From an uncultured bacterium (lineage in GTDB: Bacteria > Patescibacteriota > Minisyncoccia > Phycocordibacterales > UBA9973), in the NCBI GenBank assembly GCA_903825255.1, contig CAIJZZ010000010.1, positions 1 through 44,575 on the forward strand: DNA of 44,575 nt, given 5' to 3'. Within the stretch, counting starts at the first letter, position 1, and each line of letters begins with the position of its first letter. The notes beneath the pieces are model-generated. The model saw only the letters and a program-made list of their open reading frames with translations, was not told the DNA's origin and searched no databases. This document shows, in pieces, positions 1 through 44,575 of this stretch. Made by a program: the position numbers and the translations under genes.

Positions 1-3000
1 GACCAATTACCAGTACCACCGGTACCAGTTAGGTTACCAAGACCTGGACCATTCCAAGCGAGAGTGACTGACTTACTACCATCAGCGTTTACGGTTGTGG
101 TAGCCGTCATATTAATACTCGAAGTGTTACCGTTTGCAGAAGTATTATTATTCCCGTTATTACTATTATTACCATTATTTCCATTAGTATTATTATTTCC
201 AGTATTATTATTGTTTGTATTTTTCGGATTTTGACATAATATTACTGGGGTTATTCCTGTTGCCATTCTTCTTACATATAATGCATCAGTGCTATTCATA
301 CCACCATCAAAGTTAATATCACCCATAACTTTTGGAATTTGTTTTAGGAGAACAAACCCTTGCTCTATCTCTAAGGCGATATTTTCATCAAGTTTTACAC
401 AAGCTACCCCATCAATATCTCCTGGAATTCCTGGCAGAGCAAGAGTTGAATTTTTAAATGTATTAGTACAATCAATACCAGTTTTATTGTAAGCATCATT
501 GACTAAACTAATATAGTCACGATAAGTTGCAGTTGTCGGAATCTTATATTTATTGAGAGCTAAGTCGCTGTAGGTTTTATAAATATTATTTTTTGTTTTC
601 TGGAATTTTATAGAAGAATACATTGCGAGTTGTTTTTCACAAGAGAGGCTTTCATCTACAGGTGGTTTTGGATTTATACATAGGGTTGTTGGGTATACTC
701 CTGAACCCATTAGCATTACTTGTTGAGAATCGGTGTATTTAATCGCTCCGTCAAGATCTATATCTCCTATAACTTCTGGAATTTTTCTACTATTAACTGG
801 GAGACTGGCAGCAAGTGCTATTTCTTCAGCCACACTTGGGGTAAGCTTGATACAAGCCACTCCATCAACGTCTCCAGGAATTCCTGGTAGAGCTAAAGAA
901 GTTTTAAAGTAATCAGTACAATCTATACCAGTTTTATTATAAGCATCGTTAACTAAATTAATATAATCGTGGTAAATCACTGTCGTTGGAATATTATATT
1001 TATTGAGAGCTAAGTCACTATAAGTTTTATATTTTATATCTTTAGTATTCTGAAATTTTATTAAAGAATACATAGCGAGCTGTTTTTCACAAGATAGATT
1101 TTCACTTGGTGAGTCTTTATTTACTACTACTGTTGCAGAGCGCTCGATTGTCGAACCATCAGTCCCCTGACAAGAAAGAATATAAGTAGTATCTTTTGTT
1201 AAACCAACAGTGTCGAAAATACCAGTGATTCCCTTAGGACCTACCCAAGGAATTGAAGGTGTGGTAAGAGGGTTTAAAGAAAGAAGAGTATTTCCTAAAC
1301 CTAGAGAATTATTTGGAACAAGAGGGGGTTTATTAAGAAGGTTGCTTGTATCAACTTGTGCTTGACCACCAATAGTGAGACCAGAAGTGCCAGTACCAAG
1401 TCCTGCAATGATTCCACCAATTGTATTTATACCGGTTGCTCCGATAACATCAGGAGTGCCAGTAGTTTGAGGAGCAGTATTTGATCCAAGAGGATTAGTA
1501 TTAGTTTGGGCTCCGCCACCAAGACTTGGAATTACTTCGCATTTTTCTTCCCAAGAACGTAAACATTTATTTTTTACTTCGCACCAAGAATATCCTGCAG
1601 AACCGACGCATCCATGAGCATCTTTGTCATTTCCGACTAAAGGAGGGGTAAGAATAGGAACATCGTAGCCATTTGATCCACCGATTCCAGTACAACTATT
1701 TAGGTTTGTGCCAGACCAGCTGAGTCTTGAAGAGTAGCCTGAAGTGATGAAGCTCGGAACAGCCGTGAGCTCAAGAGTAGGAACAGGAGCTGGAATTGTA
1801 ACTAAGACTGAACTCGTAATAATCGCTCCGTTATTTCCTGTACAAGAAATAGTGAAGGTTGTATCTCTAGTGATTGGGTTAGAAGTAAAGTCGCCTGAAG
1901 CATTAACTGGAAAGAATGTTTTATAAAAAGTTGCACCAGTAAGATTAGAACTAAAACCTCCAGAATTATTTCCAAGTTGACCGGCTGAAGGTGTGGTAGT
2001 AGTGCTATTTGGAGAATCATCATTCAAGGTACAGATTTTTGTTTTATCAAGATTGGTAGCTGTCCAATGTAAGATAGAAGTTTTTCCTAATGTATCTACA
2101 TGACTTGGATTTGCGATCAAGCTAATCAATGAAAACAGATTAGCCGGTTTTGTAGGGTCTGGATTACAATCCGGATAAGTTCCTCCAAAAGTACAAACGA
2201 TTGGCTCAGGCGCAGGAGTTCTAAAAGATACAACATCACCATAAGCTGTAGTGCTTGCTTTTAGGACGGCTCTATATTCGTAAAGAGTGCTTGCCTCGAG
2301 ACCTTTTAATAAAAATGAAATTGATTTATTTGTGCCAGCACTATGATTTTCTACACTAACTTTTATCCAACTATTTACTAATGGAGTTCCAGAGTTAATT
2401 AAAGCATCTGTCCAACTACTTGCACTAGCCGGGGAACTCGAGGCCTTTCGATATTCAAACCAAGTGCTAGAAGCGGGAGTAGAATTATATGAACCGTTTA
2501 TATACGCAGAAGTCGAATTTGCTACAAGTGGAGAAGTTGTGTCCACTGAAAAAACTGAATTGTTTTGATCGGGATTGTTAGGGTTTGGAGTGGGAAGAGT
2601 GCGGAAGCTTTTTACTTCACCACCTTCCACTGAAAATTTATTATTTGCAGATTCTGAAGCTATGGCACAATAATAGTAAGTTGTTTGGGGTGTTAGTCCA
2701 TAAACATTTTGTTTGAAAATTTTACCAGTCACTGCTGTGCTAGTATTTCCTGAGCTAGAACCAACGCCACCAATTTTAGGAATATTTAGGCTACCATCGA
2801 CAGCTACCGTCATTTGACTATCTGGAGGCATTAGGGTTTTATCTAGGGAATCGCTTACCTGAACATTAGTGCCAAAATTATCAGCTTTTATGTTTTGGCC
2901 ATCAGTCGCAGGGTTGCTATCTATTTGAATATCATTAGTACCGGCCATATTCGAACCGTAAATATCATTACAGAAAACTGGTGAAGGAGCGGTTAAAGTA

Positions 3001-5564
3001 TATCGGAAATAAGCCATTAAGTTTTTCCCTTTTGGATCCGCTGAACCAATTAATAATGTACTCGTATCTGTCGTTCGGGCAGAGTTAATAGTATGTACGT
3101 TATGGCCTGGCACGTATGCTCCAGGCAAAGTAGGCAGAGTAGTAAAAGATAATGTTTGTCCTACAGCGGCATCTTTTTTAGACTGGCTCCAAGATGGATT
3201 AGTTAAATAAGCATAATAATAATAAGTAGTGCCGGGCTGTAGTCCAAGTAGATTGACCGAAAAAGTCGCAGCATTATTTATATTTTGAGGTTCTGTGGTT
3301 TTGGGTGGATTTGAAACATTAAAAAAATCACTACTAGATGAATATACTATATAGCCAACAGTGCCAGTTTCGAATACTACAGCAGAATCAACATTACCAC
3401 CGACTTGTCCCCAGTTATTTCCTTGATTGGTGGCTCGTGTTGTTATGACAATTGGTAGAGTTGCAAAACCTGAAATTGGGCCATATTCTTCTATAAAATT
3501 AGAAGTTGAATCAGCTTTATATCTTATATATGGTTGAAAACAATAAATTTTATTAGAATCTAACCCTTGTAAGGCTGCTTTGTATGGTTCTTGATTAATT
3601 ATTGTGTTAGTTGAAACCAGTGGAGTATTTGAAACATATACATCATGTGTTGATAAAACAGCACTCCTTAAACTAAAATCACAAGTTGTTCCTCCTTTAT
3701 TGGATTGCCATCCACTATACGTGGTTGGACTTGTTGCATCAGTTGCTATTACCGGCATATAACGAAAATGTCTTTCAATAATTTCAGCTCCTTTGTAATC
3801 ATTGTAACCTGTCACAGTAGCGGTGGCACTCGTTAAATTTTCAACAGCACCAACTGCGACATTGTGGTTATAGCCAATATTAAAATATTTTAAAACACCT
3901 CTTTCTGTTCCAAAGCCTGTACAGTAAGCATATTTAGTACCGGCTTGAAGACCAGAAAGATTTACAGAAAAAGGTGCATTAATTACACTAAAAGTATTTG
4001 GGTCAGAACCAGCGGGTAGAATAGTAGATCCATGGATTGAAGTAATATAAATACTATTAATACCTGGAGATTGACATGCTTGTTCATTCACATAATTTGC
4101 CAAACCGTAGTTAAAATAAAAACCTCTATTTACTAAATCAAATTCCCCACTCGGAATAGTTGCCGAACCATTCAAAGTTGCAGAATCATATGTAACATTT
4201 GTCGCGTCTAAAGTTTGTACAGCATGACCTGAGGTGGTGGTGAAAGACATTACTGCACCGGACTCGTTTGGATTAAGATCATTTGTTTTAAAATAAGAAC
4301 AATAATAATAAGTTTTACCAGTTGTAAGACTTGGAAGAGACAAAGAAAAACTTTTAGCGCCTGAATATTCTGCAGCTGTCGAGGAGATTAAGGGAATTTC
4401 AACGAGCATTTTATTTGCAAAAGTGTTGTTTGTAATAGTTGAGCAGGTTGTTATTGGACTACCTGTATTAGCAATGTAATTAAAATACAATGTTCCAGTA
4501 TTTAGTATTCCAGTTGGATTACCAGATGCATCAAAGTGTCCTGTAGTAAGAAAAGTCCCTTTATTAAAAGTAATTGTTCCATTTAAAGTAGCTCCAGTGT
4601 TTGAAATGGCTGTCGCTTGGTTTGTTTGTAGAGCGTGTCCAAAAACAGTGGTGAAACTTTTCGGTGTGCCACTTAGATTTTCAGTTCCTCCCCCTACTGG
4701 AAATAAATTATATGGATTACCTAAAAAGGCACAATAATAATAAGTCGTACCTTTCCCAAGGCTTGTGTTGTTTGCATTTAAAGCTAGGCTCGGAGTGTTA
4801 ACAGAAAAAGTTGTCGGATTTGGACCAAGCGGTAAAGGAATAGTTGCAACTAAAAAAGGATCAGAACTTGTAAAATTACTGCAACTTGTTTTAGGTGTTT
4901 GTGAATATTTAAAAAATAGTTGGGTAGTAGAGCCATCATTAAAAGTGCCAGAAGTCGTAGTACTGTTTTTAACTTCAGTACTTTTTATATCAATTGTGCC
5001 GTTAAGTGTGGCAGAATTATTCGTAATATTTGTCGCATCTGTTGTTTGGATATCATGCCCGACCGTTGTGGTGAATTTTTTTAGGACACCAACCTCAGTA
5101 AATGAATATTGAGATGAGCCAAAACCAGCACAATATGCATATTCAGTACCCGGAATAAGATTTGGCAACGTTACCGAAAAAGTACCATTTGTAACTCCAT
5201 AAGTAGTTGGGTTGGCACCAGGAGGTAAAGGGACGGTTCCCTTAATAGAATTTATTGAACCAAAGGTGGGATTTTGGCAAGCACTTTCATTTAAATATTT
5301 TGCAATTCCATAATTGAAAAATAAACTACCGTTTACAGAATAGTATTCACCACCTGTAATATTCACTGTTCCATTTAGAACAGCGGAAGTATTATCAATA
5401 CTTGTGGCATCTATAGTTTGGAGATTGTGGGTAGCAGCTTGAGTCAGATAAGGCGTGATCAGGGAAGCAACAAGAGCTAAAAATATTCCTGCACGAAAAA
5501 ATAAATTTTTGAAATTTATTTTTGTAAAATTTTGACCGACAGCTTTTAATATTTGTGTATGCAT
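1..5564 (-). CDS. Giant secreted Fn3-like / dockerin-like surface protein, C-terminus cut by window edge
   Basis: One open frame runs from the ATG at 5564 to base 1 without a stop (over 1850 codons), so the C-terminus is missing. Residues about 24-45 form a signal peptide (FLALVASLITPYLTQAATH). About eight Fn3-like repeats follow to about residue 1105. Each has the pattern DATN..SATLNG ... FNYG ... YYYCA ... FTT, and most carry one Cys in the middle and one in the YxYC strand, so a disulfide per repeat is likely. Next come two Ig-like units (LSW..TNL..C ... TYxLSC), the second interrupted by a small Cys motif (GCVGSAGYSWCEVKNKC). Then two tandem copies of a dockerin-like module contain DxDxDG loops (GDIDLDGAIKYTD, GDINFDGGMNSTD), followed by an Asn/Gly linker near 120-230. 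It is probably a cell-surface adhesion or scaffold protein; the ligand is unknown. A 5-6 bp hairpin (GGGAATAAATTCCC) lies just upstream. Confidence 0.85.
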   Translation of the reverse strand, partial: MHTQILKAVGQNFTKINFKNLFFRAGIFLALVASLITPYLTQAATHNLQTIDATSIDNTSAVLNGTVNITGGEYYSVNGSLFFNYGIAKYLNESACQNPTFGSINSIKGTVPLPPGANPTTYGVTNGTFSVTLPNLIPGTEYAYCAGFGSSQYSFTEVGVLKKFTTTVGHDIQTTDATNITNNSATLNGTIDIKSTEVKNSTTTSGTFNDGSTTQLFFKYSQTPKTSCSNFTSSDPFLVATIPLPLGPNPTTFSVNTPSLALNANNTSLGKGTTYYYCAFLGNPYNLFPVGGGTENLSGTPKSFTTVFGHALQTNQATAISNTGATLNGTITFNKGTFLTTGHFDASGNPTGILNTGTLYFNYIANTGSPITTCSTITNNTFANKMLVEIPLISSTAAEYSGAKSFSLSLPSLTTGKTYYYCSYFKTNDLNPNESGAVMSFTTTSGHAVQTLDATNVTYDSATLNGSATIPSGEFDLVNRGFYFNYGLANYVNEQACQSPGINSIYITSIHGSTILPAGSDPNTFSVINAPFSVNLSGLQAGTKYAYCTGFGTERGVLKYFNIGYNHNVAVGAVENLTSATATVTGYNDYKGAEIIERHFRYMPVIATDATSPTTYSGWQSNKGGTTCDFSLRSAVLSTHDVYVSNTPLVSTNTIINQEPYKAALQGLDSNKIYCFQPYIRYKADSTSNFIEEYGPISGFATLPIVITTRATNQGNNWGQVGGNVDSAVVFETGTVGYIVYSSSSDFFNVSNPPKTTEPQNINNAATFSVNLLGLQPGTTYYYYAYLTNPSWSQSKKDAAVGQTLSFTTLPTLPGAYVPGHNVHTINSARTTDTSTLLIGSADPKGKNLMAYFRYTLTAPSPVFCNDIYGSNMAGTNDIQIDSNPATDGQNIKADNFGTNVQVSDSLDKTLMPPDSQMTVAVDGSLNIPKIGGVGSSSGNTSTAVTGKIFKQNVYGLTPQTTYYYCAIASESANNKFSVEGGEVKSFRTLPTPNPNNPDQNNSVFSVDTTSPLVANSTSAYINGSYNSTPASSTWFEYRKASSSPASASSWTDALINSGTPLVNSWIKVSVENHSAGTNKSISFLLKGLEASTLYEYRAVLKASTTAYGDVVSFRTPAPEPIVCTFGGTYPDCNPDPTKPANLFSLISLIANPSHVDTLGKTSILHWTATNLDKTKICTLNDDSPNSTTTTPSAGQLGNNSGGFSSNLTGATFYKTFFPVNASGDFTSNPITRDTTFTISCTGNNGAIITSSVLVTIPAPVPTLELTAVPSFITSGYSSRLSWSGTNLNSCTGIGGSNGYDVPILTPPLVGNDKDAHGCVGSAGYSWCEVKNKCLRSWEEKCEVIPSLGGGAQTNTNPLGSNTAPQTTGTPDVIGATGINTIGGIIAGLGTGTSGLTIGGQAQVDTSNLLNKPPLVPNNSLGLGNTLLSLNPLTTPSIPWVGPKGITGIFDTVGLTKDTTYILSCQGTDGSTIERSATVVVNKDSPSENLSCEKQLAMYSLIKFQNTKDIKYKTYSDLALNKYNIPTTVIYHDYINLVNDAYNKTGIDCTDYFKTSLALPGIPGDVDGVACIKLTPSVAEEIALAASLPVNSRKIPEVIGDIDLDGAIKYTDSQQVMLMGSGVYPTTLCINPKPPVDESLSCEKQLAMYSSIKFQKTKNNIYKTYSDLALNKYKIPTTATYRDYISLVNDAYNKTGIDCTNTFKNSTLALPGIPGDIDGVACVKLDENIALEIEQGFVLLKQIPKVMGDINFDGGMNSTDALYVRRMATGITPVILCQNPKNTNNNNTGNNNTNGNNGNNSNNGNNNTSANGNTSSINMTATTTVNADGSKSVTLAWNGPGLGNLTGTGGTGNW

Positions 5565-5734
5565 AATTTTATATTCGTACGGGAATAAATTCCCAGCACT
5601 TATTTATAATTTATAATAATTTTTAACTAATAATAATTTTATAATCTAACTGCAATCCAATTTCTTGGCTTAATTTTAATTCTTATTTCTTTAATCCGTA
5701 ATTTCTCATTCGTAATTTTGTAACTTTTGCAAGC

Positions 5735-8700
5735 TTAATAAATCCCTATAGTTTTTTCAAAATTTCTTAAATTAAATCCCCAAGTATTTTCGCTTGGCGA
5801 AGATGCAGACGGTATAGGAGTAATGTCCCCTTGCCCATGGTCATAATTATCTAAAGCAAATAAATCATGAATTTGTAGATGGTCACATATAATATTATTT
5901 TTATCGTCCATAACTTTAGCTCCTAGATAACATTCTGAAACAGGAAATTCGTTTCCAGTACCCCAAGCTTTTCCTGCATCAAATACCATGAAGCTACTCA
6001 GAAAACCCATATAACCAACACCGTAATTAACATTTTTATAAATACGATTTATATAACCACTATTAAATGGATCTGGAATAACACCTCCTGCACCTATTGT
6101 CCTATAGTCATAAAAAATCGGGGCAGGATAAGTTGGACTTTGTTGATTATAAAGTTTTTCTGGCATATTTTGGCGATTTAATTCTAGATCCTTTTCACAA
6201 CCCAGTGGTCCTTTTAATAAATCATTATATATATAATTTTTTTCATCAATAATTTGTTTTGATAAACTATCAGCTGCAGCAATGTCATCTCCTGAAGCTA
6301 GGTTGGCAGAAAGTCTACCAAAAGCATTGATATATGTTTTTAATTCTTCATTGTAAGCAGTTTGGTCTACCTGAGCTGAGGCGAGGCGTCCATTTAAGGC
6401 ATCCACTTCGTCTTTAATTCTGTTCATTTGAGTTATGACTCCAGTCACTGAAGCAATGGTAGCTTTATTGTCTTTTATCATTTGGCTGTAGCCAATGACT
6501 TTATCATATTCATTGGCTGCTTCTACATATACTGATGGCTTGAAATCATTTTTATATATACGATTAACAAGATCAATATATCTGTTTAGAATAGAATCTA
6601 AATCTCCAAAAAGTATACTTTTATCAGTAATAGCTGGTGTTCCACCAGTGTCTGAACTTATACCAGTAAATATTTTAAGTGCATTATTAAGAGAATTTTT
6701 AATTGCGTCCTCTTGATTGGCTCCATTTAATATAGAAGAGATTGAGCTTACTATAGAAAGCCCAGCCGAGATAAATGGACCAGCAACAGGTATCATAGAA
6801 GTATAAGGAGCAAAAGCAAAAAAGGTATTTAAAGCTGGGCTACCTAAGAAACCCATTCTAGGTTTTTGAGCAGAGATACCTTCATTACTTAGGTTGCCTA
6901 ATTGTGTGGCGGCATCACTATCCCAACCCGGATGTGGACCTGGGATACAATAATCAAGCTGGAAAATAGTTGGGATTAAGCCATAAGAATTTGAAGTAGC
7001 AGCTCCACTTACAGGATCTCGATTGTAATCTTGTTTATAGTCTTTACCATCGATTGTGGAGAAAAGTTCTCTGTTTTGATTTTCTAGTTTTGTGATATAT
7101 GTTTTTTGAACATCGACTAAAGCTTGAGTTAAGTCAGTGCGAATATTAAAATCAGGATTTTGTTGAAGCCAAGTACTGGCTAGGATTTGGCCACCATCAA
7201 AGTCACCTGCGACTGAACCTACTGCTGAAACCTCTGTTGTATAAAATTGACCAGCTGATCCATTTAGATCACCCAGTGAAGCAAAACCTTTTTGCATAAC
7301 TGTATTAAATTGTCCAAGGACAGCATCAGTAATAGAAGCTAGTGCATCATTTAGGTCTTGTGCTTGTAATAATGAGTTCTGGGGGTAATTGGCGACATTT
7401 ATAGCGGCATTAGCTACTACCTGACCAGGAGTCACACTGACTGATCTTTTACAAAGTCTATATTGGTATGGACCATTAGGACTAGCCGCTCTTTCTTTTA
7501 TTGCTTTATTATTTTCTTCTTGGCTTACACCAGCTGGATCAACACATTTTTTAAAATCTAAAAAGCCACCAGATTGTAATAATTGATTTTGGACAGCTTG
7601 AGTAGCGGCTGTCGATCTTCTTTCTAGCTCATTAGCGGCCATTAAATTAAAACCAAGGGGGTTATTGGCTGGGATTTGAGTCATCGCGTCCCAAGCACTC
7701 CAACCACCTTTCGAAAAATCATCCTTAAAAAGGATAGCTGAGTTTTGAGGATTAGTATCTTTAATCACTTTATCTAAAGTATATCTAGCTTTATTAGTGA
7801 AAGTATTATTTAAAGAATTAGCTGTATTTTGTAAAAATTGTTTACCAAATGGATATAATGATGGATCATTTATTTCTATACCGAATTTAAGTATTTCATT
7901 ACTAGTAAGATCGGTCCAATATTTTGGATCTTGAATATAGGCAGGTTTACCTTCGAAACCACTATTGATCCATTGCACAGTAGAGAGAGTCATTTTTTGG
8001 ATCATCATTTTAGTAATAAGTCTTCCAATACTTTTCCAACAAGTGTCATTTTTTGCGGCAGAAGCTAACGTACTTGCTGTAGCTGCAGTATTTTTTTCAA
8101 TTTTTATTTCTGTTTGGTTTTGTGCTTGATTAGTGACTGGAATTCCGGTTACTTTTAACCCTGCATTTTTATTTACAGATCTTAAATCAGAACTAGGTGC
8201 ATCACTTGGATCACCTGGATATGAAGCAGTAGGTCCAGGAGTTATCCCAAAATTATTACCACCTCCACTGCCACCACTAATAACATTGTTTAAGACATCA
8301 CCACTTGAATCATAATCACTTCCAGCAAATTGAGCGTAAACTATAGGAATTCCGATAAGATTTTTTATTTTATCCCAAAAAGTATTAGATGTTTTGTTGG
8401 TGGCAAGATTGCTCTTAGTATAAATCATTGCACCATAAGGATTAGTTGGAATATTAGGAACAATATTCCCTGTGTCTACGCCAGCAGGTGGATTAAAAAT
8501 ATTAATAGAAGAGTCACCAGGGGTACCACCACCACCTGCTCCTACTTTCCTGCCAAAAAGACTTTTTATTCCTTGACTAACGTCTGCTTTACAAAGTGGT
8601 AGGTTTGCGATTGCTGGAGCAAGACCACTCATAAAACTTTTTAGTCCTATAACTGAATTACCAGTCGTTTGGAAACCACCAGTCGTGGTTGTATAACCAT

Positions 8701-8818
8701 AGCTTTGAGCATTCGCTTTAGAGAGAGTACTTAAAGAAGAGAAAGGCATCAAAATGATACCAAAAATAACAAAGGAGGAGATTAAATTCTTGATATATTT
8801 TCCTTTATTTTTTATCAT
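5735..8818 (-). CDS. Large secreted protein of unknown function (CPR type)
   Basis: This 1027-residue protein has a clear signal peptide (basic MIKNKGKYIKN, then a hydrophobic stretch ending near SKANAQS). The mature part is rich in Gly/Ser/Asn/Gln and has Cys at scattered positions. The motif TVQWINSGFEGKPAYIQDP near residues 273-292 recurs, as far as I remember, in secreted CPR proteins found beside pilus or type IV secretion-like genes, but no such machinery is in this window. A hydrophobic stretch near residues 669-698 could be membrane-associated, and residues about 720-830 look helical. It lies between the giant surface protein and a Ca-binding-repeat membrane protein, all on the minus strand, suggesting an envelope locus. 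The ATG at 8818 is preceded by several overlapping TATAAT-like hexamers. I assign no function. Confidence 0.85.
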   Translation of the reverse strand: MIKNKGKYIKNLISSFVIFGIILMPFSSLSTLSKANAQSYGYTTTTGGFQTTGNSVIGLKSFMSGLAPAIANLPLCKADVSQGIKSLFGRKVGAGGGGTPGDSSINIFNPPAGVDTGNIVPNIPTNPYGAMIYTKSNLATNKTSNTFWDKIKNLIGIPIVYAQFAGSDYDSSGDVLNNVISGGSGGGNNFGITPGPTASYPGDPSDAPSSDLRSVNKNAGLKVTGIPVTNQAQNQTEIKIEKNTAATASTLASAAKNDTCWKSIGRLITKMMIQKMTLSTVQWINSGFEGKPAYIQDPKYWTDLTSNEILKFGIEINDPSLYPFGKQFLQNTANSLNNTFTNKARYTLDKVIKDTNPQNSAILFKDDFSKGGWSAWDAMTQIPANNPLGFNLMAANELERRSTAATQAVQNQLLQSGGFLDFKKCVDPAGVSQEENNKAIKERAASPNGPYQYRLCKRSVSVTPGQVVANAAINVANYPQNSLLQAQDLNDALASITDAVLGQFNTVMQKGFASLGDLNGSAGQFYTTEVSAVGSVAGDFDGGQILASTWLQQNPDFNIRTDLTQALVDVQKTYITKLENQNRELFSTIDGKDYKQDYNRDPVSGAATSNSYGLIPTIFQLDYCIPGPHPGWDSDAATQLGNLSNEGISAQKPRMGFLGSPALNTFFAFAPYTSMIPVAGPFISAGLSIVSSISSILNGANQEDAIKNSLNNALKIFTGISSDTGGTPAITDKSILFGDLDSILNRYIDLVNRIYKNDFKPSVYVEAANEYDKVIGYSQMIKDNKATIASVTGVITQMNRIKDEVDALNGRLASAQVDQTAYNEELKTYINAFGRLSANLASGDDIAAADSLSKQIIDEKNYIYNDLLKGPLGCEKDLELNRQNMPEKLYNQQSPTYPAPIFYDYRTIGAGGVIPDPFNSGYINRIYKNVNYGVGYMGFLSSFMVFDAGKAWGTGNEFPVSECYLGAKVMDDKNNIICDHLQIHDLFALDNYDHGQGDITPIPSASSPSENTWGFNLRNFEKTIGIY

Positions 8819-8863
8819 TTTATTATATATTATTATACTTTATGATTAATTTTTAACAAAGTT

Positions 8864-9820
8864 TTATTGAGAAGTAATTTGGCCAAAAATAGTATTTTCT
8901 AAATCAGTTACGGATTGGATCAAGCCATCACTATTTTTTTTATATTGGGAAAGACCAGAAAGTCCGACTATTGGATCGGCGGTAACTTTGGTCATATTTA
9001 CTACACTTATACCGGTATTATTGGCATAGTTTGCTATCTGTAAATGAAGCAGTGCTAAACTACTCGGTACAGCTAATTGCATCATACTTTTAGCGAAACC
9101 CTCATAAGCAGTAGCGATAGATAATAATTTCTTGTCGTCTATTGGTCCATAAGTATTATTTTGTTCTAAAGAGTTTAAAGAATCTGAAGAAGAATTTGAA
9201 GAGTCATTAAGTTGACTACCTATAATAACCAATTCATCTCCTAAACCTGCTGCTTTATATTTATTAAAGAGTGTTTGAACAGCGGCATAATATTTTTTTG
9301 CTCTTGAAAAAGTATTATCAGTATCTTTTTTTACATCTTTTTCAGTATATTGGTCTAAAATTTGTTGATTGAGTATATTTTGCCCTAAAGCACTAGAAAA
9401 GTTGTTTATATTTGTACTATCTATTTGACCGGACGATTTCATAGCCGAAAAAGTAGTAAAAAAGTTCCTGGCAAATTTGTCTGTTTCAGTTAAATCAGTT
9501 TCTACTGAATCAGGGCTTATATTTAAAGCTTTTTTCTTATTAGCAATATAGGTGGCGTCAGGAATCCCATCAAAACTTTCTGGATTTTTTGGGTCTGTGC
9601 CCCAAAGTGATTCTTCCCAATCTGGAATTCCATCATTGTCTGAATCTGTTTGCACGAGACCTGCAACGGTTTGATGGTCTATTTGAAGAGCAGAAACATT
9701 TTTAGATTTATATTCTTCTCTTTTAGAAAATAAATAAAAAATTAAAAAAATAATAACTATCAAAAGAAGTCCACCACCTATAATAAACATAAATTTTTTA
9801 CTTGGTAGAAATTTTTTCAT
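8864..9820 (-). CDS. Membrane-anchored protein with thrombospondin type 3-like Ca-binding repeat
   Basis: The frame is open from 9862, but I prefer the ATG at 9820 (MKKFLPSKKF). The longer start would overlap a TATAAT at 9831-9836, and the shorter one gives a normal basic N-terminus before a single membrane segment (about residues 10-31, FIIGGGLLLIVIIFLIFYLF). After the membrane segment comes TDSDNDGIPDWEESLWGTDP, the DxDxDG(x)PD loop of thrombospondin type 3 / EF-hand-like repeats, near residue 57. The rest is helical, with no recognisable catalytic motif. It is predicted to face outward from the cytoplasmic membrane. Neighbours are the 1027-residue secreted protein (45 bases downstream) and ksgA (upstream, convergent in function only by position). 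Confidence 0.8.
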   Translation of the reverse strand: MKKFLPSKKFMFIIGGGLLLIVIIFLIFYLFSKREEYKSKNVSALQIDHQTVAGLVQTDSDNDGIPDWEESLWGTDPKNPESFDGIPDATYIANKKKALNISPDSVETDLTETDKFARNFFTTFSAMKSSGQIDSTNINNFSSALGQNILNQQILDQYTEKDVKKDTDNTFSRAKKYYAAVQTLFNKYKAAGLGDELVIIGSQLNDSSNSSSDSLNSLEQNNTYGPIDDKKLLSIATAYEGFAKSMMQLAVPSSLALLHLQIANYANNTGISVVNMTKVTADPIVGLSGLSQYKKNSDGLIQSVTDLENTIFGQITSQ

Positions 9821-9830
9821 TCGTTCTTTT

Positions 9831-9836
9831 ATTATA
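9831..9836 (-). promoter_or_regulatory. -10 hexamer for the TSP3-repeat protein
   Basis: TATAAT reads on the minus strand with 10 nt between it and the ATG at 9820. No convincing -35 is visible 16-18 bp upstream. The predicted transcript leader would be only a few nucleotides. Confidence 0.5.
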
Positions 9837-9873
9837 TCACGCTTAAAAATAATTAAAAGCAATTATATGTCTT

Positions 9874-10650
9874 TTAATTGTCTTTTAGAAGAGAAATCCA
9901 CTCAAGGAGATTTAAATCCTCCGCTCTTTTGTTCCCCAGCTCTTTCACAGAGGTTAAACTTATGTATTTTTTTAAATTTGAGGTTAGTTTTTTTCTTTTA
10001 TGAGCAAAGCCAGCATGGATTAATTCCCAAAATTTGTTTTCGTCTAGTTTATTTTCAATGAAAACTTTTCTTGATATGTCTTTTATGGAAATTATAGCTG
10101 AATCAACTTTGGGAGCTGGAGAAAAGTAGCGAGCGGGAACCTTTAGAATCATTTTTGGTTTTCCATAAGCTTTGACTGATATTGAGAGAATACTTTCTTT
10201 TTTATCGTTGGCAATAATTCTTTTAGCCACTTCGTGTTGCACCATGAGAACCATCAGGCTCGGCTGGCTCGCCCGTAGGGCTATGCCCGAGGGATTTTTT
10301 TCTGTTAAAAATTTTTTTAATATTGCGCCGGTGATATTGTAAGGAATGTTCGCAATTACTTTATAATTTATTGGAGGATTATATTTTAAAATATCCTCAT
10401 TAATTAAAATTAGTTTACCTTCTGTAATTTCTTTTGAAAATTTTTCTTGCAAGAAATTAAAAAGTTCATTATCTTTTTCTACAGCGATGACACGTCCTGC
10501 CTTTTCCAAGATTTTAGCAGTGAGTGCCCCTTTGCCTGGTCCTATTTCTAAAATAACGTCACTAGGAGAAATTTCCCCTGCTTCAATTATTTTATTGAGA
10601 GCCGGAACTGATTTTAAAAAATTTTGCCCGAGTGATTTTTTTGCTTTCAT
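9874..10650 (-). CDS. rsmA: 16S rRNA dimethyladenosine transferase (KsgA/RsmA)
   Basis: This enzyme dimethylates the two adjacent adenines in the 3'-terminal hairpin of 16S rRNA (A1518/A1519 in E. coli), using S-adenosylmethionine, late in 30S assembly. Seen in the 258 residues: the N-terminal KKSLGQNFL signature, SAM-binding motif I (EIGPGKGALT, about residues 35-44), the acidic VEKD after beta-2, and the catalytic ANIPYNIT motif (about 118-125). The segment PSGIALRASQ just after EKN is not expected in the family and coincides with a GC-rich palindrome in the DNA (10258-10292). It appears to be an in-frame insertion before the conserved PSLMVLMVQ helix. The ATG at 10650 follows a TATAAT by exactly 6 nt. 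The promoter overlaps the stop of the upstream uvrD. Confidence 0.95.
   Translation of the reverse strand: MKAKKSLGQNFLKSVPALNKIIEAGEISPSDVILEIGPGKGALTAKILEKAGRVIAVEKDNELFNFLQEKFSKEITEGKLILINEDILKYNPPINYKVIANIPYNITGAILKKFLTEKNPSGIALRASQPSLMVLMVQHEVAKRIIANDKKESILSISVKAYGKPKMILKVPARYFSPAPKVDSAIISIKDISRKVFIENKLDENKFWELIHAGFAHKRKKLTSNLKKYISLTSVKELGNKRAEDLNLLEWISLLKDN
10258..10292. repeat. GC-rich palindromic insert inside ksgA
   Basis: A local GC island in an AT-rich gene. The outer arms are CTCGG (10259-10263) and CCGAG (10287-10291); the inner hairpin is GCCC-gta-GGGC (10271-10281). It codes in frame for the extra PSGIALRASQ segment of KsgA. It is similar in kind to the elements in uvrD, xth and comM. 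Confidence 0.6.
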
Positions 10651-10656
10651 TTTTAT

Positions 10657-10662
10657 ATTATA
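10657..10662 (-). promoter_or_regulatory. -10 hexamer of ksgA, 6 nt from ATG
   Basis: Perfect TATAAT on the minus strand, followed by 6 nt and then the ATG at 10650. It overlaps the uvrD stop codon (10658-10660). A transcript starting about 7 nt downstream of the -10 would begin at the start codon. No good -35 is seen. Confidence 0.6.
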
Positions 10663-12742
10663 TATAAATTGTTTTAATTCCGCTCTGTTCCCCTTCTTTT
10701 TCTAATAAGTCTGCTGGGATATCAGCAATAAATTCAGATGGAGCATTGATTTGTCGAGAGCCGAAGATGGTGCGAAAATTTGCAAACGATAAAAATAATT
10801 TTTCTTTGGCGCGAGTGAGGGCAACATAAAAAAGTCTGCGTTCTTCCTCAGCATCTTCGACACTCTTTGTATTGTCTCTCTGGTGCGGGAAAAGTCCATC
10901 TTCGAGACCAGTAATAAAAACATATTTAAATTCGAGTCCCTTGGCAGCGTGGATGGTCATGAGCTTAATAGCGTCTATCTTTTCTTTCTTTTCTTCATTC
11001 ATTAAAATTGAATCTTGGTCGGAAGCGAGTGATGCATCCTCTAAAAGTTTTTCAATACCTAGGCCATTTTCCCCGCCTGCTCCCTCGTGAGGGCGGGCAG
11101 GTAAATTATCATATTTGAGTGCTAAAGTAGCCAATTCCTTTATATTTTCAAGCCTTTCCAGCTCTTCTTCTGTTCCCCCTTCTCGTAATTCAGCTTCAAT
11201 GCCGGATTTTTTAACTGCAAACTTTATCACCTCAGAGGCTTTGGAGTTTTCAATTTTTTCTTTTATTTCTTCTAAGGTTTGGTAAAAATTTTGAATTTTT
11301 ATTTGCATTTTTATTGGTAAATTTTCTGTTTCTTTGGCAAATATTTTTAGGAGAGTCGCTTTACCTATACCACGCGCAGGGAAATTTATAATGCGTTTAA
11401 TATCCGAAAGACTTTGAGGGTTTAAGGCAGCTCGCAAATAGGCGAGTGTGTCTTTAATTTCTTTTCGTTCAAAAAATTTCACACCAAGCACTTGATACGG
11501 AATGTTATAACGCAACATTGCTTCTTCTAAAACACGAGATTGAAAATTTGCCCGATATAAAACTGCAATTTCAGACAAGATGTTCTCGGACTCACCACTG
11601 GGATTTATTTCAGCAAAATTAGCAGAATTTTCTCGGGTCCTCGGTTTGGGGCCAGACCAGCTCGAAAATTCTCTAATTTTGCTTTCATTTAAAGCGGGTT
11701 CGGATGAGCCGTCCAACAATTCTAAAATTTTTGTGGCGACAAATTCGGCTTCATCATTTTCTTCGAGAGCTTCATAAAGGCCTATCTTCTCCCCTATTTC
11801 ATTTTTAGTAAATAAATTTTTATCAGGGCGATACTTATTTTTTTTAATTATTTCATTCGCTGCTTCGAGAATGTTTTTAGTCGAGCGGTAGTTTTCTTCT
11901 AAAATTACTATTTTGGTTTTTGGATAATCTTTTTCAAAACTTAAAATATTTTTTAAATTCGCTCCACGCCAAGAATAAATATTTTGGTCTGCGTCACCTA
12001 CCACACAAATATTCTGATTATTTTCAGATAGTAGTTTTGACATCAGATATTGCACTTCATTGGTGTCTTGATATTCATCTATGTGAATATATTCCCAGCG
12101 TTCTTGATATATTTTTCTGATTTCTTTATTTTCTTTTAAAAGCTTTACCACTTTCAAAAGTAAGTCATCAAAATCAAGAGAGTTTTCAGCCATTTTCTTT
12201 TTCTCATATAAAGTCCAAACCTGTGCCACTACCTTACTTAAATAGTCATAAGTTTTTTCGGCATAATCTGTGAGCTCTGTAAACTTACCTTTTTCTCGGC
12301 TGATAATATTTTTAATTCTTTTTGGTTCATATTGTTTCGGGTCTAAATTTATCTCTTTAATTGATTCTTTGACCAGAGAAATAGAATCATTTTCATCTAA
12401 AATAGTAAAATGCCTCGTGAGACCTAGAGCATGAGCATTTTCTTTTATAATATGTACTCCTAAGGAGTGAAAAGTACTCACAAAAGGTACTTTATTTTGG
12501 CCTTTTGCATTTTTTTCAATTTCCTTGATTATTCTCTCTTTCATCTCCTTGGCTGCTTTATTAGTAAAAGTGACAGCAAGTATTTTTTCTGGGGCAACAC
12601 CCTCTTTTATTAAATTTACGATTCTATGGGTAATAGTTTTCGTTTTTCCTGCTCCCGCTCCGGCAATAATCAAAAGCGGACCTTCCTTATGTAAGGCCGC
12701 TTCTCTTTGAGCTCCGTTTAATCCTTCTAAGTGATCATCCAT
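10658..12742 (-). CDS. uvrD: UvrD/PcrA-type superfamily 1 DNA helicase
   Basis: An ATP-dependent 3'-5' helicase for nucleotide excision and mismatch repair and for removing replication blocks. The 694 residues show LNGAQREA (Q motif), Walker A AGAGAGKT (about 27-34), DEYQDTN (Walker B, motif II), GDADQNIYSWRGA (III), ENYRS (IV), and the late motifs LMTIHAAKGLEF and EEERRLFYVALTRA. Two segments do not fit the family. A Ser/Pro/Arg-rich stretch near residues 340-385 corresponds to a 70-bp inverted repeat in the DNA. LPARPHEGAGGEN near residue 550 corresponds to a GC palindrome. Both keep the frame. The start at 12742 follows an extended TG-T-TAAGAT -10 by 7 nt. Confidence 0.95.
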   Translation of the reverse strand: MDDHLEGLNGAQREAALHKEGPLLIIAGAGAGKTKTITHRIVNLIKEGVAPEKILAVTFTNKAAKEMKERIIKEIEKNAKGQNKVPFVSTFHSLGVHIIKENAHALGLTRHFTILDENDSISLVKESIKEINLDPKQYEPKRIKNIISREKGKFTELTDYAEKTYDYLSKVVAQVWTLYEKKKMAENSLDFDDLLLKVVKLLKENKEIRKIYQERWEYIHIDEYQDTNEVQYLMSKLLSENNQNICVVGDADQNIYSWRGANLKNILSFEKDYPKTKIVILEENYRSTKNILEAANEIIKKNKYRPDKNLFTKNEIGEKIGLYEALEENDEAEFVATKILELLDGSSEPALNESKIREFSSWSGPKPRTRENSANFAEINPSGESENILSEIAVLYRANFQSRVLEEAMLRYNIPYQVLGVKFFERKEIKDTLAYLRAALNPQSLSDIKRIINFPARGIGKATLLKIFAKETENLPIKMQIKIQNFYQTLEEIKEKIENSKASEVIKFAVKKSGIEAELREGGTEEELERLENIKELATLALKYDNLPARPHEGAGGENGLGIEKLLEDASLASDQDSILMNEEKKEKIDAIKLMTIHAAKGLEFKYVFITGLEDGLFPHQRDNTKSVEDAEEERRLFYVALTRAKEKLFLSFANFRTIFGSRQINAPSEFIADIPADLLEKEGEQSGIKTIYI
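11072..11101. repeat. GC-rich palindrome in uvrD (element 1)
   Basis: The outer arms are CCTGC (11076-11080) and GCAGG (11097-11101); the inner hairpin is CCCTC-gt-GAGGG (11082-11093). It encodes the LPARPHEGAGGEN segment between two otherwise normal helicase segments. Confidence 0.65.
11613..11682. repeat. 70-bp inverted repeat inside uvrD (element 2)
   Basis: The left arm GCAAAATTAGCAGAATTTTC (11613-11632) and right arm GAAAATTCTCTAATTTTGC (11664-11682) are inverted copies differing by one extra base. They enclose a GC-rich core with TCGGGTCCTCGG. The right half, TCGAAAATTCTCT, recurs in comM at 40862-40874. It has the shape of a tiny MITE-like or RPE-like insertion that keeps the helicase frame open. 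Confidence 0.7.
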
Positions 12743-12749
12743 AGGTCTT

Positions 12750-12755
12750 ATCTTA
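12750..12755 (-). promoter_or_regulatory. Extended -10 of uvrD
   Basis: TGT-TAAGAT on the minus strand, 7 nt before the ATG at 12742. It sits immediately beyond the terminator hairpin of the upstream 1118-residue gene. Confidence 0.5.
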
Positions 12756-12761
12756 ACATAA

Positions 12762-12798
12762 AAAGAAAACCCCTAGGTCTTTCCTGTGGGTTTTCTTT
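12762..12798 (-). terminator. Terminator after the 1118-residue gene
   Basis: An 11-bp stem, AAAGAAAACCC (12762-12772) with GGGTTTTCTTT (12788-12798), starts 6 bases beyond the stop codon. The stem ends in T/A-rich sequence on both sides. Confidence 0.75.
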
Positions 12799-12804
12799 GA
12801 GAAT

Positions 12805-15800
12805 TTATTTTATGAATTTAATATCTCCATCTTCGTAATCCCTTTGCAGCTTTTTCTTTGTCATTGTAAGAGTTTTCTTTTGTTTCGTTTCTTTGTCAAT
12901 TCTCTCTACTTTAGGATTACCCAATGAATTAAAACCAATAACTTGATAATCAAAATATTTATCTTCAAATTTAGCTTTTTCTTTTAACGATTCTTCAAAT
13001 TTACTTATAACACTTTCTGATCCATAGGAGAAATCTCCAGATTTAATTTTTTCTTCTCTTTCTACCGTAAATTTTTTTAATTCAGCTTCTATTTTTAGAT
13101 ATTCTTTTTCATTTTTTTCCTTTTCTGCTTTTCTAAGACCATTTTCTAATTCACTTACTTTGCTTTTATACAAACTTTCAAAGATTTTTTTCTTTATTTT
13201 GGTTTCTTCAGCTTGTTTAATTTCTTTTATGTTTGTCTTAGTCAAATATTCTTCCATTTCATCACCCATTTGTTGTAATTCGGTTTTGTTAAATGTAACT
13301 GGCTTTCCATCCGGAATTGATTTTAGTTCATTATATCTTTTTTTCCCGTAATCAGATTTAAAGTTGCCTTCTTCAAGTGTTATGATACCTTCTGATTCTC
13401 TTATTTTTTTATTTAACATTTTAATGTCATCTTCCATTCCGCCATATTCTTTTGAACTGATTGTTTCAATAGTTTCTTTTTTTATTTCTTCTCCAGACCA
13501 AGGACCAGTTTCTATCACAGATCTATCAGGATTTTCAGGTATAACTTTTTCTTTACCATCTTTTTTTACAAGTATTGTTTCTGGGGGTTGTCTTTTAGGA
13601 TCTTCATACTTAACTTGACCTAAAGCATTTGTTTTTGAAACGGGAATAAAAAACGGCATTTGTGTATCAAGCTTAAAATTCAAATAGTTTATGGCATTAT
13701 CTTTAATTGTATGAATCGTTTCTTTAATTGAATCAAGTCCATGGCCAACCAGTGTGCTAATCGGACGTATGTGCTCCACCCCGTTTTTATTTCCCACATG
13801 CTGAAATACTTCAAGAAATTTAGCATTCATGTTTTGAACATGACCATTTTTTATTGTGAAAAGTTGTTTCCACAAAGGGTCCTGCATATTAAAAGTCATT
13901 TTTCCATCAATGATTGGTGGTGCTTTTATTCCCATATTTTGAAGATCTTTAGTTAGGTAGATCATAGCCTCCACTGTGCCATTTTTCATTCCTCCTGGCG
14001 CGTTAGCTGAGAGTGCTTCGTGGAAAGATCCAGACTCAGTCATACTAGAAAGGTTTACTACGACATTATTATTAGTATCGAGTCCTGTGGTGCCATCCCA
14101 ACGTATCCCTGTCTCGTTAAAATCTGCACCTGTAAGGTTGTGGGTAATTGGATCTTGAACCATGGGAGTATTATTGTCATACGCTGGAAAATCTCGAGCT
14201 ATCGGCATAACCTCATGACCGTGAGGACCATTAATATATTGATTAGCGTTAGTTGTTACTTCTTTTGTTGTTTCAATTGTGTGATGTACAGAACTTGCAA
14301 TGATGCCATCGTGTGCTAATTTAGCCACTGATGTTTGATCAAGAGCACCATTTTCCGGATTAAAATTGAGAGGAATATGGCTAGAAACAACTTGATCACC
14401 CCTTAAAACATTAAATGTCCCATCAGAGTTTTGTAAAATATTTGTACCCTCCGGCATCTTTACATGGTTGAGATTATTTAAAACTCCACCATGAAGAGCA
14501 ACTTCGTGAAGATTAGCCGAAGACATATGCTCAGAGTTTCCACTAATCATATTATAAATGCGTTCAAAAGGAGTTTGAAGTGTTTGCCCTGGTTTCGGAC
14601 CTTGTCCTCTCAAACTATCAATTACCCCATGTACGTGTCCACCTACATGTGCCGCGATTTCTTGTATTGCGCCTCCAATAGCAAAACCAAAAGCGATAGA
14701 AAGAGCAGCTGTCTTAGCAACTTTTCTTGCCTTCGCACCCTTGAATGCCTTGTTTTTTGAATCAATTCCTTTTTCACCACCCAAAAATGAATTTTCCATT
14801 GTTGAAACCAATTTTTCAAAATAAGAATCAAAGGTTTCTCCCGCGGGTAATTTATTTTTTAAATCTTGTTGATTTTCAAATTTTTTTCTTAACTCAGCCT
14901 TAGATTCACCTAAAAGATTTCTAAGTTCAAAACTTTCTTTTTCAGCAGTCCCATTACTTGAATATGAAACCAAGTCTATGTTTTTTTTATCTCCCAACGA
15001 ATAGCGTGCTTGAACATCACTCAAACTAACTAGGATTTTATCTAAATCGTCTGGTTTAATATCTTTTATTTCATGTTTCCCATTCTCATCTTCGATAAAT
15101 AAATTATTTTTTAAATTTTCAGTTAAAACTTGTGCACTCTGAGTTTCATACAGATATTTTTCCATTTCTTCACGTTGCTTGTCGTTTTTTTCTCTCTTGC
15201 CTCCTTTTATCATTTGGGCTCTTTCGAGGCGCATTTTATCTTCAACATCTCTGCTTTTATTAGCTGAAATAAGTCCTGCGGATAGAAAAACAGTAGCGCC
15301 TAAAGTGCCACCGGCAGTTATTCCTTGAACTATTTTATTGGAAGTTAATATTTGTCCTGTGGCGACAGCTATACTGTATACTATTCCAACAGAGGTTGAG
15401 ACAACGGCAGGAGTTAGAAAACGACCAACTTTATCTTTTCTTACTTTATCAAAAAATTTATCCACCAAGCCTATATTTGCCTCTGTTTTAATACTGCTTC
15501 TAGCTTTTCCAAGAATAGCATTTGTATCAAAATCCAACTCTTCCATTTTGGCTCCATGTTCAAAGGCAATTTTTCCATTTTTAGCAACCTCAAAAAGGTT
15601 GTCAGCATAATTTTCTGCTCCCTTTAAAAGTTCGTCTTCTTTTAAGCCTTCTATTATTTTATTTTTAGCGTTAAAGAAAAATATATCATCAATAGAGCCT
15701 GTTGCATAATCTGTAAGTAGTTTATCAAGACCCTCTTTTGTTTTGACTGCGATTGGGTCTTTTTCGTCAAGAATTTTTCTTTCTTCTCCTTTACTTAATA

Positions 15801-16161
15801 CCTCTTCATATTCTGAGGTAAAACGTTCTGCAATAGCTTGTTTGGCATTATCACTAGCGTTCACGTCTTTTTCTTGACCAGCATAAATATTGCCAGTTTC
15901 TTTTATTTCTTTTTCTACCCTTTTTAATTCCCTACCTCGATAGTATCCTTCAGCGTAAGTGTGTTTCCATAAGTTTTTTAAAAACCCCTTAAAACCAGTT
16001 CTTTCTTTTTCTGGCTCATTCATACGAGTGTCAGCTCCGAAGTTCTTTTCCTTATTGACCATTTCATCTATATTAACAATCGATATTTTTTGTTTTGCTT
16101 TTTCTAATGCTTCTTTTTTTATTTCTTCACTTGATTTAATTGTATGTTTTTCAAATTTCAT
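12805..16161 (-). CDS. Very large membrane/coiled-coil protein of unknown function
   Basis: I do not recognise a family. The 1118 residues are highly charged, with no signal peptide at the N-terminus. Hydrophobic segments lie near residues 247-272 and 278-300 (VVSTSVGIVYSIAVATGQIL, then GGTLGATVFLSAGLIS) and 482-509 (ALSIAFGFAIGGAIQEIAAH). Between them is a Lys/Glu helical region; after them a His/Asn-rich middle (AAHVGGHVHGV and onward to about residue 820) and a Lys/Glu coiled-coil C-terminus. This pattern suggests a cytoplasmic N-terminus, a membrane hairpin and large soluble domains. It starts 5 nt after the stop of the 106-residue gene, so the two are almost certainly one operon. A terminator follows directly. 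It may be an envelope or cell-shape protein, but no motif proves this. Confidence 0.8.
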   Translation of the reverse strand: MKFEKHTIKSSEEIKKEALEKAKQKISIVNIDEMVNKEKNFGADTRMNEPEKERTGFKGFLKNLWKHTYAEGYYRGRELKRVEKEIKETGNIYAGQEKDVNASDNAKQAIAERFTSEYEEVLSKGEERKILDEKDPIAVKTKEGLDKLLTDYATGSIDDIFFFNAKNKIIEGLKEDELLKGAENYADNLFEVAKNGKIAFEHGAKMEELDFDTNAILGKARSSIKTEANIGLVDKFFDKVRKDKVGRFLTPAVVSTSVGIVYSIAVATGQILTSNKIVQGITAGGTLGATVFLSAGLISANKSRDVEDKMRLERAQMIKGGKREKNDKQREEMEKYLYETQSAQVLTENLKNNLFIEDENGKHEIKDIKPDDLDKILVSLSDVQARYSLGDKKNIDLVSYSSNGTAEKESFELRNLLGESKAELRKKFENQQDLKNKLPAGETFDSYFEKLVSTMENSFLGGEKGIDSKNKAFKGAKARKVAKTAALSIAFGFAIGGAIQEIAAHVGGHVHGVIDSLRGQGPKPGQTLQTPFERIYNMISGNSEHMSSANLHEVALHGGVLNNLNHVKMPEGTNILQNSDGTFNVLRGDQVVSSHIPLNFNPENGALDQTSVAKLAHDGIIASSVHHTIETTKEVTTNANQYINGPHGHEVMPIARDFPAYDNNTPMVQDPITHNLTGADFNETGIRWDGTTGLDTNNNVVVNLSSMTESGSFHEALSANAPGGMKNGTVEAMIYLTKDLQNMGIKAPPIIDGKMTFNMQDPLWKQLFTIKNGHVQNMNAKFLEVFQHVGNKNGVEHIRPISTLVGHGLDSIKETIHTIKDNAINYLNFKLDTQMPFFIPVSKTNALGQVKYEDPKRQPPETILVKKDGKEKVIPENPDRSVIETGPWSGEEIKKETIETISSKEYGGMEDDIKMLNKKIRESEGIITLEEGNFKSDYGKKRYNELKSIPDGKPVTFNKTELQQMGDEMEEYLTKTNIKEIKQAEETKIKKKIFESLYKSKVSELENGLRKAEKEKNEKEYLKIEAELKKFTVEREEKIKSGDFSYGSESVISKFEESLKEKAKFEDKYFDYQVIGFNSLGNPKVERIDKETKQKKTLTMTKKKLQRDYEDGDIKFIK

Positions 16162-16166
16162 AGTAT

Positions 16167-16487
16167 TTATGACAAATATGTTTGTCGAAAGACAGTTAAT
16201 TCAGTGGCTATTAATTGGGCAAGGTCAGGAATGCATTTTTCACAAAAAGCTTGAATTTCAGTATCATTACCTTTTTCATCGAGCATTTTATTGAAAATGT
16301 CAAGATTTTCTTCTGATAAATTGTTTATAATTAAAGCATTTATCCTATCTTCTACTCGGCTCAATAAATCTGCCTTGATCTGCTCTAGGGCATCGGGTTT
16401 TAAACTTTCCGGGAATTTTTTTTCTTCCATTAGACGGTTTACGAACATTTGTAAATCTAAGCCTTTATCTACATTTTGATTTTGCAT
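16167..16487 (-). CDS. Small helical protein, DUF5663-like
   Basis: The 106 residues have the pattern LQMFVNRLMEEKKFPESLKP (about 12-31) and LLSRVEDRINALIINNLSEE. From memory this is typical of the DUF5663 family, common in Parcubacteria and of unknown function. It is predicted to be all helical, with two Cys in EKCIPDL-like context near the C-terminus and no membrane segment. It lies 5 nt upstream of the 1118-residue gene in the same operon. AT-rich sequence with several TATAAT-like hexamers lies upstream (16560-16600), without one clear choice. Confidence 0.75.
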   Translation of the reverse strand: MQNQNVDKGLDLQMFVNRLMEEKKFPESLKPDALEQIKADLLSRVEDRINALIINNLSEENLDIFNKMLDEKGNDTEIQAFCEKCIPDLAQLIATELTVFRQTYLS

Positions 16488-16599
16488 ATATTTTCATTAA
16501 TTAATTAATTACTAATAATTACTAACTGCTCTTTATTATAAAACCTTTTATTATTTAAGCCTAATTTTTACTAAATTACTCTTATATTATATACTATTT

Positions 16600-16822
16600 T
16601 AAACCTTTTGTCAAATATACTTTTCCACAAAAGGGGTGGACTTAGACTTCTCGTTGGGTTACCATTACAGTATACCCACTAGAAGCATGATTTAGCTAAC
16701 AGAGAGACAGTAAAGATCGTAACCATCGTAGGTATTTTATTTACAGTACAATTTTGGTCGTCCTGTATTCTATCCTTATTTAAAAGGTTAGAAAAAGAAA
16801 TCTTACGATAAATATTTAGTAT
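16600..16822 (+). promoter_or_regulatory. Structured leader upstream of the LysM-M23 peptidase
   Basis: About 220 bases without a gene. They contain a hairpin with CTTCT/AGAAG arms enclosing GGGTTAC...GTATACCC (about 16649-16686), a direct repeat ATCGTA-acc-ATCGTA (about 16714-16730) and a TACAG...CTGTA hairpin (about 16751-16770). A TTTTCCACA 9-mer sits at 16621-16629. This looks more structured than the surrounding spacer and may be a cis-regulatory RNA, but I could not match it to a known riboswitch. Confidence 0.4.
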
Positions 16823-17959
16823 ATAAAACCTCAATATAAAATATTCAGTATCCCCTTGGTCCTTTTTCTATTATTAGGGCTGTTTTCTGTCCCCTTTCAA
16901 GCTAAAGCAAATTTTCTTTCTGATTTTTTTAGTAGTTCTGTTTTGGCTGATGACTCAGGAGGTAGTAGTTCAGATCCAATGAACCAAGATGTTGATAAAA
17001 ACTCCCAAAATATGAGTTTACTTCAAGCCAATGTTTCTGCTGCGCTTATTTCTCAAAATAAAACAGACAAAGATAATAAAGATAACTCATCAAGTAATAC
17101 AGATAGTTTAAATACAGATGCAAGTGTAAATATTTCTTCTAATAATGCCCTTATTCCTGCTACTAATCATATAAGTATTGCAAACGGTTTAGATGATAGT
17201 GATCCATCTTCAGATATAAGTGTTTATGTCATAAGAAAAGGAGATTCTTTGACTCAAATAGCAGATATGTTTGATGTTTCAACAAATACAATTCTTTGGG
17301 CAAATGATATGAAAAAAGGAGATAAATTAGTGGAAGGTAATGTTTTGCTTATTTTACCGGTTTCAGGAGTTAAACATACAATTTTAAAAGGACAAACCTT
17401 AAAAGGTATTGCTAAAAAATATAATGTAGATGTTTCTGATATTGCTGGTTTCAACGGTATAGCAGAAGATGCTCAGCTGGCTGTTGGAGATGAATTGATT
17501 ATTCCAGATGGAGTAATGATGGGTGATGAAGGCGGTAGTAAACCAGCACCCAAAAATTCTACTGCGGACAGAGACTATTATATTAAACATCCAGTTAAGG
17601 ATTTAGGTGGATATTTTATCAATCCAGTGCCTGGTTATAAATATAGAAGTCAGGGCATTCATGGTAAAAATGCAGTAGACTTAGCGGCTCCAAAAGGTAC
17701 ACCAATTCTTGCTGCAGCTTCTGGAATAGTTACTTTTGCTCGTATGGGATATAACGGAGGCTATGGAAATTTGGTTATAATTTCACACCCAAATGGTACA
17801 GAAACTCTATATGCTCATCAATCAAAGATTGCTACCCATGCAGGTGAGAGAGTTTCACAAGGAGAAATTATCGGCTATGTTGGTTCTACGGGACATTCTA
17901 CTGGTCCACATTTGCACTATGAAGTACATGGTGCTAGAAATAACGGAATAGATTTGTAA
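16823..17959 (+). CDS. LysM-M23 peptidoglycan endopeptidase (secreted)
   Basis: A cell-wall hydrolase. After a signal peptide and a low-complexity Ser/Asn/Asp linker come two LysM domains (YVIRKGDSLTQIADMF... and HTILKGQTLKGIAKKY..., about 45 residues each), then a peptidase M23 domain with zinc ligands in GIHGKNAVDLA and HLHYEV plus LYAH. It cuts peptidoglycan cross-bridges outside the membrane. The start is uncertain. The first common start codon is TTG at 16856, giving a signal peptide without basic residues. An ATA at 16823 would add IKPQYKIFSIP, a proper basic n-region. No ATG exists between the in-frame stop at 16817 and the hydrophobic core. I chose 16823 provisionally. A strong terminator follows. 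Confidence 0.8.
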   Translation: MKPQYKIFSIPLVLFLLLGLFSVPFQAKANFLSDFFSSSVLADDSGGSSSDPMNQDVDKNSQNMSLLQANVSAALISQNKTDKDNKDNSSSNTDSLNTDASVNISSNNALIPATNHISIANGLDDSDPSSDISVYVIRKGDSLTQIADMFDVSTNTILWANDMKKGDKLVEGNVLLILPVSGVKHTILKGQTLKGIAKKYNVDVSDIAGFNGIAEDAQLAVGDELIIPDGVMMGDEGGSKPAPKNSTADRDYYIKHPVKDLGGYFINPVPGYKYRSQGIHGKNAVDLAAPKGTPILAAASGIVTFARMGYNGGYGNLVIISHPNGTETLYAHQSKIATHAGERVSQGEIIGYVGSTGHSTGPHLHYEVHGARNNGIDL

Positions 17960-17976
17960 TTTTAAATAAAAAAAAT

Positions 17977-18020
17977 AAAAAGCCCCGCACCGACGTAGCC
18001 TGTGCGGGGCTTTGCTTTTA
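17977..18020 (+). terminator. Rho-independent terminator of the M23 gene
   Basis: Stem AGCCCCGCAC / GTGCGGGGCT with an 11-nt loop (17991-18001), A-rich on the left and T-rich on the right (tttgctttt). It begins 18 bases after the stop. Confidence 0.9.
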
Positions 18021-18027
18021 AAATTTT

Positions 18028-18340
18028 TCAATGAACTGCTCGGGTTGAGCTAAATAAAAGAGAGCGACCCAAAATATAAATAATCGGGCAGAGGAGAGAG
18101 ATTTGCTCTCCCCTATATAGCGCTGTCAATCCGAACAGTTCACTAAAGCAGAGCCCCGACTTACGCCGGGGCTCTGCAAACCTCGCAATGAATCCGTTTT
18201 TTAAAAAAATGAACTCAATAACGAGGGCAAACAATTTTTTAAAAATCATTTGCCCAAAAGTTTTTTAACCCTTAACCCGTTATGATCTATGACGGAAATC
18301 ACCCGTCCAGTTTTTTGTTAGTGACTGGAAAAACTTGATA
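18028..18340. other. Hairpin array between convergent genes
   Basis: A gene-free stretch holding at least five inverted repeats in series. First is a compound stem TGAACTG..TCGG (18032-18043) with CCGA..CAGTTCA (18131-18142), enclosing GGAGAG/CTCTCC. Then come an 11-bp stem GCAGAGCCCCG/CGGGGCTCTGC (18148-18177), CCTCG/CGAGG (18181-18226), GGGCAAA/TTTGCCC (18225-18255), GACGG/CCGTC (18291-18307) and CCAGT/ACTGG (18307-18328). It may be a structured RNA plus terminators, or protein-binding palindromes. Strand and function are unresolved. Confidence 0.55.
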
Positions 18341-18342
18341 TT

Positions 18343-19902
18343 TTATTCTTCCTGAGTTTCAGTATGGATATTTCTCATCCGAGGACGTGTTCTTTGTCCG
18401 GGGAGATTTTCTGACTCAATATCCTCTTCTTTGAAGAATTTGTTGATAATAACCACCCTAAAGCGGTCATTTTTTAACATCTCCTCAAGCCTTTTGTGGG
18501 CCAGGATGTCCTTACAGATCATCTCTCCCTTTCTTAATGAGTATTCATTCATGAAACTTTCAGTCCCTGGAATACAATTCCCCGTTGCCAAGGAATCTTC
18601 AATAGTTAAAACAGTGTCCAAATTTTCACTCAGATACTGTTTAACTTTTTCTATCTGCTGGTTTTGGTCCCAACGAGCTGAATTTAAAAACTGAGAACGA
18701 ATTTTTTTAATTAATTCATTTTTCATTTGTTCAACCCACTCTTCAACTGGCTTACTGAACCACTCAACCACGTTTTCTACTAACAATTCATACTCCATAC
18801 TAGTGTTTTCTAGCACAGAATATTTTTCGTTGATTTCAGATGGAACAGCTTCAAGAACTGCATAAACTTTACTTCCACCGCTCACTCTTTTGTAGACAAA
18901 TTTGAATGGTCCAAATCCTTTAGTCACCCATCCATGACTCCAGCTTCTGAAATTATCTTTGGGAAATAATTCTCCCTCAATAACTTCCTTTGGAAAACCA
19001 AAGTAACCTTTTTGTACAAGTTTTTTATTCTCAGTTATGCCTAGGTTCATTTTATTTAAAATAAAAGAACCCAATTCTTCTATCTCGAGGGTACATGGCA
19101 TATGTTTTAATAAACTTACATATGCTTCAAATGGATAAGGTAAATGGTATGGTTTCCCGTTTTGGATTCCCATATGGTTTCCTCCCCACAAAACCTCAAA
19201 TTCCTTTAGTTGAAATTCGTTGTCTAAATATTTATAGACAACTTTATTTCTTGCTTCAGGAAATTTTCCAAGAAGCGCATCAATTACTTCCCAAGCATAA
19301 GAGAAAAAAAATAATTCTCCATTTTTTTCTACAACTGCCGGGCAGTTTTCGGTAATTCCTTCCACTGGAACCATCAATTTGGTTCCCATAATTTCACAAG
19401 GCCATGCCTCACTCAAATATGTGATATTCGCACGATACGTTCCTGGAATTTCTAGAAGGTCATTTTGCTCAGCTGTCGGGCATAGAAATCCTGCCCCACT
19501 CGATCCACTTCTTGAAGAATAATATTGTTTTCCTCCATACAAATCGTGAAGACCTTCACGATCATTTTGGTTATAAGAGAAAAATAATTTTTTATTGTTT
19601 AAAGATAACAATACGGTTCCTGATCCACCCCCAAAAGAGTAAGAAACTCTTTGGGTTTTAATTGGTATTTCAGAAGAAACAAAAATGGTCCGACCTAAGT
19701 CGGCGGCATCCATTATTTCTTTTACCATATTATTCGGCACAGTGAAATTTTTATTCCCATGCGCCCAACACTTCCACTCAATACCGATTGCTGGCTGAAG
19801 TTCCTCAATCCAGCTTTCTTTTTCACTTTCTACTACGAAGATAAACAAACCAAAAAAATTTTTTTCCGGAACTTCCGGATAAACATACTTACTATTTTCC
19901 AT
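18343..19902 (-). CDS. Unknown 519-residue protein
   Basis: Not recognised. It is predicted soluble: no signal peptide and no membrane segment. It starts MENSKYVYPEVPEKNFFGLF and contains a Gly/Ser stretch (YSFGGGSGTVLLSLNNKKLF). Near residues 440-475 it has TIEDSLATGNCIPGTESF followed by a helical Lys/Glu tail. I have a faint memory of the GNCxPGTxxF pattern at the end of assorted phage and bacterial proteins, but I cannot name the family. Upstream, a short CCCG/CGGG hairpin (about 19912-19933) precedes the start, with no Shine-Dalgarno sequence visible. The gene lies downstream of the structured RNA at 20040-20467 on the same strand, so it could be expressed from that promoter behind a very long leader. 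Confidence 0.75.
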   Translation of the reverse strand: MENSKYVYPEVPEKNFFGLFIFVVESEKESWIEELQPAIGIEWKCWAHGNKNFTVPNNMVKEIMDAADLGRTIFVSSEIPIKTQRVSYSFGGGSGTVLLSLNNKKLFFSYNQNDREGLHDLYGGKQYYSSRSGSSGAGFLCPTAEQNDLLEIPGTYRANITYLSEAWPCEIMGTKLMVPVEGITENCPAVVEKNGELFFFSYAWEVIDALLGKFPEARNKVVYKYLDNEFQLKEFEVLWGGNHMGIQNGKPYHLPYPFEAYVSLLKHMPCTLEIEELGSFILNKMNLGITENKKLVQKGYFGFPKEVIEGELFPKDNFRSWSHGWVTKGFGPFKFVYKRVSGGSKVYAVLEAVPSEINEKYSVLENTSMEYELLVENVVEWFSKPVEEWVEQMKNELIKKIRSQFLNSARWDQNQQIEKVKQYLSENLDTVLTIEDSLATGNCIPGTESFMNEYSLRKGEMICKDILAHKRLEEMLKNDRFRVVIINKFFKEEDIESENLPGQRTRPRMRNIHTETQEE

Positions 19903-19958
19903 TTTTTAGAGTGCCCGCTACTTTACTCACGGGACTTTTTTAGTTAATTAATTTTTTA

Positions 19959-19999
19959 TTAGATATTTATGTACCTCGCGAAAGTACACAAATACCTAA
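19959..19999. repeat. Long imperfect hairpin with GC-rich loop
   Basis: A 16-bp helix, TTAGATATTTATGTAC with GTACACAAATACCTAA, has two A/C mismatches and encloses CTCGCGAAA. It lies in the 713-base gap between the 519-residue gene and the TrmB-like gene. It could end the 20040-20467 RNA or process it, but no T-run follows on the minus strand. Confidence 0.5.
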
Positions 20000-20039
20000 T
20001 GATTTAATAAAAATTAAAAAACAAAAAAATGAAAGATAT

Positions 20040-20467
20040 ATATTAAATTTTCAAAAAACTTTTATCTTTACCACAAATCCGGTCTCTCTCCTCTTTGTGC
20101 TCTGAATATTTCTCCTCAAATACTCAGCTCCTTCGTAAAGACATTTCAGATCACAAGAGAGGGTTAAGCTCTTATGGTCTGCCTATGTCTTCTCAAGCTT
20201 TCGCTTAAGACTATCCCCACTTCGCCAAGGCTATGCGGGGCAGGACAAGGTTGTGGATTTGTTGTATCTTTAACCTCGGTTTGCGGCTTTGGTTAAATTT
20301 ACGATCCACGGTGCAAACAGATCTCAAAGGATTGTCTCTCATCCCACTCTCTCCTCTTTCCTAGCTTACAGGTCTAGGTACCATCCCATTTATTATTTCC
20401 TTAATAAACGGTTCAGAGGTGGGCATCAATCGTTTGGTATCTCCTTGAAATGAACATGTCTTACTCT
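20040..20467 (-). ncRNA. Unassigned structured RNA with near-consensus promoter
   Basis: About 430 bases have no significant open frame but many helices when read on the minus strand. Examples are CTTAAGC-gaaa-GCTTGAG (a 7-bp stem with a GAAA tetraloop), TTTAACC/GGTTAAA nested within GTGGAT/ATCCAC, CCTAG/CTAGG, GTTTATT/AATAAAT, a helix of CAGA-CA-AAGAG with CTCTT-TG-TCTG, and GAGTATTT/AAATATTC. It is preceded by TTGACA-17 bp-TATGAT. I see no tmRNA T-loop or CCA end, no RNase P GAGGAAAGTCC, no SRP GGAAG/GCAGC core and no rRNA signature. Both ends are approximate. Confidence 0.6.
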
Positions 20468-20473
20468 GGTTAT

Positions 20474-20502
20474 ATCATAGCATAATGAAATTGTTTTGTC
20501 AA
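20474..20502 (-). promoter_or_regulatory. Strong promoter of the structured RNA
   Basis: On the minus strand: -35 TTGACA (20497-20502), a 17-bp spacer, and -10 TATGAT (20474-20479). Among the -35/-10 pairs I could find, only the lexA one is as close to consensus. The predicted start is about 20467. Confidence 0.8.
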
Positions 20503-20562
20503 TTTATCAAAAATAGTCTATAAATAATACAAAAATAGCCTTATAAAATAAGACTAGTTGAG

Positions 20563-20571
20563 TTATCCACA
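20563..20571 (+). other. DnaA-box-like 9-mer
   Basis: TTATCCACA is a perfect match to the DnaA box. It ends 9 bases before the -35 of the TrmB-like gene promoter. The same 9-mer with the same 9-base gap precedes the lexA promoter (41895-41903). Confidence 0.5.
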
Positions 20572-20580
20572 TTGTCATAT

Positions 20581-20609
20581 TTGCATGACAAAAACAAATA
20601 ATGTAGAAT
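20581..20609 (+). promoter_or_regulatory. Promoter of TrmB-like gene, leaderless type
   Basis: -35 TTGCAT (20581-20586), 17-bp spacer, -10 TAGAAT (20604-20609), then exactly 6 nt and the ATG at 20616. Confidence 0.75.
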
Positions 20610-20615
20610 AAAAGT

Positions 20616-21401
20616 ATGCAAGAAGAAAATATTTTAATCCAGGCTGGGCTTTCAGAAGAGCAGGCTCAGGCTTATCAGTCTCTTTTAGATAAAGGACCGC
20701 AGAGGGCCAGCGACCTAGCTAAATGGACCGGTATCAAGCGTGGACTTATTTACAAAGTCTTAGAACAGCTTGAATCTATGGGTTTAGTGTCTAAAAAGGG
20801 CGGCCCAGGAACCGTGGCCACCTTCTCCCCTTCACATCCATCTCTCCTACTGGCCAATATTGAAAGAAAAGAAAAAGAAATGGCTTTAACTAAAGAAATG
20901 CTTTTAAGCTCTATCGGATCTTTGTCTTCTAAATATAATTTAATTACTGGCAAGCCCAATGTGCAGTTCTTTGAAGGAGAAGAAGGAGTTAAAAAGATAC
21001 TAGAAGACACTTTAAGTACAAAAGAAGAAGTTTTGACTTATCTTGATATGGAGATTGTGGAAAAGCATTTTAAAAAGATAAATGATGAATATGTTTTAAA
21101 AAGAGAGGCTAAGGGAATTAAAAAAAGAATTTTAGCGATTGAAAATGAGTTCACTTTGGCTTTGTTTCGACAAAAGTTTCAAGAGAATCCAAGCTTCTTT
21201 TCGATTACTGATTTGAAAATTGCGAAAACTCCAATTAATGAAATCGAGGGAGCAATTCAAATATATGAAAATAAAATAGGTATTATTACTGTCTCAAAAG
21301 AAAATTTGATAAGTATTTTAATCGAGGACGACAGAATCAATAAATTATTTAAAAGTATGTTTGAGGCGCTTTATTTGGTTTCGCCTGGATTTACGCCATA
21401 A
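20616..21401 (+). CDS. TrmB-family winged-helix transcriptional regulator
   Basis: A 261-residue DNA-binding regulator. The N-terminal winged helix-turn-helix (about residues 10-70: EEQAQAYQSLLDKGPQRASDLAKWTGIKRGLIYKVLEQLESMGLV) matches the TrmB N-terminal pattern. A short helical linker leads to an effector-type domain beginning PNVQFFEGEEGVKKILEDTL. The gene at 29828 is a clear paralogue with the same two-part build (KPKVFFYEGVEGVKKVYEDTL). The ligand and targets are unknown. The start is well fixed, because the -10 ends 6 nt before this ATG. The 3' end overlaps the convergent 750-residue gene by 31 bases. Confidence 0.88.
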   Translation: MQEENILIQAGLSEEQAQAYQSLLDKGPQRASDLAKWTGIKRGLIYKVLEQLESMGLVSKKGGPGTVATFSPSHPSLLLANIERKEKEMALTKEMLLSSIGSLSSKYNLITGKPNVQFFEGEEGVKKILEDTLSTKEEVLTYLDMEIVEKHFKKINDEYVLKREAKGIKKRILAIENEFTLALFRQKFQENPSFFSITDLKIAKTPINEIEGAIQIYENKIGIITVSKENLISILIEDDRINKLFKSMFEALYLVSPGFTP

Positions 21402-23623
21402 TCTGCTTGGATGTTTTCATAAACAGCATACCATTCTCCGTTATTTACAAAACAACGAACTAGGGACTTACCTTCTGGAATATTTGTATGCAAAGATTCA
21501 AGGTTTTTTGATTTTCTGATTTCAAATTTTTCTGTATCTGTATTTTCTTGCATACTCATTATCTCTTCTTGAGTTTTTTGTTTTGCTAAAATATTTTTAT
21601 TTTTAACTTCATCCCATATTAGGTTGAATTCTTCTGTATTGTTAGTTTTTTTAAAACCTTTTGAAATAAAACCTTTTTCAAAATATCGCATATTGCTTGG
21701 GTTGTCTTTTCTGCAAGAAGCATGTAAAACATTATTTTGTGCTTCGCGAATTAAGGCTTCGTCCATCATCGCTTCACCTAAACCGAAATTCTTACTAGCT
21801 TCATCTACATTTAAAGCACTGGCGTACAAGCTTTGGTCGTTTTGCTTTTCGAATCTGACAAAGGCTCTTGTTTTATCGTCTTTCTCAAAAGTGTAAAAAT
21901 AATTTTTACTTTTATTTATTTCTGGATTAAAGGAAGTTTTAAAATATTCTTTTAATGATTCAACAAAGTTTTGGTCCGGATAATTTTTCCAGTTTTCCCC
22001 ATACAATTCTAACATTTCTTTTTGTTGTTCCGTTGATATTTCAAAAGCATCCTTTTTTGAAAAAACAGAACCCTCAATGCTTTCAATCGGAAGTTTTTCC
22101 CCGTTCTTTATTGCTTGTTTAAATATAGCAAAAGTAGTTATCGTATCTGCATTTATACGATCTAATTGTTTTGAAATATCTTCATAATTAATTTTGTTTT
22201 TATTATTTATATTCTCATATGTTTGAGAAAGTAGTTGTTTCCCTTTTAAATATAAGGTTTCCTCAATTTTACCAATAAGTTCAGGATTAGTTTCAATTTC
22301 ATGGCTGAAATTATTTTTAGTAAACTCAGTAATTTTATTAACATTATCTATAATCTCCCCATATTTTTCAAACAGTTTTTTAGCTGGTTCTTCTGGTAAT
22401 TTTTGTCCGATCTTTAATATTTTATCTCCCATTTCCTGGCCACCCTGTTCAAGGGAAAGAAAAGTTTTCATCTTATTATATTTTTCTGTTTCTGTTTGGC
22501 GAGTGGATCTGTTTATAAACTCATTTAGGACTTGTAGTTTTTTTTCTGTTTTATTTTGTATAAATCCTAGAAAATGTAATTGGTTTTCCAAACTCATTTT
22601 AGATAAATCTATATCAAGCATTTCTTTTATATATTCTCTGAACTCTAAAGAAGAAGATATTTTAAATAAAGCTAAATTTTCAGGAGAATTTATCAATCCT
22701 TCTTTTTTCAGTTTAAAAGTGTCGTCTAATTTATTCTGTGATTTTTCATTTAACTCATCTATTTTTTTCCAACCAACTAGTCTTCCTCTTATTGTATAAA
22801 TACCAACCTCTTCTGGTGATATTTGTGAATTTATATAGTCTCCCACAAAAACCTCCTTGAAACCACTGTGGTCTTCTGTTAAGACACGTTTTATATATGT
22901 TGGGTAGATGTCTTCACCCCCTGCCCAATATTCGGGGGCACCTTCCAAAAGTCCAATTATCCCCACTAACGGATCTATATCATTTATTATTATATTTCTT
23001 TGGTTTTCATTAAATTCAAATTTATAACGATTAAATTTTGGATTTGAAAAAGAGAACATTTCTTTTTTTTGCCCAATATTTTCTCCAATTTTTTTTTCTA
23101 GATTCCCTTCATTAATCCTTCCATTTATTACATCATCTAATTCATAAAGTCCGTAAATTACTTCTTTCAGGAAAATCTTTTCAAGTATTGTTGTCTTTTT
23201 ATCTTTAAATATTTCTATTAATTCTTGTGCAACTTTAAGTTCATTACCAGGACCAAAGGTTTCTTGATTAGCTTCAGTTTCAGTAAAGGCGAGATCAAGT
23301 AGTGATTGTATCGCTATAATTTTTTTAATATCTTCTTCTTTTTTATTATTCTTTAATAACTCGATAAGTTTTTCTTGGTACTCATAGATTTTCCATGACC
23401 ACTCTATTGAATCTACTTCTTCCAATACTTTTTCTCCAAATTTTTTTACCAATTCTTTCTCAAAAAAATTTGGATAGGCATTTATAATATTTCCATTTTC
23501 ATCTAAAGATTGATTGATAATCAAATCAGGATTTATGTCAAAATTTTCGGCAAAATTATAAACATCATCAGGTAATATTGCCTTTTCTTTGCTTTTTATT
23601 TCCGGGGCATTATCGAATTTCAT
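21371..23623 (-). CDS. Large protein with C-terminal GNAT acetyltransferase-like domain
   Basis: The 750 residues are mostly charged and helical, with no signal peptide. Residues about 590-670 resemble a GNAT N-acetyltransferase: a beta strand (RAFVRFEKQ), then ASALNVDEASKNFGLGEAMM, where VxxxxxxxGLGxxMM fits the acetyl-CoA-binding motif A, and a later RYFEKGFISKGFKK strand. The roughly 550-residue N-terminal part is not recognised. Similar long charged proteins with terminal GNAT domains occur, as I recall, in CPR genomes. The substrate is unknown. A TAAAAT hexamer ends 6 nt before the ATG at 23623. The C-terminus ends inside the opposite-strand TrmB-like gene. Confidence 0.8.
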   Translation of the reverse strand: MKFDNAPEIKSKEKAILPDDVYNFAENFDINPDLIINQSLDENGNIINAYPNFFEKELVKKFGEKVLEEVDSIEWSWKIYEYQEKLIELLKNNKKEEDIKKIIAIQSLLDLAFTETEANQETFGPGNELKVAQELIEIFKDKKTTILEKIFLKEVIYGLYELDDVINGRINEGNLEKKIGENIGQKKEMFSFSNPKFNRYKFEFNENQRNIIINDIDPLVGIIGLLEGAPEYWAGGEDIYPTYIKRVLTEDHSGFKEVFVGDYINSQISPEEVGIYTIRGRLVGWKKIDELNEKSQNKLDDTFKLKKEGLINSPENLALFKISSSLEFREYIKEMLDIDLSKMSLENQLHFLGFIQNKTEKKLQVLNEFINRSTRQTETEKYNKMKTFLSLEQGGQEMGDKILKIGQKLPEEPAKKLFEKYGEIIDNVNKITEFTKNNFSHEIETNPELIGKIEETLYLKGKQLLSQTYENINNKNKINYEDISKQLDRINADTITTFAIFKQAIKNGEKLPIESIEGSVFSKKDAFEISTEQQKEMLELYGENWKNYPDQNFVESLKEYFKTSFNPEINKSKNYFYTFEKDDKTRAFVRFEKQNDQSLYASALNVDEASKNFGLGEAMMDEALIREAQNNVLHASCRKDNPSNMRYFEKGFISKGFKKTNNTEEFNLIWDEVKNKNILAKQKTQEEIMSMQENTDTEKFEIRKSKNLESLHTNIPEGKSLVRCFVNNGEWYAVYENIQADYGVNPGETK

Positions 23624-23635
23624 ATTCTAATTTTA

Positions 23636-24358
23636 CTACAAAACCCTGGTAATCAAAAAGATAAACAAGACACCGAGGACAGTCATCAAGACTGTTTTCA
23701 TGGAAGAATTTTTACTATGGGCTTCAGGTAAAATATCGGAGACTCCAATATAAAGCAAAAATCCAGCAAAGAAACCTAGATATATCAAAAGTGATTTTTC
23801 AGATAAATTAAAGAAAAGAGTTGCCGCCCCACCTAGAATAGGAGCCAAGGCATCCACGAACAGAAATTTAAGTGCTTGTTTGTTGGTATTTTTATGTCGA
23901 AGCATCATGGAAACTGTGTTTAAGCCATCAGAGAAATCATGAGAAATAACGGCGATAGCGACTAAAATTCCAGTGGGTCCAGAAATTTGAAAAGCGAGCC
24001 CGATACCCATGCCGTCTAAAAAAGAGTGTCCTGCTAGGGCGAGAGCCTGGAACTTCCCCACTGTTGGATGCGTGTGAGGGCCATATTCTTCTTCGTGGCT
24101 GTGGTGCACAAGAATAAATTTTTCGGCAATATGGAAAATCATAAAACCGACCACCAGAGCAATCATTGGAGTGGTAGGAGTAGTTCCAAGTTTTTGAGTC
24201 AATCTTATGATTTCTGGAAAAACGTCAAAAGCGATTACACCTAAAATAACACCAGCCGTTAAACCAAGAATTAAATTCATTTTATCTTTATATTTCAAAC
24301 CAAAAAGTCCACCTAAAAAAGTAGAGACAAATGTAAATAAAATAAAAATAAAAGCCAT
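23636..24358 (-). CDS. ZIP-family divalent metal transporter
   Basis: A 240-residue polytopic membrane protein that imports Zn2+, Fe2+ or a similar metal across the cytoplasmic membrane. About eight hydrophobic segments are visible. The metal-site helices read HSFLDGMGIGL (H111, D115) and HDFSDGLNTVS (H140, D144), corresponding to the family's HNxxEG/HExPE motifs in their bacterial H-x3-D form. A His-rich cytosolic loop (VHHSHEEEYGPHTHP, about 84-98) lies between helices, as is common in ZIPs. The ATG is only 2-4 bases past the 3' end of tRNA-Gly(TCC) on the same strand. The mRNA is therefore likely released by tRNA 3' processing with almost no leader. Confidence 0.9.
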   Translation of the reverse strand: MAFIFILFTFVSTFLGGLFGLKYKDKMNLILGLTAGVILGVIAFDVFPEIIRLTQKLGTTPTTPMIALVVGFMIFHIAEKFILVHHSHEEEYGPHTHPTVGKFQALALAGHSFLDGMGIGLAFQISGPTGILVAIAVISHDFSDGLNTVSMMLRHKNTNKQALKFLFVDALAPILGGAATLFFNLSEKSLLIYLGFFAGFLLYIGVSDILPEAHSKNSSMKTVLMTVLGVLFIFLITRVL

Positions 24359-24362
24359 AAGG

Positions 24363-24433
24363 TGCGGGATGGGAGAATCGAACTCCCAACCACAGTTTGG
24401 AAAACTGTTATTTTACCATTAAACTAATCCCGC
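24363..24433 (-). tRNA. tRNA-Gly (anticodon TCC)
   Basis: A full cloverleaf reads on the minus strand: acceptor GCGGGAT/ATCCCGC, anticodon stem ACAGT/ACTGT with loop TTTCCAA (anticodon TCC, reading GGA) and T-arm GGGAG-TTCGATT-CTCCC. The discriminator is A, followed by CC then T, so the CCA end is not fully encoded. The start codon of the ZIP gene follows at once. Confidence 0.95.
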
Positions 24434-24479
24434 CTACGTTTTAATATAACAAAAATAAGCCTAAGAATCAATAATTTGT

Positions 24480-24548
24480 CGGGCTGCTGGGAATCGAACC
24501 CAGTCTCCATGCTCCCAAAGCACGTGTACTACCGGTATACTACAGCCC
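24480..24548 (-). tRNA. tRNA-Pro (anticodon TGG)
   Basis: Minus-strand cloverleaf: acceptor GGGCTGT/GCAGCCC, anticodon stem CGTGC/GCATG with loop TTTGGGA (anticodon TGG, reading CCA) and T-arm CTGGG-TTCGATT-CCCAG. The CCA end is not encoded. Its 5' GGGC belongs to a GC-rich palindrome (24545-24572). Confidence 0.93.
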
Positions 24549-24572
24549 GCCTTCGCTAAAGCTTCGGCGGGC
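24545..24572. repeat. GCCCGCC palindrome overlapping the tRNA-Pro 5' end
   Basis: The arms are GCCCGCC (24545-24551) and GGCGGGC (24566-24572), with TTCGCTAAAGCTTC between. The first four bases of tRNA-Pro lie inside the left arm. It is the same GCCCGCC-type repeat as in xth. Confidence 0.65.
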
Positions 24573-24607
24573 AGGCCCGCTTTGAACTTTATGATTTATA
24601 GACTATA

Positions 24608-25018
24608 TCATAAAATAATATCATTTACCAATTTAATTTTGGCTTTTTTGTGATTTAAATCCAAATAAACAACTAAAAGATCAATTTGATATTCTGTTTC
24701 ATCAGAAATCTTTTTAGCTAAAAGATAAGTTTGAATTGTCCGAGACATTCGTTTGAGTTTCCAGGGATGCATATTTTCTTCAGGTCTGTAATTATCAGAT
24801 GTTTCATGAAGAACATTATTTAAAGTTTCACGTGCAACTGATTTAACTTCAATAAAATATAATTTATTATTTTTTTCAGCCACAATATCAATTTCACCCC
24901 ATTTCTTAGTATAATTTCTATCTGTTATTAAATAACCTTGTTTAACAAGAAATTTTACAGCAATATTTTCTCCCATCTCCCCAATTTTTTGACTTTTTGA
25001 AGTAAAATTTTTAGGCAT
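24608..25018 (-). CDS. YraN / UPF0102 family nuclease-like protein
   Basis: A small (136 residues) restriction-endonuclease-fold protein. The conserved core is GEMGENIAVKFLVKQGYLITDRNYTKK, then GEIDIVAEKNNKLYFIEVKS, giving the PD-(D/E)xK-type triad E...D(I/V)...ExK. It is widespread in bacteria next to RNase HII or signal-recognition genes. Its exact role is unsettled, with Holliday-junction or repair-related nuclease activity suspected. Here it precedes tRNA-Pro on the same strand. A parS-like sequence with 13 of 16 matches lies inside it (24824-24839), and a 15/16 site lies 36 bases upstream of its start. Confidence 0.9.
   Translation of the reverse strand: MPKNFTSKSQKIGEMGENIAVKFLVKQGYLITDRNYTKKWGEIDIVAEKNNKLYFIEVKSVARETLNNVLHETSDNYRPEENMHPWKLKRMSRTIQTYLLAKKISDETEYQIDLLVVYLDLNHKKAKIKLVNDIIL
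24824..24839. other. Weak parS-like site
   Basis: AGTTTCACGTGCAACT matches TGTTTCACGTGAAACA at 13 of 16 positions. It lies within the YraN-like coding region. Confidence 0.4.
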
Positions 25019-25028
25019 TTAATCAGAT

Positions 25029-25044
25029 TGTTTCATATGTAACC
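25029..25044. other. Degenerate parS-like site
   Basis: TGTTTCATATGTAACC matches the parS consensus at 12 of 16 positions. It lies 9 bases from the stronger site at 25054. Confidence 0.35.
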
Positions 25045-25053
25045 TCAAAAATT

Positions 25054-25069
25054 AGTTTCACGTGAAACA
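25054..25069. other. parS-like ParB-binding site
   Basis: AGTTTCACGTGAAACA matches TGTTTCACGTGAAACA at 15 of 16 positions, with a perfect 14-bp palindromic core. It is the best intergenic member of a local cluster. The rest of the 25070-25280 spacer is AT-rich and holds TTATCCCCA, with no gene. Confidence 0.65.
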
Positions 25070-25282
25070 AACTACTAATTTATTATGTCTTTTAATAAAA
25101 TGTCCTTATTTAACAAGTTATTACTAATAAAAATGGTCTTTAAAGACAATGCTAAAATGTGTCCATTATAAACATTACTAACATAGTTATCCCCAGTTTT
25201 ATTTAAAATCATTATAAAATATAAGCTTCATTATTACACATAAAGGACAGATATATTAAGAAATTATATATTTATTATTATG

Positions 25283-25353
25283 TGCGGCCAGGGAGAATCG
25301 AACTCCCGTCTCATCCTTGGCAAGGACGTGTTCTACCACTAAACCATGACCGC
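25283..25353 (-). tRNA. tRNA-Gly (anticodon GCC)
   Basis: Minus-strand cloverleaf: acceptor GCGGTCA/TGGCCGC with wobble/mismatch, anticodon stem CGTCC/GGATG with loop TTGCCAA (anticodon GCC, reading GGC/GGU), T-arm GGGAG-TTCGATT-CTCCC and discriminator A. No complete CCA is encoded. Confidence 0.95.
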
Positions 25354-25489
25354 ATTTATTAAGGATCACATATGAACGTGACCCTAAATTACTTATATAT
25401 TTTAATATTTTATACTGATTTATGCAACCACAAAATTATCTTGCAAAATAAGGACTATTTGCTAATAATATAAACATGATATAATATAC

Positions 25490-25495
25490 TTACAT
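25490..25495 (+). promoter_or_regulatory. -10 element of tRNA-Arg / cca
   Basis: Extended -10 TGA-TATAAT. The predicted start is about 25502, 7 bases before the tRNA-Arg 5' end. No clear -35 is seen. Confidence 0.6.
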
Positions 25496-25508
25496 TACAA
25501 AGTATATT

Positions 25509-25580
25509 GCACCCGTAGTGAAATGGATATCATACCTGCCTTCGAAGCAGTTGTTGGGGGTTCGAATCCCTCCGGGTGCA
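25509..25580 (+). tRNA. tRNA-Arg (anticodon TCG)
   Basis: Cloverleaf: acceptor GCACCCG/CGGGTGC, anticodon stem CTGC/GCAG with loop CTTCGAA (anticodon TCG, reading CGA), T-arm GGGGG-TTCGAAT-CCCTC and discriminator A. CCA is not encoded. The cca gene starts 10 bases downstream. Confidence 0.95.
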
Positions 25581-25590
25581 CTAAAAAGAA

Positions 25591-27102
25591 GTGAACTCAA
25601 ACTATAAAAATTTAATAGAAAAAATTCCAAAGGAAATTTCATATGTAACCGATATTTTAGAAAAAGCTGGTTTTGAAGCTTACTTAGTCGGCGGCTGTGT
25701 CCGAGATCTATTAATTAACAGGACACCTAAAGATTGGGATGTGACAACTAATGCGAAGCCTGAGGAGATTATTGGTTTATTCGAAAAGACCGTATATGAA
25801 AATAATTTTGGCACGGTAGCTGTTTGTGTTACTCGTGAAACATATAAAGAAGGTGTTTCACCTGAAACAAATAAATATGAAATTATTGAGGTCACTCCAT
25901 ATAGAACTGAAGCAAAATATAGTGATTTTAGGCATCCAGACGAAGTAAAATTCAGTGACAAGCTAGAGGACGACCTTAAAAGGCGTGATTTTACCGTAAA
26001 TGCTATGTCCTTTAGAAAAGGACAGATAACGGACATATTTAATGGTTTAAAAGATTTAGAAAATAAGGTGTTAAGGACAGTAGGTGAGCCCGATGAAAGA
26101 TTTAATGAAGATGCGCTCCGTATGTTACGAGCTGTCCGTTTTTCTGTGCAACTTGATTTTTCGATTTCATATGAAACAACAGAAAGTATTTTAAAAAATA
26201 ATAAATTAATAAAAAAAATTTCAGCCGAAAGAATTCGTGATGAATTTATAAAAATAATTATGTCTAGAAATCCTGCAGCTGGAATTTTAATGTTACATAA
26301 ATTTAAATTACTCTCAAGTATTATTCCTGAATTAGAAGAAGGAATAAATTGTGAGCAAGGAGGGGAGCATATTTATGATGTTTGGAATCATTTATTAAAT
26401 GCACTTCAACATGCCGCAGACAAAAATTGGCCTTTAGAAATAAGGCTTTCTGCGCTTTTACATGATATTGGAAAACCTCGAAGCAGACGTTTGGCTACTG
26501 ATAAAAATAAAAAACAATTTACTTTTTACGGTCATGAAGTCGTCGGAGAAAGGATGGCTGTAAAAATATTGGAGAGATTAAAATTTTCAAAAAAAGAAAT
26601 TGAATTAATTGAAAAATTAATTCGTAATCATATGTTTTTTTCTGATACAGAACAAATTACCCTTTCTGCGGTGAGAAGAATTATTACAAGAGTGGGTGTG
26701 GAAAACATTTGGACACTTATGAATGTCCGTGAATGTGATCGAGTTGGGATGAAAAAGAAAGAAACCCCTTACCGTTTGAGAAAATATTTTGCCATGATTG
26801 AAGAAGCCCTACATGATCCAGTTTCTGTTTCACAGCTTAAAATTGACGGCAATTACCTTATAAAAGACATAGGTATTACCCCAGGGCCACGAATGGGCTG
26901 GATTTTAAATGCTCTTTTAGAGGAAGTCCTTGATGACCCATCTAAAAATACCAAAGGACATTTAACTGAATTAGTTAAATCCTTAAATGTTTTAGGAGAT
27001 GATGAATTAAGGACGCTGGGAGAGAGAGGCAAAGATAAAAAAGAAAAATTTGAAGAAAAAGAAATTGAAAAGCTTCACTCTAAACACGGTGTGAAAAAAT
27101 AA
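25591..27102 (+). CDS. cca: CCA tRNA nucleotidyltransferase (HD-domain type)
   Basis: Adds or repairs the 3' CCA of tRNAs using CTP and ATP. The nucleotidyltransferase core shows LVGGCVRDLL (about 32-41) and DWDVTT with the catalytic aspartates. RRDFTVNAMSF and the RFNEDALRMLRAVRF nucleotide-recognition helix follow, and after them an HD domain (LLHDIGK near residue 289), as in E. coli-like enzymes. Its 503 residues are within the family range. The GTG at 25591 is the only sensible start before the conserved core. It is co-transcribed with tRNA-Arg, 10 bases upstream. None of the tRNAs in this window encodes CCA, which makes the enzyme essential here. Two parS-like sites lie inside the gene. 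A terminator follows. Confidence 0.95.
   Translation: MNSNYKNLIEKIPKEISYVTDILEKAGFEAYLVGGCVRDLLINRTPKDWDVTTNAKPEEIIGLFEKTVYENNFGTVAVCVTRETYKEGVSPETNKYEIIEVTPYRTEAKYSDFRHPDEVKFSDKLEDDLKRRDFTVNAMSFRKGQITDIFNGLKDLENKVLRTVGEPDERFNEDALRMLRAVRFSVQLDFSISYETTESILKNNKLIKKISAERIRDEFIKIIMSRNPAAGILMLHKFKLLSSIIPELEEGINCEQGGEHIYDVWNHLLNALQHAADKNWPLEIRLSALLHDIGKPRSRRLATDKNKKQFTFYGHEVVGERMAVKILERLKFSKKEIELIEKLIRNHMFFSDTEQITLSAVRRIITRVGVENIWTLMNVRECDRVGMKKKETPYRLRKYFAMIEEALHDPVSVSQLKIDGNYLIKDIGITPGPRMGWILNALLEEVLDDPSKNTKGHLTELVKSLNVLGDDELRTLGERGKDKKEKFEEKEIEKLHSKHGVKK
25827..25842. other. parS-like site inside cca (1)
   Basis: TGTTACTCGTGAAACA matches the parS consensus at 14 of 16 positions. It begins 27 bases before the next site. 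Confidence 0.5.
25854..25869. other. parS-like site inside cca (2)
   Basis: TGTTTCACCTGAAACA matches the parS consensus at 15 of 16 positions, the only mismatch being in the central CG. It encodes part of the peptide GVSPET in Cca. Confidence 0.6.
26163..26178. other. Degenerate parS-like site inside cca (3)
   Basis: GATTTCATATGAAACA matches parS at 12 of 16 positions. Confidence 0.3.
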
Positions 27103-27122
27103 AACATTCGAATTAAAATGAA

Positions 27123-27151
27123 AAAAGGTCTCATCATTGATAAGACCTTTT
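27123..27151 (+). terminator. Terminator after cca
   Basis: A 9-bp stem AAAAGGTCT (27123-27131) with AGACCTTTT (27143-27151), continuing into T/A-rich sequence, 20 bases after the stop. The following 200 bases before the convergent gene hold small hairpins (TTGTTC/GAACAA, CAGATG-ttta-CATCTG, and GTATAC twice) but no gene. Confidence 0.8.
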
Positions 27152-27359
27152 AAAATATATTTTAAATTTTATTTCTAAAGAGAAATAAAAAGAATTTACA
27201 TTTGTTCATTAGAACAATTTTATTTCAGATGTTTACATCTGATCTCACACCGATATTCCTTTTAAAAGGATCACTATATGTATACAGTATACCAATTTTG
27301 AAAAATTAGAGGCAAATATGTTATGTTAATAACTCAAAAATATCTTTATTTTATGCAGT

Positions 27360-29039
27360 TTAATAAATTTCTTTTTGGTAACAAGTTTCGCAATATACTT
27401 TTTCTGGACGATTAAGGGAATAGGCTGTTTCAAATTCGTTTTGACAATTTTTTTCATGTCCATGATTTTCTTTTTCACACATACATTGTCGATGCCAGAG
27501 TTTACGAGGATTACGCTTAGAGATTCTTTCTTTATGGCGACATTCAAAATCTTTGTGTGGTAAAGGCAAGTGCATTCTTTTATAAAAATCTAATTCTGCT
27601 TTTATGATGCGATAATTTTTGTCACAATCTTCACAAACCAAAATTTCATTTAGAATTTTATCATCCATATTTTCAATAGTATTTGGAATTTCACCTTTTT
27701 TGATAGTTTCTTTGCCATAAGTACCGGTCGTTTTTTCTTGCCAAGTGAAACCTCTTTTTACTGCTTCTTCTTTAGTTAAAGGGAAGAAATCGTGTGCGAG
27801 TGTTTCATTATAGCCGAAAGGCGCAAGAGAGGCGGGGAAAAATTGTCCATAAGTGCCATCACTCCTTAATTGTTCTTCGATTTTATCTCTCAATTTATAA
27901 TATTCTTCTTTAGAATATTGCTTATTTAGAATCATATATTCACCCTTACGAATGGCAGTGCAACCGAAAGCACTCGTGAGGTTGTAGCAATTTTCACAAT
28001 ATTCTGTTTCATTGGAATAAAAACCGAAAGCACAATTTTTGACCTGGCTCATTTGCATTGAGCCCATGACGTTGTAACAAAACTCTGATTTATAATAATA
28101 ATTGTTGCAGTCTTGGCTATCTGTCGGGTTCTCTGTGTCTGTCATATAAGAGCAATTTTTTGCGTCATAGGTATCGTAAAGCATCACACCTTGGTGACAG
28201 TTGTGTAGGTAATCTCCGGTGATATTATTGCATTTTGTTTGGCAAGCGAATTTTCTGATTGTTTTAGTTTTTAATTCTTCAAATTCTTTTTTAGCTTTTT
28301 CTATACTTTCGTAGCTTGAAAGAATTTCGGCTTTTTTCTTTTCAAATTCTTCTTTAGTGTATTTCACATTCAAAATGGCATTGGATAAATGTCGGCCATT
28401 GGTGCAGAAAATACAATTATTTGAATCACGCATGTTGTAGCAAAAGAGTAGATCAGAAGAAGACTGACATTGTTCACAAAACATACATTTAAAACAATTT
28501 CTAGAATCTAAACATTCATAGCAGAGTTCTGATTCGTGAAGAAAAGCACAATCTACACAACCTTTATCACGCTGGAGTAGTCTGCCATATAAACACTCTT
28601 CATTAAAATCAGCGGCAAAGACTAAATAGCAATCTTTGTTTTCAGCTGAGCCATTGGTATAATCGCTGCGTACATTGTTTAAGACCATGAGTCCTAATCG
28701 GGGAACCTTCACTTGTAACTCTCTGTATTGTTCAAAAAATGGTTTAGTTAAATCATAATCCATAGTAAAACTTTTTGGATTCCAGGAATCATTCCACCAG
28801 CAGTCGTGACAATAAACAGTGAAAGGAGATTCGGGAGAGTAAACGGTGATCATGTCTTTCTGGCATAGGTCACAAGGTCTTTTATAAAAGGTGCGTTCAT
28901 TGCGGAAAACTAAACGTCGTGCCATTCGGCAATCGGGACAGTAAAGCGGGGGAGTAGTTTTCACCTGCTCATAAAAAACAAGATCAGCATCTCTAATTTC
29001 AAATTCTTTTTCGCAAGTTTTACATGTTTGTTTTGTCAT
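27360..29039 (-). CDS. CPR-type cysteine-rich multi-zinc-ribbon protein
   Basis: I recognise the pattern from CPR genomes, but it has no assigned function. The 559 residues hold 39 Cys, mostly as CxxC pairs. The N-terminus has a zinc ribbon (CKTCEKEFEI ... YCPDC), followed by RMARRLVFRNERTFYKRPCDLC, a second CxxC pair (YCHDCWW), and DYDLTKPFFEQYRELQ with VPR. The middle has about a dozen short repeats with C every 8-12 residues (KDCYLVF, EECLYG, GCVDCAF, ELCYECLD, NCFKCMFC...), suggesting a beta-helix or metal-rich scaffold. A Lys/Glu coil near residue 235 splits it. The C-terminus carries two further CxxC ribbons (CEDCDKNYRI and YCETCYQ). No signal peptide is seen, so it is cytoplasmic. Confidence 0.88.
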   Translation of the reverse strand: MTKQTCKTCEKEFEIRDADLVFYEQVKTTPPLYCPDCRMARRLVFRNERTFYKRPCDLCQKDMITVYSPESPFTVYCHDCWWNDSWNPKSFTMDYDLTKPFFEQYRELQVKVPRLGLMVLNNVRSDYTNGSAENKDCYLVFAADFNEECLYGRLLQRDKGCVDCAFLHESELCYECLDSRNCFKCMFCEQCQSSSDLLFCYNMRDSNNCIFCTNGRHLSNAILNVKYTKEEFEKKKAEILSSYESIEKAKKEFEELKTKTIRKFACQTKCNNITGDYLHNCHQGVMLYDTYDAKNCSYMTDTENPTDSQDCNNYYYKSEFCYNVMGSMQMSQVKNCAFGFYSNETEYCENCYNLTSAFGCTAIRKGEYMILNKQYSKEEYYKLRDKIEEQLRSDGTYGQFFPASLAPFGYNETLAHDFFPLTKEEAVKRGFTWQEKTTGTYGKETIKKGEIPNTIENMDDKILNEILVCEDCDKNYRIIKAELDFYKRMHLPLPHKDFECRHKERISKRNPRKLWHRQCMCEKENHGHEKNCQNEFETAYSLNRPEKVYCETCYQKEIY

Positions 29040-29179
29040 ATTATTTTTTTATTATCTCACAATTAATCCACAAGTGACAACTTATGGGCTAAATAGTGAG
29101 GCTAATTTGTTTTGTTTTCAAAAAAATTAGCCTTCGATGTGAGCAATTTTACTATGAGGCTTGCTCATTTTCCTCTTTT

Positions 29180-29596
29180 TTAATAAGAAAAACTTGGAAT
29201 CGTTCCTGAATGCATTAACCCGCCAAACACAATAACACGTTTAAGATATCCTTTGGTGTTTTCACAGAAAATATGTCTAATGTTATTGTTGTTAGGGTCA
29301 TCGTCATCAGATATACCAACGATACTATCTATCTCGTTAAATGCTTCATCAGTATCCTTGTACGGTTCAGAAAAAATTCCCCCCATCCATTTTATTCTCT
29401 TGTTAAAGATATGAAATTCAGATCTATAGAAATCATTGCATTCTTTTCTTTGAATAAAAACAGCGGCTAATCCATTTTCATCTGTAAAATATCCCATTTC
29501 ACAAATATTTTTACATGTTTCAGAATCCCCTGCTTTTTCTCCTAGTAGTTTTTTTAATTGTTTATTGCTAAACTTACCATTATTAATATTTTTCAT
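29180..29596 (-). CDS. Hypothetical 138-residue protein
   Basis: Not recognised. It is predicted soluble with alpha/beta character: an N-terminal Lys-rich helix (KFSNKQLKKLLGEKAG), a middle with YFTDENGLAAVFIQRKECNDFYRSEFHIF, and an acidic stretch (GISDDDDPNNNN) before a short Gly-rich tail. The ATG at 29596 is preceded by a leader with a CTCGC-tgtt-GCGAG hairpin (29610-29625) and CCGcaaggaCGG. Codon use and base composition match the surroundings. The gene could be a spurious extension of a structured region, but the length and composition favour a real gene. A TGAGCAA/TTGCTCA inverted repeat lies downstream (about 29139-29167). Confidence 0.6.
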   Translation of the reverse strand: MKNINNGKFSNKQLKKLLGEKAGDSETCKNICEMGYFTDENGLAAVFIQRKECNDFYRSEFHIFNKRIKWMGGIFSEPYKDTDEAFNEIDSIVGISDDDDPNNNNIRHIFCENTKGYLKRVIVFGGLMHSGTIPSFSY

Positions 29597-29791
29597 ATCT
29601 TATATCCAGCCTCGCAACAGCGAGATTCCCGTCCTTGCGGTTATTAAACTGGGTTGTAAATTCAATGAACATTTATCTGAGTATAGTATAGCAGATTAAA
29701 AACATTTGTCAAGTAATATGACCAAAATATAGTTAAAAATAACCTATTTTATATACCTAAAATTATATTATTAAAATTCTGTTCGCATAGA

Positions 29792-29821
29792 TTGACAAAA
29801 TATAGTGCTTTGATATACAAT
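29792..29821 (+). promoter_or_regulatory. Promoter of second TrmB-like gene, leaderless type
   Basis: -35 TTGACA (29792-29797), 18-bp spacer, -10 TACAAT (29816-29821), then 6 nt to the ATG at 29828. An upstream TTG in the same frame is simply part of the -35. Confidence 0.75.
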
Positions 29822-29827
29822 ATAGGA

Positions 29828-30610
29828 ATGGAAAACAAGAATTTAGATTTGCAAAAAAGTTTAGAATTTATTGGCTTTAGTGAGAAAGAAGTTTTAGTCT
29901 ATTTATCACTACTAGAATTAGGTCGTGGCACAGTTACGCAAATATCTCGCAAGGCCGGCATCAATCGCCCGACTGGATACCATGTGCTTGCCTCACTTGA
30001 AGTAAAAGAGCTCGTAAAAGTTTCCGGTAAAGAGCCAAAGCAAGAATATGTGGCAGAATCGCCAGACCAAATTGAAAAACTCTTGCAAGAAAAAATAAAA
30101 AATGACGAGGCTTTTATAAAAGAAGCAAGGAAAATTATTCCAGAATTGAAGTCTATGCACAATGTCTCAGATAAACCGAAAGTTTTCTTTTATGAAGGAG
30201 TGGAAGGAGTTAAAAAAGTTTATGAAGACACCCTCACTTCACACGAACCCATTCGTGCTTATGCAAGTGTTGAAAATATGCATTCAGGTTTACCGGGATA
30301 TTTCCCAGAATATTATCACCGACGAGCTGGCAAAGGCATCTCTATACGAGCCATAGTGCCGGACTCTGAGACAGGGCGTGAAAGAAAAAGTTTTGATGAA
30401 AAAGAAAAAAGAGAAATAGCTTTAGTGCCCTATGAGAATTTTCAATTTATTCCAGAAATAAATATTTATGACAACAAAGTGATGATTGCTTCTTGGAAAG
30501 AAAAGTTAGGAATTATTATTGAATCAAGTGAAATAGCTGATGCAATGAAAAAAATTTATGAACTCGCTTGGGCTGAAGCAAAAAGGTTAGACAAGAAATT
30601 GGGAAAATAA
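29828..30610 (+). CDS. TrmB-family winged-helix transcriptional regulator (paralogue)
   Basis: The 260 residues have a winged helix (LEFIGFSEKEVLVYLSLLELGRGTVTQISRKAGINRPTGYHVLASLEVKELV) and an effector-like domain (KPKVFFYEGVEGVKKVYEDTL...). It is the paralogue of the gene at 20616. The frame is open from a TTG at 29792, but that codon lies in the -35 box. The ATG at 29828 follows the -10 by 6 nt and starts at the expected place for the family (MENKNLDLQKSLEF). It is followed closely, on the other strand, by the acylphosphatase-like gene. The effector and targets cannot be deduced. Confidence 0.9.
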   Translation: MENKNLDLQKSLEFIGFSEKEVLVYLSLLELGRGTVTQISRKAGINRPTGYHVLASLEVKELVKVSGKEPKQEYVAESPDQIEKLLQEKIKNDEAFIKEARKIIPELKSMHNVSDKPKVFFYEGVEGVKKVYEDTLTSHEPIRAYASVENMHSGLPGYFPEYYHRRAGKGISIRAIVPDSETGRERKSFDEKEKREIALVPYENFQFIPEINIYDNKVMIASWKEKLGIIIESSEIADAMKKIYELAWAEAKRLDKKLGK

Positions 30611-30612
30611 AT

Positions 30613-30903
30613 TTAAAAGGAAGATTCCTTTTCAAAAATTGAAAAATCTTCATATTTTCCTGAAGGGTTACTCCAAACCACTGAGAAATTTTCTACTCGA
30701 ATAAAAAAGTGACCGCGGCTTAATCGTTTAGTAAACTTTTCTAAATATTTTTCTTCACCCTCAGCTATAACATCAATACTACCATCGTCTCTAAAAAAAG
30801 TGGTGCCAGTGAGATCATATTTATCAGCTTTACGAGCTATCCACTCTAAATAATTATAATCAAGTCTTCTACCCCACATCGTGCTTTCTATTCGCGATAG
30901 CAT
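30613..30903 (-). CDS. Acylphosphatase-like protein, active site degenerate
   Basis: The 96 residues fit the acylphosphatase fold: RxxxxYxxxIARKADKYDLTGTTFFRDDGSIDVIAEGEEKYLEKFTKRLSRG corresponds to the classical A-x-x-x-G-L-x-G-x-V-x-N-x-x-D-G-x-V-E-V-x-x-E-G core. However, the canonical GxVQGVxFR phosphate loop is replaced by STMWGRRLDYN. The position of the catalytic Asn (normally VRN before the DG) is not Asn here. It therefore probably keeps the fold but may not hydrolyse acyl phosphates. The start at 30903 is fixed by a TATAAA ending 6 nt upstream. Confidence 0.75.
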   Translation of the reverse strand: MLSRIESTMWGRRLDYNYLEWIARKADKYDLTGTTFFRDDGSIDVIAEGEEKYLEKFTKRLSRGHFFIRVENFSVVWSNPSGKYEDFSIFEKESSF

Positions 30904-30909
30904 AAATAT

Positions 30910-30915
30910 TTTATA
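30910..30915 (-). promoter_or_regulatory. -10 of acylphosphatase-like gene, 6 nt from ATG
   Basis: TATAAA on the minus strand, then 6 nt and the ATG at 30903. Confidence 0.5.
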
Positions 30916-30996
30916 GATACAATTAGATTAATATCTTTATATTATAAAATTATTTTATAAGACTTGTCAAATATAAGTTTAGTTTTTTAAAAAATA

Positions 30997-31005
30997 TGTT
31001 AAGAT
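30997..31005 (+). promoter_or_regulatory. Extended -10 of murI, 6 nt from ATG
   Basis: TGT-TAAGAT (hexamer 31000-31005), then 6 nt and the ATG at 31012. The -35 is weak, as is usual with an extended -10. Confidence 0.65.
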
Positions 31006-31011
31006 ATAAAG

Positions 31012-31827
31012 ATGAAAATCGGTATTTTTGATTCAGGCTTAGGAGGTCTTATTATTGCGAAAGCGATCAAAAAGGCCATGCCAGAATATGATTATGTGTA
31101 TCTAGGAGATACAAAGAGAGTACCTTATGGTAATCGTTCACATGAAGCGGTTTTTGAATTCACTAAAGAGGCGATGAATTATTTATTTAAGAAAGAAAAT
31201 TGTGGAATCATTATTATCGCTTGTAATACTGCTTCAGCGAGAGCCTTGAGACGCATTCAGCAGGAATACTTAGTGGAATACAATAATACTCGTCATTTAA
31301 TGGGGGAGCCGGAGAGAAATATTTTAGGAGTTTTGGTTCCCACTGCAGAAGAATGCGCAAAATACGGAAGAGTGGGGGTTTTAGGCACCTTAGGCACTAT
31401 CTCATCAAATACTTTTCCAAGTGAAATAAAAAAATTGAATTCAAAAACTATCGTATTTCAAAATCCAGCTCCAATGCTCGTGCCCCTCGCCGAAGCAGGC
31501 GAGAAAATAATGGCAAAACCATTTTTGCAAAAATATTTAAAACCATTTATGAATAAAAAGTTAGAAGCTGTGGCTCTCGGCTGTACACACTATCCTTTTT
31601 TCAAAACTGAAATTAAAAAGATGTTACCCAAGAGTATTAAATTAATTTCTCAAGATGAAATTGTGCCAAAAAAATTCAAAGATTATCTTGTTCGACATGG
31701 AGATATAGAAAAAAGGTTGGCCAAAAAAGGAACCATAAAAATTCTATTGACTGATATCACTCCAAACATTACAAAACTTTCTCAAAAATGGTTTGGGAAA
31801 ACTAAACCTGAATTAATTAGGTTGTAA
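31012..31827 (+). CDS. murI: Glutamate racemase
   Basis: Interconverts L- and D-glutamate, supplying D-Glu for peptidoglycan, in the cytoplasm without a cofactor. The 271 residues show IGIFDSGLGG (D7, S8), YLGDTKRVPYG, the catalytic IACNTASA (C71) and the second catalytic ALGCTHYPF (C near 190), the full set for this family. An internal stretch QQEYLVEYNNTRHLMGEPERN (about 84-104) is longer than in many homologues. Presence of murI together with an M23 hydrolase indicates a real peptidoglycan wall. It is convergent with the DUF6498-like gene, with a perfect palindrome between them. Confidence 0.95.
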   Translation: MKIGIFDSGLGGLIIAKAIKKAMPEYDYVYLGDTKRVPYGNRSHEAVFEFTKEAMNYLFKKENCGIIIIACNTASARALRRIQQEYLVEYNNTRHLMGEPERNILGVLVPTAEECAKYGRVGVLGTLGTISSNTFPSEIKKLNSKTIVFQNPAPMLVPLAEAGEKIMAKPFLQKYLKPFMNKKLEAVALGCTHYPFFKTEIKKMLPKSIKLISQDEIVPKKFKDYLVRHGDIEKRLAKKGTIKILLTDITPNITKLSQKWFGKTKPELIRL

Positions 31828-31890
31828 AAAATGAAATAAAAAAATAGCACTCATTTTGAATGCTGAATTTGCAAGACAAAAAATGGCAAG

Positions 31891-31922
31891 TTACACATAT
31901 ACGCCATGGCGTATATGTGTAA
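31891..31922. repeat. 32-bp perfect palindrome between convergent genes
   Basis: The half-site TTACACATATACGCCA is followed directly by its exact reverse complement, so 16 bases are repeated without a spacer (centre between 31906 and 31907). Folded as RNA it would give a 14-bp stem with a 4-nt loop on either strand. T-runs are poor on the plus side; on the minus side a T6 lies about 6-10 bases beyond. It could be a bidirectional terminator or a protein-binding site. Confidence 0.85.
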
Positions 31923-31925
31923 AAC

Positions 31926-32597
31926 TTAATCTTTGATAATTGCAGGGTTAAGTTGTGCTTCTGATTCTTCTCCTTTTCTGATAAATTGATGCTCCACTAT
32001 GTGCATAATAATATCTGAAAAGGTTTTTAATGTAAGAAAAAATGGTAATAGTGCCATACTATAAATAGATCCTAAAATTATAGTAAGGTGCATTGGAATT
32101 ATTCTTGCATAAGGATAAAACATTAAAGTTCCAATATTTTGTTTTTTAGTATCATTAGGTTTGTTATAAATATAAGAAAAAAGATGAGTAATAAAAAACA
32201 ATACAGCAGTAAAAAGAATGTGTTTAAAATCTAAAGCATTTAATGTACCAAATGATTTATTAAATAAATTAATGATAAGAAATATTAAATATCCTAGATG
32301 AAAAAATCCATAATGGAATAAAAAGAAAAAAGCAATTAGAAATTTTATACCTTTTGTTGGTTTTACTAGCTGATTATTAATTTTAAAATTTTCAGTTGAA
32401 AATTCTTTTAATTGGAGAATTCGAATAAAATTAAAAAAACCAATTGTGATACTTTGGAACCAGTAAATCCACATTATGGTTGATAAATTCCAGCCTTCTT
32501 TTATAGCAAAAAAAATAGTAATAATATTTGAAAACAATAATACCCATAATGAGATATCACTAAAAATATTTTTTTTAGTTTGGTTTTTTATAATCAT
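31926..32597 (-). CDS. Polytopic membrane protein, DUF6498-like
   Basis: The 223 residues have about six membrane segments. The opening SLWVLLFSNIITIFFAIKEG followed by WIYWFQSITIGFFNFIRIL matches what I remember of the DUF6498 family (unknown function). A charged loop after residue 65 and a His-containing pair (FFLFHYGFFHLGYLIFL) are visible. The start at 32597 lies 4 bases past the stop of xth, so it is read as the last gene of the methyltransferase-xth-DUF6498 operon. The substrate or role is unknown. Confidence 0.8.
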   Translation of the reverse strand: MIIKNQTKKNIFSDISLWVLLFSNIITIFFAIKEGWNLSTIMWIYWFQSITIGFFNFIRILQLKEFSTENFKINNQLVKPTKGIKFLIAFFFLFHYGFFHLGYLIFLIINLFNKSFGTLNALDFKHILFTAVLFFITHLFSYIYNKPNDTKKQNIGTLMFYPYARIIPMHLTIILGSIYSMALLPFFLTLKTFSDIIMHIVEHQFIRKGEESEAQLNPAIIKD

Positions 32598-32601
32598 TTT
32601 T

Positions 32602-33414
32602 TTAATCTTTTATTTCTAATATTATCGGGCAGTGATCAGAACCATAATAATCAGAAAGCATTTCTGATTTTTTTATTTTTGGCCCGCCTCGCGCCGACGA
32701 GTCGCCACGAGTCGAGGCGGGCATTAATTCCTCACTAGCGAAAAAGTAGTCCAAGCGCCAGCCGACGTTGCGGTCACGAGCGCGAGTTTTTTGATCCCAA
32801 TATGTGTAAGCCTCTTTTTTGTCAGGATAAAAATATCGGAAAGTGTCTACAAATTTATTTTTTATTACTTTATCAATCCAAGCACGTTCAATAGGGAGGA
32901 AGCCAGTATTTTCTTCATTTGCTTTTGGTCTGGCAAGGTCTATGGCTTCATGCGCTGTATTTACATCTCCACAGAAAATAATATGTTCGCCGTTTTTGCG
33001 TAACTTTATGATAAATTTTAAAAAGGCAGCATAAAATTCTAATTTATATTTTAAGCGGTGAGGGCCAGCGCCACCATTAGGGAAGTAGCCAGTGATGATA
33101 GTGTAATTTTTTAATTTAATACCAACGAGTCTGCCTTCATCATCAAATTTTTTAATTCCCATTCCGTAAAAAATTTCCTTAGGCTTTTCTTTAGTATAAA
33201 TACCAACGCCACTATAACCTTTACGGAGTTTTGAATATGAAAAATATGAAGTGTAGCCTGGAATATTGCGAACTTCTTCTGGAAGTTGATCAGGTTCAAC
33301 TTTTGTTTCTTGTAAACATAAAATATCAGGCTGATATTTTTTAAAAAGTGGATTTAAAAAGCCTTGTTTCGCTGTCGCTCGTAATCCATTTGTGTTCCAA
33401 CTAATTATTTTCAT
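32602..33414 (-). CDS. xth: Exonuclease III / AP endonuclease
   Basis: Base-excision repair: incises abasic sites and trims 3' blocks. The 270 residues show KIISWNTNGLRA (N7), LQETKV (E36), GYFPNGG, GDVNTAHEAIDL, WRLDYFFASEEL and the catalytic GSDHCPIILE (D260, H261). Just after SEELM sits PASTRGDSSARGGP, absent from the family at this point, then KIKKSEMLSDYYGSDHCP resumes the normal sequence. The extra peptide is encoded by a GCCCGCC palindrome (32682-32722). The insertion lies in a surface loop before the last strand, so activity is probably kept. The start overlaps the methyltransferase stop by 4 bases. Confidence 0.95.
   Translation of the reverse strand: MKIISWNTNGLRATAKQGFLNPLFKKYQPDILCLQETKVEPDQLPEEVRNIPGYTSYFSYSKLRKGYSGVGIYTKEKPKEIFYGMGIKKFDDEGRLVGIKLKNYTIITGYFPNGGAGPHRLKYKLEFYAAFLKFIIKLRKNGEHIIFCGDVNTAHEAIDLARPKANEENTGFLPIERAWIDKVIKNKFVDTFRYFYPDKKEAYTYWDQKTRARDRNVGWRLDYFFASEELMPASTRGDSSARGGPKIKKSEMLSDYYGSDHCPIILEIKD
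32682..32722. repeat. GCCCGCC palindrome inserted in xth
   Basis: A 10-bp perfect arm pair, GCCCGCCTCG (32682-32691) and CGAGGCGGGC (32713-32722), with a repeated ACGAGTCG motif in between. It codes in frame for an extra roughly 14-residue loop of exonuclease III. Confidence 0.75.
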
Positions 33415-34058
33415 TGTTTTTTAAAAAGAGTCTCAAGCAAAGCAATTTGATTGGGCTTGTCAGTAAACTCAATATCTTGTTCAATTGGATTTAATTGATG
33501 ATTAAAAAGATTATCCATTTCTTCTTTGTTAAAAAAATGATAATGTACGCCGTATTTTTGGAATTCACCAGAGAGAGAACCTTTTGGGTGAAATTCAAAA
33601 AAGTTTTGAGTTTCGCGTGAGAGGGAAGTATTTAAATAAAAACCCCCTATTTTTAAAACTCGATTTATTTCGTTGGCATATTGTTCCCAATCATCTTTAT
33701 ATAAATTTTCTAATAACCCAAAATCACATACGGCATCGAAGCTATTGTCGGTAAAAGGAATATCAAGTGCATCAGCTTCCACAAATTTTAACTTTCCCTC
33801 GAGTCCCCAATTTTTTATTTCTTCGTTATCTTTACGGACGACATTTCCTTCGTAATCTATGCCGATAACTCGGAAGCCTTCTTCTGCTAACTGTTTAGCA
33901 AAAAGTCCACGTCCCGAACCAACTTCTAAAATAAGTGCACCGGGAGAAAGTTTTTCAATTAGCATTTTACCTCGAGACTTCAGTGGTAAATTGGTCCAAA
34001 TATCTGTACCAGTCTTATAAGCTATCTCAAAATATTTTTTATGTTCATGGTAATCCAT
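33411..34058 (-). CDS. Class I SAM-dependent methyltransferase
   Basis: The 215 residues show SAM motif I LILEVGSGRGLFAKQLAEEGF (about 36-56), the acidic VIGIDYE, motif II-like DALDIPFTDNSFDAVCDFGLLE, and IGGFYLNTS. It belongs to the Methyltransf_11/25-like small-molecule or protein methyltransferases; the substrate cannot be told. The ATG at 34058 follows an extended TGT-TAAAAT by exactly 6 nt. The stop overlaps the xth start (ATGA-type), and xth and the DUF6498-like gene follow. Confidence 0.88.
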   Translation of the reverse strand: MDYHEHKKYFEIAYKTGTDIWTNLPLKSRGKMLIEKLSPGALILEVGSGRGLFAKQLAEEGFRVIGIDYEGNVVRKDNEEIKNWGLEGKLKFVEADALDIPFTDNSFDAVCDFGLLENLYKDDWEQYANEINRVLKIGGFYLNTSLSRETQNFFEFHPKGSLSGEFQKYGVHYHFFNKEEMDNLFNHQLNPIEQDIEFTDKPNQIALLETLFKKQ

Positions 34059-34064
34059 TGGTTA

Positions 34065-34070
34065 ATTTTA
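34065..34070 (-). promoter_or_regulatory. Extended -10 of methyltransferase operon
   Basis: TGT-TAAAAT on the minus strand, 6 nt before the ATG at 34058. Confidence 0.55.
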
Positions 34071-34154
34071 ACATAAAATATAAAATATGTTATTTCTAAA
34101 ATACTCATAAAAATATAAAAATTTTCGTGGTGAAAAATAATTATTTCATGGCGT

Positions 34155-35072
34155 CTACTTTTTGCTGTGGAATTTTTTGTGCACTTCACGAAGCTGTTTG
34201 TCAGTGATATGTGTATAGATTTGAGTAGTGGCTATATTGGAGTGGCCGAGCATAATTTGGACGCTACGAATGTCGGCACCATTGGAAAGGAGGTCGGTGG
34301 CGAAACAATGGCGAATGATATGTGGAGTGACCTTTTTAGAAATCCCTGCCTTTATTGCGTAATATTTTACGATACGTTCAATGGACCGGCGAGTGAGAGC
34401 TTCTTTTTCAGTTCCTCTTTTTTCATCACCAACTTTTACAAATAAAGCATCATCCATATCTTTTCTAATTTTTAAATATTCATTGACTGCCTTACGTGCA
34501 TCATCGGAAATAAAAACGACTCTTACTTTACTGCCTTTTCCTCGAATCGAAAATTCATCTGAAGAAAAATCAATATCTCGAGTGAGGGAACAGAGTTCAG
34601 AGACACGTAGCCCAGTAGAAAAAAGTAAATATAAAATGGCACGATCACGGAGAGATTTTATGTCAGTACCATCGGGGGCCGACATCAAGCGATTTAATTC
34701 TTGTGCAGAAATTAAGTCTAAATGACGTTCCGGGATTTTAGCTAGTTCGATACATTCAGCGGGTAAACTTTCAATTCGTCGTTTAGCTAAATATTTTAAA
34801 AATGAGCGCAAGGCAATTAAATAATAATTTTGAGTTTTCTTTTTTAAGGTTTCACCGGTAGCACGGTTGTTGCCGGCGACTTGGCGATTTAAATAGAGAC
34901 GAAATTCTCGCACAAGGGAATCAGTGATTTGTTTTGGGGTGCTTATTTTGGCAAATTCTAAAAAACGATTTAAATATCTTTCATAATTTTCAATCGTTTT
35001 TAAACTTGAACCTTTTTCGATTTCTAAATGTTCTAAAAATTCTCTTTTTAATTTATCTAACTCATTGGCCAT
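34155..35072 (-). CDS. Tyrosine recombinase, XerC/D family
   Basis: A site-specific recombinase, most likely for chromosome dimer resolution. An N-terminal SAM-like core-binding domain (FLEHLEIEKGSSLKTIENYERYL) is followed by the catalytic domain with R156 (GLRVSEL), H251/R254 (HIIRH), H277 (LGHSNIATTQIYTH) and nucleophile Y286. The 305 residues match XerC/XerD. The frame is open further up, but MANELDK at 35072 fits the family and is preceded by TGC-TATAAT 7 nt upstream. No dif site was found in the window. It is isolated from phage-like genes, so a housekeeping Xer is more likely than a prophage integrase. Confidence 0.92.
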   Translation of the reverse strand: MANELDKLKREFLEHLEIEKGSSLKTIENYERYLNRFLEFAKISTPKQITDSLVREFRLYLNRQVAGNNRATGETLKKKTQNYYLIALRSFLKYLAKRRIESLPAECIELAKIPERHLDLISAQELNRLMSAPDGTDIKSLRDRAILYLLFSTGLRVSELCSLTRDIDFSSDEFSIRGKGSKVRVVFISDDARKAVNEYLKIRKDMDDALFVKVGDEKRGTEKEALTRRSIERIVKYYAIKAGISKKVTPHIIRHCFATDLLSNGADIRSVQIMLGHSNIATTQIYTHITDKQLREVHKKFHSKK

Positions 35073-35079
35073 GTTTTTT

Positions 35080-35085
35080 ATTATA
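35080..35085 (-). promoter_or_regulatory. Extended -10 of xer gene
   Basis: TGC-TATAAT on the minus strand, 7 nt before the ATG at 35072. Confidence 0.6.
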
Positions 35086-35118
35086 GCATTTTTGATGTCG
35101 CACAATATAGAATATAGA

Positions 35119-35146
35119 TTGTTTAATTTTTGATTAGTGCTAAGAT
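35119..35146 (+). promoter_or_regulatory. Candidate promoter of HNH-like gene
   Basis: -35 TTGTTT (35119-35124), 16-bp spacer, extended -10 TGC-TAAGAT (35141-35146). It would give a leader of about 37 nt. A second, weaker TCTGAT lies exactly 6 nt before the ATG. Confidence 0.45.
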
Positions 35147-35190
35147 GAAGAAAATTATATTTTGTTTGAAAACTTAAATCTGATCTCTAT

Positions 35191-35580
35191 ATGACAAAAA
35201 ATTTGATCTCCGCAGAAGAGCACCACCGTAGACCAAGGTCAATTGGTGGTACAAATTTACCAGGTAATACTGTTTATGTTGTTGCTAAAAAACATAGAGC
35301 CTGGCATATTTTGTTTGGCAACATGAATGCTCTACAGATATGTAGAAGCTTAAACAAAAACCCCTATAAACCAGAGGGTAAAAAAATAGTTTGTAAATTT
35401 ATTAATGGAGTGGAAATTCTTAAAGAAGGAGCTAATCAATCCAAAAAGGCGACGAAAATTTCCTATGCCTGGAAAACTCTTTTTGAAGGATTAGAATTTA
35501 AAGACATAATTAGTTATATAAACGGTACTTGGTTGGATCCAAGTTATCATTATTATATACGAAGAGAACGAAAAAAATAA
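35191..35580 (+). CDS. Small HNH-like protein
   Basis: Of the 129 residues, the first 50 carry EEHHRRPRSIGGTNLPGN and then KKHRAWHILFGNM. This is the HH-x2-P-x-S-x-GG-x5-N-x8-K-x2-H arrangement typical of compact HNH nuclease-fold proteins, with the pattern I remember from several Parcubacteria. The remaining part is Lys-rich and helical (TKISYAWKTLFEGLEFKDI). No partner gene is evident. It could be a nuclease, or a DNA-binding HNH derivative that lost cleavage. It is followed by a hairpin (GTTACGATTTTTGTAAC, 35590-35606) with a T-run. Confidence 0.7.
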   Translation: MTKNLISAEEHHRRPRSIGGTNLPGNTVYVVAKKHRAWHILFGNMNALQICRSLNKNPYKPEGKKIVCKFINGVEILKEGANQSKKATKISYAWKTLFEGLEFKDIISYINGTWLDPSYHYYIRRERKK

Positions 35581-35589
35581 TTTTAGAGG

Positions 35590-35617
35590 GTTACGATTTT
35601 TGTAACTCTCTTTTTAT
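35590..35617 (+). terminator. Terminator after the HNH-like gene
   Basis: Stem GAGGGTTAC / GTAACTCTC with a short loop (35586-35611), followed by TTTTTATTT. Confidence 0.75.
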
Positions 35618-35632
35618 TTGATTTTAAAGGTC

Positions 35633-35661
35633 TTGCAATTTTTATGGGTTTATGCTAGGAT
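35633..35661 (+). promoter_or_regulatory. rpsO promoter, leaderless type
   Basis: -35 TTGCAA (35633-35638), 17-bp spacer, -10 TAGGAT (35656-35661) with TGC just before, then exactly 6 nt to the ATG at 35668. Confidence 0.8.
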
Positions 35662-35667
35662 ATAGCC

Positions 35668-35931
35668 ATGTTAGCAACGAAGAAAAAACAGGCAGTTATA
35701 AAGAAAAATCAGGTACATGAAAAAGACACTGGTTCTCCTGAAGTGCAGGTGGCTGTTTTGTCTACTCAGATTGATGAACTTGCAAAACATTTAAAGAAAC
35801 ACAAGAAAGATAATCATTCTCGCCGAGGGTTGATTAAGATGGTAGCCGACAGACGTAAACATTTGAAATATTTGGAACGCAAAAGTAAGTCTCGTTACGA
35901 TGCACTCATGAAGAAAATGAATCTAGCCTAA
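35668..35931 (+). CDS. rpsO: 30S ribosomal protein S15
   Basis: Binds the 16S rRNA central domain three-way junction early in 30S assembly. The 87 residues carry the conserved HEKDTGSPEVQVAVLSTQI, HLKKHKKDNHSRRGL and RRKHLKYLERK segments. Unlike most bacteria it has no leader long enough for autoregulation, because the -10 ends 6 nt before the start codon. It has its own terminator and is separated from pnp by a NYN RNase gene, a variant of the common rpsO-pnp order. Confidence 0.97.
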   Translation: MLATKKKQAVIKKNQVHEKDTGSPEVQVAVLSTQIDELAKHLKKHKKDNHSRRGLIKMVADRRKHLKYLERKSKSRYDALMKKMNLA

Positions 35932-35959
35932 AAATCACTTCTTAAAGGAGTGATTTTTT
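35931..35959 (+). terminator. rpsO terminator
   Basis: A 9-bp stem AAAATCACT / AGTGATTTT followed by T-rich sequence, starting at the stop codon. Confidence 0.85.
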
Positions 35960-36028
35960 GTAGAAGTGTTATACTTTTAATAAGTCGAATTTTAAGTATT
36001 TTTATTAGTTAATTTTTTAATATTTAAT

Positions 36029-36034
36029 TAGAAT
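36029..36034 (+). promoter_or_regulatory. -10 of NYN gene, 6 nt from ATG
   Basis: TAGAAT followed by 6 nt and the ATG at 36041. The -35 is weak. Confidence 0.55.
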
Positions 36035-36040
36035 TTTTAT

Positions 36041-36541
36041 ATGGCAGTAATTAAACATAAAGAACAAAGAGTTGGAGTTTTTATCGATACACAAAATGTA
36101 TATCATAGTGCTCGTAATTTATATAAAGCTCGAGTAAATTTCGGTGCAGTTTTAAAAGAAGCAGTCGCAGGTAGAAAACTCGTACGGGCAGTGGCTTATG
36201 TCATTACGACAGAAGCTGGAGACGAGAAGAATTTTTTTGAAGCACTTAGTAAACTCGGCATTGAAACCAAGACGAAAGACTTGCAGATATTTTCCAGTGG
36301 CACTAAAAAAGCTGATTGGGATGTGGGTCTTGCAGTGGATGCAATTAAAATGTCTCCACGACTCGATTCAGTAGTTATCGTTTCCGGTGATGGAGATTAT
36401 ATTCCGCTCGTAGAATATTTACAGGTGAGTGGTGTGCAAGTGGAAGTCGTTTCCTTTGGCAAATCAACTTCTGGGAAACTTCGTGAAGCTGTCGACGACT
36501 TCGTCGACCTTTCCGAAAACCCAAAGAAATATCTCTTGTAA
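36041..36541 (+). CDS. NYN-domain (LabA/DUF88-like) ribonuclease
   Basis: A PIN-fold RNase of the NYN family. The acidic metal-site residues are in RVGVFIDTQNVYHSARN (FIDTQN near residues 15-20), KKADWDVGLAVDAI (D near 91-97) and VVIVSGDGDYIPLVEYL (SGDGD near 115-119). These are the family's conserved D/N clusters. The 166 residues are a single domain with no accessory part. It sits between rpsO and pnp, both RNA-related, suggesting a role in RNA turnover or processing. It has its own promoter and terminator. Confidence 0.9.
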   Translation: MAVIKHKEQRVGVFIDTQNVYHSARNLYKARVNFGAVLKEAVAGRKLVRAVAYVITTEAGDEKNFFEALSKLGIETKTKDLQIFSSGTKKADWDVGLAVDAIKMSPRLDSVVIVSGDGDYIPLVEYLQVSGVQVEVVSFGKSTSGKLREAVDDFVDLSENPKKYLL

Positions 36542-36554
36542 AAACATGTGAAAC

Positions 36555-36592
36555 AAAAGACTCTGCTTTTAAGCAGAGTCTTTTGCATTTTT
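36555..36592 (+). terminator. Terminator of the NYN gene
   Basis: A 12-bp stem AAAAGACTCTGC / GCAGAGTCTTTT, followed by GCATTTTT. Confidence 0.9.
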
Positions 36593-36610
36593 AGCAAAAA
36601 ATGCTAATAT
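36583..36610 (+). promoter_or_regulatory. pnp promoter
   Basis: -35 TTGCAT (36583-36588), 16-bp spacer, extended -10 TGC-TAATAT (36605-36610); TATAAT at 36608-36613 is an alternative. In contrast to its neighbours it gives a leader of about 118 nt. Confidence 0.55.
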
Positions 36611-36616
36611 AATTTT

Positions 36617-36734
36617 AGTTTTGGGTTTAAAAATTATTAGTTAATCAGGTTTACCTTCAAACAGATAGTAGTGTTCCTCAGGAACAATATTATAGTTTGA
36701 AGGGAAACTCATCTCGCGTTGCGGGAGAATTATT
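36617..36734 (+). promoter_or_regulatory. Structured pnp leader with sequestered Shine-Dalgarno
   Basis: A long helix has CCTTCAAAC (36654-36662) pairing GTTTGAAGG (36695-36703) and continues inward to a GTTCC-tca-GGAAC hairpin. A second hairpin CTCGCG-tt-GCGGGAG (36713-36727) contains the GGGAG that would serve as Shine-Dalgarno. Its layout recalls the PNPase/RNase III-controlled leader of E. coli pnp. That analogy is inference. Confidence 0.6.
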
Positions 36735-38852
36735 ATGCAAAAAAAAGAATATGAAATAGAAATTGGCGGGAAAAAAATGACTGCTATTTTCTCAGATTTA
36801 GCCGAACAAGCACATGGTTCTGTGCTCTTGAAATATGGCGAGACCATAGTGCTAGCTACGGCTTGTATGTCCAAAGACAAACAGCAAGGACTCGGCTTTT
36901 TTAATTTGACTGTTGACTATATGGAAAAGTTTTATGCTTCAGGAAAAATTTTGGGATCTAGATTTACTCGTCGAGAAGGTAAAGCCTCAGAAGATGCGAT
37001 TTTGGCTTCACGAGTAATCGACCGCACTCTGCGCCCACTTTTTGATCAATCAATGCGACATGCAGTGCAAATCATCGTTACGGTTATTTCTTTTGATGGG
37101 GAAAATGATCCGACTATTTTAGCAGTGAATGGTGCATCACTCGCACTCGCAGTCTCTAATATTCCTTGGGTGGGTCCGATAGGTTGTGTGCGTATTGGTA
37201 AATATGATACAGAAAATTTAGTAGTAAATCCTTCACAAAAACTACGTGAAAATGACGATCAATATAAATTTGATCTGACTGTCTGTGGAAAAGATGGCAA
37301 CATTAATATGATTGAAGCTTCAGCTCACCAAACCAAAGAGGAAGAACTAGAAGCTGCTTTTATAGAGGCTAGTCTTGAAATCACTAAACTTGAAAATTTC
37401 CAAAAAGAAATAGTCAAAGAAATAGGCAAGGAAAAAAGAATTATTGAAAAAGAAACAATATCTCCAGCATCAGTCGCATTATTTAACGAGAAAATTTTAC
37501 CTCAAATGGAAGCTGCGATTTTTTCCGGAGCAGGAAAAAAGAAGATTGATGAATTACATAATGTTTGGAATAAACTCGTACGAGAAAGTTTTGCCGAACA
37601 AGAAGACTTTTCATTAGAAGATCATTTATTTGATGATACAGAAAATGACATGTTGCACGAAAAAGCAATCAATGAAGACAAAAGAGCTGATGGTAGAAAA
37701 ATGGATGAGCTTCGAGAAATTCAAACACAAGCTGGAGGAATTTCTTCTATATTGCATGGTTCTGGAATTTTTTATCGTGGAGGCACGCATGTTTTATCTG
37801 TGTTAACTCTTGGTGGTCCAGAAGATAAATATTTAAGTGACGGAATGCAAATAAAATCTGAAAAAAGATTTATGCACCATTATAATTTTCCGCCTTTCTC
37901 TGCCGGAGAAGTCGGACGAGCTGGTTTTACCAATCGTCGAGAAGTCGGTCATGGAGCACTCGCGGAAAAAGCGATCGCGATGGTACTACCCGCAGTTACC
38001 GATTTTCCTTATACCATTCGTATAGTTTCTGAATCAATGGCTTCGAATGGTTCCACTTCTCAAGCTTCGATTTGTGGAAGCACTCTCGCACTGATGGATG
38101 GTGGAGTGCCGATCAAAGCACCAGTCGCTGGAATCGCGATGGGACTTATGTATGAGAGTGATGCAAAATATAAAATATTAACTGACATTCAAGGTCCTGA
38201 AGACCATCATGGAGATATGGATTTTAAAGTTGCCGGAACGAGAGAAGGAGTGACCGCAATTCAGCTCGATGTGAAAGTCGAAGGCGTGCCAATAAAAATT
38301 TTAGGTGAAGCAATGCGACAATCTAAAAAAACCCGCATTCAAATTATAGATCAAATCGAAAAAGAAATTCCAAAAACTCGCGCTGAAATTTCACCAAATG
38401 CACCAAAGATTTTAATGATGCAAATTAATCCGGATCAAATCGGAATGGTGATCGGTTCTGGCGGTAAAACAATTAAAGATATTAAAGAAAGATCTGGTGC
38501 AGAAATAACTATCGAAGATGATGGGACGGTGTACTTCACAGGTAAAGGAGGTACGGCTGAAATTGCTAAAAAGATTGTGGAAGAAATGACGCATGAATTT
38601 AAATTGGGAGAAGTTTTGAAAGGCGAGGTGGTAAAGCTAGCAGACTTTGGAGCCTTTGTCCGATTAAATGATTTTACAGATGGTATGGTGCATATTTCTG
38701 AAATAGCCCCATTTCGAGTGGATCGAGTCGAAAGCTTAATGAAAGTCGGAATGATTGTGCCAGTAAAAGTGATCAAGCTCGATCCTGAACGAGGCAAAAT
38801 TTCACTCTCTATTAAAGAGGCCGATAAAGATTTTTTTAAGCCAAAAGCATAA
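36735..38852 (+). CDS. pnp: Polynucleotide phosphorylase
   Basis: A 3'-5' phosphorolytic exoribonuclease, a trimer with mRNA decay and quality-control roles. The 705 residues have all parts: first RNase PH domain (FSDLAEQAHGSVLLKYGET..., GSRFTRREGKASEDAILASRVIDRTLRPLF), helical linker, second catalytic RNase PH domain (DIQGPEDHHGDMDFKVAGT), KH domain (IGMVIGSGGKTIKDI), and S1 domain (GEVLKGEVVKLADFGAFVRL...). It is one of the few genes here with a long leader and a visible Shine-Dalgarno (GGGAG 8 bases before the ATG). The weak terminator downstream lies just before the promoter of the following gene. Confidence 0.97.
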   Translation: MQKKEYEIEIGGKKMTAIFSDLAEQAHGSVLLKYGETIVLATACMSKDKQQGLGFFNLTVDYMEKFYASGKILGSRFTRREGKASEDAILASRVIDRTLRPLFDQSMRHAVQIIVTVISFDGENDPTILAVNGASLALAVSNIPWVGPIGCVRIGKYDTENLVVNPSQKLRENDDQYKFDLTVCGKDGNINMIEASAHQTKEEELEAAFIEASLEITKLENFQKEIVKEIGKEKRIIEKETISPASVALFNEKILPQMEAAIFSGAGKKKIDELHNVWNKLVRESFAEQEDFSLEDHLFDDTENDMLHEKAINEDKRADGRKMDELREIQTQAGGISSILHGSGIFYRGGTHVLSVLTLGGPEDKYLSDGMQIKSEKRFMHHYNFPPFSAGEVGRAGFTNRREVGHGALAEKAIAMVLPAVTDFPYTIRIVSESMASNGSTSQASICGSTLALMDGGVPIKAPVAGIAMGLMYESDAKYKILTDIQGPEDHHGDMDFKVAGTREGVTAIQLDVKVEGVPIKILGEAMRQSKKTRIQIIDQIEKEIPKTRAEISPNAPKILMMQINPDQIGMVIGSGGKTIKDIKERSGAEITIEDDGTVYFTGKGGTAEIAKKIVEEMTHEFKLGEVLKGEVVKLADFGAFVRLNDFTDGMVHISEIAPFRVDRVESLMKVGMIVPVKVIKLDPERGKISLSIKEADKDFFKPKA

Positions 38853-38870
38853 AAATCTTTTTAAAAAATA

Positions 38871-38892
38871 AAAAGCCCTTTGGGGTTTTTTA
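38871..38892 (+). terminator. Weak terminator after pnp
   Basis: AAAA-g-CCC ttt GGG-g-TTTT: seven paired bases with one G/G mismatch, followed by a T-run. It overlaps the promoter of the next gene. Confidence 0.5.
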
Positions 38893-38900
38893 TTTTTTAT

Positions 38901-38909
38901 TGCTATAAT
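38901..38909 (+). promoter_or_regulatory. Extended -10, 6 nt from ATG
   Basis: TGC-TATAAT (hexamer 38904-38909), 6 nt, then the ATG at 38916. The -35 is unclear. Confidence 0.7.
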
Positions 38910-38915
38910 GTAATA

Positions 38916-39779
38916 ATGGATCCAGAAAATAAAATTGTACATACCTATGCCGAGGATATGGCGAAAGTCGTCGAAGGAAATGAGCCAGGATTGATAAAAA
39001 GAATTATAGAAGACCAAGAAAAAAATGAGGCATTTAATGCAAATGCCTCTCCTTTTTCTAAGAGAAATAAGATATTTATAGTTGTCGGTTTTATTTTTGC
39101 TATTTTGGCCATAACTTTATTTTCTTTATTTTTTGTATTCAACAAAAAAATTTTTACAATAATGGTCACTCCACAATATGTTCCTTTAGTTTTTACTAAT
39201 CAAAATAAATCTTTTGATATTACTGGTTTAAATAAAGAAAAAGTTATTCAAAATGTTGTAGATGAAATAAATAATACAAAAATTCAATCTGGTGAACTAG
39301 AAGGAATTTATTTTATAGAAAATAAAAATGTTATTGGTTTTAAAAGATTCAATTCTTTTATAGAATCTGATCTTACCGTTGATCAAATTAAATCTATAAG
39401 TGATAATTTTTTAACGGGTATTGTTAATAATAAAAAAACTGACCCTAATTTACCTACTAGCAAAAATCTATTTTTTCTTTTAAGAATAAATTCTTTCCCT
39501 GATGTCTTTAATAATATACGAGCCTGGGAATCTAAAATGCTTTATAATTTACATGGATTTTTTGGACTAGGATTGAATGCAGAGACAAATTACTTATTTA
39601 CTAAAGACTTTGAAGATGGTTTTGTTTTAAATAAAAATGCTCGTATTTTATATGACCAAGAAGGCAAAATAGTTTTAATGTATGTCTTTATTGATGATAA
39701 TTTTTTAATTATTTCGAATAATGAAACAACTATAAGTGAAGTGATGGACCGAATTTCTTCAAGTAAAACAGCAAAATAA
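38916..39779 (+). CDS. Membrane-anchored protein of unknown function
   Basis: The 287 residues begin with a charged cytosolic N-terminus (MDPENKIVHTYAEDMAKVVEG...), followed by one membrane segment near residues 49-72 (IFIVVGFIFAILAITLFSLFFVF). The rest is a predicted extracytoplasmic alpha/beta domain rich in Asn/Lys, with repeated (K/N)FxxFIESDLTV-type segments but no motif I can name. A longer reading from 38880 is open, but the TATAAT at 38904-38909 with the 6-nt gap picks the ATG at 38916. A terminator-like AAAGGC...GCCTTT hairpin follows. Lipid or pilus-related roles are possible but unsupported. Confidence 0.8.
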   Translation: MDPENKIVHTYAEDMAKVVEGNEPGLIKRIIEDQEKNEAFNANASPFSKRNKIFIVVGFIFAILAITLFSLFFVFNKKIFTIMVTPQYVPLVFTNQNKSFDITGLNKEKVIQNVVDEINNTKIQSGELEGIYFIENKNVIGFKRFNSFIESDLTVDQIKSISDNFLTGIVNNKKTDPNLPTSKNLFFLLRINSFPDVFNNIRAWESKMLYNLHGFFGLGLNAETNYLFTKDFEDGFVLNKNARILYDQEGKIVLMYVFIDDNFLIISNNETTISEVMDRISSSKTAK

Positions 39780-39799
39780 AGGCTATTTATTTAAAATAG

Positions 39800-39827
39800 T
39801 TGCCTTTCATTTTTAAAATGCTATTAT
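39800..39827 (+). promoter_or_regulatory. Promoter of DksA/TraR-like gene, leaderless type
   Basis: -35 TTGCCT (39800-39805), 16-bp spacer, extended -10 TGC-TATTAT (39822-39827), then 6 nt to the ATG at 39834. The -35 overlaps the preceding terminator-like hairpin. Confidence 0.65.
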
Positions 39828-39833
39828 TGTGGC

Positions 39834-40190
39834 ATGTTAGACAAGAAAAAAATTAAAGAAAAATTAGAAAAAGAGAGAGATATCCTTTTAGAACAAATGA
39901 AGGATATGGGTAAGTTAAACCCAAAAACTGGTGAGTGGGAAACTATACCTGAAGAATTTGATATCCCAGAAGCTGATCAAAATGATGCAGCTGATAGATT
40001 TGAGGATTTTGAAGCACGCAGTGGAATGATGAAAGTCTTAGAGTCAAGATTAAAAGGAATACTGGTTGCTTTAAAAGGAATTAATCGGGAATCTTTTGGT
40101 AAATGTGAAGTGTGTAAAAAAGATATTGAAATGACAAGAATGGAAGCGAATCCTTCAGCGAAGACTTGTAAGAAACATTTAGGAAAATAA
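39834..40190 (+). CDS. DksA/TraR-type zinc-finger protein
   Basis: The 118 residues begin with an N-terminal helical hairpin (KKKIKEKLEKERDILLEQMKDMG), then an acidic middle (EFDIPEADQNDAADRFEDFEARSG), and a C-terminal zinc finger CEVC-x17-CKKH. This is the dksA_traR arrangement except that the fourth ligand is His instead of Cys. Members bind the RNA polymerase secondary channel or act in translation-linked stress responses. Here the coiled coil is short and the role is inferred. It is followed by a nested inverted repeat and comM. Confidence 0.85.
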   Translation: MLDKKKIKEKLEKERDILLEQMKDMGKLNPKTGEWETIPEEFDIPEADQNDAADRFEDFEARSGMMKVLESRLKGILVALKGINRESFGKCEVCKKDIEMTRMEANPSAKTCKKHLGK

Positions 40191-40195
40191 TGAAC

Positions 40196-40270
40196 GGAGT
40201 GAATATATTTTCCTTAACCCCGTCGCTCGCTAGCGACAGGGTGAAATTTTAAGAGTCGTTTCACTCCTTT
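40196..40270. repeat. Nested inverted repeat between the DksA-like gene and comM
   Basis: The outer arms are GGAGTGAA (40196-40203) and TTCACTCC (40260-40267). Inside lies CGTCGCT-cgct-AGCGAC with CCC/AGGG flanks (about 40220-40243). It is a plausible mRNA leader or terminator structure for comM, with no T-run. Confidence 0.6.
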
Positions 40271-40279
40271 AAAATTATC

Positions 40280-41893
40280 ATGAGCTTTGCAAAAGTTTAT
40301 TCGGCACAAGTAAACTTACTGTCTGGGCAGATCGTCACGATTGAAGTGGATTTATCGCGGGGACTACATTCTTTTTCGGTGGTTGGATTGCCAGATAAAG
40401 CAGTCGATGAGTCTAAAGATCGTGTCAGTTCAGCAATTAAAAATTCTGGTTTTCAGTCTCCTAAATCCAAGAATCAAAGAATCATTGTTTCCCTATCACC
40501 AGCGGACCTTAAAAAAGAGGGGCCATTTTTTGATTTAGCCATTGCTCTTTCTTATATGTTGGCTGCCGGAGATTTGAAATTTAATCCAGAAAAGAAAATA
40601 TTTTTAGGGGAACTGGGGCTCGATGGTGTTTTGCGTAGAATCCGCGGAACCCTGCCCTTAATTCAAGAAGCGAAGAAAATGGGATATGAAGAAGTTTATC
40701 TGCCGAAAGAAAATGCGGAAGAGGCGGCACTAGTGGAAGGCATAAAAATTTTTGGTGCGAATAGTTTAGTGGAGGTTGTGGAACATTTGGGCCTCAGTGA
40801 GCCTAGCAAAATTTCTTCGCCTGCCCGAATCGCTACGCGAAGCGTTGCGGGCGGGGGTCCTCTCGAAAATTCTCTGAATTCTTCCAAAGGTATCACAGTT
40901 CAGCCAAAAACTGAAATAAAATATGAGAGTAAGAATTATGGCGCGGACTTCGCTGAAGTACGCGGGCAAGAAGGAGCCAAGCGCGGGCTCGAAATAGCTG
41001 CTGCTGGCGGACACAATATCGCCATGTATGGACCACCGGGCACCGGGAAAACGATGCTCGCCCGAGCTTTCTCGCAATTACTACCCGATTTGAGCTTAGA
41101 AGAAGTTTTAGAAATTACTGGCATTCATTCTGTGGCGGGAGCGACGAGAGGTGAGCTTGTCTCTGCTCCGCCTTTTCGGGCCCCGCACCACACTTCTTCT
41201 TACGTTTCATTAATCGGCGGAGGAACATATCCCAAACCAGGCGAAGTGACTCTCGCACATAGAGGTGTTTTATTTTTAGATGAATTTCCTGAATTTGAAA
41301 AACGAGTAATTGAATCCTTGCGTCAACCTCTGGAAGACAATATTGTTTCTATCTCACGAGCGAAAGCTTCCGCAATTTTTCCTTCCAATTTTATTTTAGT
41401 GGCGGCGATGAATCCTTGTCCGTGTGGAAATCAAGGTTCTAAACAAAAAGCTTGTATTTGCAAACCATCTGATTTGGATCGATATAAAAGAAAATTATCT
41501 GGACCGATTATGGATCGTATTGATTTATGGGTCTCTGTCGGCAATGTGGACTATAAAAAATTGAGTGGAGAGGGGACGGGAGAAAAAAGTCAGTTTATAA
41601 AAAATAGAGTTTTGAAAGCACGCGAAATGCAGAAAAATCGCTTTCAAAAATTAGGCCGAAATATCAACACGAATAGTGAAATGAATGTAAAAGATTTGAA
41701 TGAAATAATTAAATTAGAGAGTAGCGTGCGAGATTTGTTGGATGACAGCGCTGCTCGTTTGGCTCTCTCGGCACGAGCGTATCATCGAGTCATCAAAATC
41801 GCTCGCACCATCGCCGACCTCGAGAATTCTTCGGAGATAAAATCAGACCATATTTTAGAAGCAATACAATATCGGCCGAAAGTGAGCAATTAA
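40280..41893 (+). CDS. comM: ComM/YifB family Mg-chelatase-like AAA+ ATPase
   Basis: A hexameric helicase-like ATPase that promotes branch migration of incoming DNA during natural transformation. The 537 residues show the N-terminal ribosomal S5-like domain (VDLSRGLHSFSVVGLPDKAVDESKDRV), then FAEVRGQEGAKRGLEIAAAGGHN, Walker A GPPGTGKTM (near residue 253), Walker B FLDEFPEF, a sensor region and the C-terminal Mg_chelatase_C part (with NPCPCGNQGS). The linker between the domains (about residues 175-210) includes SSPARIATRSVAGGGP, encoded by a GC palindrome. A role in DNA uptake is plausible for a CPR host that imports nucleotides and DNA, though none of the other competence genes is here. Confidence 0.95.
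   Translation: MSFAKVYSAQVNLLSGQIVTIEVDLSRGLHSFSVVGLPDKAVDESKDRVSSAIKNSGFQSPKSKNQRIIVSLSPADLKKEGPFFDLAIALSYMLAAGDLKFNPEKKIFLGELGLDGVLRRIRGTLPLIQEAKKMGYEEVYLPKENAEEAALVEGIKIFGANSLVEVVEHLGLSEPSKISSPARIATRSVAGGGPLENSLNSSKGITVQPKTEIKYESKNYGADFAEVRGQEGAKRGLEIAAAGGHNIAMYGPPGTGKTMLARAFSQLLPDLSLEEVLEITGIHSVAGATRGELVSAPPFRAPHHTSSYVSLIGGGTYPKPGEVTLAHRGVLFLDEFPEFEKRVIESLRQPLEDNIVSISRAKASAIFPSNFILVAAMNPCPCGNQGSKQKACICKPSDLDRYKRKLSGPIMDRIDLWVSVGNVDYKKLSGEGTGEKSQFIKNRVLKAREMQKNRFQKLGRNINTNSEMNVKDLNEIIKLESSVRDLLDDSAARLALSARAYHRVIKIARTIADLENSSEIKSDHILEAIQYRPKVSN
40820..40855. repeat. GC-rich palindrome inside comM
   Basis: The arms are CCTGCCCG (40820-40827) and CGGGCGGG (40848-40855), with an inner CGCT/AGCG pair (40831-40844). 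The sequence just downstream, GGTCC...TCGAAAATTCTCT (40855-40874), is shared with the uvrD inverted repeat at 11636-11673. Confidence 0.65.
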
Positions 41894-41894
41894 G

Positions 41895-41903
41895 TTATCC
41901 ACA
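41895..41903 (+). other. DnaA-box-like 9-mer
   Basis: A perfect TTATCCACA that ends 9 bases before the lexA-operon -35. It repeats the arrangement found before the gene at 20616. Confidence 0.5.
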
Positions 41904-41912
41904 GGTATTTTA

Positions 41913-41941
41913 TTGACAGTGAACGCTCGTTCACTTATACT
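41913..41941 (+). promoter_or_regulatory. Promoter of lexA operon
   Basis: -35 TTGACA (41913-41918), 17-bp spacer, -10 TATACT (41936-41941): almost perfect consensus. The spacer holds the SOS operator. The leader is about 40 nt. Confidence 0.88.
41919..41934. promoter_or_regulatory. SOS (LexA) operator
   Basis: GTGAACGCTCGTTCAC, a palindrome with 7-bp arms, contains GAAC-N4-GTTC, the core of the Gram-positive type LexA box (CGAACRNRYGTTCG). It lies entirely between -35 and -10, so bound LexA would block RNA polymerase. It is an autoregulatory site for the downstream lexA. Confidence 0.85.
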
Positions 41942-41986
41942 ATATACGTGTGGGTCGCTTAATAAAAATAACTTTTTAAAAACAAT

Positions 41987-42196
41987 ATGTCACAAAAACA
42001 ATATTTAAAAGTAGTCGAGAGAGAAATACAAAAAATCAATCAAAAAATTGATTTAAAGATAATTCGCGGAGAGGATTATAAAAGAGAAGCACGAGATCAT
42101 AAAATTATGATCCGAAGGATGAAATATTTAAAAAGAGGGAATCCAATTAAAAGTTTTTTTCGGAAAATTTCTCCATCACTTTCCTTCTCTTTTTAA
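41987..42196 (+). CDS. Small basic protein, first gene of the lexA operon
   Basis: The 69 residues have about one-third Lys/Arg in an N-terminal helical part (YLKVVEREIQKINQKIDLKIIRGEDYKREARDHKIMIRRMKYLK) and a short, Ser/Phe-rich tail. I recognise no family. A helical, positively charged protein suggests nucleic-acid or partner binding. It begins after a leader of about 45 nt with no clear Shine-Dalgarno. Its stop is 3 bases before lexA, and the SOS operator lies in front. It is thus a candidate DNA-damage-inducible protein. Confidence 0.7.
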   Translation: MSQKQYLKVVEREIQKINQKIDLKIIRGEDYKREARDHKIMIRRMKYLKRGNPIKSFFRKISPSLSFSF

Positions 42197-42199
42197 AAA

Positions 42200-42766
42200 A
42201 TGAAAAATATTTATCAGACAAAACTAGAGAGTTTTTACGAAGACAATAAAAGAATGCCGACGTATTCGGAGATGTTGAAACTCTTTAATTTTAAATCTAA
42301 AAATGCCGTTTCTAGGATCGTGGAGAAATTACTTGAAGCTGGACTCGTGGCCAAAGATCATTTAGGCCGATTAATCCCGACAGATACTTTTGGAGAGATT
42401 CCAAAGCTCGGACTTGTGAAAGCCGGTATTCCTTCTGATGTAGAAGAGCAAATTTTAGATACAATTAAGCTTGATGATTTTTTAATTGGAAATAAGAAGC
42501 TTACTTATATGCTCGAAGTGGACGGAGATTCAATGATTGATGAACATATTGAGAAAGGAGATACGATACTAGTAGAGAAAACTAGTCAAGCCAAAGATGG
42601 CGAGATAGTGGTGGCTGAAGTGGACGGAGAATTCACCTTGAAATATTTCAGACAGAAAAATGGTAAAGTTTGGCTTGAAGCAGCGAACAAAAATTATAAA
42701 CCTATTTATCCCACGCAGAGCCTAAATGTGATTGCGAAACTCAAGGCAGTCATAAGGAAGTATTAA
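42200..42766 (+). CDS. lexA: LexA repressor / self-cleaving SOS regulator
   Basis: Represses DNA-damage genes and inactivates itself when RecA is activated. The 188 residues have a winged helix (YEDNKRMPTYSEMLKLFNFKSKNAVSRIVEKLLEAGLV) and an S24 peptidase domain. The cleavage site is KAG (A75-G76), the catalytic Ser111 lies in DGDSM and the catalytic Lys148 in FTLKYF. It follows a small basic gene by 3 nt. The operator at 41919 has the LexA core, so autoregulation is expected. No other obvious GAAC-N4-GTTC boxes were seen in front of uvrD or xth in this window. Confidence 0.95.
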   Translation: MKNIYQTKLESFYEDNKRMPTYSEMLKLFNFKSKNAVSRIVEKLLEAGLVAKDHLGRLIPTDTFGEIPKLGLVKAGIPSDVEEQILDTIKLDDFLIGNKKLTYMLEVDGDSMIDEHIEKGDTILVEKTSQAKDGEIVVAEVDGEFTLKYFRQKNGKVWLEAANKNYKPIYPTQSLNVIAKLKAVIRKY

Positions 42767-42784
42767 ACATGATTTAAAATAAAG

Positions 42785-42793
42785 TTTTCCACA
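42785..42793 (+). other. DnaA-box-like 9-mer before R-M operon
   Basis: TTTTCCACA fits the relaxed consensus TTWTNCACA. It lies 16 bases before the -35 of the restriction gene. Confidence 0.3.
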
Positions 42794-42809
42794 ATTTTTA
42801 AATTAAAAG

Positions 42810-42838
42810 CTGCAAAAATATCTATGAATGTATATAAT
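42810..42838 (+). promoter_or_regulatory. Promoter of restriction-modification operon, leaderless type
   Basis: -35 CTGCAA (42810-42815), 17-bp spacer, -10 TATAAT (42833-42838), then exactly 6 nt to the ATG at 42845. Confidence 0.7.
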
Positions 42839-42844
42839 AGAGAT

Positions 42845-43342
42845 ATGAGTGAAGAAAATAAAGAATGGGCAAGAAATCTTACTAAAACGGAGGATGGTAT
42901 TTTTAGGACTATTAATGGGAGTGCAGATGAATTAATAGGGATAGGTAGGACCATAAAAGCTGGTTTTAATTGCTCAAGGGTTGATATACCAAACGGAAGA
43001 TATGATGCGATTGTAGACGTTGGAGGAGGGAAAATGCTACGCATACAAATCAAAGGGGTGGGTGTGAATAAAAATGGTAAGTTGGGGAGTGTTTCTTTTA
43101 CTGGTGGTAGTAGAAGTGGAAAACAAATTAATAGAGAAGTAGAAAGTAGGACTTATAAATATACAGCAAGAGATATTGATATACTTATGGCAGTAGATAG
43201 TACTAATGGAGAATGTTATATAATTCCAGTTAAAGATTTAACTAAATGGGGAACTACAAAATCATTATCAACATTAAGAAATTATAAAGAAAATTGGGAT
43301 ATTTTAATTAAAATTGCAAATGAAAAACGTAAAAACAATTGA
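42845..43342 (+). CDS. Putative type II restriction endonuclease (PD-(D/E)xK-like)
   Basis: The 165 residues, counted from the ATG at 42845, carry RYDAIVDVGGGKMLRIQIKGVGVN. This is D(x)n-QxK (D54 or D58, Q68, K70) on adjacent strands, followed by a basic loop (TGGSRSGKQINREVES), a YTARDIDILMA helix/strand and YIIPVKDL. The arrangement resembles PD-D-QxK nucleases of the I-Ssp6803I/PDDEXK_5 group. It overlaps the adjacent C5-methyltransferase by 23 bases, as expected of a restriction partner. The longer reading from 42824 is open, but the promoter fixes the ATG at 42845. No restriction specificity can be inferred. Confidence 0.75.
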   Translation: MSEENKEWARNLTKTEDGIFRTINGSADELIGIGRTIKAGFNCSRVDIPNGRYDAIVDVGGGKMLRIQIKGVGVNKNGKLGSVSFTGGSRSGKQINREVESRTYKYTARDIDILMAVDSTNGECYIIPVKDLTKWGTTKSLSTLRNYKENWDILIKIANEKRKNN

Positions 43343-44264
43343 TTTATTTGCGGGTATCGGTGGGGTACGCTTAGCTTTTGAAAAAGCTGGCTTTAATACT
43401 GTTTTTGCTAATGATTTTGAGCCGAAGTGCGCGAATACTTACGATTTAAATTTTTCTGCTCCAAAATTAACAGTTGAAGATATAAAAAAAATAAATTCAA
43501 AACAATTACCAAATTTTGATTTATTATTGGGAGGGTTTCCTTGTCAGCCTTTTTCTGTCGCTGGCAAGAGAATGGGTATGGACGATGAAAGAGGTATTTT
43601 ATTTTTTGAGATAGCAAATATCTTAAAAGAGCGTAAGCCATTGGGATTTTTTCTTGAAAATGTTAAAAATCTCACAGGACATAACTTTGGTAAAACTTTT
43701 CAAATTATTTTAAATAAGCTTGATGCGTTGGGATATGATGTTAAATATGCAGTATTGAATTCAATGGAATATGGCAATATTCCTCAAAATAGGGAAAGAG
43801 TTTATATTGTTGGTTTTTTAAAAGAGACGGAATTGATAAATAAATTTATATTTCCGAAGTCTTTACAACTTAAAAAAAGTATTAAGGATATTTTAGAGAA
43901 TGAGGTTTCTGATATTTATTATTATAATAACAAACCACTTTTTGATAAATTGAAAAAATTTAATTTTAAAAAAAATACCATATATCAATGGCGCAGAAAA
44001 TATGTTAGAGAAAATAAAAGTGGGGTATGTCCTACACTGACAGCGAATATGGGAACAGGTGGACATAATGTTCCATTAGTAATGGATAATAAAGGAATAA
44101 GAAAATTAACCCCAAGAGAATGCGCGAGAATTCAAGGTTATCCTGATACTTATAAATTACCCCAAATTGCAGATAGTTTTTTATATAAACAGATTGGTAA
44201 TTCAGTTTCAGTGCCTGTTGTATATAGAATAGCCAAAAATATGATGAGTGCTATTTCAAGTTAA
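43320..44264 (+). CDS. DNA (cytosine-5)-methyltransferase
   Basis: The 314 residues show the ordered C5-methyltransferase motifs: I TIDLFAGIGGVRLAFEKAGF, IV GGFPCQPFSVAG with catalytic C75, VI FLENVKNL (E113-N114-V115), VIII QNRERVYIVGF, a variable target-recognition stretch near 210-245 (QWRRKYVRENKSGVCPTLTANMGTGG), IX RKLTPRECARIQGYP and X QIGNSVSVPVV. It protects host DNA from the adjacent nuclease; the recognition sequence cannot be read from the primary sequence alone. The start overlaps the preceding gene by 23 bases. The ORF may be extended from 43314, but ATG 43320 is preferred. Confidence 0.95.
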   Translation: MKNVKTIDLFAGIGGVRLAFEKAGFNTVFANDFEPKCANTYDLNFSAPKLTVEDIKKINSKQLPNFDLLLGGFPCQPFSVAGKRMGMDDERGILFFEIANILKERKPLGFFLENVKNLTGHNFGKTFQIILNKLDALGYDVKYAVLNSMEYGNIPQNRERVYIVGFLKETELINKFIFPKSLQLKKSIKDILENEVSDIYYYNNKPLFDKLKKFNFKKNTIYQWRRKYVRENKSGVCPTLTANMGTGGHNVPLVMDNKGIRKLTPRECARIQGYPDTYKLPQIADSFLYKQIGNSVSVPVVYRIAKNMMSAISS

Positions 44265-44294
44265 AAATATTTATCTAATAAATAATTATTTTTT

Positions 44295-44486
44295 ATGAAA
44301 AAGAAGAAAAGTAAAACTAAACATAAAAAAGACGAATGGGATGATTGTGATGATTGTGCTATTTGCAGAGCAATGAAGGAAGGAAGGGCGGGAACAGTGG
44401 AAGAATTAAAAGAAGCTTTTTTGGAAGCAGAGATGCAAGGTGGGGTTGTCGGTTTTAGTAAAGATTTTTTTAAAAATAAATTTTGA
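44295..44486 (+). CDS. Small Lys-rich CxxCxxC protein
   Basis: The 63 residues have an N-terminal Lys tract (MKKKKSKTKHKK), then DDCDDCAICRAMKEG with CxxCxxC, and a C-terminal amphipathic helix (TVEELKEAFLEAEMQGG). I recognise no family. It could bind zinc or an iron-sulfur cluster, but with three Cys in one run it would need more ligands or a dimer. The ATG follows AT-rich sequence with no clear -10 at the usual 6-nt distance. A strong bidirectional terminator follows 9 bases beyond the stop. Confidence 0.55.
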   Translation: MKKKKSKTKHKKDEWDDCDDCAICRAMKEGRAGTVEELKEAFLEAEMQGGVVGFSKDFFKNKF

Positions 44487-44495
44487 ATCAAAAGC

Positions 44496-44524
44496 AAAAG
44501 CCCCCGACGGAGTCGGGGGCTTTT
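44496..44524. terminator. Bidirectional terminator
   Basis: A 13-bp stem AAAAGCCCCCGAC / GTCGGGGGCTTTT with a 3-nt loop, A-tract on one side and T-tract on the other. It serves the small Cys gene (plus) and a gene entering from the right edge (minus). Confidence 0.92.
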
Positions 44525-44551
44525 AGATTCTCCTCGCGCGAGAAGAATTTT

Positions 44552-44575
44552 TTATTCTACAGCATCCTTCAAAGC
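44552..44575 (-). CDS. C-terminal end of a gene entering from the right edge
   Basis: On the minus strand the last bases read as the peptide ALKDAVE followed by TAA (44552-44554), just before the strong terminator. Only seven codons are visible, so the product is unknown. Confidence 0.35.
   Translation of the reverse strand, partial: ALKDAVE

Follow-up and report, generated by a model that had tools for sequence, protein, structure and literature searches.

The window analysed here, a stretch of 44,575 nucleotides from an uncultured bacterium of the Patescibacteriota, carries on its minus strand a uvrD reading frame, named from its own sequence and from orthologues in the genus, which stays open through a compact hairpin element (Table 1). 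The inverted repeat that the first-pass annotation had placed inside uvrD at 11613-11682 was found at exactly that position, with both arms and a core in the open minus-strand frame. When folded as RNA (96 nt), the hairpin reaches -29.5 kcal/mol with a z-score of -5.27, a value matched by none of 200 shuffles. The covariance model R1, whose training set included the uvrD copy, matches the window at 11612-11682 with 52.8 bits (E 2.5e-9, a rough value after a short calibration), the runner-up reaching 17.8 bits. A second GC-rich hairpin of a different type lies inside uvrD at 11061-11105, with the peptide LPARPHEGAGGENG. In gene sense, the flanks of the element (11696-11706 and 11574-11596) carry CGAACCC on one side and GTGGTGAGTCCGAGAACAT on the other; since these resemble the ends of another hairpin family present in UvrD of genomes G035, G010, G048, and G005, the copy in uvrD may be nested in an older element.

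Table 1. Positions of the uvrD hairpin and of the probable degraded copy in comM within the window
Feature	Position	Strand	Basis
Family-1 hairpin element in uvrD	11613..11682	+ (gene on -)	covariance model R1, BLAST, fold, core copies
Left arm GCAAAATTAGCAGAATTTTC	11613..11632	+	pairs with 11664-11682
Conserved core GGTCCTCGG-TTTGGGG-CCAGACC	11636..11658	+	core pattern and 42-copy alignment
Right arm GAAAATTCTCTAATTTTGC	11664..11682	+	pairs with left arm
uvrD reading frame, 694 aa, open through element	10658..12742	-	translation and genus orthologues
Probable remnant left arm of degraded family-1 copy in comM	40805..40819	+	same 15 bases as trmD-copy left arm
GC-rich hairpin at expected core position, comM copy	40820..40855	+	inverted repeat and fold
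Probable remnant GGTCCTC and right arm TCGAAAATTCTCTG, comM copy	40856..40876	+	word match, BLAST

A partial match to the repeat in comM, read in the opposite coding sense, had originally been taken as strong evidence for a dispersed element family. The match is present directly after the GC-rich hairpin at 40820-40855, although it occupies 40856-40876, one base off the 40855-40875 first given, and GGTCCTC together with TCGAAAATTCTC indeed lies on the plus strand in both genes, uvrD being encoded on the minus and comM on the plus strand. Taken alone, the comM stretch aligns weakly with the uvrD element (BLAST E 0.56), and its fold is no better than that of shuffled sequences (z -0.75). Because its leftmost 15 bases are identical to the left arm in trmD, and its rightmost 13 to the right arm in uvrD, it is probably a decayed and rearranged family-1 copy, the centre of which has been lost and replaced by another hairpin. 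The pair is thus not in itself strong evidence for dispersal, whereas the dispersed family is borne out by the copies described below.

The hairpin in uvrD is one copy of a dispersed family. The exact core, GGTCCTCGG followed by a loop and CCAGACC, occurs 16 times in its own genome (G000, a 78-contig assembly with an estimated contamination of 6.34%), where the reversed control pattern has no match, and a BLAST search of the same genome with the uvrD element returned further copies (best E 5e-17). The absence of other copies and of length polymorphism at the site had been proposed as a refutation, and neither holds: besides the 16 genomic copies and the genus hits given next, UvrD loop lengths span 8 to 68 residues in the 45 parsable loci of the 66 fetched. 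Within the genus, 38 genomes out of 60 contain the exact core, and new subtypes of it have multiplied in individual lineages. The exact pattern was not found in any of the 40 single genomes that represent other families of the same order. A covariance model trained on 42 copies, with E-values that are again rough, matched 31 of the 297 genomes of the order searched with it, belonging to 19 of 165 genera, and the core or a close variant (e.g., AGTCCTCGG..CCAGACA) was present in 31 of the 32 model-match loci fetched. The exact motif is thus genus-typical, whereas the family is order-wide. A scan of wider genome contigs for the exact core was dominated by chance hits from genomes of high G+C: among at least 116 stretches listed, three had an arm score above 7, of which two G+C-rich ones scored 9 each and one, L142 from a Patescibacteria MAG, had real arms (score 13). 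L142 (247-271) represents Patescibacteria group bacterium isolate REEB175, a relative that carries the element with site-specific arms. In the openly accessible literature searched, no earlier description of such elements in CPR bacteria was found.

The genome studied here has copies in the frames of UvrD, cysteine desulfurase, TrmD, RecA, IleRS, RecJ, LigA, MnmA, UvrB, and PheT (names taken from the translations), the RecA copy lying in an N-terminal extension and PheT containing two copies. In the family-1 copy of RecJ (L009, G000:C9:13040-13123), the central loop is a longer, different hairpin, and a longer central hairpin of this kind (GGTCCTCGGGTCGCC..CTCAACCAGACC) is found in several genus genomes. 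A reading frame of 170 aa or more runs through 47 of the 61 distinct copies, of which 35 are in gene orientation and 12 in antisense, but not through the other 14; five of the six frames are used by family-1 copies. Elsewhere in the family and order, outside the genus, a long frame passes through the element in one of seven 3-kb loci (L434 of L434-L440). Across sites, the LigA, UvrD, MnmA, and IleRS rows contain no internal stop, the sole row with stops in the UvrD search being an antisense match to another element copy rather than UvrD, and the inserts therefore look read through, not skipped or spliced. Their translation would follow from these open frames.

While the centre of the element is conserved, its arms are not. 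In the 42-copy alignment, conservation is confined to GGTCCTCGG, CCAGACC, and the adjoining T and A runs; the core forms a structured hairpin with covarying internal pairs, and the arm-proximal TRCTTTT..AAAAGYA recurs between copies and hence belongs to the element. When the two arms of each of the 61 copies were scored for pairing, the median was 14 for own arms versus 3 for swapped arms, and the own-arm score exceeded the 95th percentile of swapped pairs in 54 copies. This difference rules out arms that are conserved terminal repeats, and thus amends the earlier view of what the copies have in common: the core is shared, the arms are not. Within a single genome (G266), four copies (L435, L442, L443, and L444) have an identical core and unrelated arms. 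Either the arms therefore fail to move along with the core, or they are rewritten at a later stage.

Orthologous loops in relatives were found empty, filled, or differently filled. For LigA, 80 genus genomes were searched, 73 matched, and 70 loci were fetched, of which 63 could be parsed; the loop is short (11 aa or less) in 25 and long (15 aa or more) in 38. By eye, the long loops hold at least six hairpin families, with family 1 in some of them only, and inserts of these families fold down to -77 kcal/mol. One LigA zinc-finger loop (L072-L141) accordingly houses at least six apparently unrelated hairpin families within a single genus. For UvrD, where parsing by regular expressions missed some of the 66 fetched loci, 37 of the 45 parsed loops exceed 30 aa and seven measure 13 aa or less; seven contain the family-1 core, ten a second family (GGGTGTCTCGCAGGC..AGACAGCGACCC), and four a third. 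MnmA yielded 62 loci, 52 of them parsed and 47 distinct, with 13 loops empty and 34 filled, and most of the 30 IleRS loci parsed (out of 41) have a six-residue loop. The second family has a core of some 62 nt, nearly invariant and containing several helices (GGGTGTCTCGCAGGCYGACGRGCCGAGAGGCAGCGCT..AGACAGCGACCC). It lies in loops of UvrD, IleRS, and MnmA (L259:1766-1876 and L393:193-303 are examples) and was aligned from 19 copies in both orientations; it has no Rfam match. In the IleRS loops of L391, L395, and L397, different cores occupy one site between similar arms of the TCGCCTGATGCTTTT type, as if cores had been exchanged inside an existing hairpin. Insertion into a pre-existing palindrome is unsupported, the empty LigA and MnmA loops being devoid of long palindromes. 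As the genomes compared are species representatives, filled and empty pairs are distant, and no near-identical pair capturing an insertion event was seen among them.

The MnmA loop offers a direct view of where an arm may come from. A native loop consensus, QNKNNTLLKGNDPS, was obtained from 10 of the 13 empty loops, and 12 of the 34 filled loops retain 8 or more of the native left flank's first 12 bases. In 10 of these 12, a reverse-complement copy of that flank, 9-21 bases long, is located beyond the core and beside the native right end, so that this arm reverse-complements neighbouring sequence that was already in place, as expected of a template-switch hairpin. The longest copies are those of L402 and L426 (21 bases each) and of L424 and L404 (15 each), whereas swapped pairs reach 12 at the 99th percentile and 17 at most; given the low-complexity A+T composition of the flank, the shorter cases L414, L417, and L418 are weak, as is L359, which falls below 9 bases. 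The other 22 filled loops have no native-like left flank, and in L407, L409, and L422 the right flank seems to have been kept instead (judged by eye). At LigA and IleRS, where no arm can be recognised as native, the inverted-copy test is silent, leaving MnmA as the one site at which it is clear. An unsystematic look at filled and empty MnmA loops revealed no direct target-site duplication; the flank appears instead to be copied in inverted orientation. An origin of the arms from the local flank is thus supported for the sites where a native flank can be recognised.

The two arms also change in a coordinated way. In eight LigA orthologues, 15 outer pairs are 95.0% paired, falling to 55% or less when the alignment is slid by one column, and 30 cells have changed on both sides versus 2 on one side, that is, paired substitutions without G-U intermediates, the pattern expected of template switching; the covariation score was reached by none of 500 shuffles. 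In the 19 copies of the second family, 26 of 43 predicted pairs have changed on both sides and 47 columns are invariant, while in the mixed set A2 of this family two T-run pairs with six one-sided changes each run counter to that pattern. Family-1 arm mismatches, read on the coding strand, comprise 54 transversions, 22 A-C, and 13 G-U; the corresponding A-C and G-U counts are 62 versus 26 in LigA and 54 versus 48 in UvrD, which are weaker evidence because mismatches of the conserved core are included. Pairing of the arms at the mRNA level is unsupported, as G-U is not enriched over A-C (13 versus 22). Considering the both-sided changes and the scarcity of G-U mismatches, rewriting of one arm from the other at the DNA level would fit better than selection on the transcript. 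Template switching has been described both as making and maintaining hairpins (PMC8794818) and as homogenising inverted repeats in coding sequences (PMC8604942).

We therefore lean towards a two-part element, judging it rather probable that a small mobile core spreads and that it acquires its arms, and later has them restored, through fold-back template switching that uses the flank. The core, about 25-45 nt, would consist of GGTCCTCGG, a short variable hairpin, and CCAGACC, with a T-run/A-run stem alongside, whereas the arms, 10-28 bp, would be specific to each site, one being native flanking sequence of the gene and the other that sequence in inverted form. Once a copy of the core had been placed at a new position, its stem, by pairing with itself, would fold the growing DNA strand back, and the polymerase would copy the flank as reverse complement before rejoining the original template. 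The same fold-back switching could later re-match arms that have drifted, and copies within genes would survive only where the frame is kept, no stop arises, and the loop is tolerant, to be translated as extra peptide. The sequence comparisons support the family, its in-frame placement, the site-specific arms, their coordinated change, and the inverted MnmA flank copies; from these we infer the fold-back mechanism, a core that would need no dedicated transposase, and the way in which it would move. Counting against this reading are the restriction of a clear inverted-copy signal to MnmA, the recurrence of arm-proximal sequence between copies, and the frequency of Y1 transposases in the genus, which could supply the mover.

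An alternative is a palindromic MITE- or RPE-like repeat moved whole by a transposase acting in trans, the arms of which would subsequently diverge while staying complementary. A candidate mover would be a Y1 enzyme (REP-associated or IS200/IS605 type) recognising the hairpin in single-stranded DNA, and Y1 domains occur in 55 of 80 genus genomes, with three in the genome studied here. A structured core with covarying internal pairs, its presence in both orientations, and the expansion of new core subtypes within lineages all speak for such a mover. However, copies with identical cores in one genome have no common arms, and core and Y1 are not significantly associated in 60 genomes (31 with both, 7 with core only, 13 with Y1 only, and 9 with neither; Fisher p 0.07), the core-only genomes including G052, which has 2 contigs and is listed as 100% complete. 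In addition, five Y1 loci (16.8 kb) contain no model match. Transposition of the whole repeat is accordingly conceivable but rather unlikely, and in view of the non-significant co-occurrence and the lack of copies at Y1 loci we regard copying of the core during replication as slightly likelier than movement by a transposase.

Selection for RNA function, through regulation, ribosome behaviour, or mRNA processing, could likewise keep hairpins and explain compensatory arm changes. The very stable folds of the LigA inserts and the many compensatory pairs agree with this idea, and hairpin selection could also keep arms paired. Nevertheless, the elements are found both sense (35) and antisense (12) to the gene and alternate at one loop with unrelated families or with empty sites; moreover, the coding-strand excess of A-C over G-U arm mismatches is contrary to RNA pairing, and one-sided intermediates are nearly absent in LigA. 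No Rfam family accounts for the elements in the window and 11 other element-bearing loci: above the gathering threshold, tRNAs alone were reported in the window and in the 11 loci, the latter further matching an sRNA family that had been defined within a helicase gene, besides weak hits under the threshold. An RNA function as the cause of the hairpins thus appears improbable. Finally, convergent base composition or chance, i.e., unrelated inverted repeats in an A+T-rich gene, agrees with the poor score and unremarkable fold of the comM stretch alone, yet is scarcely credible for the family and refuted for the uvrD repeat by its further copies, the question being settled by 16 exact cores versus 0 reversed controls genome-wide, along with the genus-wide and order-wide occurrence.

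Returning to the mobile core with locally copied arms, its nearest known kind is the Rickettsia palindromic element (RPE). According to the description in PMC2229807, RPEs are 105-146 bp long with 12-bp terminal inverted repeats and are, like the present elements, short dispersed palindromes lying in frame in conserved protein genes, where they are translated and tolerated; the in-frame, stop-free insertion in conserved protein genes found here agrees with this. An RPE family would be expected to be conserved along its full length, ends included; here only the central core is common, the core columns alone being invariant in 42 copies, and the arms differ from site to site and resemble the flank. 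Template-switch (quasi-palindrome) hairpins offer another parallel, in that reverse-complement copying makes or repairs perfect stems with paired substitutions, as outlined in PMC8794818 and PMC8604942; those, however, are local mutations without a mobile part, whereas here a conserved core recurs.

REP/REPIN sequences with their RAYT (Y1) enzymes are similarly short structured palindromes in many copies, and Y1 is present in most genus genomes. On the other hand, no column is conserved beyond the core and the T/A runs in the 42-copy alignment, and thus no tetranucleotide foot of the REP/RAYT types (GTAG and CGTC, as given in PMC3733652), and the genus copies are largely in coding sequence rather than extragenic. 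With MITEs the elements share being short, non-coding, dispersed, and bounded by inverted repeats, but MITEs, as characterised in PMC2229807, have common terminal inverted repeats and direct target-site duplications, while here own and swapped arms show the terminal repeats to be site-specific, with no repeat common to the copies, and the duplicated flank appears to be inverted. Coding palindromes in Nematomorpha mitochondria are also near-perfect inverted repeats inside translated genes (PMC6649704), although both of their arms encode conserved residues and the part of PMC6649704 drawn on here mentions no common core. We class the present elements as palindromes within proteins that combine a conserved centre with arms of local making, a variant beside RPEs.

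The spread of palindromic elements such as RPEs has so far been unclear, and here the centre and the arms can be separated. With dozens of relatives in which the same loop is filled, empty, or differently filled, this spread becomes testable by comparison and by replication assays. More speculatively, and with considerable doubt, the core could be an enzyme-free mobile element, selected only for turning the replication machinery round and spread by template switching that mirror-copies the flank, several unrelated cores having converged on this habit and competing for the same protein loops. The open frames further indicate that essential proteins of these reduced genomes carry tens of extra residues as by-products of mobile DNA, with consequences for annotation and for the reading of CPR-specific insertions as function. 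With a centre that is kept and arms that seem to mirror whatever lies beside them, the repeat has reached many genes in these tiny Patescibacteria-like organisms, which points to a possibly unusual mode of dispersal for short DNA.

Follow-up and report, generated by a model that had tools for sequence, protein, structure and literature searches.

A pseudoknotted RNA family absent from Rfam marks Paceibacterota operons with apparently selected coding-sequence folding

The comparisons presented here indicate that a pseudoknotted RNA family absent from Rfam marks operons whose coding sequences have apparently been folded by selection. One member lies in the window, by which we mean the whole stretch of 44,575 nucleotides that was analysed, from an uncultured bacterium of the Patescibacteriota. 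All data were MAG sequence, and the genome bin that holds the window had 6% contamination. Judging by sequence, operons behind one clade of TrmB-type regulators repeat this layout but carry different cargo genes. The findings suggest that bacteria can make ribonuclease-tolerant messages, they connect folded messages with enzyme families that counteract type III CRISPR signalling, and they yield testable predictions (message half-life and boxA dependence) in a huge and almost unexplored bacterial group. We know of no bacterial operon type of this kind; a search of the open-access literature found none, nor any paper that joined these themes.

Anatomy of the locus

The features of the locus, in window coordinates, are as follows.

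21371..23623, minus strand: GNAT-domain protein, convergent with the TrmB gene and a conserved module partner (Acetyltransf_1, 4.4e-06)
20616..21401, plus strand: divergent TrmB-type regulator (PF01978, 2.2e-13)
20573..20590, no strand: putative TrmB operator, palindrome TGTCATATTTGCATGACA of the TGTCA-N8-TGACA type
20474..20502, minus strand: promoter TTGACA-17-TATGAT, its -10 extended by a TG just ahead of the second hexamer; nine loci have this -35 and a 17-nt spacer, with -10 hexamers resembling this one
20449..20455, minus strand: promoter-proximal boxA-like GTTCATT, with weaker evidence than the 3' boxA
20249..20447, minus strand: RNA domain I, nested helices P1 to P3, P5 and P6 and pseudoknot GTTTGC/GCAAAC (covariation)
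20215..20244, minus strand: REP-like palindrome CCCCGCATAGCCTTGGCGAAGTGGGG, dispersed, in a variable RNA stretch outside the conserved RNA
20129..20194, minus strand: RNA domain II, long hairpin with a conserved UAACC loop (covariation)
20040..20136, minus strand: RNA domain III, a pair of hairpins whose loops carry GAGGAG(A), then boxA (covariation)
20040..20058, minus strand: boxA-like TTTTTTGAAAATTTAATAT at the RNA 3' end (rRNA-leader boxA matrix)
18343..19902, minus strand: gene for a 519-aa protein, first in the operon and its sole clear cistron, with strong folding of the coding sequence
18180..18278, minus strand: recurring 3'/intergenic structured element made up of GGGTTAAGGGTTAA, a hairpin, CGTTATTGAG and CATTGCGAG
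17968..18013, minus strand: strong intrinsic terminator AAAGCCCCGCAC-N11-GTGCGGGGCTTT followed by a T run (sequence and fold)

The promoter that an earlier note on this DNA had described (20502 to 20474) was the best promoter-like site of the region, and, in keeping with the claim in the same note that there is no ORF, 20040 to 20472 held no open reading frame of at least 60 aa. The RNA that it had placed here was real, at 20472 to 20040 on the minus strand, but the feature proved to be larger, extending on that strand from the promoter at 20502 to the terminator near 17968. The note had also taken the RNA to be free-standing, and this view was not upheld: the RNA lay between a promoter and a coding sequence, no terminator was found between it and the 519-aa gene (19902 to 18343), and relatives showed the same layout, which is the anatomy of a 5' leader of a protein-coding operon. 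The transcript appears to be about 2.5 kb long, running from the promoter to the terminator near 18,000, and the RNA is very probably the structured leader of the downstream message, a role that the layout supports well.

The 519-aa protein matched no family in Pfam, PADLOC or NCBIfam, a search for a phage homologue found none, and its structure model had a pLDDT of 32. The divergent regulator combined a TrmB HTH with a PLD-like C-terminal domain; in Foldseek, its AlphaFold model matched TrmBL2 (E, 1e-14) and PLD-fold nucleases (Nuc, 2.5e-06). A second TrmB-type gene in the window (29180 to 30610) had a divergent TTGACA/TATACT promoter and GTTCATTGAA, without the RNA, and the genes downstream of it were not unusually folded.

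This arrangement was shared by the RNA loci of other genomes. The RNA was upstream of an operon at every locus examined and was divergent from a TrmB gene in all but one, G221, where the RNA was located deeper within a long leader and no regulator was recognised. Relatives of the GNAT protein adjoined TrmB at the other RNA loci examined, including those of other families. Across loci, the promoter had the form TTGACA-17-TATACT/TATGAT with an extended -10 and was located about 113 to 142 nt from the TrmB start. Each of the nine tabulated loci had a palindrome of the TGTCA-N8-TGACA type between the promoter and the TrmB start, and its distance from TrmB was similar throughout; the sequence context of the operator was kept in the closest relatives.

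Fold and distribution of the RNA

The claim that this stretch encodes a folded RNA was confirmed by its predicted free energy, which was -122.4 kcal/mol compared to a shuffle mean of -95.5 kcal/mol (z, -5.1; 0/100). When related loci were checked for covariation, as the earlier note had proposed, most helices covaried, and the pseudoknot was kept by compensatory changes. TTTAACC/GGTTAAA nested in GTGGAT/ATCCAC, which had been picked out by eye, was a real helix, and its outer six pairs all showed double-sided changes in a nine-sequence alignment. The GAAA-capped 7-bp stem from the same reading was present at about 20195 to 20213, but it was located in a variable stretch, and its sequence was not conserved.

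In an alignment of six domain I sequences, 98.2% of the cells paired and five pairs showed double-sided changes (0/500 shuffles). Such pairs numbered 17 of 32 with nine sequences, among them every one of the five P5 and six P6 pairs, and 21 of 32 with fourteen (65 cells versus 19.6 in shuffles), in alignments that were fitted to the model and so biased towards structure. The P5 hairpin, which carries a conserved RCC-K-GTAAG loop, could be read directly, since CCTAG/CTAGG became CCCAA/TTGGG around the same loop. Likewise, the pseudoknot was found in nine of nine strong members, with GTTTAC/GTAAAC and GTTTCG/CGAAAC as compensated variants of GTTTGC/GCAAAC. In domain II, 10 sequences showed double-sided changes at 10 of 19 pairs (0/500 shuffles), and in the domain III hairpins four sequences showed them at 9 of 15, with 100% paired.

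Because the genome bin lacked a 16S gene, the boxA-like sequence at the RNA 3' end was compared to the rRNA leaders of relatives. Those of same-genus genomes had CTTTGAYAATTNAATA-like sequences after their promoters, and a matrix built from their boxA sequences ranked the 3' boxA third among about 89,000 window positions; the homologues scored 13.4 to 17.5. Thus, by sequence, an rRNA-leader-like boxA occupies a conserved place in the RNA. At the promoter-proximal place, GTTC[AT]TT(GA) recurred in relatives.

No family in Rfam 15 gave a cmscan score over its gathering threshold, and a relaxed cut-off yielded chance-level matches only. With many Paceibacterota homologues and strong covariation, this result supported the suggestion that this is a new RNA class of CPR bacteria. 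Conservation in relatives was also evident: at least eight further genomes of Paceibacterota, spread over several families, had clear homologues, and there were weaker ones besides. A DNA search of 149 genomes identified true homologues in G012, G016 and G022, three further genomes of the genus, besides many short matches to the dispersed palindrome. These 26- to 36-nt matches were set aside as the REP-like element, the same 28 to 30 nt of which turned up at unrelated positions of other genomes within the order. A broad pattern search of 397 order genomes matched the window alone, so covariance models (with short calibration) were needed to find homologues. Searching the GTDB species genomes for the conserved P5 hairpin added one more genome with the RNA, the domain I covariance model gave members in other families of the order, and a second model added weaker members. 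The RNA was rare and accessory: under the strict filters used for large searches, it was found in 9 of 296 genomes and in 3 of 384 in the class.

The RNA was present in more than one copy in G012. Three contigs of that genome, C58, C22 and C57 (L020, L021 and L022), ended at the RNA, and an identical 139-nt RNA middle was flanked by two alternative upstream sides and two alternative downstream ones, which implied at least two copies. The copies had the leader in common and differed in the 3' part.

Several candidate identities were discarded. A leader peptide beginning TTG-ATG-CCC-ACC had a 21-codon open frame, counted from the ATG, both in the window and in G012; it was rejected because its length and frame differed in other members. 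The T-box likeness of GGGATGGTACC was lost in relatives and had no Rfam match. A phage or virus origin was dropped because the RNA had no matches in phages or viral contigs and no TrmB relative was found in viral contigs; two pattern matches in viral contigs were not confirmed by the covariance model.

Folding of whole transcripts and the genes they carry

A fold scan of the window placed the main folded stretch at 20470 to 18000 on the minus strand, and the 519-aa gene had a z of -8.0 compared to synonymous shuffles. The only other minus-strand stretch with a mean folding z below -2 was 36001 to 36750. In synonymous-codon shuffles, 31 cargo genes had a mean z of -6.0 versus -0.8 for 31 controls (p, 2.5e-10), with cargo and control genes chosen post hoc. 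One control was an outlier: a radical-SAM-like gene (L104:11674-12804, minus strand; z, -10.6) whose neighbour, L104:13005-13772, is a further TrmB-type gene that falls outside the clade studied here.

The sense strand was more stable than the antisense strand in 20 of 20 cases. Relative to shuffles, it was so in 18 of 20 and the other two were ties, a pattern that suggests selection acting on the transcript rather than on hairpins in the DNA. Such folding of coding regions beyond synonymous shuffles, on the sense strand, is GORS-like. In homologous DUF1874-like genes, 26.8% of the predicted pairs were common versus 2.9% after synonymous shuffling (maximum, 8.2%), and 27 common pairs had changed on both sides; in control TrmB genes of similar identity, 2.1% of the pairs were common versus 1.8% in shuffled sequences.

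Within the genus, the divergent region was folded only for TrmBs close to that of the window. Those outside the clade had unfolded divergent regions, so folding was not general to TrmB neighbours. A profile search of 397 order genomes added 27 members of the clade, each having a folded divergent region (z, -1.0 to -6.0); the TrmB gene itself was mostly unfolded at these 27 loci, and one divergent region was only 240 nt long.

Structure also recurred after cargo genes. The GGGTTAAGGGTTAA element was found at seven further places in related operons, always on the coding strand and after cargo genes (L072:5042+, L106:9865+, L022:16927-, L023:4904+ and 8710+, L024:4958- and 3610-), and its stem sequence varied freely. 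Two more motifs, TTCTCACTGACGTTAAA and ATTCCTCTTCGYC, recurred upstream of cargo genes (L020:914+, L022:18784- and 17741-; L103:7221+, L112:542-, L134:1266-, L135:115-).

The cargo behind the leader varied and included MoxR-vWA pairs, NDK, Csx3-AAA, DUF1874-like proteins and unknowns. Recurrent cargo of sibling operons comprised Csx3 (E, 2.7e-27), Csx3-AAA (7.5e-52), Csx20-like and Csx16/DUF1874-like proteins, with the Csx20-like and several DUF1874-like matches being weak and below curated cut-offs. The same DUF1874-like protein (KTYFGFGIAPSMFP...) was the first cargo in five genomes of different families (L129, L130, L131, L133 and L136). Crn3, Crn2/AcrIII-1, Csx16 and Csx20 cleave cA4 (PMC12409355). 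As the window cargo matched no known family, its link to ring nucleases is through sibling operons only. The loci did not classify as type III CRISPR associated, with Cas10 found in 0 of 21 genomes searched, and any cOA response would thus come from another system or another cell.

Candidate ribozymes were located in operons of the TrmB clade. Two type III hammerheads between cistrons of sibling operons were detected in focused scans (E, 3.6e-07 and 2e-06), and all seven hammerheads listed here were under the Rfam gathering score (E, 3.6e-07 to 0.007).

L022:18028-18082, minus strand: type III hammerhead
L067:2455-2509, plus strand: type III hammerhead
L124:722-776, minus strand: type III hammerhead
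L129:498-575, minus strand: type III hammerhead
L130:3345-3399, plus strand: type III hammerhead
L122:594-636, minus strand: type III hammerhead
L103:17537-17579, plus strand: type III hammerhead
L130:3687-3747, plus strand: type-P1 twister ribozyme, cut by the locus end (52 bits; E, 5.7e-09)

In addition, a G012 cargo operon contained an Rfam DUF805b hairpin (L020:2162-2196, plus strand; 51 bits, over the cut-off).

Proposed role, alternatives and known systems

Our preferred reading, which as a whole we put slightly short of an even chance, is that the RNA forms the structured 5' leader of an accessory operon under TrmB control, in which leader, coding sequence and 3' region would all be folded as one transcript. 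TrmB would repress the promoter through the TGTCA-N8-TGACA operator, and on its release boxA would load the Nus antitermination machinery, allowing RNA polymerase to cross a long, poorly translated and heavily folded stretch, as it does for rRNA. The folding may then keep ribonucleases that are specific for single strands, for example Csm6/Csx1 or toxins, from degrading the message, while the leader would guard the 5' end of the message and carry boxA and the GGAGAG loops. Cargo, which in sibling operons often belongs to ring-nuclease families that destroy cyclic oligoadenylate, could still be made during an RNA-degrading immune or stress response. We regard the shielding step as a shade less probable than the reading as a whole, and coding-sequence folding could instead serve slow translation or another purpose.

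An ordinary cis-regulatory leader, in which the pseudoknotted domain I binds a ligand, a protein or 30S and switches downstream transcription or translation, is possible, though clearly less probable than the preferred reading. The position of the RNA, its complex pseudoknotted fold, its conserved loops and a leader that is fairly constant while the cargo is variable would all suit such a device. So would GGAGAG, which was enriched five-fold in clade-A leaders in a strand-specific manner (47 versus 9.5 expected; complement, 5 versus 2.7) and may bind a protein or the ribosome. However, no conserved riboswitch expression platform was recognised in the RNA, and no alternative terminator or SD-sequestering switch was conserved between the RNA and the gene. 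In addition, the cargo was functionally unrelated between loci, so that no metabolite is obvious, and this explanation leaves the coding-sequence folding unaccounted for.

A more sweeping idea is that the RNA is the common leader of a class of Paceibacterota chromosomal operons whose fully folded, boxA-antiterminated and ribozyme-bearing messages would be built for a hostile cytoplasm, whether of a host cell or of the producing cell when attacked, and would deliver enzymes that silence cyclic-oligoadenylate alarms; we regard this idea as improbable. Still less likely is a moving unit, in which the cassette or its RNA would move from one cell to another (the hosts of these bacteria, presumed to be episymbionts, are one possible destination), and the folding would serve transfer, packaging or survival there. 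Such a unit would be consistent with variable cargo, ring-nuclease families in genomes that lack Cas10, self-cleaving ribozymes in sibling operons, and operon copies in one genome with an identical leader middle and different 3' parts. On the other hand, the lack of viral and phage matches to the RNA and of viral-contig relatives of TrmB argues against it, as does the position of the module beside conserved chromosomal genes with no linked transposase, integrase or reverse transcriptase seen.

A trans-acting sponge of the CsrB/RsmZ type, with GAGGAG loops that bind a GGA-recognising protein or the 16S rRNA anti-Shine-Dalgarno sequence, is very unlikely: several GGAG motifs in or near loops were conserved in relatives, but CsrA/RsmA was not found in the genome (about 96% complete), the RNA did not terminate as a separate transcript, and the GGAGAG sites were paired only slightly less than the leader average. 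A divergent RNase P RNA or tmRNA, as the earlier note had also suggested, fits in size range only and is refuted almost beyond doubt, since the genome has both elsewhere above cut-off (G000:C60:68303-68595, 118 bits; G000:C3:11692-12096, 125 bits), neither RF00010 nor RF00023 matched at the RNA locus, and the RNA is accessory, patchily distributed and present in more than one copy in G012.

Among known systems, the leader of our preferred reading recalls the boxA leaders of rRNA operons, in which a strong promoter and boxA accompany a long structured untranslated RNA, and the boxA match was to rRNA leaders of the same genus. In contrast, the locus drives protein-coding accessory operons and no rRNA, and its boxA is known from sequence. 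CRISPR-array leaders also bear boxA and are subject to Nus-factor antitermination, like rRNA leaders. The put and EAR processive-antitermination RNAs are likewise structured RNAs early in long operons, but the RNA shares no sequence or Rfam match with them and has another fold. OLE, GOLLD, ROOL, HEARO and raiA resemble it in spanning hundreds of nucleotides with a complex pseudoknotted fold and a patchy distribution, whereas the RNA matches no Rfam family. Candidate structured RNAs that overlap cas genes have been described as single palindromes (PMC9067536). In the case of type III CRISPR ring-nuclease loci (Crn2/DUF1874, Crn3/Csx3, Csx16 and Csx20), the cargo families of sibling operons are the same, but the operons described here are under TrmB control in genomes without detected Cas10, and the window cargo is unrelated. 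Finally, the GORS of RNA viruses has the same folding of coding sequence beyond codon and amino-acid content, whereas the folding described here is found in chromosomal bacterial operons in which no replicase or viral gene was seen.
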